Shown here: piece after piece, positions 1 to 42,704 of the stretch
Numbering within the stretch: the first letter of the stretch is position 1
Layout of the letters: each line of letters starts with the position of its first letter
NCBI GenBank assembly: GCA_003242035.1
Contig: QBMC01000019.1
Coordinates: 1 to 42,704, forward strand
Direction of reading: 5' to 3'
Source of the DNA: Nodosilinea foveolarum
GTDB taxonomy: Bacteria > Cyanobacteriota > Cyanobacteriia > Phormidesmidales > Phormidesmidaceae
Length of the DNA stretch: 42,704 bases
Translations under genes and position numbers: made by a program
The notes under the pieces: model-generated
Seen by the model: only the letters and a program-made list of their open reading frames with translations
Databases searched by the model: none
Told to the model about the DNA's origin: nothing

Positions 1-261
1 ATCGGGTTTTCAGTCCCTAACCTATCAAGCTATCTCTGCAAATGAAATAGCCCTGCGCGTGTATAACTGATTATCAGGCCATCAAAAGCCGCTAATATAG
101 ACCCACCCACCGAACGCATCTAGCCGAATTATCCATCGCATTGTAGGAATGCGGTGCTAAAAACGACGGCTTCAAGGGTAGCCGCTCGTCTTTTTATTGT
201 CATTCGCCGCTTGTCACTATCCAGCGCGTCCTATGCTGGCATCCACAGTCTTTATTTGCTC

Positions 262-2088
262 ATGTCTTCTTTTTCCGGTGATTATTACCGACGACTACGT
301 CTGCCCAAAAACGCCAGTCGCCAAGACATCAAAGCAGCGTTTCGGCGGCTCTCTCGCCAACACCATCCAGACCGACATCCCAACCGGCACAACGCCGCCG
401 TGGTTTTTCAGTCGCTGCGCGAAGCTTACGAGGTGCTGATAGACCGCGTACAGCGCCAGCACTACGATCAAATTTGTCACAGCGCCGGACAAAACGAAGC
501 CCTCATAGCAGCGGCTTTTTCAAGGGACAATCATCGGCTACTCAATCCCCAAACGCCCGCCGACTTTTACCTGCGCGGCGTCCGCTATGCGATCGCTCAA
601 AACTACAAAGCAGCCCTCCAAGAATACGACTGCGCCCTAGCGCTCAATAGCAAACTAGAAGCCGCCTACCTGCGTCGTGCCGAAGTCCGCTACTCCCTCG
701 GCGACGATCCCGGCGTCTTGGCCGACTGCCAAAGAGCCATTGCGCTCGATCCTCACGACTCGCAAACTCACTATTATCTGGGTCTGGCCCGCTTTCGGCT
801 GGGCTATGTGCAAAGCGCGATCGCTGCCTTTACTAACGCGATCGCCCAAGATCCCGAAGACGCCCAAAGCTTTGCCAGAAGGGGCTTAGCCCACGAAGAC
901 CTGAACGATAGGCTCGAAGCCGCCCAGGATCTGCGCCGCGCCGCCCAGCTCTACAGGCAGCAGGGAGACATCACCAAATATCAAAGGCTCCAGCAATATC
1001 TCCGACGGTTTGGTACTATGGGGCAATCTCTCCCCGTCAAAACGACCCAACGGCTAGCGCAAACCGGCCTGAACTTTTGGACAAGTCTGTGGGCCAAGCT
1101 CAGTAAAGGTCTAGGACTCAAGCAACCGAACACCGGGCAAAATTGGCTCACCGCCGAAGCCGCCGAGCAAGACGCCATGATTCGGCAGCAGTCGGTCGAT
1201 CAGTTTTCACTTCGACCCGAAGATAATCGCCCTGAGACCACCCCGCCCAAAAGTAACCACCCCGAAACGAACCAGCCTGACAGTATCCCCCTGCCGCCGC
1301 TTAAGCCAACCTACAAGCATCCCGACAGAAAACGCCGTTGGCCGCTCGTAGAACGGCGTTGGCCAAGCCTCTCTCACGGAGAATCGCGGCAGATATATTG
1401 GGCACCCGGCGTTAGCTCAAGACCGCTAGAGAGCGACCCACCCCCTAGAGATCGCCCCTTCATGCGATTCTTAGGCGGCGTTCAGACCACCTTTCGCCTG
1501 CTCACCAATCCGGCGGGCGAGCTAGTCCCGGTTTACCGCCAGCTCTCTTACTCCCAGGCCAATCGGGTGGGCTACGGGCTAGCCATACTAGCAAACCTCT
1601 GCCTGATGACCGGCTTGATGTCGCTGCTCGATCAAACTAGCTGGCTAGAGGCTTCTAGGCTGTGGGCCGCAGGCGGAACGGCCTATGTGTCGATGATTTT
1701 GGCGATCGCCATTGCCCGACTATGCCTACGCATTCGAGGGCTGTGGGCCGCAGATATTTTTACTGTAGGCACAGCAGTTTTACCACTGGGCCTTTGTGCC
1801 TGCATGATTGTGGGCATCAAAGCCGCCATGGTTGCCATTGCTAAAGCGTTGGCGATCGCACCTCCGCCACCTGCACTTTGGTTTACCAATCTCTTAATTC
1901 TCTCAGCGCTTTTCTGGGCCATCTCGCATTCGCTCATCGCGCTCTACAACGGCCTCTGCCAGCTCCATCCCTTCCCCGCAAAGGTAGCTGCCTGGTTCGT
2001 TCCTCTAGTTATCGCCATTGGGTTTGCTACCGGCTTGGGTAGCTGGGAATGGTTAGCAGCCCCTGCCAGCAGCTTAATTTTCAGGTAA
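262..2088 (+). CDS. J-domain / TPR protein with C-terminal membrane region
   Basis: A 608-residue co-chaperone-like protein. A J domain occupies about residues 6-65, with the HPD tripeptide at 35-37 that in this family stimulates Hsp70 ATPase. About three TPR units follow (roughly residues 100-225, including YYLGLARFRLGYVQSAIAAF), then a Pro/charged linker (about 300-400) and four or five hydrophobic membrane segments in the last 170 residues. This suggests a membrane-anchored DnaK partner with a protein-binding TPR platform; the client is unknown. I chose ATG 262 because the J domain begins six residues later. The frame is open upstream to a GTG at 154, which would add 36 residues resembling no domain. 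The linker carries a hairpin-forming insertion at 1331-1360 (see findings). Transcription may end at the hairpin at 2194-2221. The architecture call is good; the biological role is inferred. Confidence 0.85.
   Translation: MSSFSGDYYRRLRLPKNASRQDIKAAFRRLSRQHHPDRHPNRHNAAVVFQSLREAYEVLIDRVQRQHYDQICHSAGQNEALIAAAFSRDNHRLLNPQTPADFYLRGVRYAIAQNYKAALQEYDCALALNSKLEAAYLRRAEVRYSLGDDPGVLADCQRAIALDPHDSQTHYYLGLARFRLGYVQSAIAAFTNAIAQDPEDAQSFARRGLAHEDLNDRLEAAQDLRRAAQLYRQQGDITKYQRLQQYLRRFGTMGQSLPVKTTQRLAQTGLNFWTSLWAKLSKGLGLKQPNTGQNWLTAEAAEQDAMIRQQSVDQFSLRPEDNRPETTPPKSNHPETNQPDSIPLPPLKPTYKHPDRKRRWPLVERRWPSLSHGESRQIYWAPGVSSRPLESDPPPRDRPFMRFLGGVQTTFRLLTNPAGELVPVYRQLSYSQANRVGYGLAILANLCLMTGLMSLLDQTSWLEASRLWAAGGTAYVSMILAIAIARLCLRIRGLWAADIFTVGTAVLPLGLCACMIVGIKAAMVAIAKALAIAPPPPALWFTNLLILSALFWAISHSLIALYNGLCQLHPFPAKVAAWFVPLVIAIGFATGLGSWEWLAAPASSLIFR
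1331..1390 (+). repeat. In-frame palindromic repeat inside the J/TPR gene
   Basis: AACGCCGTT (1331-1339) and its reverse complement AACGGCGTT (1352-1360) form a 9-bp stem with a 12-nt loop. The following stretch to 1390 (GGCCAAGCCTCTCTCACGGA) resembles small dispersed repeats found in many cyanobacterial genomes. It is read in frame as the duplicated tetrapeptide RRWP within a low-complexity linker, so it does not break the protein. Assignment to a known repeat family is from memory and not verified. Confidence 0.45.
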
Positions 2089-2149
2089 TCTCTTAGCTTT
2101 ACGATGAATCATATTGTTAAGCAGAAACCCCTCGGCGTAAGCTAGGGAA

Positions 2150-2172
2150 TCCCTGCTTCTTTAGGACGGGGA
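2150..2172 (+). repeat. Possible relic end of an IS200/IS605-type element
   Basis: In the gap after the J/TPR gene, TCCCTG (2150-2155) pairs with CGGGGA (2167-2172) around an 11-nt loop. The preceding CCCTCGGCGTAAGCTAGGG (about 2129-2147) can form a second small hairpin. This wording (CTCGGCGTAAGCT...GGGAATCCCT) recalls the 3' ends of IS200/IS605 elements in cyanobacteria. No transposase sequence is left, so this is a weak call. Confidence 0.3.
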
Positions 2173-2193
2173 ATAGTCAATTGTAAAGACACA

Positions 2194-2221
2194 TTGCCAG
2201 GGTGAGACTACCCCCTGGCAA
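2194..2221 (+). terminator. Hairpin between the J/TPR gene and infC
   Basis: TTGCCAGGG (2194-2202) and CCCTGGCAA (2213-2221) form a perfect 9-bp stem with a 10-nt loop. It is followed by GTTGGTTTAAAA, a poor U-tract. It lies 105 nt after the J/TPR stop and 120 nt before infC. It could be a weak terminator of the upstream gene or a structure in the infC leader. Confidence 0.45.
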
Positions 2222-2327
2222 GTTGGTTTAAAATGATCTATATATGGGAGTCACTCTATACGTCAAATACGTTAGAGTTATTAGCTTAAATTTACCGTTC
2301 ACTTAACAAATCATCGTTGCGTTCTTT

Positions 2328-2344
2328 AAGAGGAAAAAACAATC
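2328..2344 (+). promoter_or_regulatory. Shine-Dalgarno and rare ATC start of infC
   Basis: AAGAGG at 2328-2333, an 8-nt A-rich spacer, then ATC at 2342-2344. The in-frame TAA at 2327-2329 overlaps the Shine-Dalgarno sequence, so translation cannot begin further upstream. The arrangement fits IF3 autocontrol through a poor start codon. Confidence 0.7.
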
Positions 2345-2827
2345 GCTAAGAAACCACTAATCAATCAACAGATTCGAACCGCACAGGTTCTCCTGATTGA
2401 CAATGAGGGTACAAATCGGGGCCTAACAGATACCTCAGAAGCTTTAGCACTCGCTAAGTCGGTCAAGCTCGATCTGGTAGTGGTCTCACCCGACCAGGAA
2501 GTGCCTGTTGCCAAAATTTTGGACTACGGTAAGCACCAGTACCAGAGCCGTAAGCGCCAGAAGCAAAGCGCTCGTACGTCCGTCAAAGAAGTCAGGCTGC
2601 GCCCCAATGTCGGCGACTCTGACTATCAAGTACGAATTGACAAGGCGATCGCCTGGTTAGAACGCGGCGACTCGGTTAAGTTTCAGGTGCGCTTAAGAGG
2701 CCGAGAACACCAGCATCGCGATCGCGCGACCGATTTGCTCACCCGCGTCGTCGAAGATTTGGCCAAGGTCAGCAAGGTACAGACGTTTGATCGGCGATCG
2801 CTGATGGTACAGGTCGTCCCTAACTGA
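2342..2827 (+). CDS. infC: Translation initiation factor IF-3, ATC start
   Basis: IF3 binds the 30S subunit, prevents early 50S joining and discriminates against non-standard start codons. The 161-residue product covers both IF3 domains: an N-domain with INQQIR...VLLIDNEGTNRG (from about residue 7), the PDQEVPVAKILDYGKHQY segment, and a C-domain with the VKEVRLRP stretch and the end VQVVPN. In this frame a TAA sits at 2327-2329, and no ATG, GTG or TTG occurs before GTG 2480, which would delete the conserved N-domain. ATC at 2342 lies 8 nt after a good Shine-Dalgarno sequence, AAGAGG (2328-2333), so it is the probable start. Rare AUU/AUC-type starts are known for infC and underlie IF3 autoregulation. 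The gene ends before an intrinsic terminator at 2865-2902. Family identity is certain; the exact start is inferred. Confidence 0.93.
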   Translation: MAKKPLINQQIRTAQVLLIDNEGTNRGLTDTSEALALAKSVKLDLVVVSPDQEVPVAKILDYGKHQYQSRKRQKQSARTSVKEVRLRPNVGDSDYQVRIDKAIAWLERGDSVKFQVRLRGREHQHRDRATDLLTRVVEDLAKVSKVQTFDRRSLMVQVVPN

Positions 2828-2864
2828 GCGTCAAGCGTACCAGAAAATAACTTAATTTAGATCG

Positions 2865-2902
2865 GGCTAGGACGTTGATAAAATTGCGTTCTAGCCTTTT
2901 TT
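2865..2902 (+). terminator. Intrinsic terminator after infC
   Basis: GGCTAGGACG (2865-2874) pairs with CGTTCTAGCC (2887-2896), one pair being a G-U wobble, around a 12-nt loop. A run of six T (2897-2902) follows directly. It ends only 11 nt before the ATG of the acyltransferase gene, so that gene is expressed either by read-through or from a start inside or just after this structure. Confidence 0.8.
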
Positions 2903-2913
2903 GTGAGACACCC

Positions 2914-4350
2914 ATGCCTCAGACGGTTCGCCACGTTCAGCGATCGCTGAAATTTATCCCCGCCGCTTACAATCCATGGGTAATGAGAGTCATTCACTGG
3001 CTGCTCCCCATTTTTCTACGCATCAGACTTCGCTCTTGGCTACCGGCTGGCATCGACCGCATCGAAGTCAGCGGTGTCGATCACTTAGTCGATCTCTATC
3101 AACAGTTCGAATCCCATCAGGCCCGCTTCCTGATGGCCCCGCGCCATGTAGAAGTAGACGACCCCCTCAGCGGTCTATATCTGTGTTCTAGAGCCGTCGC
3201 CCAGGCCGCCAAAAAACGGGGCATTCAGCTCAAGCAGCCCGTGCACATTCACTTTGTCTATGAACGCGGCATGACCATTTGGGCGGGCAAGCTAGTGGGC
3301 TGGCTACTCTCACACATCGGCGGCACCCCCATTCGCAGAGGCCGAAAACCCGACTGGGTGGGGCTTAAAGCCGCTAAAAAACTCATGTTAGAAGGAGACA
3401 TGCCGCTCGTCGTTGCCCCCGAAGGAGCCACCAACGGACACAGCGAACGCATTGGCCCGCTAGAACCGGGCGTTGCCCAGCTAGGATTTTGGTGCGCCGA
3501 AGATCTCCAAAAAGCAGGCCGTCCTGAGACCGTTTTTATTGTTCCAGTAGGCATTCGATACCGATACGAGCAAAACAACTGGCCGCGTTTAGCAACGCTG
3601 CTAACCCGCCTAGAAAAACAGAGCGGATTGGTCCCCCTCGACAGCGAAAGCTCCGAGCACACAACCCCTCCAGACAAAGACTGCTACCTGAGAATTTTGC
3701 GCTTGGGCGAACGTCTGATCGAAACCATGGAAGGGTTTTACAAACGCTGCTATCCCCAAAAGATTGAGTCAGCCGCCGCCAACCCAACTGCAAATCAGCC
3801 AGAGACTTTCACCCACCCAGAAGCCTGCACTCAGCGGCTACATACGCTGTTAAACAAAGCCCTCAGAGTGTCAGAACAGTTCTTTAATCTAAAAGGAAAC
3901 GGCACCTTTGTAGACCGCGCTCGGCAAATAGAAGAAGCCAGTTGGAACTACATCTATCGAGAAGATTTGCCAGAGCTTGACCAACTCTCGCCGTTAGAAA
4001 GGGGCCTTGCTGACTGGGCCGCCCAAGAAGCTAGCTTGAGAGAGCTACACATGAGAATCGCTGAAAGTTTCGTAGCCGTAGACGCCCACTATCTCAAAGA
4101 AAAGCCTTCATTTGAGCGCTGCGCCGAGATGACTCTGCTGATGTCCGATCTGCTCGCTCGTCTGGATGGCGAAAAGCTGCCAGGTCGCCCCAGATTAGGG
4201 CTCCGCTGGGTGCAGATGACCGTACAGCCACCGATTGAGGTAAATTCTCGACTGGCCGCGTATCAAACCAATAGAAGATCGGGCCGTCAGGCTGTAAGCG
4301 ACCTCACAGAAGATATTCGCGCATCGCTAGAAGAAACCATCGAGCGTTAG
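2914..4350 (+). CDS. PlsC-type 1-acylglycerol-3-phosphate acyltransferase family protein
   Basis: A 478-residue protein of the glycerolipid acyltransferase superfamily, which transfers acyl chains to lysophosphatidate-like acceptors at the inner membrane. The HX4D catalytic box is visible at H78-D83 (sequence RHVEVDD). A PEGATNGHSERIGPLEPGVA block about 100 residues later corresponds to the acceptor-binding motif. A hydrophobic stretch at about residues 25-36 could be the membrane contact. At 478 residues it is nearly twice a typical PlsC. The extra C-terminal half (about 260-478) is soluble and of unknown function. ATG 2914 is chosen over an upstream TTG (2875) that lies inside the infC terminator. 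The substrate is not predictable. Confidence 0.8.
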   Translation: MPQTVRHVQRSLKFIPAAYNPWVMRVIHWLLPIFLRIRLRSWLPAGIDRIEVSGVDHLVDLYQQFESHQARFLMAPRHVEVDDPLSGLYLCSRAVAQAAKKRGIQLKQPVHIHFVYERGMTIWAGKLVGWLLSHIGGTPIRRGRKPDWVGLKAAKKLMLEGDMPLVVAPEGATNGHSERIGPLEPGVAQLGFWCAEDLQKAGRPETVFIVPVGIRYRYEQNNWPRLATLLTRLEKQSGLVPLDSESSEHTTPPDKDCYLRILRLGERLIETMEGFYKRCYPQKIESAAANPTANQPETFTHPEACTQRLHTLLNKALRVSEQFFNLKGNGTFVDRARQIEEASWNYIYREDLPELDQLSPLERGLADWAAQEASLRELHMRIAESFVAVDAHYLKEKPSFERCAEMTLLMSDLLARLDGEKLPGRPRLGLRWVQMTVQPPIEVNSRLAAYQTNRRSGRQAVSDLTEDIRASLEETIER

Positions 4351-4475
4351 AGAAATGATCTTAGCGCTGCGGTCTACCATAGCGCCGTCATCCAAAAAAA
4401 CAGCATGATAGTGTGTATGCGAGCAATACCTATATCTCACCCTGATTACAATCCATAGGCCCAGAGCATCGACCC

Positions 4476-5231
4476 ATGACCCTAAACTTTCAGTTTGTCC
4501 TTTTTTGGCTAGCGATGTTGGCGGCTGGACTGTCGCTGGGATATCTTTTTTTAAGATCTGTTCTGGGTCGTCAGGCCGCTCAAAAGAATCTGGCTTATGC
4601 GGCACCCTGGATCATACTGGGCGGATTAGCGGGACTCCTAGTTCCCCTTTTAGGCGCTTATGGCCTAGTAGCACTACTCGGCATTTATATCTTGGTAGTC
4701 GCCATCTGGCTAATTAGCTGGCCATCTCGGTGCAAAGGCGCAGGGGCGCTAAAGCTTAGCGTCGGCAAAACCGCTCAGAATGAGGCATTGCATTGGGTGG
4801 GCTTGCTGACAACTGCTGGCGCGATCGCCCTCACCGTTCTCCTACTAGACCAGCTCACTGGCCCCCTCACTACCGTTACCGGCCTTATCTCTGGCCTCGT
4901 TCAAATAGTGTTCTTTTGGACCATCCCATTATTGTTCTTTCTCCTTGGCCGCACCCACTTAGAGATCAGAGAGAATGGTCTTGCTTATCTATTCGCATGG
5001 CAACCGTGGGAACGCATTATCGCCTTCGGCTGGGACGACGACCAACCCAACACGCTTCTTTTTAAGCTAGTCCCCCGGTCTCCTATCTCGCGCCGATACA
5101 TGACGATGACCATCCCCACCGCCCAGGTAGAAACCGTAGACAAAATATTAGAACGCTATCTCATTGAAGACGAAGATTTAGACGACGAGATAGACAACTC
5201 AAACCAACCTAGCGGAGGTGAACCTAGCTGA
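4476..5231 (+). CDS. Membrane protein with DUF5673-like C-terminal domain
   Basis: 251 residues. The N-terminal two thirds is hydrophobic, with about five membrane segments (roughly 6-27, 45-62, 64-84, 106-128, 134-158). The cytosolic tail has the pattern LEIRENGLAYLFAWQPWERI...PTAQVETVDKILERYL, which I associate with DUF5673, followed by an acidic Asp/Glu-rich end. A possible -10 (TACAAT, near 4447) lies about 25 nt upstream of the ATG. It has no clear partner: the acyltransferase ends 125 nt before it and the next gene is convergent. Function unknown; the domain assignment is from recalled sequence style only. Confidence 0.65.
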   Translation: MTLNFQFVLFWLAMLAAGLSLGYLFLRSVLGRQAAQKNLAYAAPWIILGGLAGLLVPLLGAYGLVALLGIYILVVAIWLISWPSRCKGAGALKLSVGKTAQNEALHWVGLLTTAGAIALTVLLLDQLTGPLTTVTGLISGLVQIVFFWTIPLLFFLLGRTHLEIRENGLAYLFAWQPWERIIAFGWDDDQPNTLLFKLVPRSPISRRYMTMTIPTAQVETVDKILERYLIEDEDLDDEIDNSNQPSGGEPS

Positions 5232-5233
5232 GC

Positions 5234-5327
5234 GTTTATTAGGAGATGCTGCCTATTGGCCAATATCTCGGCGAAGCCGTGAATAGTGGAGCCGTAATCG
5301 TAAGCCGTAATTGATCGCCTAATAAAC
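5234..5327. repeat. Long inverted repeat at a convergent gene junction
   Basis: GTTTATTAGG (5234-5243) and CCTAATAAAC (5318-5327) are perfect reverse complements flanking the gap between the DUF5673-like gene and the CAP gene. The right arm overlaps the CAP gene's last codons (TAT TAG on the minus strand). Between the arms is CGGC-GAA-GCCG (5269-5279) and a GCCGTRA motif occurring three times (from 5276, 5291 and 5304). It could act as a bidirectional end-of-transcript structure; no U-tract is obvious. Confidence 0.4.
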
Positions 5328-6413
5328 CACCCTAAAATTATTCTGCGCATCAACCGTCAGCGTTGCCAGACAAAGATCCAATCCATCCCAAGCAACCGGC
5401 AAATAATTCCCTCCCATTTCAATATCTAGGTCAACTTCGCAGCTATCTCCCAAAGCAACCTGACGAGACGCCCCCACCGGCAGCACCTCGCCCAAAACCT
5501 CAGCGCCCGCAATTTTTAAAGACAGCAAATCAACAGTTCCATTATTCACCACGCTAAACTGCCGGTCGGCAGCCACTGCTCCTCTGGGCGCACTCGCATA
5601 GTTCACCACGCAAACAGCCCGATAGCTAGAATGCGGTCCACAGCCAGCCCCAGCCGACGACCAATCAGAATTAAACAGCGCGGTCCGATGGCCCCGATCA
5701 GCCACCCCATCGTCCACAATCAAATTCACTATAATCTCCTGTACGGTCGCAGGCCCATAGGTAATATTCTCGCCAACGCTGCCCGCTTCCACCCCCAAGC
5801 GAGCCGTTCGCTCAATCGGCGAACTTCCATCCGACCCCGCATGGCCCAGCAACCCGTCCTGCTGATCTTTCGCATGAGATTTAGCAGCTTCGGCCAATCC
5901 ATCCAACAGCGTCAATGGCCCCACCGCCGGTTGACGGCTCAAATAGCGAATTGCCTCCTCTACCGCCGGTTTTCCCTCTTCCGTCACCAGCGTGCAGTTA
6001 CGCCCACAGCCGTCCGGAATATTGCCCTCACCGTCCATACTGTCCAACCGCGCCTTCAAAATAGGAATATAGCGCTGCGGGTTTTGACGGACCAAATTGT
6101 GCTCCACAATCAAATCTTGCTCGACCTTAGCCCAGTCTGTCGCCGCCGTCGCCGCCTGAGCCTGAGCCGGGTTGCCCCAAGAGAGCAAAGAGCCAATCGG
6201 AGAGCTTCCTAGCGACTGAGCAGAATAGCTACAGGCAGTCGTCAAACAGGCAGTTGCGATGGCAAAGCCACCCCTACGGAGTATCACCAAAGCAGCATTT
6301 TGACGACGAGCATACCACCCACCTAATTCCTTCTGCCGACTATTTAATTCGATCCTGATTCGTTTTAGTCCAAACATGCAAAAAAAGAAAGCTAGCATCA
6401 ACCAGCCTTTCAC
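5319..6413 (-). CDS. Secreted CAP-domain (SCP/PR-1/Ag5) protein
   Basis: 364 residues from a GTG start at 6413, with in-frame ATGs at 6398 and 6377 as alternatives. The first ~20 residues are hydrophobic, and a second hydrophobic stretch with Ala/Cys (about 45-65, ATACLTTACSYSAQSLG) may be the real signal or lipobox region. Residues ~90-280 form a CAP domain: EHNLVRQNPQRY, LAEAAKSHAKDQ...LGHAGSDGSSPIERTARLG, GENITYG, and the HRTALFNSDWSSAGAGC block. These include the His/Glu residues typical of the CAP cavity. Four Cys may form two disulfides. A beta-rich C-terminal ~80 residues follow the CAP domain. Bacterial CAP proteins are extracytoplasmic and mostly of unknown activity. Confidence 0.85.
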   Translation of the reverse strand: MKGWLMLAFFFCMFGLKRIRIELNSRQKELGGWYARRQNAALVILRRGGFAIATACLTTACSYSAQSLGSSPIGSLLSWGNPAQAQAATAATDWAKVEQDLIVEHNLVRQNPQRYIPILKARLDSMDGEGNIPDGCGRNCTLVTEEGKPAVEEAIRYLSRQPAVGPLTLLDGLAEAAKSHAKDQQDGLLGHAGSDGSSPIERTARLGVEAGSVGENITYGPATVQEIIVNLIVDDGVADRGHRTALFNSDWSSAGAGCGPHSSYRAVCVVNYASAPRGAVAADRQFSVVNNGTVDLLSLKIAGAEVLGEVLPVGASRQVALGDSCEVDLDIEMGGNYLPVAWDGLDLCLATLTVDAQNNFRVVY

Positions 6414-6526
6414 CTAAACATAAAAAATAGATATAGATGCACAACAGAAAGCTATCGGCAGGGTGCCAAGCGTAATTCTCTCCCTATGACAATTCATTAA
6501 ATGACACAGCGTGGCTTACTTTCTGC

Positions 6527-8185
6527 CTACACAACCACTTCTGCAAAAAATACAGAAAGCCCAGGCAGAGTCAAAATAGCGCCGTTATAGCCGTATGTAA
6601 AGCCAGATAGCTCAAATGGACGCAGGTGATTCTCCGCCGAAAAGGCTCCGCCAGCGCCATACTCACTACAGTCAAACTCGCTAGCCTCTTCACCCAAATT
6701 AAAGATAGCCAGTACCGTCTGGCCCTCGTAACTGCGCTCAAACGCCAGCAGCGGATCGGCCACCTCCAGCAGACGAATGGCACCGAACATAACCGCAGGC
6801 AAAGACTTTCGCCATTGCAGCAAAAACCGACAAAAATTCAGCACCGAAGCCTCATCCAAAAGCTGCACATCTACAGACCTCGCCAAATGAGCCAGCGGCA
6901 CCGGTAACCAGGGCTTCGCCGCCGAAAAACCGCCATTGTGCGCAGCCATCTGCCAGGGCATCGGCGTCCGGCATCCATCTCGACCTTTAAACTCAGGCCA
7001 CAACCGAATGCCATAGGGATCTTGCACATCCTCAAACGCAATCTCCGTCTCCGTAAGGCCCAACTCTTCTCCTTGATAAAGACAAACCGCCCCGCGCAAA
7101 GACAGCAACAGCGCCAGCAAAAACTTAGCCTGCTGCGTCATCGAAACCTCCTCCCGTCGCCAGCGAGAAACCACCCGCACCACATCATGATTGCTAAACG
7201 CCCAACAGACCCAGCCACTGCCTAGCTGCGATTCCACCTCACGAATCGTCTGCTTAAAATGCGCCGCGCTAAACGTTTCCGTCAGCAAACCAAACGTATA
7301 CACCATGTGCAAACGCTTATCTACTTCCGTATAGTCCGCCGTCATCTCCACCGCCCGCTTAGCCGTCAGCTCGCCCAAGCTCACCGCACTGTAGCGATCC
7401 AGCAACCCTCTCAGTTTCTCCAAAAACGGCAGCACTTCAGGGCGAGACTTGTTGTAAATATGATCCTGCATCACATAGTTGCTAGACGCAGGCGCATACT
7501 TCAACAGCGCTCCCTGATTGGGCGGATTATCTCTCAGCTTTTGGTCATGAAAGTACCAATTAACGGTATCCAGTCGAATTCCCGCCACGCCCAGACGCAG
7601 CCAAAATTCAACAATCTCTAAAACAGCTTCAACCACAGCAGGATTGTGAAAGTTCAAATCCGGCTGAGCCGACAAAAAGTTATGTAGATAAAACTGCCGA
7701 CGATGCGTGTCCCACTCCCAGGCACTCCCGCCAAAAATAGACAGCCAGTTATTAGGCGGCGACCCATCCGGCTGCGGATCAGCCCAGATATACCAGTCGG
7801 CCTTCGCATTGTCTTTACTAGATCGGCTCTCACGAAACCACAAATGTTGATCGGACGTATGGCTCAAGACCATATCAACCATCACTTTCAATCCAAGTTT
7901 CTTAGCCTTCTCAACCAGCGCCATAAAATCATCTGTTTGCCCAAACATAGGATCAACATCTTGATGATCGGCAACATCGTAGCCAAAGTCTTTCATAGGC
8001 GAGACATAGAAAGGAGATATCCAAACGATGTCCACCCCCAGCGCAGCCACGTATCCTAACTTCTCAACAATGCCTGAAAGATCGCCAATCCCGTCTTGAT
8101 TGGCATCACAGAAGCTACGCGGATAGATCTGATAAATCACAGCACTGCGCCACCACGCTGTTGTATTGCTGCTGTCGTCTTCCAT
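6527..8185 (-). CDS. GH13 alpha-glucosidase (oligo-1,6-glucosidase type)
   Basis: 552 residues with a complete GH13 (beta/alpha)8 barrel. Region I is DMVLSHTSDQH (~104-114). Region II is GIRLDTVN with nucleophile D206. Region III is SLGELT with acid/base E272. Region IV is FSNHDVVR with D334. The start WWRSAVIYQIYPRSFCDANQ is the classic opening of alpha-glucosidases and trehalulose/isomaltulose-type hydrolases. It should release glucose from the non-reducing end of short alpha-glucosides, in the cytoplasm since no signal peptide is seen. ATG 8185 sits immediately before the barrel. The window also holds GH65 and TreY/TreZ, so it probably belongs to the same carbohydrate economy. The linkage it prefers cannot be read from sequence. 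Confidence 0.9.
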   Translation of the reverse strand: MEDDSSNTTAWWRSAVIYQIYPRSFCDANQDGIGDLSGIVEKLGYVAALGVDIVWISPFYVSPMKDFGYDVADHQDVDPMFGQTDDFMALVEKAKKLGLKVMVDMVLSHTSDQHLWFRESRSSKDNAKADWYIWADPQPDGSPPNNWLSIFGGSAWEWDTHRRQFYLHNFLSAQPDLNFHNPAVVEAVLEIVEFWLRLGVAGIRLDTVNWYFHDQKLRDNPPNQGALLKYAPASSNYVMQDHIYNKSRPEVLPFLEKLRGLLDRYSAVSLGELTAKRAVEMTADYTEVDKRLHMVYTFGLLTETFSAAHFKQTIREVESQLGSGWVCWAFSNHDVVRVVSRWRREEVSMTQQAKFLLALLLSLRGAVCLYQGEELGLTETEIAFEDVQDPYGIRLWPEFKGRDGCRTPMPWQMAAHNGGFSAAKPWLPVPLAHLARSVDVQLLDEASVLNFCRFLLQWRKSLPAVMFGAIRLLEVADPLLAFERSYEGQTVLAIFNLGEEASEFDCSEYGAGGAFSAENHLRPFELSGFTYGYNGAILTLPGLSVFFAEVVV

Positions 8186-8684
8186 TGTTCAACCCCAACA
8201 AAATTAATGCTTTCGCCGCTGCTTAAATTCAGTACTCCATGCAACACCTACGTAGCCAATATCACTTCTGTATACTTACGTAGTCTCTCTTGCCAAGGGA
8301 GTAAATATTCACCCAAATATAAAGATAGGGTAAGCAAAATGACCCTTTCTGTGGATAAATACTGCCCCTCAGTTATGTTTTAGGCAACACAATCCTGAAG
8401 AAAATACGTAGACTCATCAATTAAACGCCCTCAACCCAGGCCAAACCAATCAAGCCGACGGATTCTGACTGCCAATTCACTAGTCGTTCAATCTCATAGA
8501 GTTCACTCTGGCAAAAACCGCCTTTCAACCCCTCCTAAGTATAAAACATTGCTCAGGCAGAATCGGTTTTCATGCGAGCACCCACGATTTGTCCATAAAG
8601 GACACTCGACCTTCATCGACGGTTATATCAAAATCAAAGTGCCGTTTTAGCATCAGGGCCTATCTACCCACGTCCTCTATAGCA
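8186..8684. other. 499-nt divergent intergenic region without a gene
   Basis: Lies between the divergent GH13 and VanZ-like genes, so it should contain both promoters. TACGTAG occurs twice (about 8249 and 8278). Frames that are open here have no ribosome-binding site and no recognisable product. Nothing else identified. Confidence 0.5.
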
Positions 8685-10220
8685 ATGAATAAAGTAAAAG
8701 CAATAAACCTATCCAACCGCGTATCCGTGGCTATAATCGCGGCTACGGTGCTGTGCATTTTAGCGCTCACTCTGTTTCCCTACGACTTCTTCTTTATCGA
8801 AACAATTGCCGATTTCACCTGGGCAGGACTGTTAGCCAGAGCGGATCGCCCCCTCCTGATGCCGCTAGAGTTTTTAGCCAATATCGTAATGTTCGTCCCG
8901 TTGGGATTTGGCTGCGCTCTACGACTACAGAAGAAAACGGTTCTAGCCCTGTTGACTGTATTAGGCGTCAGTTTAGCCGCTACGCTGACCGTAGAGACGC
9001 TACAAATTTTTCTCCCATCTCGTACGCCCAGTCACACTGACTTAGTCGCTAACACCCTGGGCGGTGGATTAGGGTTTGGGCTTTGGTGGTACTGGCGATC
9101 GCTGTCGCAAAGCCGGTGGGTTCGTCAGATTTGGGGTTTGCAAGCGATCGCCCACCGCACCCTCATCAAACCCCTGCTCCCTTACTGGCATCTGATCAAA
9201 CCCCGACCCAGAATGCAGCGATCGCTCATCGCGATCGCCCTCTGTAGCTATGGTTGCCTATCTCTATGGGGCACCTTCGCCCTGCACAACGCTAACCCCT
9301 GGGGCCTGAGCAACTGGGACTCAACCTACCCGCTGCTACTAGGGAATGAACTTGAGGGCGATCGCCCTTGGAGCGGACAAATCAGCAACGTCCAGATCTA
9401 CGCGCAGCCGCTAGATTCAGCCGCTATTCAACAGCTTATAACCCAACCAGAGCGCCCACTCGAACAGGCAACGCTCATTGCCCATTATCCGCTTAGCGGC
9501 ACCGCCCCTTTCGCCGACCAGACGGCTCACTCACCCGCCTTAATTTGGCAAGGTCAGTCGCCTCCTGCCACTGCGATCGCCTCCGTTCAGTCCGCTTCGT
9601 TCAGCCCACAGCGCTGGCTAGAGACCCGATCTCCGCCCACAGCGCTAGTTCAACAGGTCAAAGCAGCCAAAGCCTTTACCATCAGTTTCACAGCTAAAAC
9701 AGCAAGCAGTCAGCAATCTGGGCCTGCCCGCGTCCTGTCGCTCTCTAAGGGGCCTTATTACCGCAACTTAACCATTGGACAAATAGGTAAGCATCTAAGC
9801 CTGCGACTGCGCACCCCAATGACCAAAGACAACGGCTTGCGGCCAGAGTTCTTAGTGCCTAATGTCTTCTCATCTACAGCCCAGCCGCATCATCTCATCC
9901 TCAGCTACAGTGCCAACCGGCTCGCCTTGTACGTAGACACATTAGCCAGCGGCCAAAATCTGAAGTTTTCACCCGAGATGACTCTCTTTTGGAAATTTGC
10001 GCCCCCCGTTCTTAGCACGGTTCATCTCAGCTCAGCCACCTCACTTCTTTGTCAATTAATTTATCGCGGCCTGTGGCTTTTACCCATCGGAATTATCCTG
10101 GCATTTACAACGACTTCACAGCTCAAAAATAGATCGACTAACAGGCAATTTCAAATAGCCATGATCGCTATTGTTGTGGTGTTTTATGGACTGCTAGAAA
10201 TGGCTTTGCACCAGACGTAA
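8685..10220 (+). CDS. VanZ-like membrane protein with LamG/concanavalin-like domain
   Basis: 511 residues. The N-terminal ~140 residues hold four hydrophobic helices with the VanZ-family pattern FPYDFF...LEFLANIVMFVPLGFG...ETLQIFLPSRTPSHTDLVANTLGGGLG. A further hydrophobic segment at about 182-200 precedes a soluble, beta-rich region (about 200-440). Its LLLGNELEGDRPWSGQISNV and IYAQPLD stretches match LamG/concanavalin A-like sugar-binding folds. Two last helices (about 455-510) close the protein. It is probably anchored in the inner membrane with the lectin-like part outside. ATG 8685 is chosen over TTG 8589 because the first helix starts 15 residues later. Its place before a nucleotide-sugar cluster suggests a role in surface glycan, but a 340-nt gap separates them. 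Confidence 0.75.
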   Translation: MNKVKAINLSNRVSVAIIAATVLCILALTLFPYDFFFIETIADFTWAGLLARADRPLLMPLEFLANIVMFVPLGFGCALRLQKKTVLALLTVLGVSLAATLTVETLQIFLPSRTPSHTDLVANTLGGGLGFGLWWYWRSLSQSRWVRQIWGLQAIAHRTLIKPLLPYWHLIKPRPRMQRSLIAIALCSYGCLSLWGTFALHNANPWGLSNWDSTYPLLLGNELEGDRPWSGQISNVQIYAQPLDSAAIQQLITQPERPLEQATLIAHYPLSGTAPFADQTAHSPALIWQGQSPPATAIASVQSASFSPQRWLETRSPPTALVQQVKAAKAFTISFTAKTASSQQSGPARVLSLSKGPYYRNLTIGQIGKHLSLRLRTPMTKDNGLRPEFLVPNVFSSTAQPHHLILSYSANRLALYVDTLASGQNLKFSPEMTLFWKFAPPVLSTVHLSSATSLLCQLIYRGLWLLPIGIILAFTTTSQLKNRSTNRQFQIAMIAIVVVFYGLLEMALHQT

Positions 10221-10559
10221 GGCAGGGAATTACGGTTAGTAGCTCAGCTTTATAAAAAGCTTGCAAGATATCGCAGAAGCTTCATTCAAAAAAGTGAACA
10301 CGATGATTTATGATCTAAAAAAATCTCGAATTATTAAAATGTTTGAGATTTCTTTATTTACGGTTGAAGCAAACAAAAATGTTTTTTGGCTTGTCTGTTT
10401 TGAGTCTCTTTCACCTGTGGCACATACTTGCTACAGCGAGCTAAATCAACTGGCTAAATCAACTGGCTAAATCGACTCAGTAAGGCTCTCAACTGAGACC
10501 ACATCACATTCTGCAATCAGTATATTATTTATGCCTGTAGCTCTGGAAGCATTTTCCCT
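10221..10559. other. AT-rich intergenic region before the sugar cluster
   Basis: 339 nt, noticeably richer in A/T than its neighbours. It holds a doubtful 69-codon frame from TTG 10261 with no ribosome-binding site and no recognisable domain. It also has a 13-bp tandem repeat at 10441-10477. The promoter of rfbF is expected here. GGAAG at 10545-10549, 10 nt before the ATG, is a plausible Shine-Dalgarno sequence. Confidence 0.5.
10441..10477 (+). repeat. Tandem repeat, 13-bp unit
   Basis: CTAAATCAACTGG occurs at 10441-10453 and again at 10454-10466, followed by a partial third copy CTAAATCGACT (10467-10477). It lies about 80 nt upstream of rfbF. Confidence 0.9.
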
Positions 10560-11336
10560 ATGAAGGTTGCAATTCTCGCGGGTGGACTCGGCACTCGGTT
10601 GTCCGAAGAAACTGAAGACAAACCCAAGCCAATGGTCGAAGTTGGCGGCTCTCCGATCATTTGGCACATCATGATGCACTATGCGCATCATGGATTTCAA
10701 GACTTTGCGATCGCTCTCGGCTACAAAGCCGAAATCATCAAAAAGTACATGGTCGATTACTGCTCGCTCAACAGCAATCTTACCGTCAATTTAAAAAGCG
10801 GTAAAATTCAGCGGCACGAAGGCTACAGCCCCGACTGGAACGTAGACTTGATCGACACCGGCCTCAACACCAACACCGGCGGACGCATCAAGCGGCTAGC
10901 CCCCTACGTGGGCAATGAGACCTTTATGCTGACCTGGGGAGACGGCGTTTCCGACATCAACATTCAAGAGCTGTTAGCCTTTCACAAATCTCACGGCAAA
11001 CTAGCTACGCTCACAGCCGTTCGTCCCGCTGCCCGGTTTGGTCATCTAGATTTGCAAGGCGACCAAATTGTAGACTTCTCCGAGAAGCCTCAGACCCGAG
11101 AAGGCTGGATCAACGGAGCCTTTTTCGTTCTCGAACCCGGCATCTTCGACTACATCGAAGACGACGATACCCAGTGGGAAAAAGCGCCCCTAGAGCGTCT
11201 AGCCAAAGACGGACAGTTGATGGCTTACAAATACTCCGGCTTCTGGCAATGTATGGACACACTGCGAGACAAGCGCCGGTTAGAAGGTCTCTGGGAATCC
11301 GGAAAAGCCCCCTGGAAAACCTGGAAAGACGACTAA
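10560..11336 (+). CDS. rfbF: Glucose-1-phosphate cytidylyltransferase
   Basis: 258 residues, the normal length for RfbF/DdhA. It condenses CTP and glucose 1-phosphate to CDP-glucose, the first step toward CDP-linked deoxy sugars. The nucleotidyltransferase signature is intact: residues 6-13 AGGLGTRL, then KPKPMVEVGG, WHIMMHYAHHG, LTWGDGVSDIN with the metal-binding Asp, and the end FWQCMDTLRDKRRLEGLWESG typical of this family. An ATG with GGAAG 10 nt upstream supports the start. It opens a co-directional run with an SDR and three methyltransferases, so CDP-glucose is probably the substrate of that set. Confidence 0.95.
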   Translation: MKVAILAGGLGTRLSEETEDKPKPMVEVGGSPIIWHIMMHYAHHGFQDFAIALGYKAEIIKKYMVDYCSLNSNLTVNLKSGKIQRHEGYSPDWNVDLIDTGLNTNTGGRIKRLAPYVGNETFMLTWGDGVSDINIQELLAFHKSHGKLATLTAVRPAARFGHLDLQGDQIVDFSEKPQTREGWINGAFFVLEPGIFDYIEDDDTQWEKAPLERLAKDGQLMAYKYSGFWQCMDTLRDKRRLEGLWESGKAPWKTWKDD

Positions 11337-11374
11337 GCCACACCCTAACATTGGGGACAATATCCCTAATATCC

Positions 11375-11395
11375 CTCTGGTAATCGTTACCAGAG
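11375..11395. repeat. Perfect palindromic hairpin between rfbF and the SDR
   Basis: CTCTGGTAA (11375-11383) and TTACCAGAG (11387-11395) form a 9-bp stem with a 3-nt loop (TCG). No U-tract follows, so it is more likely an operator, RNA-processing or stability element than a terminator. Confidence 0.6.
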
Positions 11396-11469
11396 CGCCA
11401 TCAGGCAAAACCATCATCTGCACAAAAAGAACAAAGTAACTCAGTCAAATTAGACAGGGAGTAATCACC

Positions 11470-12510
11470 ATGCGCGTACTGGTCACAGGACACAAAGGCT
11501 ACATCGGCACCATTCTCGTCCCCATGCTGCTAGAAGCAGGCCACGAACTCGTTGGCATGGACAGCGACCTTTATAGAGGCAGCACCTTCGGCGACAACAT
11601 GCCGTCCATTCCTGAAATTGAAAAAGACGTTCGAGACGTACAATCCGAAGACCTTGAAGGCTTTGAAGCCGTTTTACATCTAGCTGGACTCTCCAACGAC
11701 CCGCTAGGCAACCTCAACCCCGATCTGACTCGTCTGATCAACCACGAAGCCACTGTTCATCTAGGCGAACTGGCCAAGCAAGCAGGCGTCAGCCGCTACA
11801 TCTTCTCTTCCTCTTGCAGCAACTACGGCGCAGGCGGAGACAACTGGCTCAACGAAGAATCGGCGTTCAACCCAGTCACTCCCTACGGTGTCTCTAAAGT
11901 GAAATCGGAGCAGGGCTTAGCAGCACTAGCCGACGACAACTTCAGCCCCACCTTCTTACGCAACGCCACCGCCTTTGGCGTCTCCCCCCGCCTCCGGTTC
12001 GACCTGGTGCTCAATAACCTCACCGCCTGGGCCTTCACAACAGGTCGCGTCTTCATCAAGAGTGACGGCACGCCCTGGCGTCCAATCGTTCACATCGAAG
12101 ATATCTCTCGTGCATTTTTAGCCGCGTTACAGGCACCTAGAGAAAAAGTCCACAACGAAGCTTTCAACGTCGGTCGCAACGAAGACAACTACCAAATTCG
12201 CGAACTGGCCGACATGGTTAAAGATATCGTGCCTAACTGCAAAGTAGAGTACGCCGAAGACGCTGGCCCCGACCTTCGCTGCTACCGGGTAGATTGCAGC
12301 AAGATCCTTCGCGTATTGCCCGAGTTCAAGCCTCAGTGGAGCGCTCGTAAAGGCGTCGAGGAACTTTATGATGCTTATAAAGCAGTGGGCCTTACTCTGG
12401 AGGAGTTTGAGGGCGATCGCTACCAAAGAATTGCCCACATCAAATCCCTGCTGGCTTCTGGCAAGCTAGGTGAAGACCTTCGCTGGAAAGTCGCCGTCCC
12501 CACTGCTTAG
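11470..12510 (+). CDS. NAD(P)-dependent nucleotide-sugar epimerase/dehydratase (extended SDR)
   Basis: 346 residues. The Rossmann motif TGHKGYIG lies at about residues 6-13, followed by D31 that can bind the adenosine ribose, HLAGLSNDP, SSSCSNYG and the YGVSK catalytic Tyr-Lys pair. A C-terminal substrate region follows (GTPWRPIVHIEDISRAFLAA...FNVGRNEDNYQ). In context it should act on CDP-glucose or a product of it, as a 4,6-dehydratase, epimerase or reductase; the sequence does not decide which. It follows rfbF by 133 nt, a gap holding a palindromic hairpin. The closest functional analogy is the second enzyme of CDP-sugar routes, but it is not an obvious RfbG orthologue. Confidence 0.85.
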   Translation: MRVLVTGHKGYIGTILVPMLLEAGHELVGMDSDLYRGSTFGDNMPSIPEIEKDVRDVQSEDLEGFEAVLHLAGLSNDPLGNLNPDLTRLINHEATVHLGELAKQAGVSRYIFSSSCSNYGAGGDNWLNEESAFNPVTPYGVSKVKSEQGLAALADDNFSPTFLRNATAFGVSPRLRFDLVLNNLTAWAFTTGRVFIKSDGTPWRPIVHIEDISRAFLAALQAPREKVHNEAFNVGRNEDNYQIRELADMVKDIVPNCKVEYAEDAGPDLRCYRVDCSKILRVLPEFKPQWSARKGVEELYDAYKAVGLTLEEFEGDRYQRIAHIKSLLASGKLGEDLRWKVAVPTA

Positions 12511-12522
12511 TTCCCACTACTT

Positions 12523-12587
12523 GAGAAAGCCGTCAGCGAGAGAATGTTTAACAGCTTCTCTTGCTGAGCGATCGCTTCAACTTTCTC
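12523..12587 (+). repeat. Nested stem structure between the SDR and the first methyltransferase
   Basis: Inner stem: TCAGCGAGAGAA (12533-12544) pairs with TTCTCTTGCTGA (12556-12567), 12 pairs with one G-U wobble and an 11-nt loop. Outer stem: GAGAAAG (12523-12529) pairs with CTTTCTC (12581-12587). The G-U pair favours a plus-strand RNA structure. No U-tract follows. Confidence 0.55.
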
Positions 12588-12640
12588 GTATACCAAAAGT
12601 CATCCTAACAACCCGCAAATAAAAGCCAACCAATAGTCAT

Positions 12641-13870
12641 ATGGAAGCATCCACCCCAATTTGCCGCTCCTGCGGCCACGATAAACTTTTACCTATCATC
12701 TCGTTTGGTGAAACCACACTAGCCGACGCGCTCCTCAACCAAGAACAGCTAGGTCAAGAAGAGTATACCGCGCCCCTAGATCTGGTTTTTTGTCCCAACT
12801 GCGCCCTCGTCCAAATCACCGTCAGCGTCCCACCAGAAATTCTCTTCTGCCGCAACTATCCCTACTTCTCATCCGTATCGCCTAGCTTGATGAAGCACTT
12901 CGGTGACAGCGCCAAAAACATCATCAAGGAGCGAAATCTCAGCTCCGATAGCATGGTCATAGAAGCCGCTAGCAACGACGGCTATATGCTCAAAAACTTC
13001 GTAGAAGAAGGCATTCCCGTCTTGGGCATCGACCCAGCAGACGGCCCAGCCAAAGCCGCCCAGGACGCAGGCATCAACACCAAATGTACCTTCTTTAGCA
13101 AAGAGCTTGCCGCTCAGTTAAAAGCAGACGGATACGCTGCCGACGTTTTTCTAGCCAACAACGTTCTTGCCCACGTCCCCGATCTCAACGGTTTTGTAGA
13201 AGGCATTAAACTGTTGCTAAAGGAAACCGGTGTCGCGGTTATCGAGGCCCCTTACCTAGTCGATCTGGTAGAACACGGTGAATTCGACACCATCTATCAC
13301 CAGCACCTCTGCTATTTCTCAGTCACAGCCGTAGATAGACTATTTCGCAAGCACGGACTTTATCTTAACAACGTTCATCAAACAAAAATTCACGGCGGTT
13401 CGCTCAGGCTATTTGTAGAACCCATTGAGAATGTTCAACCTGTTGTCAAAGATCTCTTAGAGCAAGAGAAAGAGAACAAAGTAGACAGCATTGAATACTA
13501 CGACTCTTTTGCTAAACAAGTTGAAACCATCAAGTCTGATTTGCTAAAGATTCTGACCGAACTGAAGCAGGACGGTAAGCGAATTGTAGGATACGGGGCA
13601 GCCGCTAAAGCAGCCACCATGATGTCCTATGTTGGCATCGACAAAAGCCATTTGGACTATGTGCTAGATCTCAATCCGCACAAAAATGGTCGCTACATGG
13701 GTGGCAACCACCTACCCATTCATCTACCTAATAAGCTGCTAGAAGATCAGCCAGACTACGTCCTTATTCTGGCCTGGAACTTTGCCGAAGAGATTATGCA
13801 GCAGCAAGAAGAATACCGGCAGAAAGGCGGACAGTTTATCGTTCCGATTCCTTCGCCTAGAATTGCCTAG
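12641..13870 (+). CDS. Sugar C-methyltransferase family protein (copy 1)
   Basis: 409 residues with the three-part layout of SAM-dependent sugar C-methyltransferases (TylCIII/TcaB9 type). An N-terminal zinc domain has C8-x2-C11 and C51-x2-C54. A class I methyltransferase core has the SAM loop [11 protein letters not shown] (108-118) and acidic GIDPADG. The C-terminal Rossmann-like domain has VGYGAAAKA and VLDLNPHK. In the characterised family the catalytic site is a Tyr-x-Glu-His motif; here residues 219-222 are YHQH, with Gln in the Glu position. The likely role is adding a methyl group to an NDP-sugar. It is co-directional with rfbF and the SDR, 130 nt after the SDR and 50 nt before copy 2. 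Confidence 0.88.
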
Positions 13871-13920
13871 CATTCTTTTTCTACTCTCTTACCAGTCCTT
13901 CTAATCACTCTTTTTCAATC

Positions 13921-15144
13921 ATGACACAAGCCACTCTTTCCCAGCGCCTCAAGAACACTCAGCATCTTCCTGATGAGAAGTGTCCTAACTGCGACTCTAC
14001 GGGCCTCTCTCTTTTCTACGAAGTCGATAACGTCCCTGTCCACAGTTGCCTGATGCTCTCCAACGCGGAAGATGCACTGGACTTTCCTTCGGGTGATGTC
14101 AAGCTCGGCTTCTGCGACAACTGCGGCTTCATCACTAACACCGAGTTCGATGCTAAGTGGTCGGCATACGCCCCCAACTACGAAGACCAGCAAAGTTTCT
14201 CTCCCACTTTCAACAAGTTTGCTAAAGAGCTGGCTCAGCAACTTGTTGATAGATACGACCTGCACAACAAATCTATCGTTGAGATTGGCTGTAGTAAAGG
14301 AGACTTCCTACACCTGCTGTGCGAACTTGGCGACAATACAGGCATCGGCATTGACCCCAGCGCCGTTCCTGGCCGTGTGCAAAGTACCGCCACCGACCGC
14401 GTTACGCTCATTCAAGACTACTACTCAGAAAAGCACGCTAACCATGTTGGCGATTTCATCTGCTGCCGTCATACCTTAGAGCACATTCAGCCCACTAAAG
14501 AATTTGTGAGTATTGTTCGCCGCTCCATTGGCGATCGCGCAGTCTCCGTCGTCTTCGAAATTCCCGACACCGTCCGCGTTCTAGAAGATGGAGCCTTCGA
14601 AGACATCTACTACGAGCACTGTTCCTACTTCACCCCCGGCTCACTTGCCCGCCTGTTCCGCGAATGCGGCTTCGAAGTTACCGATCTCTACAGAGCCTAC
14701 GGCGATCAGTACCTGCTGATAGACGCCAAGCCAGTCGCCACCCCTTCAGACAAAATTCATCCGCTAGAAGACAGTCCCGCAGAAATCGCCGCTTTGGTGC
14801 AAAAGTACATCGACACCATCAACGACAAACTACAGGGCTGGCGCGATCGCCTAGACACCGCCCAAAAAGCAGGCCAAAAAACCGTTGTCTGGGGATCTGG
14901 CTCCAAATGCGTAGCCTTCCTCACCACGCTAGACACCATCGACAAAATCCAATACGTTGTCGATATCAATCCGCACCGCCACGGCAAGTTCATTCCAGGC
15001 GTCGGCAAGCAAATTATGTCACCGGAATTCCTCAAGGAATATCAGCCCGATCAAATTATCGTGATGAACGAAATCTACTGCGATGAGATTCAGGCCATGC
15101 TCGACGAGATGGGCGTCAAAACAGAGCTAATTCCGCTCAAGTAA
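13921..15144 (+). CDS. Sugar C-methyltransferase family protein (copy 2)
   Basis: 407 residues, a paralogue of its two neighbours and closer to copy 3. Zinc ligands C21-x2-C24 and C65-x2-C68 lie in the N-terminal domain. The SAM loop is VEIGCSKGDFL (120-130). The catalytic-type motif at 230-233 is YYEH, followed by CSYFTPGSLARLF. The C-terminal domain shows VVWGSGSKCVAFL and VVDINPHRHGKFIPG. Copies 2 and 3 share the GSGSK and VDINP...GKFIPG blocks, whereas copy 1 has GYGAAAKA, so copy 1 has a different ancestry. It probably uses SAM on an intermediate of the CDP-glucose route; regiochemistry is unknown. Confidence 0.87.
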   Translation: MTQATLSQRLKNTQHLPDEKCPNCDSTGLSLFYEVDNVPVHSCLMLSNAEDALDFPSGDVKLGFCDNCGFITNTEFDAKWSAYAPNYEDQQSFSPTFNKFAKELAQQLVDRYDLHNKSIVEIGCSKGDFLHLLCELGDNTGIGIDPSAVPGRVQSTATDRVTLIQDYYSEKHANHVGDFICCRHTLEHIQPTKEFVSIVRRSIGDRAVSVVFEIPDTVRVLEDGAFEDIYYEHCSYFTPGSLARLFRECGFEVTDLYRAYGDQYLLIDAKPVATPSDKIHPLEDSPAEIAALVQKYIDTINDKLQGWRDRLDTAQKAGQKTVVWGSGSKCVAFLTTLDTIDKIQYVVDINPHRHGKFIPGVGKQIMSPEFLKEYQPDQIIVMNEIYCDEIQAMLDEMGVKTELIPLK

Positions 15145-15248
15145 GCGTCTGGTGATAGGGCTGTTTGCATGGCTACATAACTAGCTCTGTAAACAGCCCG
15201 CCCGCGCAATCGTTCGAATTCTCCTTTGCACTGCCGCATTCAAACCCA

Positions 15249-16433
15249 ATGACTCACCTAATCGACTGCCCCATCTGCGGATCGTCTTCGCTTGTAGATT
15301 TCATTAAGCTGCCAAACTTGCCCATCTACTGCAATTTGCTATGGGCCGACCGGCAAGAGGCGAAAGATTGTCCAAAAGGAGATATCGAACTGGCCTTTTG
15401 CGACCAGTGTGGGGGCATTGTCAACGTTGTATTCGATCCTGAAAAGCTAGGCTACTCGCAGGATTACGAAAATTCGCTGCACTATTCTAGTCGGTTTCAA
15501 AGCTACGTAGAAGCACTCGCCAACAGACTTATAGAACAACACCAGCTCCATAATAAAACTATCGTTGAGATCGGCTGCGGGAAAGGAGACTTTTTGGCGA
15601 TGCTCTGTGAGCAGGGCAACAACTCGGGCATTGGGTTTGACAGCAGCTACGTGGAAAGGCCAGAGCATGAAGCTTTAGGCGATCGCCTCAAATTTATCAA
15701 AGACTTCTATTCAGAAAAATATGTCGAATACCAGGGAGACTTTGTCTGCTGCCGTCAGGTACTAGAGCACGTACAAAAACCCGCTGACTTGCTAGATCCG
15801 CTGCGTAAAACCTTAGATGCAGACGCCAAAACCGTCGTCTTTTTTGAAGTCCCCAACGCCCTATATACCATCCGCAACATGATGGTTTGGGACGTTATTT
15901 ACGAACACTGCACCTACTTTACCCCGTCCTCACTCAGCTACGCCTTCACCAACGCAGGCTACACCGTCAGCGAAACCTCAGAAGAATTTGGCGGTCAGTT
16001 TCTCAGCATCGAAGCCCAGCCAGCTAAACACAGCGAACCGGCTGCGGATATAGACGCGATTGCCCAACTCTCCAAAGACATTGCCGACTTCAAAACCCGC
16101 TTTGAGACCCAAACCCAACGGTGGGAAGCTCGTCTTAGTCAGCTATTTGAGCAAGGTAAGAAAGTTGCTATTTGGGGATCGGGGTCTAAAGGCGTTACTT
16201 TCTTAAATCTGCTAAATCAGGGCGGCAAAGTAGAATACGCGGTCGATATTAACCCTCGCAAGCAAGGCAAATTTATCCCCGGCACCGGGCAGAAAATTGT
16301 ATCGCCAGAGCATGTCGCCCAGCATCCAACAGACGTTGTGATTGTCATGAATCCGCTATACAAAGAGGAAATTAGAGACATGCTCAAAGAGATCGGACTC
16401 AGTCCAGAAATTCTCACAACAGAGTCTTTCTAA
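15249..16433 (+). CDS. Sugar C-methyltransferase family protein (copy 3)
   Basis: 394 residues from ATG 15249; a TTG at 15165 would add 28 residues with no conserved content before the zinc domain. Zinc ligands are C7-x2-C10 and C51-x2-C54. The SAM loop is VEIGCGKGDFL (106-116). The catalytic-type motif is IYEH (217-220), followed by CTYFTPSSLSYAF. The C-terminal domain has VAIWGSGSKGVTFL and VDINPRKQGKFIPG. It is closely similar to copy 2 along its length, indicating tandem duplication. It is the last gene of the nucleotide-sugar run; the next gene follows after 168 nt and concerns sugar phosphates. Confidence 0.87.
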   Translation: MTHLIDCPICGSSSLVDFIKLPNLPIYCNLLWADRQEAKDCPKGDIELAFCDQCGGIVNVVFDPEKLGYSQDYENSLHYSSRFQSYVEALANRLIEQHQLHNKTIVEIGCGKGDFLAMLCEQGNNSGIGFDSSYVERPEHEALGDRLKFIKDFYSEKYVEYQGDFVCCRQVLEHVQKPADLLDPLRKTLDADAKTVVFFEVPNALYTIRNMMVWDVIYEHCTYFTPSSLSYAFTNAGYTVSETSEEFGGQFLSIEAQPAKHSEPAADIDAIAQLSKDIADFKTRFETQTQRWEARLSQLFEQGKKVAIWGSGSKGVTFLNLLNQGGKVEYAVDINPRKQGKFIPGTGQKIVSPEHVAQHPTDVVIVMNPLYKEEIRDMLKEIGLSPEILTTESF

Positions 16434-16601
16434 GTCAAGCGATCGCGCGGTAGTCAATCGCAAAAATGGAATATTACAAAACAAAGTCACAGAACAAAAC
16501 GGCGCACTAGCAGTAAAATCGTACGGCTACTGGTAATATCCCAAAGTGGCCAAACAATAGCGTCCAACCGGCTATTGGCTCATCCATTCAGGTCATCGTT
16601 T

Positions 16602-17351
16602 ATGAACACAGCGCGCGCTCTTAACCAGTTCGAGGCCATGCTCTTCGATTTAGACGGCGTTCTTACTCCCACCGCCACCATTCATGCAGCCTGCTGGAAG
16701 CGAGTGTTCGACGAATTTCTAAAAAGCCGAGCTGACTCTACAGGCGAGCCTTTTGTTCCGTTTGATTTACCAAAGGATTACCTCAGCTACGTCGATGGCA
16801 AACCTCGCTATCCTGGCGTCGAAAGCTTCCTCGCCTCCCGCAACATTGAGCTGCCCTACGGCGACCCCAAAGATTCGCCCAATCAAACAACCGTCTGCGG
16901 CATTGGCAACGGCAAAGACAGCTACTTCTCCACCATTTTGCGCGAAGACGGCATTGAAGCCTTTCCTGGAGCCGTCGCCCTCGTCAAACACCTGCGAAAC
17001 CAAGGCATCAAAACCGCTGTCGTGTCCTCTAGTCGCAACTGCAAGCCCGTCCTAAAAGCAGCGGGAATTACCCGTCTATTTGACACCATCATGGACGGTC
17101 GGGTCGCCGAAACGCTTCATTTACCCGGAAAGCCTGCGCCCGATACCTTTTTAAGAGCCGCCGCAGATCTTGCCGTTTCGCCCGAAAAAGCCGTTGTTTT
17201 TGAAGATGCGATCGCAGGTGTTCAAGCAGGTCAGCAAGGAAAGTTTGGCCTAGTCATTGGAGTAGCCGAACCCGAAAATGCTCAAGCTTTACTAGACAAT
17301 GGGGCTAATACCGTCGTTGCCGATCTGGGCGAACTACTCCCTACAGAATAA
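16602..17351 (+). CDS. Beta-phosphoglucomutase-like HAD-superfamily protein
   Basis: 249 residues from ATG 16602 (GTTT-ATG context); an upstream in-frame start at 16575 adds nine residues before the fold. The HAD nucleophile motif FDLDGVLT lies at 15-22, with D16 and D18. A helical cap follows (about 25-120), then motif II VVSSSRN, motif III Lys in LPGKPAPD and the acidic motif VFEDAIAGVQAG. The Asp two residues after the nucleophile and the cap favour beta-PGM, which isomerises beta-glucose 1-phosphate to glucose 6-phosphate. The GH65 phosphorylase gene starts 47 nt downstream. That pair is a standard one, with the phosphorylase supplying beta-glucose 1-phosphate. An unusual feature is the long cap insert GNGKDSYFSTILREDGIEAF. 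Confidence 0.87.
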   Translation: MNTARALNQFEAMLFDLDGVLTPTATIHAACWKRVFDEFLKSRADSTGEPFVPFDLPKDYLSYVDGKPRYPGVESFLASRNIELPYGDPKDSPNQTTVCGIGNGKDSYFSTILREDGIEAFPGAVALVKHLRNQGIKTAVVSSSRNCKPVLKAAGITRLFDTIMDGRVAETLHLPGKPAPDTFLRAAADLAVSPEKAVVFEDAIAGVQAGQQGKFGLVIGVAEPENAQALLDNGANTVVADLGELLPTE

Positions 17352-17398
17352 TCACTAAAATCCATCTCACTAACTATTCAGCCCTGGTCTAGAGTCAC

Positions 17399-19771
17399 AT
17401 GCTCCACCGTAAACCCATCAACTTGCCCGAGCACATCTACCCCTGCCATCCCTGGCGGCTAGAAGAAAAACAGTTTCATCCCCGATTTCTAGGCCAGCTC
17501 GAAACGCTTTATGCCCTCAGCAATGGTTACTTGGGCATACGCGGCACCTTCGAAGAAGGCGTACCCTATCACCACAGCGGCACCTTCGTAAACGGCTTTC
17601 ACGAGCTGTGGCCCATCATCTACCCCGAAGAAGCCTATGGCTTTGCCAAAACTGGGCAAACCATGCTCAACGTGCCAGATAGCACCATCATCAAGCTCTA
17701 CGTAGACGACGAACCCTTCACGCTCAACACCGCCAACATCCTCGACTACAACCGCGTCCTCGACATGCAAGCTGGCACCCTAGAGCGAGAAGTCCTCTGG
17801 GAAACCCCAACCGGCAAAAGAGTGTTGGTCAAATCCTGCCGTCTAGTTTCCTTCAAGCACCGACACTTAGCAGCAATCTCCTACGAAGTCACCGTTTTAG
17901 ACGCCGAAGCCCCCATCGAAATTGTCTCTAAAATTCACTACGATCCCATCGCCCAAGAAGGGAAAGCCACCGCCAGCCACAATGACCCCAGACGCTCCAA
18001 AGAATTTGCCAACCGCGTCCTGCTGCCAGTAGCCTGCGACGTTTTAGGCTATCGCCTGGTGCTTGCCCAAGAAACCCGAGAGAGCAAAATGATCCTGGCG
18101 TGCGGCGTAGACCACACGCTAGATAGCGAATGCGCCATTAAGGTTGGTCGTAAATGCGGAGAAGACAGTGGAGAGATTATTTTCTCTGTTCATGCCCAGG
18201 CAGGTAAACCTATCCGCCTGACTAAGTTTATGACTTACCACACCGGCAGCGATACCACCTCAGATGAGCTATGTGCCAGAGCAGACCGGTCGCTTAACCG
18301 AGCTATAGAAGAAGGGTTCGATGCGCTCAAAGCTAGTCAAAGAGAATATCTAGACAGCTTCTGGACGCGTAGTGATATTCAGCTAGAAGGGAATCCAGAT
18401 GTTGAAAATCGTACTGATGCGCTTCAGCAAGCCATTCGCTTTAGCCTGTTTCATATCCTGCAAGCCGCCAGCCGCACTGATGGATTGGGCTTGCCTGCCA
18501 AAGGTCTCACCGGCAAAGGCTACGAAGGTCACTACTTTTGGGACACCGAAATTTACGTGCTGCCCTTTCTTAGCTACACCAATCCCAAACTGGCCAAAAA
18601 CCTGCTCAACTTCCGCTACTGCCTGCTAGATAAAGCCAGACAAAGAGCCAAAGCCGTTAATCAAAAGGGCGCACTCTTTCCCTGGCGTACTATCAACGGC
18701 GAAGAAGCCTCTGCCTACTATGCCGCAGGCACCGCTCAGTACCATATCAATGCCGATATTGTGTTTGGCATGAGAAAGTATGTCGAAATTACCGGCGACC
18801 AGGATTTTCTCTATAAAGAAGGCGCAGAAATCTTAGTTGAGACAGCTCGTTTGTGGTACGACCTGGGCTTTTTCTGCGATCGCAACGACGGCCAATTCTC
18901 CATCCACGGCGTCACCGGCCCCGACGAGTACAACACCGTAGTTAACGACAACTTGTACACTAACCTAATGGCCAGAGAGAACATGCAGTACGCGGTCTCT
19001 ACCCTGAAAACGCTTAAGCAAGAACAGCCTAAACGATTTAATTCTCTAGTCCATGACACGCATCTCCAAACGTCAGAGATGGACGACTGGCAAAAAGCCG
19101 CCGACAACATGTACGTCCCCTTCGACGAACGCCTGCAAATTCACCTTCAGCACGATGGATTTTTAGACGAAGAAGTTTGGGACTTCGAAAATACGCCAGC
19201 GCACAAGTATCCGCTGCTGCTGCACTTTCATCCGTTGTTCATCTACCGCCATCAGGTGATCAAGCAAGCAGATTTAGTCTTGGCGATGTTTTTACTAGGT
19301 GACGAGTTCTCTCTAGAACAAAAAAAGAGAAACTTCGAGTACTACGACGCACTTACTACGGGAGACTCCTCTCTGTCTGTTTGTATTCAGAGTATTGTGG
19401 CCTCAGAGATTGGTGAGGTTGAAAAAGCGTTTAGATACGCGACTTACGCCATTATTATGGACATTGGCAACCTCTCCGGAAATGTTAAAGACGGTTGCCA
19501 TATTGCCTCTATGGGCGGTAGCTGGATGGTGATGGCGTATGGGTTTGGCGGACTTAGAGACTACGACGGAGAGATCTCATTTAATCCCAAACTGCCGATA
19601 GAGCTAAACAGTCTACAGTTTGTCGTCACTATTCGAGGGCAGCTACTAGAAGTCAAGATTCAAAGGGAAGCAGCCACCTACCTACTTCAAGAAGGCGGCG
19701 ATCTGGCAATTCGCCACCGGGATAAGGATATTGTCTTGACGGCAGGCGTTCCGATGCGAATGGACAATTAG
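17399..19771 (+). CDS. GH65 alpha-disaccharide phosphorylase (maltose/trehalose/kojibiose type)
   Basis: 790 residues, full GH65 length. These enzymes use phosphate to split an alpha-glucobiose into beta-glucose 1-phosphate and glucose. The N-terminal beta-sandwich begins LETLYALSNGYLGIRGTFEE. The (alpha/alpha)6 barrel shows GHYFWDTEIYVLPFL (378-392), and the catalytic acid is E510 in VTGPDEYN, followed by NDNLYTNLMARENM. Phosphate-site residues are expected near SMGGSWMVMAYGFGGLRD (about 702-719). No signal peptide, so cytoplasmic. The upstream beta-PGM gene completes a phosphorolytic route to glucose 6-phosphate. Trehalose is a tempting substrate because TreY/TreZ are also in the window, but maltose or kojibiose are equally possible. 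Confidence 0.9.
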   Translation: MLHRKPINLPEHIYPCHPWRLEEKQFHPRFLGQLETLYALSNGYLGIRGTFEEGVPYHHSGTFVNGFHELWPIIYPEEAYGFAKTGQTMLNVPDSTIIKLYVDDEPFTLNTANILDYNRVLDMQAGTLEREVLWETPTGKRVLVKSCRLVSFKHRHLAAISYEVTVLDAEAPIEIVSKIHYDPIAQEGKATASHNDPRRSKEFANRVLLPVACDVLGYRLVLAQETRESKMILACGVDHTLDSECAIKVGRKCGEDSGEIIFSVHAQAGKPIRLTKFMTYHTGSDTTSDELCARADRSLNRAIEEGFDALKASQREYLDSFWTRSDIQLEGNPDVENRTDALQQAIRFSLFHILQAASRTDGLGLPAKGLTGKGYEGHYFWDTEIYVLPFLSYTNPKLAKNLLNFRYCLLDKARQRAKAVNQKGALFPWRTINGEEASAYYAAGTAQYHINADIVFGMRKYVEITGDQDFLYKEGAEILVETARLWYDLGFFCDRNDGQFSIHGVTGPDEYNTVVNDNLYTNLMARENMQYAVSTLKTLKQEQPKRFNSLVHDTHLQTSEMDDWQKAADNMYVPFDERLQIHLQHDGFLDEEVWDFENTPAHKYPLLLHFHPLFIYRHQVIKQADLVLAMFLLGDEFSLEQKKRNFEYYDALTTGDSSLSVCIQSIVASEIGEVEKAFRYATYAIIMDIGNLSGNVKDGCHIASMGGSWMVMAYGFGGLRDYDGEISFNPKLPIELNSLQFVVTIRGQLLEVKIQREAATYLLQEGGDLAIRHRDKDIVLTAGVPMRMDN

Positions 19772-20144
19772 GTCAGTCAGCACAGTTTCATAAGCTTTCG
19801 CAAAGATTGTCTATGTCTTTTGTCGTATTGTTCAGCACCATCATGACCAAGGCATATCCTTAGGACAACTATGTCCTGCCCGTAGCCGTCTTCTTTTGGT
19901 ATCTAAAATCTTTAGGGCTAGAAAATAAGTTTAGTAACCCTCGTACTAGCTCCACCCATAAGTTTCATGAGGAAGCCAGGACTCAGGATACTTGGGGTTA
20001 GGCCCGCCCAAAGCTGTTAAACGCTACGGAAACTCACCTGGGATTAACTGCTTTCCCGTTCAGCGAAAGCATCTCCCCATATCTGCCTGATACAATCAAC
20101 CCTTAGAAGATAAAATTCAGTGTCCCTTCAGTCCCATTATCCCT
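19772..20144. other. 373-nt intergenic region; small hairpin, no gene recognised
   Basis: Contains AGGACA-ACTA-TGTCCT (19862-19877), a 6-bp stem with a tetraloop, and an A/T-rich stretch near 20093-20120 (GATACAATC, AGATAAAATTC) that may hold the tlyA promoter. I found no coding frame and no RNA family I recognise. A small RNA cannot be excluded. Confidence 0.4.
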
Positions 20145-20954
20145 TTGGCCAAACAGCGACTCGACCTTCTGCTCGTAGAACGAGGACTCTGCCCCTCCCG
20201 GCAGCAGGCCCAAAGGCTAATTCGAGCTGGCGAAGTAAAAATAGGGCAGCAAATTGTCGATAAGCCCGGCACACCCATTGCCACCGATGCCAGCATCGAA
20301 CTTAAGAAAAAGCCGCCCTTTGTTTCTAGAGGGGGCGAAAAATTAGCCAAAGCGATCGCAACTTTCAACATCGACCCAACGGACAAAATCTGTCTAGACG
20401 GCGGCATTTCTACCGGTGGCTTCACAGACTGTCTGCTTCAGGCCGGAGCCAAGCAGGTTTATGGCGTTGATGTGGGCTACGGTCAGGTCGCCTGGAAAAT
20501 TCGCCAAGACCCACGCGTAGTGCTTAAAGAACGCACCAATATTCGGCATTTATCGCCCGTCGATCTCTACGCAGGCAACGAACCGGCCCAGTTAGGCGTG
20601 ATGGATGTCTCGTTTATCTCACTCACGAAAGTGCTGCCCGCGTTTTGGGCTTTGCTAGCCGAACCGCACGAAGTTGTTCTACTCGTTAAGCCCCAGTTTG
20701 AGGTAGGCCGAGAAAAAATAGGGAAAAAGGGAGTCGTGCGCGATGCTAAAGCTCAGGCCGAAGCGATTTTTCAAGTCACCCAATCGGCAGCTCAGCTAGG
20801 CTGGCATTATCAAGCACTCACTTGGTCTGAAACGGTTGGACCAGCGGGTAACATAGAATATCTGCTATGGCTACGCTCAGATCGAAAAGAACAAAAGTGG
20901 CCCACCTTAGAAGACTTCCATCAGGTTACACAAACAGCTCGTTTGGCCTTGTAG
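20145..20954 (+). CDS. tlyA: TlyA-family rRNA 2'-O-methyltransferase
   Basis: 269 residues. The N-terminal S4 RNA-binding domain (RLDLLLVERGLCPSRQQAQRLIRAGEV, about 4-65) is followed by an FtsJ/RrmJ-like SAM methyltransferase fold. Visible blocks are PPFVSRGGEKLAKAI, GISTGGFTDCLLQAGA, VYGVDVGYGQ, MDVSFISLTKVLP and the KPQFEVGREKIGKKGVVRD segment. TlyA enzymes 2'-O-methylate rRNA, and the family is often labelled hemolysin A. The start is TTG 20145; no ATG occurs nearby and the S4 domain begins at once. The SAM loop reads LDGGISTGGF, where many family members have DxGASTGGF. Convergent with the ribosomal-protein operon. Confidence 0.9.
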   Translation: MAKQRLDLLLVERGLCPSRQQAQRLIRAGEVKIGQQIVDKPGTPIATDASIELKKKPPFVSRGGEKLAKAIATFNIDPTDKICLDGGISTGGFTDCLLQAGAKQVYGVDVGYGQVAWKIRQDPRVVLKERTNIRHLSPVDLYAGNEPAQLGVMDVSFISLTKVLPAFWALLAEPHEVVLLVKPQFEVGREKIGKKGVVRDAKAQAEAIFQVTQSAAQLGWHYQALTWSETVGPAGNIEYLLWLRSDRKEQKWPTLEDFHQVTQTARLAL

Positions 20955-21126
20955 ATCCGTCAAACGTCTACGGGTAAGGCACCGGCTGATACTTGGCAGC
21001 GTCAATCAGCCCCGCGTCGGCATAGCTGATAAACAACTAGCTATCGGGCCGCAAAACCCGGTAGAGGAAAGAGAAAGGGCGATCGCTCGTACGTCTACTA
21101 GACTCTCTGAATTCTGGCAGCTATAC

Positions 21127-21157
21127 AAAAAGAGAGCTGGCAATGAACCAACTCTCT
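21127..21157 (-). terminator. Terminator of the rplK-rplA-rplJ-rplL unit
   Basis: On the minus strand AGAGAGTTGG pairs with CCAGCTCTCT and is followed by a T-run. On the plus strand the same arms contain a C-A mismatch that becomes a G-U pair only in minus-strand RNA, which fixes the orientation. It lies about 67 nt beyond the rplL stop. Confidence 0.8.
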
Positions 21158-21223
21158 CGATTTGCGACTTACAAGTCACATTATTTGACGGCAGTCCGGT
21201 AAGTTTGCGAACCGCGACTTGGA

Positions 21224-21607
21224 TTACTTAACCGTGACTTTAGCACCGGCATCTTCCAAAGTCTTCTTAGCTTCTTCAGCCGCGTCCTTAGTGATCGCCT
21301 CTTTCACCGTAATCGGCGCAGACTCAACCATACCCTTCGCTTCTTTCAAGCCCAGGCCGGTCATCGTACGCACCACTTTCAGAATGGCAATTTTCTTATC
21401 ACCAGGAACTTCATCCAACACCACGTCAAACTCAGTTTTCTCTTCTTCAGGCTCAGCATCAGCGCCAGCAGCAGCCATCATCATGCCACCTACGGGAGCT
21501 GCCGCACTTACCCCAAAAGCTTCTTCAATCTGAGTCACTAGCTCAGAAGCCTCTAGCAAAGATAGCGTTTTCAGCTTTTCCAAAATTTCGTCAGTTGCTG
21601 TAGACAT
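21224..21607 (-). CDS. rplL: 50S ribosomal protein L7/L12
   Basis: 127 residues, normal length. L7/L12 forms the flexible stalk that recruits and stimulates translation GTPases. The N-terminal dimerisation helix region ([27 protein letters not shown]), an Ala-rich hinge (about 35-50) and the C-terminal domain with [25 protein letters not shown] and [12 protein letters not shown] are all present. AAGGAG lies 9 nt before the ATG on the minus strand. It is the last gene of the operon, 106 nt after rplJ, before the terminator at 21127-21157. Confidence 0.98.
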
Positions 21608-21713
21608 TTTTGTCTCTCCTTAAATTAGTTAATTATGTTTGAATAGTTTGACGCAGCTCAATTTCGCTCACCAACCAGCCCCTTATAGGCACGGTAGCTG
21701 AGCATAGCCGAAG

Positions 21714-22241
21714 CTACTCTTCGTCTTTCTCGGCATAAGCCTTGATACCCCGACCAATCGAAGCCGGAACTTCCTTGATGCCCAAAGCAATCTTGGTCGC
21801 CACTGCATTGATCCCAATCGCAATCCTGGCGTACAGCTCGTCCTTCGTGGGCAAATCAGCTAACGCCTCAGCGTCCTGCTGACCTAGCAGCTTGCCTTCC
21901 AGCACACCACCTAACAGCTCAGTCTTCTTCGTATCTTTCTGAAACTTCTTGTACGCCTTAACCGCAGAGCCAATGTCCTCTTTAGTCAGCAGTACCGCCG
22001 AAGTTCCCGTCAGCAAAGACTCAAGCGCCTGCCACTGTTCTTGACCGTCGATTGCCCGCTTCATCAGCGTATTCTTCGAGATCTTACAAACCGCGTCAGT
22101 CTCTCTCAACCGATTACGCAAATCGCCAATCTGAGCCACCGAAAGACCTTTGTAATCAATCACAAAAGCAGATTCCGCCTGACTCAACGTTGCCTTGAGA
22201 TCTTCAACAATCTTTTTTTTGTCCTCTAGCGTTCTTCCCAT
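21714..22241 (-). CDS. rplJ: 50S ribosomal protein L10
   Basis: 175 residues. L10 anchors the L7/L12 dimers to the 50S stalk base. The typical start MGRTLEDKKKIVEDLKATLS, the VIDYKGLSVAQIGDLRNRLRE segment and the Ala-rich C-terminal stalk helix are present. A near-perfect Shine-Dalgarno sequence AAGGAGGTG stands 7 nt before the ATG. Upstream is an L10-leader-like structure ending in a terminator-shaped hairpin, the expected site of feedback by the L10-L12 complex. Confidence 0.97.
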   Translation of the reverse strand: MGRTLEDKKKIVEDLKATLSQAESAFVIDYKGLSVAQIGDLRNRLRETDAVCKISKNTLMKRAIDGQEQWQALESLLTGTSAVLLTKEDIGSAVKAYKKFQKDTKKTELLGGVLEGKLLGQQDAEALADLPTKDELYARIAIGINAVATKIALGIKEVPASIGRGIKAYAEKDEE

Positions 22242-22300
22242 TCTTTTTCACCTCCTTTTTGTTTAGATTTTTTGCCCTCAACCTTAAACCAAGACCCATT

Positions 22301-22330
22301 AAAAAGCCTCGATCTAGACCAGATCGAGGC
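22301..22330 (-). terminator. Terminator/attenuator hairpin in the rplJ leader
   Basis: Perfect 10-bp stem with a 5-nt loop and a five-T tract, on the minus strand only. It lies 60 nt upstream of the rplJ ATG, so read-through must be allowed or regulated for rplJ-rplL expression from promoters further upstream. Confidence 0.8.
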
Positions 22331-22440
22331 AAGCGTATCGAAGCGTAGTTGGCACCTGTCCAAACAGCTCTTCAAACGCAACCTCGGTGGGAAATTAAGC
22401 ATCGGCTCTATCAAATAGTGAAAGGAACCGCTGCGCCCAC
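22301..22440 (-). promoter_or_regulatory. L10 leader (autoregulatory mRNA structure) upstream of rplJ
   Basis: The 338-nt rplA-rplJ gap carries on the minus strand the elements of an L10 leader. ACCGAGGTTG (complement of 22379-22388) is followed by a structured stretch and then a strong hairpin: GCCTCGATCT (plus 22306-22315) pairs with AGATCGAGGC (22321-22330), 10 bp with a 5-nt loop. On the minus strand it is followed by TTTTT (complement of 22301-22305). In known L10 leaders the L10(L12)4 complex binds the upstream part and shifts the RNA toward termination. The 5' boundary is approximate. Confidence 0.7.
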
Positions 22441-22579
22441 TGTCTCTGGCAGCTTTATTTAGTTTTAGGCTAGATTCTAGCTAAAGCGACAATCGCTGTA
22501 AAGAACGATAGTGAACGCGCTCCCAGATCAGTCACTTAGCTTAAATCTTGCCTAAGCATCATAACCGAAAGCGACAATC

Positions 22580-23305
22580 CTAGCTAGCCTCTAGCACCTC
22601 ATCTAGTTTCAGATCGCGCAGTGCCTGCACATCCACCGAAATAGAAGGCCCCATCGTCGATGAAATCGAAACCGTACGCCAGAAGCGGCCTTTCGCACCC
22701 GATGGACGATTGCGGTCGATTGTCTCCTGTAATGCCTTCAAATTCTCCAGCAAATCTTCAGGCGCAAACGTAACCTTGCCAAACATCACGTGAACAATAC
22801 CCGCTTTGTCGGCGCGAAACTCTAGCTTACCGGCCTTAAACGCCTGAATCGCATCACCCAAATCAAACGTGACCGTGCCGCCTTTAGGCGAAGGCATCAG
22901 ACCGCGTGGACCAAGTACACGACCCAGCTTAGCGACCTTAGGCATCATGTCTGGCGTTGCCACCAGCACATCAAAATCCATCATGCCCTTACTGATTTCT
23001 TCAATCAGCTCTTCAGAGCCTGACATATCCGCCCCGGCTTCGCTGGCCTCGTTCACCTTTTCACCTCGAGCAATCACCGCAACGCGAACGTCCTGACCGG
23101 TGCCTTTAGGCAACGCCACCGTCGTCCGAATTTGCTGGTCTGTGTACTTGGGGTCAATGCCAAGTCGGATATGCGCTTCTGCCGACTCGGTAAACTTTGC
23201 CGTTGCCGTATCTTTGAGCAGCGTTACGGCTTCTAAAGGCTGATAGTCGCGATCGCCATCCACCTTCGCATACAGCGCTCTCATTCGCTTAGAAACTTTT
23301 GCCAT
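22580..23305 (-). CDS. rplA: 50S ribosomal protein L1
   Basis: 241 residues, normal length. L1 binds 23S rRNA at the E-site stalk. Visible are the N-terminal [20 protein letters not shown], the [20 protein letters not shown] segment, the signature [19 protein letters not shown] and the closing [25 protein letters not shown] precedes the ATG by about 7 nt. It follows rplK by 76 nt and is likely co-transcribed with it. Confidence 0.98.
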
Positions 23306-23381
23306 TTTTTCTCTCCGGGGTTCTATAGCGAGGCATCACCCTCTCCCCCAATAATGTTTGCTTAATAAATAATTGACGAAC

Positions 23382-23807
23382 TTAACCAGCGACTTCAACG
23401 CCCATATTGCGCGCTGTGCCTTCAATAATGTTCATCGCCATCTCAATGTCATTCGCATTGAGGTCAGGCATTTTGGTTTCAGCAATTTCCTTTAGCTGAG
23501 CGCGGGTAATAGACCCCACCTTCTCAATTTTAGGATTACCCGAACCCTTCTCAATTTTCGCCGCCTTCTTGATTAAAACCGAAGCGGGTGGCGTTTTAAG
23601 AATAAACGTGAAGCTTCTATCTTCAAAAACAGAAATTTCAACCGGAACAATTAACCCTGCCTTATCAGACGTTCTGGCGTTGTAATCCTTACAAAACGCC
23701 ATGATGTTGACACCATGCTGACCCAAAGCTGGGCCAATGGGGGGAGCAGGGTTCGCCTTACCAGCAGGAATCGCCAGTTTAATAAGCGCAACTACCTTCT
23801 TTGCCAT
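23382..23807 (-). CDS. rplK: 50S ribosomal protein L11
   Basis: 141 residues, the standard size. L11 binds the GTPase-associated centre of 23S rRNA. It has the Pro-rich N-domain ([20 protein letters not shown], then [16 protein letters not shown]) and the C-terminal RNA-binding domain ([20 protein letters not shown]...[25 protein letters not shown]). The usual nusG neighbour is separated from it by 647 nt that hold an IS-like relic, instead of the short gap normal for this locus. rplK may therefore rely on its own promoter. Confidence 0.98.
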
Positions 23808-23847
23808 TGATTAACTCTTACTTAATGAACTCTTTTTCTCTTTTGAC

Positions 23848-24305
23848 ACTCCCACGGCTAAAGCCGATGGGATTCTTAGTTCAGCGAGAAGCCTTAATCT
23901 TTTGCATCCATTGCTGGCAGTCTTCAAACCGGAAACACCACTCATTGAGCGAGTATCTAGCCTGATTTACAAAATCCCAGAGGGCGATCTCTCCAAAAGC
24001 GTTTACCTGCAAGCAGGCTTGTTTCGGCGTGCCCCGCCGTACAAATTTGAACTGAAAACGTGAACTTGTCTGGGTTGCGTTTCGGATGAGGAAACTAGGT
24101 TTTTAGAGAGGATTTTCCTTGCCCTCTGAGCATTACTCCTTTCTAGCCGGTGATATTAGTCTTGATCTGCTAGCGGTTTTCAGCCCGTACTCGATATCTC
24201 GATTCTATCAAAAATGATATTAAATCGCTGTGAAGCTTGATGAACATAGACTGTTCGCTATCACTCACCGGCTTATAGCCCACCCTTAAAAGAGGTGGGC
24301 TTTAC
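23848..24305 (-). mobile_element. Decayed IS200/IS605-like element between nusG and rplK
   Basis: The 647-nt gap contains two end-type hairpins. At 23851-23871, CCCACGGCT-AA-AGCCG-A-TGGG has the form I associate with cyanobacterial IS200/IS605 right ends. At 24278-24300, GCCCACC and GGTGGGC form a 7-bp stem, followed by TTTACGCTCG. On the minus strand an open stretch leads into a stop immediately inside the first hairpin (ending K-A-S-R-stop, complement of 23882-23896), as TnpB-like genes often do. No intact transposase remains. It is either an internally deleted copy or a non-autonomous derivative; exact ends are not determined. Confidence 0.5.
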
Positions 24306-24454
24306 GCTCGCTTCTGTAAGACCGGGTTTTGACTACGCTCAGCCCTCAGGCAAGTAGCAGGTAGTATCAATCCCGACTTCCCAGCATATCCTGAAAAGCC
24401 AGTTCAGCCTAATCCAGACCTGATCCGCTCCCACAGCCGAACCGGTAGTCGAAG

Positions 24455-25108
24455 CTAGCTCTCCTTCTTCACCTGATTGAACTCAAGCTCTACCGGCGTA
24501 TCGCGCCCAAAGATAGAAAGCAGTGCCTTCAGCTTGCTCCGCTCCGGACTCACCTCAATCACTTCACCTTCAAAGTCCTTAAATGGCCCAGAAAGCACCG
24601 TAATCTTATCACCAGCGGCCATGTCGATTTTAACAACCGGAGCCTGCTCATGAGTCTGCTTAAAGATTCGCTTCACTTCGCCTGGACTCAGCGGCATCGG
24701 CTTTACGTGGCCTCGTCCGCGCCCCTGCGCCCGCCGCTGCTCAGCGCCCACAAAGTTGATAACGTGCGGCGTGTTCTTGACCACCTGCCAAGCATCGTCA
24801 TTTTCTATCGTCATACGAATCAGGACGTATCCCGGAAATACCTTTTCATCGATACTTTGCCGAGAACCATCCTTCCGCATCTTCACCGCAGGCGTCTGAG
24901 GAATTTCTACATCTAGAATAGAAGTCGCCAAGTCAAAGGTCTTCACCCGCTGCTCTAACGTGAGCTTTACCTTCTTTTCACAGCCCGAAGCCACCTGCAC
25001 GGCGTACCATCTAGCCCGCTTCTTTTTCTCCGGCTGCTCTTCCGGCTGTTCCTCGTCGTTTTGCAGGTCTTCCTGCTCTTCGCTGTAGTTCGATTCGTCA
25101 GTAATCAT
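24455..25108 (-). CDS. nusG: Transcription termination/antitermination factor NusG
   Basis: 217 residues. NusG binds RNA polymerase and couples it to Rho or the ribosome. An acidic N-terminal extension (about 1-30, Glu/Gln-rich) precedes the NGN domain (ARWYAVQVASGCEKKVKLTLEQR ... VFPGYVLIRMTIENDDAWQVVKNTPHVINFVG) and the C-terminal KOW domain (AAGDKITVLSGPFKDFEGEVIEV). The extension is commonly seen in cyanobacterial NusG. It begins 17 nt after secE, so the two are translationally close and surely co-transcribed. Confidence 0.97.
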   Translation of the reverse strand: MITDESNYSEEQEDLQNDEEQPEEQPEKKKRARWYAVQVASGCEKKVKLTLEQRVKTFDLATSILDVEIPQTPAVKMRKDGSRQSIDEKVFPGYVLIRMTIENDDAWQVVKNTPHVINFVGAEQRRAQGRGRGHVKPMPLSPGEVKRIFKQTHEQAPVVKIDMAAGDKITVLSGPFKDFEGEVIEVSPERSKLKALLSIFGRDTPVELEFNQVKKES

Positions 25109-25125
25109 AAGTTTAAAAAACCAGG

Positions 25126-25386
25126 CTAAAAAACCTGCCTAGACGCCCAGCCAAATAGCTTGTCGATGAAGTAAATCAGCGTGGCCGACAAACTCACCAT
25201 CAAAATGACCGCCGCCGATTCGCTGATTAGCTGCTGTCGGGTAGGCCAAATCACCTTGGTCAACTCCTCTTGAGTGCCCTGCACAAACACACCCGCATTA
25301 AAGCTTTCCGATGATGAGTCGGGCGGGGCTGAGGGCTTTTTGACCTTGTCCGCTTTGGGTGCTTGCTTTGCGTCCTTTTTGGCCAC
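25126..25386 (-). CDS. secE: Preprotein translocase subunit SecE
   Basis: 86 residues starting at GTG 25386, with GAGGGA about 10 nt upstream. The C-terminal part carries the SecE pattern (VQGTQEELTKVIWPTRQQLISESAAVILMV) with one transmembrane helix at about 57-77, normal for single-span cyanobacterial SecE. The N-terminal ~30 residues are Lys/Ala/Ser-rich and variable. SecE clamps the SecY channel in the membrane. The neighbourhood tRNA-Trp, secE, nusG is standard. Confidence 0.95.
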   Translation of the reverse strand: MAKKDAKQAPKADKVKKPSAPPDSSSESFNAGVFVQGTQEELTKVIWPTRQQLISESAAVILMVSLSATLIYFIDKLFGWASRQVF

Positions 25387-25750
25387 TGATTGAATCCCTC
25401 GCCTGCTAAAGATGAAATGTAGTTAAACCTAGAATAGTTAGTCTAGCTTTAACTTGGCTGCTCTGGTCTCAATACTAAAGTAACTATCTCTTATTACTGC
25501 CAGAAAATCGCAGCACACCCGGCATAAATGACATGCCTCGTAAATGAATTTATCAGGCTAAAACGCTGACTCAGTAGCTAGCGCTAAATAGACTGTGTTC
25601 GTAAGTGCTCAGAACTCAGCTCTCAAGAATGAAGCTCGAAGCAAAAAGCTTCAGGCAGCAAACTAGCTCAGAGCAAAGGCTCAGTCTGCTTAAGGAAAAC
25701 CTTCTAGAGATTTTGAGCTTTTGCTTCGAGCAAAGTTCGACAACGAAAAG
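25387..25750. other. 364-nt tRNA-Trp to secE gap with inverted repeat
   Basis: No gene seen. GCTCGAAGCAAAA (25634-25646) and TTTTGCTTCGAGC (25719-25731) are exact reverse complements separated by 72 nt, extendable by GCT/AGC with one bulged A. GAAGCT/AGCTTC can make a smaller hairpin inside the left arm. This may shape processing of the tRNA-secE transcript or mark a small repeat element. The secE promoter is probably within it. Confidence 0.5.
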
Positions 25751-25823
25751 CACGCCCTGAGGGACTCGAACCCCCGACATTCGGTTTTGGAGACCGACGT
25801 TCTACCAACTGAACTAAGGACGC
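25751..25823 (-). tRNA. tRNA-Trp (anticodon CCA)
   Basis: 73 nt on the minus strand. The acceptor stem is GCGTCCT/AGGGCGT with G-U pairs. The D-arm is AGTTCAGTTGGTAGAAC. The anticodon stem TCGGT/ACCGA encloses CTCCAAA with anticodon CCA. The T-arm contains GGGTTCGAGTCCC. No CCA end is encoded. It sits in the usual cyanobacterial place between rplS and secE. Confidence 0.97.
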
Positions 25824-25979
25824 ATAGGTTGAAAAGAGCGCTCTTTGAGTAGCACCTCTAGCAAAATAGCTTTAAATCCATCTTTTTGCGAGAAATTCTA
25901 CACATATGTAAAGGTTTTCAGGCTGAGATTGTACGACTTAGGTGCTAGAGGGCTGAGCTTCGAGCTTAAAATCTTGAGC

Positions 25980-26342
25980 TTACAGAGAGCGGTCGAAGCG
26001 CTGCTTGAGGCGAGTGGCCTTACCGACGCGATCGCGCAGATAATAAAGCTTAGCTCGACGCGCCTTGCCCCGACGAATTATATTAATAGTAGCAACTCTT
26101 GGCGCATGAATTAAAAATACTCGCTCGACGCCAACGCCCTGAAACACGCGGCGAACCGTGATGGTTTCATTAATGCCGCCATTACGCATTGCAATCACGG
26201 TGCCCTCGTAGGGCTGGACGCGCTCTTTGCCGCCCTCTACGATTCGCACACCGACGCGGACCGTATCTCCCACATAGATAGTGGGTAAATCGTCTTTAAT
26301 TTGTTCCGACTCAATAGATCGGATAATTGATTCAGCGTTCAT
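25980..26342 (-). CDS. rplS: 50S ribosomal protein L19
   Basis: 120 residues from ATG 26342; a TTG at 26354 would add four residues. L19 sits at the 30S-50S interface. The conserved body is evident: [74 protein letters not shown] and the basic end [25 protein letters not shown]. It is the first gene upstream of tRNA-Trp on the minus strand and is divergent from map. Confidence 0.97.
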
Positions 26343-26507
26343 TACAGCCTTCAAAAGCGCACAGCTTACAAGAATAAAGCATAAGCGAAGGAATGGGAAT
26401 AGGCAGTTTTTGGAGCTGCGCTTTAAGCGGGAGAGAAAAGAACGTTAAAAACATCAATAAAGCCCATCCGAACCGCTAGGATATTAGGTATTACCGCTTT
26501 AGCCACC

Positions 26508-27338
26508 ATGAATTTTTTGACCAATTTACTGCCTAGAATTTCCTTTCCACCCGCCCTAAAGGTAAAAGCAGGTAGGCGCATAGAGCTAAAGTCTGAGTCT
26601 GAAATTGAAACTATGCGAGCAGCGGCCAAAATCGTCGCCACCGTACTCAAAGAAATCAGCGAAATGACCGCCGCCGGAATGACGACCGCCGACTTGGACG
26701 ATCACGCTGAGAAAAGAATTCGCGAAATGGGCGCTACCCCCAGCTTCAAGGGCTACCACGGTTTCCCAGCATCCATTTGTGCCAGCGTTAATAACGAAGT
26801 TGTCCACGGCATTCCACGCAAGCGCAAAGTGATCAAAACCGGCGATGTCGTCAAAATAGATACGGGCGCTTACTACGAAGGCTTTCATGGCGACTCTTGC
26901 ATCACGATCGCCGTTGGCAAGGTGAAGCCCCAAGCCCAAAAGCTGATTGAGGCGGCAGAGGAAGCGCTGTATGCCGGTATTGCTCAGGTTAAGGCAGGTA
27001 ATACGCTGCTAGATATTGCAGGCGCAATTGAAGACTCGGTAAAGGCGAACAATTTTACGGTTGTTGAGGAATTTACCGGCCATGGGGTCGGTAGAAATTT
27101 GCACGAAGAGCCTGCCGTTTTTAACTTTCGAACGAACGATGTCCCCAACGTCACGCTTAAATCGGGGATGACGCTGGCGATTGAGCCAATTTTGAACGAA
27201 GGCTCGAAGCTGACGCGGACTTTGAGCGATCGCTGGACAGTCGTCACGCTAGATCGCGCCCTCTCAGCCCAGTGGGAGCACACCGTTTTAGTTACCGACT
27301 CAGGCTACGAGATTTTAACCGACCGGACTAAAGTCTGA
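26508..27338 (+). CDS. map: Methionine aminopeptidase, type I
   Basis: 276 residues. It removes the initiator Met from nascent proteins in the cytoplasm using a dinuclear metal site. The ligands are recognisable: Asp in [10 protein letters not shown], Asp in FHGDSC, His in TGHGVG, Glu in AIEPILNEG and Glu in QWEHTV. The substrate-binding His is in [20 protein letters not shown]. An extra ~22 residues before the usual start ([14 protein letters not shown]) are basic and poorly conserved in style, so the true start could be internal. Divergent from rplS. Confidence 0.95.
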
Positions 27339-27497
27339 ATACGTCTGAATATTCAGGGCGCAAAAGAGAGGCTAATTTTTTAGATCCGAAAGCCTCACGC
27401 AGTGCTCTAAGTCGTAATCACCCCCCACCTCAAAGATAAGCCTTCGAGAGTCTGTCTTCAGTAAAGTCTTCGGCAGCTTTAGAGTTGGCTAACAAGA

Positions 27498-29042
27498 CTA
27501 ATGACTCGCTGATAGGTTCGCCGCATCCAGTTTATCGTGAATCGCCAGCTTCTCCATCAGGCTTTCGCTCGCTTCATTCAGCCCTACTAGCTCTACCTCA
27601 GTACCCTGCACTCGGAACTTTAGAACCAGCTTATCAATCGCGATCACTGCCGATTGATCCCACAGGTGAGAGTGCGTCAAGTCAATCACCACTTTGTCTA
27701 GATGCTCGTGCAGGTTGAAGGCTTCTAGGAAGTTGTTGGCAGAGACGAAAAAGAGCTGACCGTAGACGTAGTAGGTGCGCTGCGAATGGTCGGCGCTGAA
27801 CTCGCTTTGAACCGCAATCAGCTTACCGATTTTGCGTGAGAAGGCGATCGCACTCAAAGCAATCCCCACCGCTACACCTAGCGCCAAGTTATGCGTAATC
27901 ACCGTCGTCACCACCGTCGCCAACATCACCGCCGTTTCGCTCTTGGGTAGCCTTCTAAAATTCGTTAGCGAAGCCCAGTTAAACGTACTAAACGACACCA
28001 TAAACATCACTGCCACCAGCGCCGCCATCGGAATCGAACTAATGCTTGAGCGAAACAATAAGATAAACGACAGCAGGAAAATACCCGCGCACAGCGTTGA
28101 CAGTCTTTGCCGTCCGCCCGACTTAATATTAATCACTGACTGACCAATCATGGCGGAACCCGCCATACCGCCAAACATGCCAGTAATCAGGTTCGCCATA
28201 CCCTGACCTCTTGCCTCCCGGTTTTTATCGCTATTAGTGTCCGTCATGTCATCCAACACAGATGCCGTCAAAAACGCTTGCAGCAAACCCACCGCCGACA
28301 TTGTCAGCGCCACCGGCAGAATAATCTCTAGCGTAGTGAAGTTAAACGGTACGTTAGGCAAGCCAAACGAAGGCAATCGGCTAGGCAGATCGCCCATATC
28401 GCCAACCGTCAGAAGTCCTAACCCGCTCGCACCGCTGGGGCTAGAAAAGGTAAAGAGCGTCAGCGCGACAATCGCTACTAGCGAAGAAGGAATCGCCTTC
28501 ACCACCGGAATGTTTTTAGTCAGCGGCGGCAGTAAATAGATAATCGCCAGGCCCACAGCGACCATCGCGTACATCAGCCACCCTTGCCCTTCAAACTGAA
28601 CGAGCTGAGCGTCGAAAATCAAAATTGCTAGCGCATTAACAAAGCCCACCAGCACGGCGCGAGGGATGTACTTCATAATGCGGCCAATCCGCAAAGACCC
28701 CCAAACCGTCTGCAAGAAGCCCGTCACCAGCGTCGCCGCAAACAAATACTCCAGACCGTTTTCAGGATGCGTTCTCACCAGATCTACGACCAGCAGCGCC
28801 ATCGCGCCCGTCGCCGCCGACACCATGCCGGGCCTGCCACCCAAAAAGGCAATCGTCACCGCCATCGTAAACGAAGCATACAGCCCCACTTTAGGATCGA
28901 CGCCCGCGATGATTGAGAACGCGATCGCCTCTGGAATCAGCGCCAGCGCCACCACCGTACCCGCCAGCACATCCGCCGGAACATTCGAAAACCACTCAGA
29001 TAGGCCACCCCTCTGAGCTTTGTCTGCACTTGTATAAACCAC
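27498..29042 (-). CDS. SulP-family anion transporter with STAS domain
   Basis: 514 residues from GTG 29042. It has about 10-12 hydrophobic helices. The SulP N-terminal signature [35 protein letters not shown] is followed by [19 protein letters not shown] and the cytosolic-loop sequence [26 protein letters not shown]-terminal STAS domain (about 400-514) contains [20 protein letters not shown]. SulP proteins move sulfate, bicarbonate or other anions with Na+ or H+. Cyanobacterial BicA belongs to this family, but this protein's N-terminus is not close to the BicA I recall, so the substrate is left open. It is convergent with map and has no obvious partner. Confidence 0.88.
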
Positions 29043-29145
29043 GTTTACCGTTCATTCCTGTCAATGCAGAACATCATACTATTTATATATTTCAATGCAG
29101 GCAATTAGCTTTGCGGTGTTGGCGATCGCACCTAACCCACAATGG

Positions 29146-29505
29146 CTAGTAATTTATAATTCTGTATGGAATATCAAAGTCATTTCTGCGTAGTATCGCG
29201 TTTAATGCATCACAGTCTCTTTCACTCGAATGTCCGATAACAAGCATACTTTTACCTGGACAGCGAGACTCTTCTTGGAAAGATACTTGAGCATGTCCTA
29301 GATCAACTTGGATAAGTTCGTTAACTAGGCTCTGATTGCGATCTAAAAACGCTTGCGTTTCTGCTGCGCTCAGTAACCTTGAGCAGGGAGGCTCAAAAAT
29401 ACGATACTGCCCGCAAGAAGTGTACAAATATATCTTCAGTCCCTGAATTACAAGAAAGACAACTGCAACAGAACCTATAATTCCAATCAATGATTTAGTA
29501 CGCAT
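29146..29505 (-). CDS. Small single-span membrane protein, unknown function
   Basis: 119 residues. One N-terminal hydrophobic helix (about 7-27) after MRTKS suggests a signal anchor with the rest outside. The soluble part has four cysteines (CGQYRIFEPPC, SRC, RDC) that could form disulfides, and a C-terminal FDIPYRIINY. No domain recognised. The ATG at 29505 has no strong Shine-Dalgarno sequence. It lies between tRNA-Val and the SulP gene on the same strand. Confidence 0.6.
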   Translation of the reverse strand: MRTKSLIGIIGSVAVVFLVIQGLKIYLYTSCGQYRIFEPPCSRLLSAAETQAFLDRNQSLVNELIQVDLGHAQVSFQEESRCPGKSMLVIGHSSERDCDALNAILRRNDFDIPYRIINY

Positions 29506-29646
29506 AGAACCTCATGAAAAGCGGATAAGGCAATCGACGTTATAGTCTAGAGCTGAAAAGGCAATTTCTCCCCAGAGGATGTAGCAGCAGACCCGTCAGG
29601 AGCGTTGAGTGGCGTTTAGTCTGAGATCTATTGCTTTTTAGATGTA

Positions 29647-29719
29647 TGGGCGGTGAGGGACTCGAACCCGCGACATCCTCGGTGTAAACGAGGCGCTCTA
29701 CCAACTGAGCTAACCGCCC
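29647..29719 (-). tRNA. tRNA-Val (anticodon UAC)
   Basis: 73 nt on the minus strand. The acceptor stem is GGGCGGT/ACCGCCC with discriminator A. The D-arm is TAGCTCAGTTGGTAGAGC. The anticodon stem CCTCG/CGAGG surrounds TTTACAC, giving anticodon TAC. The T-arm contains GGGTTCGAGTCCC. No encoded CCA. Confidence 0.97.
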
Positions 29720-29862
29720 GAAAACGTGCAACTAATCGACGTGTCGCACTCGGAATTAAAATAATAGCAGAAGAAGTCGCATAGAAAAACCTAAATCTTA
29801 CGCTGTTCAGATAAAACATTTGTATTACTGTATAGGGTGTCGCATCTTTACCCGCTACGTCC

Positions 29863-30432
29863 ATGCCTTCAGGCCGCACCCACGACCGCATTACGCTCTG
29901 GTGTCTTCCCTTCGTCACCGGGGCCACCTATTTAATCGCCAATAGCTTAGCGGCTACGAATATCTTGACAACCACCGTTATTGTCACGGGGGCCTTTTTA
30001 GTAGGCGGCTTTATGCTCGGCCCCGACTTAGACATTCACTCTATTCAATATAAGCGCTGGGGTCTGCTGCGGTGGATCTGGTTGCCCTATCAAAAAGCAC
30101 TCAAACACCGCTCTACCCTGTCTCACGGCCCCATTATTGGCACTGCCATTCGAGTCATTTACATGGGTGTTTGGATGGGGATTTTTACTGCGATACTGGC
30201 GATCGCCTTCAACGCCCTATGGGACGCTCAGCTCACCTCTAAAAGCATCCTCGCCACCGTTCGCTACCTGGGCAACCACTACATTGCCGAGTGGGTAGCT
30301 GCCATTATTGGGCTAGAGCTAGGGGCGATTAGCCACTCTACTAGCGATGTGGTGGGCAGTCGCTTGGTGAGAAGAAAAAGTGCAAAGGCAAAAAGGAACA
30401 AGAAGAAACACCGTAGAGAAAAAGAAGAATGA
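29863..30432 (+). CDS. DUF2227 putative metal-binding membrane protein
   Basis: 189 residues. The start MPSGRTHDRITLWCLP, then GGFMLGPDLDIHSIQYKRWG and HRSTLSHGP, form the His/Asp pattern of DUF2227, annotated as putative metal-binding. Three or four hydrophobic segments (about 14-50, 88-115, 139-155) place it in the membrane. The tail is very basic (KRNKKKHRREKEE). It is common in cyanobacteria and of unknown function. The stop overlaps the first copy of a 14-bp direct repeat. Confidence 0.8.
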   Translation: MPSGRTHDRITLWCLPFVTGATYLIANSLAATNILTTTVIVTGAFLVGGFMLGPDLDIHSIQYKRWGLLRWIWLPYQKALKHRSTLSHGPIIGTAIRVIYMGVWMGIFTAILAIAFNALWDAQLTSKSILATVRYLGNHYIAEWVAAIIGLELGAISHSTSDVVGSRLVRRKSAKAKRNKKKHRREKEE

Positions 30433-30508
30433 CAAAATGGTCGTTAAAAGAGCAGGTGAGTTCGTTAGTAAGAACATCAAAGAAGCGAAGAAAAAATGAC
30501 AAAATGGT
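30428..30508 (+). repeat. Direct repeat at the end of the DUF2227 gene
   Basis: AATGACAAAATGGT occurs at 30428-30441, including the DUF2227 stop codon, and again at 30495-30508. The purine-rich flanks are also similar. This suggests duplication of the 3' end of the gene. Confidence 0.75.
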
Positions 30509-30678
30509 AATAAACCCTGTCCCCTTTATCCCTTGTGCCTTCGGCAGTTTAGTCAAAATTTCATTGGTTGACAATCGCAAGTGGAAAGCCTAAATTTATC
30601 CACATAAGTGGCTTCCTAAAAAGCTTGAACACCTTCGACAGAAGCCCACCTTGATTTGTCAATAAAGAGGATTACAAC

Positions 30679-30876
30679 ATGAAAGTTAAGTACTTTGCTG
30701 CGCTAGCTGCTGCTTCCGTATTTGGTCTAGCCGGTCTTACTAGCTGTGCTGGTGACACCTCAACAGACCTCGAAGATCCTGCTGCAACTGAAGTAGCCCC
30801 CGACGCTGAGCCTGGTGCCACAATGGAAGAACCTGATGCTATGGAAGAACCTGCTGAGCCTTGCGCCGCTAAGTAA
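30679..30876 (+). CDS. Small acidic lipoprotein
   Basis: 65 residues. It has a signal peptide (MKVKYFAALAAASVFGLAGL) ending in the lipobox LTSC, with Cys23 as the lipidated residue. The mature part is about 43 residues, nearly all Asp, Glu, Pro, Ala and Thr, with the repeat MEEPDA/MEEPAEP and a single further Cys near the end. AAAGAGG lies 9 nt before the ATG. A clear intrinsic terminator follows at 30966-30995, so it is monocistronic. Composition suggests a disordered, cation-binding or spacer-like outer protein; function unknown. Confidence 0.8.
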   Translation: MKVKYFAALAAASVFGLAGLTSCAGDTSTDLEDPAATEVAPDAEPGATMEEPDAMEEPAEPCAAK

Positions 30877-30965
30877 TCGCTTTGATGAGTGGTTAGTTCT
30901 GCAACTTAATTGTCTTAACTGTGGTTAGCTATTGAGCTAGGACTACAACTGAGCGCAAAGACTAT

Positions 30966-30995
30966 AAAAGCCCTTGGCATCGCTGAGGGCTTTTT
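30966..30995 (+). terminator. Intrinsic terminator after the small lipoprotein gene
   Basis: AAAAGCCCT (30966-30974) pairs with AGGGCTTTT (30986-30994) around an 11-nt loop, with a run of five T at 30991-30995. Confidence 0.9.
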
Positions 30996-31080
30996 GGCAT
31001 AATCAATTCTACAGATGTAAGGGTTTACGGCAGGTGTTCTGTTGGTATAGTTCGTTCATCTCTATATCTTGAAGAACACT

Positions 31081-31962
31081 ATGAACGTTGCATTTGTTGG
31101 TCTTGGTACAATGGGTTCACCAATGGTGATGAACTTACTTAGCGCCGGACACAGCGTTAGCGTACACAACCGCACTCGTGCTAAAGAACAGTCTGTCGTA
31201 GAAGCAGGCGCGATCGCCACATCCTCTCCTCAACAGGCCGCCACCGATGCCGACATCATTATTACCTGCGTCAGCGATAGCCCCGATGTAGAAGCCGTCA
31301 TTTTAGGAGAATCCGGCGTCATCCACGGTGCAACATCTGGTTCTTTAATCGTCGATATGTCCACTATTAGTCCTGGCGTGACTCAGCGAATTGCCAAAAC
31401 GCTCGCACAAAAAGACATTCAAATGATTGATGCCCCGGTCTCTGGTGGCTCGGAAGGCGCACAAAAAGGCACTCTCTCAATTATGATTGGCGGCGCAGAG
31501 GCAGATGTTGAAAAAGCGCGTCCGGTACTCGAAGCGATAGGTAGCACGGTCACTCATGTAGGGCCAATTGGCGCAGGCCAGACCACCAAAGCTATCAATC
31601 AGATTATTGCAGCGGGCACCTATTGGGGGGTGGCAGAAGGGATCGCACTTGGGCTAAAAGCCGAACTGGACATGGACAAAGTAATTCAGGCGGTGGGCAG
31701 TGGAGCGTCGGCATCCTGGTGTCTCACCAACCGATCTGACAATATGATCAACAACAGATATCCGCTGGGTTTTCGCGTCCGGCTGCATCAAAAGGATTTG
31801 GCGATCGCCCTGCAAACCGCCCGCGAACTGAACTTGCCTTTGCCCATGGCTGCCTATGTAGAACAGATGGAAAATGGCCTGATTGCTAACGGCCATGGGG
31901 ATGAAGATTTGAGTGCGATCGCCCGCATCGTCCGAGAAATGGGCGGCATCTCAGACGATTGA
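31081..31962 (+). CDS. Beta-hydroxyacid dehydrogenase (3-hydroxyisobutyrate dehydrogenase family)
   Basis: 293 residues from ATG 31081; TTG 31069 would add four. The family oxidises or reduces small beta-hydroxyacids such as 3-hydroxyisobutyrate, tartronate semialdehyde or succinic semialdehyde with NAD(P). The Rossmann motif FVGLGTMGSPM is at 5-15, with HNRTRAK after strand 2 (Arg there favours NADP). The substrate motif is DAPVSGGSEGAQKGTLSIM and the catalytic Lys is in GAGQTTKAINQI. The C-terminal helical domain is complete (GFRVRLHQKDLAIAL). The exact substrate is undetermined. The gene stands alone between a terminator and the IS element. Confidence 0.9.
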   Translation: MNVAFVGLGTMGSPMVMNLLSAGHSVSVHNRTRAKEQSVVEAGAIATSSPQQAATDADIIITCVSDSPDVEAVILGESGVIHGATSGSLIVDMSTISPGVTQRIAKTLAQKDIQMIDAPVSGGSEGAQKGTLSIMIGGAEADVEKARPVLEAIGSTVTHVGPIGAGQTTKAINQIIAAGTYWGVAEGIALGLKAELDMDKVIQAVGSGASASWCLTNRSDNMINNRYPLGFRVRLHQKDLAIALQTARELNLPLPMAAYVEQMENGLIANGHGDEDLSAIARIVREMGGISDD

Positions 31963-32087
31963 TCCGAAAGCCGCAGCATCACTAAAATCAGATGCCTCTA
32001 GAACTGAACTTCTTAGACAGAGCCTCTACTATTGAGCCATAGTCAACCCTACGAGGAAACCTCAGCCGTGATCAAAGGATACGCATG

Positions 32088-32104
32088 GGCTTTGTTGCAT
32101 AAAT
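32088..32104 (+). repeat. Left terminal inverted repeat of the IS
   Basis: GGCTTTGTTGCATAAAT, an exact reverse complement of the right end. Confidence 0.95.
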
Positions 32105-32175
32105 GGGTCGATGGGAGGCTGCGGAAGATAGCAAAAAATCGTTAAGTTGTAGTTACTACAAAGACAACGAAACCG

Positions 32176-33162
32176 ATGACATCTCACTACCGTATCCGCA
32201 ACTGGTCTAATTATAACGCCGCTCTAGTCGCCCGAGGCAGCTTAGATATTTGTCTTGGTGAGCGTTCCCTAGCGCCGCAAAGCGACGCGGGGTCTCACCG
32301 CTGGGTCGATGAAGCCGTTTTGAACGCGTGGAAGAATACCGAGAAAACAGGAAAACGAGGGGCTTCCAACACCTATAGCGACCTGGCTATTGAGACGCTA
32401 CTCACCCTGAAGTCGGTCTATCGTCAAAAGCTACGTCAGACTATCGGCTTTGCCCGCTCTCTATTCAGACTGATGTCAGTGGAACTAGACTTGCCCCACT
32501 ACAGCACGCTATCGAGACGCGCCCACGGCTTGAACATCAATCTGTCTGTCAGTGAGGCGAAAGGGCCGCGTCATGTCGTCGTCGATAGTACAGGCGTGAA
32601 GGTTTACGGCGAAGGTGAATGGAAAGCGCGCAAGCATGGCATCAGTAAGCGCCGCACTTGGCTGAAGCTGCATCTGGGCTTCGATGAAGAGACCGGTGAA
32701 ATTCTAGCAGCGGTGGTTACCCCCAACTCAACGGGTGACAGTGAAGTATTGGGTGAGATGCTTGACGATATCGACGATGACATCGAGCAAGTCAGCGCCG
32801 ATGGTGCCTACGACCGTGGCTACTGCTATGACTATATTGACGAGCGAGGGGCCACCGCTGCGATTCCACCGCGCAAAGATGCCGTCATCTGGGTTCATGG
32901 CAATCGCAAAGGGCCAAAACATCCGCGTGATGAAAACTTAAGACGCATCCGTCAGGTCGGGCGCTCGAAGTGGAAAGAGCAGAGCCATTATCATCGCCGT
33001 TCGCTCAGCGAGACGGGTATGTACCGACTTAAAACCATTTTCACAGGTGAGGTGTGTGCGAGAAAGCTAGAAACCCAAACGACAGAGTTGATGATTGAGT
33101 GCAAGGCGCTCAACCAGATGACGCAATTGGGAATGCCTGATAGCTACCTAGTTGAAGTCTAA
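32176..33162 (+). CDS. IS5/IS903-type DDE transposase
   Basis: 328 residues, full length and open, so the element may be active. The DDE triad is D137 (VVVDSTGVKVYGEGEWK), D209 (SADGAYD) and E279 within the Y-2-R-3-E-6-K signature (Y272, R275, E279, K286). The start RNWSNYNAALVARGSL and the end KALNQMTQLGMPDS match IS903-type proteins. Against the IS903 transposase as I remember it, this copy has about 15 extra residues after GSLDICL (about 28-43). They are encoded by a hairpin-shaped segment at 32257-32299, which looks like an in-frame small repeat. Confidence 0.95.
   Translation: MTSHYRIRNWSNYNAALVARGSLDICLGERSLAPQSDAGSHRWVDEAVLNAWKNTEKTGKRGASNTYSDLAIETLLTLKSVYRQKLRQTIGFARSLFRLMSVELDLPHYSTLSRRAHGLNINLSVSEAKGPRHVVVDSTGVKVYGEGEWKARKHGISKRRTWLKLHLGFDEETGEILAAVVTPNSTGDSEVLGEMLDDIDDDIEQVSADGAYDRGYCYDYIDERGATAAIPPRKDAVIWVHGNRKGPKHPRDENLRRIRQVGRSKWKEQSHYHRRSLSETGMYRLKTIFTGEVCARKLETQTTELMIECKALNQMTQLGMPDSYLVEV
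32257..32299 (+). repeat. Palindromic insert within the transposase frame
   Basis: GGTGAG (32257-32262) and CTCACC (32294-32299) bracket a 43-nt stretch with a second inner pairing (GCGCCGC/GCGACGC). Its GAGCGTTCCCTAGCG wording resembles small dispersed repeats of cyanobacteria. It encodes residues roughly 28-42 of the transposase without shifting the frame. Confidence 0.45.
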
Positions 33163-33199
33163 AACAGCGCTCTCGTAGGAGATTGCGATCGCTTTTTAG

Positions 33200-33216
33200 A
33201 TTTATGCAACAAAGCC
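33200..33216 (-). repeat. Right terminal inverted repeat of the IS
   Basis: ATTTATGCAACAAAGCC, an exact reverse complement of the left end. Confidence 0.95.
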
Positions 33217-33226
33217 ATAGTCAACT

Positions 33227-36031
33227 CTAAAAGCTGTGATCCTCACTCACCATCAACGCTACCGGAAACTTAGCTAAAATATCCCCAACCAGCAGCGAAT
33301 CGCCAGACGCAACCGCCTCATTCGTTAGCCAATTCTGCCAAGTCGCCTGCTCCCCACCCGGCAGCTCCACCGCCGTATCGCCCCAAACCTTCTTCCCAAT
33401 CGGCAGCGTCCCCGGCTCGATCAAACTCGTCAAAAACCGAGGCACCACCGTCACCACCGTATGCTCTCCCTTATGCCGAGCAAACGCAATTACATTCTCC
33501 GAATGCTCGCCCGTCACCGTGAGAGGCTGATAGACACCGCCTCTAAACACATTCCGAAAATAGTTTCTAGCCGCCAAGCCCCGAGTCGTCAAAAAGAGTT
33601 TTATCCGCCCATCATTTCTCTCTTTCAACAAAGTCTTCACCAAAGCCGCAGGCTGTTTTTCCCACTGCGTTTGGATACTCTCCAATGCCGCAAACCGCTT
33701 TTCATAATCTACCGGACGGCGATTATCTGGATCGACCAAACTCAAATCCCAAAGCTCTGTCCCCTGATAAAAATCAGGTACGCCCGGAGCCGTCATCTTA
33801 ATCAAAAGCTGCGCTAGCGCATTGTAAATGCCATACTCAGCCACTTTCTTTTGAAAATGTTGCAGCTTTCCTAAAAAGACATTCTCTTTACCCGGCGTCA
33901 AAATCGCCGTCACAAAATCGACAAAGCCTGTCTCATAATCCTCATCGGGTCTCAGCCATGCGGTATGCACCTTAGCCTCGCGCACCGCCTTTACCACGTA
34001 TTCTTCCACACGTGTTCGAAATTCCGGCAGTTCTGCATCATCAAAAGGATACGCGCCAATCAGCGTCTGATACAGAAAGTATTCATCATTGCAATCAGGA
34101 CTCGTTTGCTCGCCCGTTCTTCTCTTCTTATCGTCATTCAGTTCGCTCCAGGTCTTAACTTCCTCTTCCCATTCTTCGGGCAGTTCAGAGAGTACGTTTA
34201 GGCGCGATCGCACGTCTTCACTCCGCTTGGTATCGTGGGTCGAAGTTGCATTTAGCGCCACCGGCCAATGCTCTTGCTTGTAGTGGTTGTAAGTATGAAA
34301 ACTATCCATCGAAATGCCAAAATGATCGGGAGAGCCGCCCACTTCATTCAGTCCAATAAAGCGGTTGTATACATAGAACAACGTGTCCTCTAATCCTTTT
34401 GCCATCAGCGGCCCGGTAAACTGTTGTAGTCTCATGACAAAGTGCAGCCACTGCGATCGCTCCTCAGAAGGCAAAGACTCGTCATATCCCAACATTAAAA
34501 AGCGCTCAATTAGCTCTAGCTCGTTTAGGAGTTGAGGAACACGTTTTCTAGCTTGGGAGATCGCATACTGAATATATTTAAGATCTCGCTTAGAACTTCC
34601 CCGTTGATTAATGTAAGTACAGTAAATCGGGAACGTCACCAGCACTTCTTGAATCGCCGTCTTCAAGCCGTTCGCCGTCAGATCGCGACCATAGCGATAC
34701 TGACTCGCCACTTTCTTCAAAAAGCGAGCCAAATTATCAATATCGCCCACCAAATTTGTTTCAGCAATTAGCGTTTTCTTATCCCACATCATGCGCTCAT
34801 AGCCCTCACGCTGACCGCTAAACTGCTTATAAAATCTCGTAAAGTGCTTCTGATTTGCCTGACAGCAAAATATACCGTTCACATAGTTCAAAAACTCATA
34901 GCCCGAAGTCCCCTGCATCGGCCAGTGCTCCGGCAGCTTCTCATCCGTCTCCAAAATCTTTTCAACGACCGTGTAAACCCCGCCCGTCTTCTCATCCAAC
35001 CGCTCCAAATAGGCCAGCGGATCGTAAAGCCCATCAATGTGGTCAACGCGCAGTCCGTTAAACTTTCTCGCTTTTACCAGCTCAATAATTAACGAATGCG
35101 TCCGATCAAACACCTTCGGATTATCCACCTTCAGGCAAATCAGCTCATTTACCGTAAAGAACCGGCGATAGTTGAGTTCTTCTGCCCCCACTTTCCAAAA
35201 AGAGAGCCGATAAAACTGTTCTAACAGCAAAGTATCGAGCAAATCGAAACTCTTGGGTTTACCCGGCTGACCGTTATAAGCCTCAATATTTTGGTCGATG
35301 AACGTTTTAATTTCGCCGCCTTCCTCATACAGCTCCCACAGCATCTGCTTCACAAAAGCCGCCTGGATTTTCCGCTCTTGCCCCTCCAGTGCCGGAAAGG
35401 TCGTTTTAATCGTATTAATTAACCCCATCAGCTTAATGTAGCTAGGGCTTGCACTTCCCATCTGACGGCGCAGCCAGGGCACCTCATGCGAGAGAAAAGC
35501 CGCATAGGACTCCACTCGCACCGGATAGTGCAGCCCATAATAATTTACCTTTAGCCCGTCTTGCTCGTAGCTAAGCTGAATCTCGCCCCGCTCCAAACAG
35601 CGATCATAAAAATCACCCAGCATCGGCGCAAGCACCTTGCCCTGAATGTCCTCGTAAGAATGCTCCCACTCAATATCAAAGTAGTCGATATATTCCGACT
35701 GAGGCCCATGCTCTAGCACATCCATCAGGTAATGGTTTTGGCCATCGTAAGCCATGTGGTTTGGCACAATATCTTGCAGCCAGCCCATGCCCTGCTCTTG
35801 TAGCACCTCTACCACCGACTCAAAGGCTTCTCGCCCACCTAGCTCAGGATTGATTATGGTCGGATCTACTACGTCGTACCCATGTTGGCTACCACTGCGA
35901 GCGGCAAAAATAGGTGAAGCGTAGATATCGGAAATGCCCAGCCGATCAAGATAATCGACAATGGCTTTGGCCTGACTCAATCCGAAGTCGGGCGTGAACT
36001 GAAGACGGTAAGTGGCTACGGGGGTACGCAT
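33227..36031 (-). CDS. treY: Maltooligosyl trehalose synthase
   Basis: 934 residues, typical size. TreY (GH13) converts the reducing-end alpha-1,4 link of a maltodextrin into the alpha-1,1 link of trehalose. The start TPVATYRLQFTPDFGLSQAKAIVDYLDRLGISDIYASPI and the GSQHGYDVVDP signature are characteristic. Catalytic-region motifs are GLRVDHIDGLYDP (nucleophile Asp), VVEKILETDEKLP (acid Glu) and NATSTHDTKRSEDVRSR. It begins 30 nt after treZ on the same strand with a pyrimidine-rich, Shine-Dalgarno-poor leader, so translation is probably coupled to treZ. The IS element sits immediately beyond its stop. Confidence 0.97.
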   Translation of the reverse strand: MRTPVATYRLQFTPDFGLSQAKAIVDYLDRLGISDIYASPIFAARSGSQHGYDVVDPTIINPELGGREAFESVVEVLQEQGMGWLQDIVPNHMAYDGQNHYLMDVLEHGPQSEYIDYFDIEWEHSYEDIQGKVLAPMLGDFYDRCLERGEIQLSYEQDGLKVNYYGLHYPVRVESYAAFLSHEVPWLRRQMGSASPSYIKLMGLINTIKTTFPALEGQERKIQAAFVKQMLWELYEEGGEIKTFIDQNIEAYNGQPGKPKSFDLLDTLLLEQFYRLSFWKVGAEELNYRRFFTVNELICLKVDNPKVFDRTHSLIIELVKARKFNGLRVDHIDGLYDPLAYLERLDEKTGGVYTVVEKILETDEKLPEHWPMQGTSGYEFLNYVNGIFCCQANQKHFTRFYKQFSGQREGYERMMWDKKTLIAETNLVGDIDNLARFLKKVASQYRYGRDLTANGLKTAIQEVLVTFPIYCTYINQRGSSKRDLKYIQYAISQARKRVPQLLNELELIERFLMLGYDESLPSEERSQWLHFVMRLQQFTGPLMAKGLEDTLFYVYNRFIGLNEVGGSPDHFGISMDSFHTYNHYKQEHWPVALNATSTHDTKRSEDVRSRLNVLSELPEEWEEEVKTWSELNDDKKRRTGEQTSPDCNDEYFLYQTLIGAYPFDDAELPEFRTRVEEYVVKAVREAKVHTAWLRPDEDYETGFVDFVTAILTPGKENVFLGKLQHFQKKVAEYGIYNALAQLLIKMTAPGVPDFYQGTELWDLSLVDPDNRRPVDYEKRFAALESIQTQWEKQPAALVKTLLKERNDGRIKLFLTTRGLAARNYFRNVFRGGVYQPLTVTGEHSENVIAFARHKGEHTVVTVVPRFLTSLIEPGTLPIGKKVWGDTAVELPGGEQATWQNWLTNEAVASGDSLLVGDILAKFPVALMVSEDHSF

Positions 36032-36061
36032 GGGGGAAGAAGGAGGGATAAGAGGCTCGGT

Positions 36062-37936
36062 TTAGGCTTGGGGATCGGCTTGATAGAGAACGATGCTGAG
36101 GCTGGGAATAGCGAGCGTAGAAGCGTCTTGAGGTGAGATTGTTTTTGGCAAATCGTCGTCTGCATGGGCGTCACCCGAGACAGACCACTCAGGCGCAGCG
36201 GAATTGAGCTTTTGATGCCAGGTTTGGTTGCCTAAGGGTAGCTCAACTTGCTCGGTTTTCTCTCCAAAATTTGCCAAACAAATTAAGTCGCCGTTCTCTT
36301 TTTTGCGAGTGTAAAAAAGCACATCGTTCGTATGCTCGGCCTTAATTTCTGGATGATGGGAGATATTCATAATCTGACAATCCCGACGAATTTTCAGCAG
36401 ATTTTTGTAAAACCGATATAAAATTTGTTGCTCTTCGGTAAGCTGAGTTGTACTATCCGTCGGCCAGCTCAAAGTCGATTTTTTCATGGTGTCTGGGCTA
36501 GCCGGATCGGGCGGTGTTCCTTCACTATGAAAGGCGCGAAACTCCTCCTTGCGGCCCTGACGCACAGATTCGAGCAGGTCTTGATCGCCGTGGTCTACGA
36601 AGTAGAGAAAGGGTGCTTTTTCGCCGTACTCTTCGCCCATAAACAGCAGGGGAATAAATGGAGAGAGCAATGTCATCCCGGCCGCGAGCTTGAGTCCGTC
36701 GAAGGAGATTAGGCTGGTGAAGCGATCGCCCGTCATCCGATTACCCACCTGGTCGTGGTTTTGATTGCACACCACAAACCGATAAGAAGGCAAATCTAGC
36801 GCCGGACTGCCGTGATTGCGACGGCGAAAGGGAGAATATTGTCCCGAATAAGCAAAGCGCTCTTGAACCGCCGAAGCCAGCATTTCTAGGCTGGTAAAAT
36901 CGCTGTAGTAACCGATAATTTCGCCTGTTAGCCGGGTGTGCAGCGCATGGTGAAAGTCATCGCTCCACTGAGAATCTAGCTGATAGCCGCCTTGTACAAC
37001 CGGGCGCACCAATCGGGGATCGTTCAGGTCACTTTCGGCAATCAAGTAGGTGCGATAGGCATGGTCGTCGTTAAAAGCATCCACTTTTTCGGCTAGCTCT
37101 TGCAGAAAATGCTTAGCGCCAAAGTCGTAAATAGCGTGTACCGCGTCTAGCCGCAGCGCGTCGAAGTGATAGTCGCGCAGCCAGCTAATCGCATTCTCAA
37201 TAAAGAAGTTGCGAACCCCGTCGCTGTACGAATCATCGAAGTTAATCGCATCGCCCCAAGGCGTTTGATAGCGAGGCGTCGTGTAGGGACCGTACTTGCC
37301 GGTATAGTTGCCCTCTGGCCCTAAGTGGTTATAAACCACATCCATAATGGCCGCGAGTCCGTGCTGATGGCAGGCATCTACCAGCTTCTTTAAGCCGGTT
37401 GGCCCACCGTACGAGTTTTGCACCGCGTAGGGAAAGACCCCGTCGTAGCCCCAGTTGCGATCTCCTGGAAACTGAGCTACGGGCATAATCTCAACGGCGG
37501 TGATGCCCAGATCTACGAGATCTTTTAGGCGGGCGATCGCCGCTTCAAACGTACCCTCTTCCGTAAACGTGCCAATATGCAGCTCGTAAATGATGTAGTC
37601 AGGTAGACGAATGCCTCGCCAGCTCTGGTCTTGCCACTGATATTCACTGTGGTCAATTACTTCAGAAGGGCCATGAACCCCCTGAGGCTGATAGCGAGAA
37701 GCCGGATCGGGCCAGGATTCTAACTCACCGTCTTCGCCAGCAATTTGATAGCGATAAAGCGTCCCTGCGCGTAGGTCGGAAGCCTTTGTATGCCAATAAC
37801 CCCGCTCGTCTTTATCCATCGGCAGCAGCCCGGTCGCCTCTCCCGATGCGTCTACAATCTCTACCGCTACTTGATCTAGCAGCGGTACCCATACTGCAAA
37901 TTCGCAGCCGTTTTGATAGCTCGCACCAACTTTCAT
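36062..37936 (-). CDS. treZ: Maltooligosyltrehalose trehalohydrolase
   Basis: 624 residues from ATG 37936; a TTG at 37987 would add 17. TreZ (GH13) releases trehalose from maltooligosyl trehalose made by TreY. The N-terminal beta-domain (VWVPLLDQVAVEIVD) and the GH13 barrel follow: DVVYNHLGPEGNY, ALRLDAVHAIYD (nucleophile), LIAESDLNDPR (acid/base) and VCNQNHDQVGNR. LLSPFIPLLFMGEEYGEKAPF is the usual TreZ segment. GGGAATAGGGTTT precedes the ATG as a weak Shine-Dalgarno sequence. It is the first gene of a treZ-treY operon. With treY it provides osmotic or desiccation protectant from glycogen ends. Confidence 0.97.
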   Translation of the reverse strand: MKVGASYQNGCEFAVWVPLLDQVAVEIVDASGEATGLLPMDKDERGYWHTKASDLRAGTLYRYQIAGEDGELESWPDPASRYQPQGVHGPSEVIDHSEYQWQDQSWRGIRLPDYIIYELHIGTFTEEGTFEAAIARLKDLVDLGITAVEIMPVAQFPGDRNWGYDGVFPYAVQNSYGGPTGLKKLVDACHQHGLAAIMDVVYNHLGPEGNYTGKYGPYTTPRYQTPWGDAINFDDSYSDGVRNFFIENAISWLRDYHFDALRLDAVHAIYDFGAKHFLQELAEKVDAFNDDHAYRTYLIAESDLNDPRLVRPVVQGGYQLDSQWSDDFHHALHTRLTGEIIGYYSDFTSLEMLASAVQERFAYSGQYSPFRRRNHGSPALDLPSYRFVVCNQNHDQVGNRMTGDRFTSLISFDGLKLAAGMTLLSPFIPLLFMGEEYGEKAPFLYFVDHGDQDLLESVRQGRKEEFRAFHSEGTPPDPASPDTMKKSTLSWPTDSTTQLTEEQQILYRFYKNLLKIRRDCQIMNISHHPEIKAEHTNDVLFYTRKKENGDLICLANFGEKTEQVELPLGNQTWHQKLNSAAPEWSVSGDAHADDDLPKTISPQDASTLAIPSLSIVLYQADPQA

Positions 37937-38078
37937 AAACCCTATTCCCTTAACGCTAGCTTGCGATGCTAAACAGCTCTGCGACAAGCCAAATTGCTGA
38001 ACTGAGCGTTACCTTACCAAACTACCTGTTCGAGAGAGGCTATCTACAGACATAAAAAGACTCAAAAAAACCAGCTCC

Positions 38079-38558
38079 CTATCCCAGCAGCAGCGCATCC
38101 AAAGAAAATTTTCCTGGCCCAAAAACAATAATCAGCGTCAGCATCATACTAAAAATCAAAGCCTTCTCATAGCTAGGCGGCTCGCCCTTTTGACCTTCTG
38201 GCCCTTCGTAATAGTCTCCTAATAAGTAGGGATCGGGTGCAACCATCGGATCGCCTTTTATCAGCTCACCGATGATGGCGTACACCATCGAGACCAAGAT
38301 AGACAAACTACAAAAGGGCGTGAGGAACCCAACAATCAGGCCCAGACCGCCTACTACCATAAAGCCCGCCGATAAAAAGCACAGCGGCAGCGGCGCACCC
38401 AGCGCGTCTGACCAGGTCTTCAGGTTTTGAAGTTTGGGTATGCCATGCAAGATAAATAAAAATCCTACAAGCGCCCTGAAAAAAAACAACATGTATCCTT
38501 GAGGGCCACCGGCAAAGTCGGGATAGATGGATGAGAGTAGCGCGATCGCAGTTTCCAA
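38079..38558 (-). CDS. DoxX-family membrane protein
   Basis: 159 residues. Four hydrophobic helices (about 22-42, 58-80, 82-98, 128-150) and the DoxX pattern FFRALVGFLFILHGIPKLQNL...PLCFLSAGFMVVGGLGLIVGFLTPFCSLSI are present. The start is TTG 38558, supported by a textbook AGGAG seven nt upstream. DoxX proteins are inner-membrane proteins tied to redox or quinol chemistry in some species; the role here is unknown. The gene lies 42 nt after the VOC protein on the same strand and is probably co-transcribed. Confidence 0.85.
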   Translation of the reverse strand: METAIALLSSIYPDFAGGPQGYMLFFFRALVGFLFILHGIPKLQNLKTWSDALGAPLPLCFLSAGFMVVGGLGLIVGFLTPFCSLSILVSMVYAIIGELIKGDPMVAPDPYLLGDYYEGPEGQKGEPPSYEKALIFSMMLTLIIVFGPGKFSLDALLLG

Positions 38559-38600
38559 CAGAAATCTCCTTAGTAATTATAAATTCAGAATTATGAATGA

Positions 38601-39551
38601 TCAGTTCTGCACCAGCAAAACATTATGACCATCTGGCCCGCGCCACAGCACCGCCCGCTTAAACGGCAGCACGTCTGGCAGGTCAATTACCTTTGGTGAT
38701 ACAAACTGAACGCCCATACTCACAGGCGCATCCTCTAGGGCCTCTACCGCCGCGTCGATATCATCCACCAGTAGCTCAAAATGCATATGCACCAAATCAC
38801 TCGTTTTTTGATCAATTGGAAAAGGTCTTGCTCCCGGCGGCGTTAGGTAATCCAAAAACTCTACGCCCAGTCGTCCCGTCGCGGGCGTTAGCGAAGTCAC
38901 AATTACCTTCGCGCTAAAGAGATTATCCATCGTCTCTTGCTTAATCCCAATATTCGTACCGCTGCCCTGATGAGTCAGCCCCAGAATATCTCGATAAAGG
39001 GCCAGACTCCGCTCCGTGCTCGTGATCGCGATCGCCGAGTGATCCATTCCTAAAAAGAGCTTGTCTTTCTCCTGCCAATGGTCGGGGCCAAGCCCAGCCG
39101 GAAACTGCAACAGCTCTAGCGGATGCCCATCTGCATCTCGAAACTTAAAAGCTTTAATGTCATTGGGCAGCGTCTGTGGCTGAGGAGAAATCGGGGTGAA
39201 AGAGAACTTCTGTAGCTGCGTGTAAGCCTTGTCCATATCGCTGACGATGATGGCAAAGTGCTGAAACCACAGATCGTTGCTTTTGCTGTCTTCAGGAATC
39301 GCTTTACTTTCGCCGCCTCTTAAGAACTGCATCAGGCGAATAGTTTCTTGACCTAGCGCTAATGAAACGATGCGCACCTGAGCCTTGGGTACACCATACA
39401 GATAGCTCGCTTCGTCACCGCTCAAAACCGCATCAGCCGTAACGGTAAAATCGAAAGCGCCGGTAAAAAAATCGGTCGCGCTGTTAGCGTCGGAAACCGT
39501 CAGGCCAATAGCTTGAACAGCTTGCGTGGTAATACCGGAGGACGATGCCAT
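38601..39551 (-). CDS. Glyoxalase/dioxygenase-superfamily (VOC) protein, two modules
   Basis: 316 residues with two VOC modules. The first is about 8-152 (AVQAIGLTVSDANSATDFFTGAFDF ... FKFRDADGHPLELLQFP). The second is about 168-316 (MDHSAIAITSTERSLALYRDILGLTHQG ... HMHFELLVDDIDAAVEAL ... RAVLWRGPDGHNVLLVQ). His and Glu at the ends of the modules could hold a metal. VOC proteins include glyoxalases, extradiol dioxygenases and resistance proteins, and the sequence does not settle which. It precedes DoxX in an apparent two-gene operon and is divergent from the hybrid kinase gene. Confidence 0.85.
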   Translation of the reverse strand: MASSSGITTQAVQAIGLTVSDANSATDFFTGAFDFTVTADAVLSGDEASYLYGVPKAQVRIVSLALGQETIRLMQFLRGGESKAIPEDSKSNDLWFQHFAIIVSDMDKAYTQLQKFSFTPISPQPQTLPNDIKAFKFRDADGHPLELLQFPAGLGPDHWQEKDKLFLGMDHSAIAITSTERSLALYRDILGLTHQGSGTNIGIKQETMDNLFSAKVIVTSLTPATGRLGVEFLDYLTPPGARPFPIDQKTSDLVHMHFELLVDDIDAAVEALEDAPVSMGVQFVSPKVIDLPDVLPFKRAVLWRGPDGHNVLLVQN

Positions 39552-39707
39552 AGTGAACTGGGGGACTTCCCGTAGCTTTTTCCTCCGTATTTTTGCATAT
39601 TACCGCTGTATTCCTCATCGTCCTAAAAATAACGCTTCGTTGAATTGGTAGAATGAGTGCTTCATCGGGAGCCGCCGACATCGCTCCTAATTCAGCCCTT
39701 TTAAGCT

Positions 39708-42650
39708 ATGCCTGACGCCTTGCCGCAAACACCCATTACGCCTGTGCCTGCAAACGAGACGGAGCGATTGAGAGCGCTGCATCGCTACAGGGTGCTCGAT
39801 ACGTCTCCTGAGGAAGCTTTTGATCGCATTACTAAGCTGGCAGCGCGGCTGTTTGATATGCCTACGGCGCTGATTTCTCTAGTGGATGAGTCGAGAGCCT
39901 GGTTTAAGTCCTCTGTGGGGTTTGATGCTGGCGAGGTGTCGCGCGATGCGACGCTTTGTAGCTTTGCGGTGTTAACCGACGAGCCGCTGATTGTTCTAGA
40001 TGCCAGACTTGATGATCGCTTTGCCTGCAATCCGTTTGTGCAATCTGAACCGGGAGTGAGGTTCTATGCGGGTGCGCCCTTAATTACTGAGGATGGCTTC
40101 AATCTGGGGACGCTGTGTTTGCTGGACGGTCGGCCTCGCGATCCTTTGAGCGCAGATCAGCAGGCTACGCTGGTTGATTTAGCAGCCATGGTCGTCGATG
40201 AACTAGACCTGAGATTGGCGGCGCACAAAATTACCCAGGCTGACGCTGCGCTACAAGAGACTAATGTGCAGTTGGACACGGCTTTAACGGCAGGCTCTAC
40301 GTATGTTTGGCGCTGGCACATTCCCACTGATCGGGTCATTGTCAGTACTGCGTTTGCTCGCTTGTTTGATGTAGACCCAGTGAGTGCGAACACTGAAGGG
40401 CTGCCAATTAAGTTTTTTATTGACTCAATGCATGAGGAAGACCGCGATCGCGTTTCAGCCGCAATTCAACAGGCCATCGAGACCGGCGAAGCCTATGCCG
40501 CTGAGTATCGCGTTTGTACCGCTACGGGCGAAGAGCGTTGGCTGACGGCAAGGGGCCGAGCTGAGTATGACGAAGCAGGCCGACCGACCGCGTTTCCCGG
40601 TGCGCTAGCTGATATTACGGAGCGTAAACGGGCTGAGGAAGATCGCGATCGCTTTTTCCAGATATCTCACGATATGCTAGCGATTGCCAATCGGGATGGG
40701 TACTTCACTCAGGTCAATCCAGCCTTTACAGAAACGCTTGGCTACACCTCGCAAGAACTAACCGCCCAGCCTTATATCGAGTTTGTGCATCCCGACGACC
40801 AGGCGAAAACGATGGCTGAAGCAGAAATCATCGCCCAGGGTAATCCTACGGTTGAGTTTGAAAACCGTTACCGCGCTCAAGATGGTACTTACCGTTGGAT
40901 TTCGTGGAATGTTGTTCCTTTTGCTAAGCAAGAACTGCTTTACTGCGTGGCGCGAGATGTTACTGATCGCAAGCAGACAGAAGCGAAGCTGCAATCTAGC
41001 AATGATCGGCTGAAGCTGCTCTCTACCACTGCGAACGACCTGCTACTGAACGAAAATCCCAGAGCATTTTTAGCCAATTTGTTTGCCCAAGTTTCAACTT
41101 ATTTAGGACTCGAAGTTTACTTTAATTACCTATTTGATGAAGACCAGCAGTGTCTTCGGCTTCATGCCCATGGCGGTATCTCAGACGAAATTTCTGAATC
41201 TGCAAACGTTTTAGGGCTAGGGCAAGGCGTCTGTGGGTGTGCCTTGCAACAGCGCCATCCTATTGTGGTTGAAGCGGCTCTAGATTCTGATGATCCGCTG
41301 GCTTTGCCGCTAAAGTCGGTTGGCATCAGAGCCTATGCTAGTCACCCACTTATTGTGGGCGATCATGTCTTGGGGACGTTGGGATTAGGCACTCGTCAGC
41401 GCGATCGCTTTACCCCTGACGAACTCCATATTATGCAGGTGATTGCCGACCAAGTGGCGGTGTCTCTGGAGCGATCGCGTCTGGTTTTAGCGCTAGAGAC
41501 CCGCGCCGAAGCGTTGGTTCAAACCAATCGGATTAAAGACGAATTTTTGGCGGTACTTTCGCATGAGCTGAGATCGCCCCTTAACCCCATTTTGGGCTGG
41601 GTAAGTTTGCTTCAAAAGGGAAAACTCAACCCCGCTCAGCAAACTAAGGCTTTGGAGACCATTGAGCGCAATGCCAAACTACAGGCTCAGCTCATTGAAG
41701 ATCTTTTAGACATCTCTCGCATCATGCAAGGCAAGCTGACCTTAACAGCGGCTCCGGTCAGTTTGGCCTTTGTTATTTCGTCCGCGCTGGAAACGGTTCA
41801 GTTGGCAGCAGCGGCGAAAAACATTCAGATCTCGCTTGATCTGGATACGACCGTGGCTCCTGTTTCTGGCGATGCGACTCGCCTTCAGCAAGTGGTGTGG
41901 AACTTGCTCACCAATGCCGTTAAATTCACGCCTGCGGGGGGACGGGTTACGGTCGAACTCCGACAGCTCGACCAGTCGGCGGAAATTCGAGTACGCGATA
42001 CCGGCAAAGGAATCGATTCAAAATTTCTGGCGTATGTGTTTGAGTATTTTCGTCAGGCGGATTCTACGACGACTCGCCGATTTGGGGGCTTGGGGCTAGG
42101 GCTGGCAATCGTTCAACAGATTGTGGAAATGCACGGAGGAACCATTAAGGTCGAGAGTTTGGGTGAAGATCAAGGCGCAACCTTTACGGTGCAACTGCCC
42201 ATTGCGCGGCAGGCGGTTTTGGCGATCGCTGCGCCCACCGCCGCTAAAGCGGAAACTACCAACAGCGTTTTGAGTAACCTGAAAATTCTGGTTGTAGATG
42301 ATGATCTAGATGCCCGCGAGTTTCAGTCATTTTTACTGGAGCAGAGCGGCGCGACGGTCATGGCTGTTGCTTCTGGCTCAGCGGCCTTGCAAGTGCTCGA
42401 TCAGTCGATGCCGGACATTTTAGTCAGTGATATTGGGATGGCTGAGATGGATGGCTGTATGCTGATTCAACAGATTCGCGCTCGTCCGTCTCACCGAGGA
42501 GGAGTTCTGAGAGCGATCGCCGTAACCGCTTATGCCAGAGATCTAGATCGTCAAAGAGCGCTTCAGTCTGGGTTTCAAAAGTGCATCACAAAACCCGTGG
42601 AGCCAGAGGTTTTGATCGCGTCGATTGTAGATTTACTAGGCGGTAGCTAA
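39708..42650 (+). CDS. GAF-PAS-PAS-GAF hybrid histidine kinase with receiver domain
   Basis: 980 residues, cytoplasmic (no membrane segment seen). Order: GAF (about 25-165, FDMPTALISLVDESRAWFKS); PAS with PAC (about 188-310, ending DITERKRAEEDR); PAS with PAC (about 314-425, ARDVTDRKQTEAKL); GAF (about 440-592); HisKA with phospho-His H619 in FLAVLSHELRSPLNP; HATPase (N box WNLLTNAVKFT, RDTGKGID, FGGLGLGLAIVQQIVEMHGG); receiver (about 858-976) with DDD at 864-866, phospho-acceptor D908 and K962. The GAF domains lack the Asp-x-Cys-Phe style motif of cyanobacteriochromes, so light sensing is not indicated. No partner regulator is adjacent. The signal and output are unknown. Confidence 0.95.
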   Translation: MPDALPQTPITPVPANETERLRALHRYRVLDTSPEEAFDRITKLAARLFDMPTALISLVDESRAWFKSSVGFDAGEVSRDATLCSFAVLTDEPLIVLDARLDDRFACNPFVQSEPGVRFYAGAPLITEDGFNLGTLCLLDGRPRDPLSADQQATLVDLAAMVVDELDLRLAAHKITQADAALQETNVQLDTALTAGSTYVWRWHIPTDRVIVSTAFARLFDVDPVSANTEGLPIKFFIDSMHEEDRDRVSAAIQQAIETGEAYAAEYRVCTATGEERWLTARGRAEYDEAGRPTAFPGALADITERKRAEEDRDRFFQISHDMLAIANRDGYFTQVNPAFTETLGYTSQELTAQPYIEFVHPDDQAKTMAEAEIIAQGNPTVEFENRYRAQDGTYRWISWNVVPFAKQELLYCVARDVTDRKQTEAKLQSSNDRLKLLSTTANDLLLNENPRAFLANLFAQVSTYLGLEVYFNYLFDEDQQCLRLHAHGGISDEISESANVLGLGQGVCGCALQQRHPIVVEAALDSDDPLALPLKSVGIRAYASHPLIVGDHVLGTLGLGTRQRDRFTPDELHIMQVIADQVAVSLERSRLVLALETRAEALVQTNRIKDEFLAVLSHELRSPLNPILGWVSLLQKGKLNPAQQTKALETIERNAKLQAQLIEDLLDISRIMQGKLTLTAAPVSLAFVISSALETVQLAAAAKNIQISLDLDTTVAPVSGDATRLQQVVWNLLTNAVKFTPAGGRVTVELRQLDQSAEIRVRDTGKGIDSKFLAYVFEYFRQADSTTTRRFGGLGLGLAIVQQIVEMHGGTIKVESLGEDQGATFTVQLPIARQAVLAIAAPTAAKAETTNSVLSNLKILVVDDDLDAREFQSFLLEQSGATVMAVASGSAALQVLDQSMPDILVSDIGMAEMDGCMLIQQIRARPSHRGGVLRAIAVTAYARDLDRQRALQSGFQKCITKPVEPEVLIASIVDLLGGS

Positions 42651-42678
42651 GGGAAGCGCTTACAAATAGAGTACCCGC

Positions 42679-42704
42679 TATAATAGATGGGGATCTAGCA
42701 TGAT
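42679..42704 (+). promoter_or_regulatory. Likely promoter and start of a gene cut by the window end
   Basis: TATAAT at 42679-42684 is a consensus -10 box. Eight bases later GGGGA (42689-42693) could be a Shine-Dalgarno sequence for ATG at 42700. Transcription would start close to the ribosome-binding site, so the two readings conflict slightly. The rest lies outside the window. Confidence 0.4.

Follow-up and report, generated by a model that had tools for sequence, protein, structure and literature searches.

The Escherichia coli gene for translation initiation factor 3 (IF3), infC, starts with AUU, and an infC with an AUH initiation codon (AUC, AUU or AUA) is a textbook case. Among cyanobacteria, Fremyella diplosiphon reportedly carries a second, highly divergent infC able to act as IF3, described as infCb by Gutu et al. 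in 2013. The AUU-started E. coli gene is repressed by its own product, IF3, and a like description has been given for Streptomyces infC (PMC5472188; PMC9410913). The Streptomyces gene starts with ATC (AUC in the mRNA), and misannotation of this start has also been reported there (PMC5472188). The infC start codons of Bacillus subtilis and Staphylococcus aureus are AUU (PMC1805508) and AUA (PMC13009471), respectively. The principle of an AUH-started infC, being known from these four bacteria, is therefore not new.

We analyzed a stretch of 42,704 nucleotides from the cyanobacterium Nodosilinea foveolarum (hereafter the window), which contains an infC gene. The encoded protein matched the TIGR00168 family with 150.6 bits (cut-off 60), and the IF3_N and IF3_C domains were both found above their cut-offs. 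The scores of IF3 proteins against the window protein were bimodal, at either at least 198 bits or at most 119 bits; we refer to the group at 198 bits or above as IF3b, and to the group at 119 bits or below within Cyanobacteriia as IF3a. Phylogenetic analysis revealed a single IF3b clade (SH-aLRT 98, with a stem of 2.3 changes per site) and a single IF3a clade (97), the window infC falling inside the former and outside the latter. As judged from its place in the tree, the window infC is a divergent, second-type cyanobacterial IF3 of the monophyletic IF3b group, and not the ordinary cyanobacterial gene for which the initial annotation had taken it.

Compared with known systems, the window gene shares with E. 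coli infC its identity as an IF3 gene, the AUH start, the Shine-Dalgarno (SD) sequence and both IF3 domains, but it has AUC in place of AUU, encodes a distant protein (104 bits) and does not lie beside thrS, rpmI or rplT. In place of the thrS-infC-rpmI-rplT operon arrangement, its neighbors are genes for a DnaJ/TPR protein and for a protein resembling acyltransferases. Streptomyces infC has the same ATC codon but belongs to a separate IF3 lineage. The usual cyanobacterial infC, IF3a, is a member of the same TIGR00168 family but forms a separate clade, with an ATG or GTG start and mostly without an SD. The infCb of F. diplosiphon, which we take to be an IF3b, is the second infC of that organism, whereas the window IF3b is the only one. 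The features at the locus are the following.

Positions 2327 to 2329, forward strand: in-frame TAA, read from the sequence, closing the frame 5' of the start.
Positions 2328 to 2333, forward strand: AAGAGG Shine-Dalgarno sequence (GAGG core at 2330 to 2333), complementary to the 3' end of the organism's own 16S rRNA, GGATCACCTCCTTA.
Positions 2334 to 2341: 8-nt spacer between GAGG and ATC.
Positions 2342 to 2344, forward strand: predicted ATC initiation codon, with AUH here in 96 of 96 non-redundant relatives, 92 of which also have an in-register SD.
Positions 2342 to 2827, forward strand: divergent IF3b-type infC, with 161 codons (161 aa) and the stop codon TGA at 2825 to 2827; the only infC of the genome.
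Positions 2480 to 2482, forward strand: GTG, predicted internal Val codon 47, which automated callers would pick as the start; weak SD, unconserved as a start.

The IF3 frame is shut by the TAA, and ATC 2342–2344 sits 8 nt 3' of GAGG; from the TAA to GTG 2480, which is codon 47, ATG, GTG and TTG are absent in frame. These coordinates had been given in the initial annotation, and all of them checked. Since the first standard start is codon 47, a call confined to standard starts leaves out the 46 codons before it, and with them over half of the IF3_N domain, bearing out the predicted truncation by automated callers; counted along the frame that opens at 2330, the Pfam IF3_N match begins at residue 11. 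The 16S rRNA encoded in this genome ends in GGATCACCTCCTTA, so GAGG is able to pair with it, and the calculated duplex energy with 16S was -5.9 kcal/mol at the AAGAGG SD versus -2.9 kcal/mol at GTG 2480. A 16S search by a pattern with a TTT end returned no match, because the organism's own 16S reads CCTCCTTA.

To these data we added a comparison with relatives, 80 of them obtained from a search of genome contigs and more from genome searches; the IF3b group comprised 96 non-redundant sequences. The start was ATC, ATT or ATA in every one of them, and ATG, GTG or TTG in none. An SD core was in register with 92 of the 96 IF3b starts versus 12 of 687 internal Ile codons, a contrast somewhat flattered by the fact that the starts were partly chosen by the same SD rule; the fixed AUH position in the relatives is independent of that rule. 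Seven of the 96 starts escaped the SD rule of the script and were positioned by hand, and for one sequence (L065), whose ATC is seen in the comparison, the automatic pick was a chance upstream site. In an N-extended IF3b clade, the AUH codon and the SD both lie 11 codons farther upstream, and this joint shift points to a start codon rather than a conserved internal isoleucine. The clade (L118–L121, L123–L126 and L103) carries an 11-residue basic N-terminal extension (..RRVRPEQPN..), and the majority of its sequences are from genomes that have kept IF3a as well. The IF3b genes of Nostocaceae and other IF3a-keeping genomes, fetched with a composite IF3b query built for retrieval only, are likewise AUC-started. 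Among seven congeners, pN/pS was 0.063 over codons 2–46 versus 0.051 for the rest downstream, indicating that codons 2–46 are coding and that purifying selection acts on them with roughly the strength seen downstream. The ATC and the SD were identical in all seven genomes of the genus, which excludes a sequencing error hiding the true start, a risk the initial annotation had raised. Comparative evidence of this kind identifies ATC 2342 as the predicted codon at which infC translation begins, in agreement with the original proposal.

The IF3a genes start with ATG or GTG, rarely TTG, and mostly have little SD pairing and no strong SD, so that the conserved ATC or ATT sought among cyanobacterial infC genes is present in IF3b and missing from IF3a. 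In the sister classes of the phylum, 15 of 17 IF3 genes combine an AUH start with a strong SD; the exceptions, on long branches, are L165 (TTG with a strong SD) and L166 (ATG or GTG) (genomes G119, G392). The occurrence of AUH with an SD in most sister-class genomes, and of AUH starts in E. coli, Streptomyces, B. subtilis and S. aureus, makes the AUH start look ancestral; from its distribution and the trees, IF3b seems to have kept it, whereas IF3a seems to have exchanged it for AUG or GUG.

The window genome (99.85% complete) gave one infC match, the IF3b gene, and IF3b was the sole infC in 7 of 7 genus members. Of the 44 family genomes with a completeness of 95% or more, a set that includes the window genome, 34 have no IF3a, and assemblies of 2 to 10 contigs are among these 34; G011 was scored as IF3a-positive solely on the basis of a fragment lying where a contig ends. 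The family genomes without IF3a (G000–G005 and 28 more) depend on IF3b, often in two copies, each AUH-started where checked. Among 386 phylum-wide genomes, the best matches in Cyanobacteriia were all in the IF3a range except those of the window genome and of G016 from the same family. Five genomes (G044, G273, G286, G317 and G368) gave no infC match whatsoever, probably owing to assembly gaps. On the rpoA tree, the absence of IF3a requires four changes, and well-supported branches force only one. From gene content, we infer that IF3b has replaced the usual cyanobacterial IF3a in the window genome.

Because infC has the same anatomy here as in E. coli and Streptomyces, autoregulation offers the best explanation, and control of IF3b by its own discrimination against AUC is plausible by analogy. 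In the proposed mechanism, the GAGG SD at 8-nt spacing would direct initiation on AUC 2342, with fMet, and would keep this poor codon usable for initiation. Free IF3 would destabilize 30S complexes on AUC, as extrapolated from E. coli and Streptomyces; infC would be repressed at high IF3 and derepressed at low IF3, forming a homeostatic loop. IF3a would have switched from the ancestral AUH to AUG or GUG, as the trees suggest, and some lineages, including that of the window, would have lost IF3a and would now run on AUH-started IF3b alone. We consider this whole explanation, comprising an IF3b started at AUC 2342, an IF3 feedback loop, and an ancestral AUH with IF3a lost, to be likely. More tentatively, in cyanobacteria with both genes, where IF3a is made from AUG or GUG and IF3b from AUH with an SD, IF3b might serve as a reserve factor that comes on when total IF3 activity drops; by taking over through the loop, it would permit the loss of IF3a in lineages such as that of the window. 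An Rfam search of the infC leader yielded one sub-threshold chance match on the opposite strand and nothing else, a scan for promoters and terminators stayed at chance level, and folding of the leader gave a z of -2.2 for the window sequence only.

Initiation at GTG 2480, the alternative named in the initial annotation and the first in-frame standard start codon, would produce a 115-aa protein lacking more than half of IF3_N, although codons 2–46 are under strong purifying selection and the SD at this site is weak (-2.9 kcal/mol). GTG occupies this column in 43 of 96 relatives and is otherwise replaced by other Val, Leu, Ile or Met codons, mostly GTC, GTT, GTA or CTA; such variation is that of an ordinary Val codon and not of a conserved start, and we consider initiation here extremely improbable. 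Equally hard to credit is an internal Ile with the real start farther 5', reached through a frameshift or masked by a sequencing error. The frame is indeed open 5' in some relatives, yet an in-frame stop lies four codons 5' in 7 of 7 congeners, nothing is conserved 5' of the SD, the SD is in register with AUH, and the two move jointly in the N-extended clade.

It is also conceivable, though unlikely, that ATC is the start but brakes translation constitutively, its weakness as a codon setting a low level of IF3b with no feedback, because of poor discrimination by IF3b. A conserved weak codon by itself would give the same sequence pattern, and the E. coli IF3 residues R25, Q33 and R66, presumably fidelity-linked and located in the N-domain, are replaced in IF3b by Leu (81%), Asn (93%) and Lys (98%), respectively. 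R99, R131 and R133 are retained in the IF3b alignment, R129 and R147 mostly so, and R112 and R116 are changed (E. coli numbering); we assume that positions 25, 33, 66, 112 and 116 are fidelity or 30S-contact residues. With R25, Q33 and R66 changed, rejection of AUC by IF3b cannot be taken for granted, and its start-codon discrimination may differ from that of E. coli IF3. Such replacements occur in IF3b that can be the only IF3 of its cell. In the sister classes, position 66 is likewise Lys and position 33 often Asn, alongside AUH starts, which softens the objection for those two positions. Moreover, a weaker SD or promoter would suffice as a brake, yet SD and AUH are kept jointly group-wide. 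We favor the IF3 feedback loop acting on AUC 2342.

A literature search covering few subscription journals, and hence weak evidence of novelty, found no report of the AUH start of IF3b, of its contrast with IF3a, or of IF3a loss in the family. The analysis corrects the predicted N-terminus of an essential gene throughout a group of cyanobacteria. A natural split emerges as well: of two IF3 paralogues that often co-occur, one has a standard start and the other a discriminated one, and in this family the former is mostly gone. What start-codon discrimination contributes to IF3 homeostasis thereby becomes testable beyond E. coli, and the split could explain how a second infC compensates for the loss of the first.
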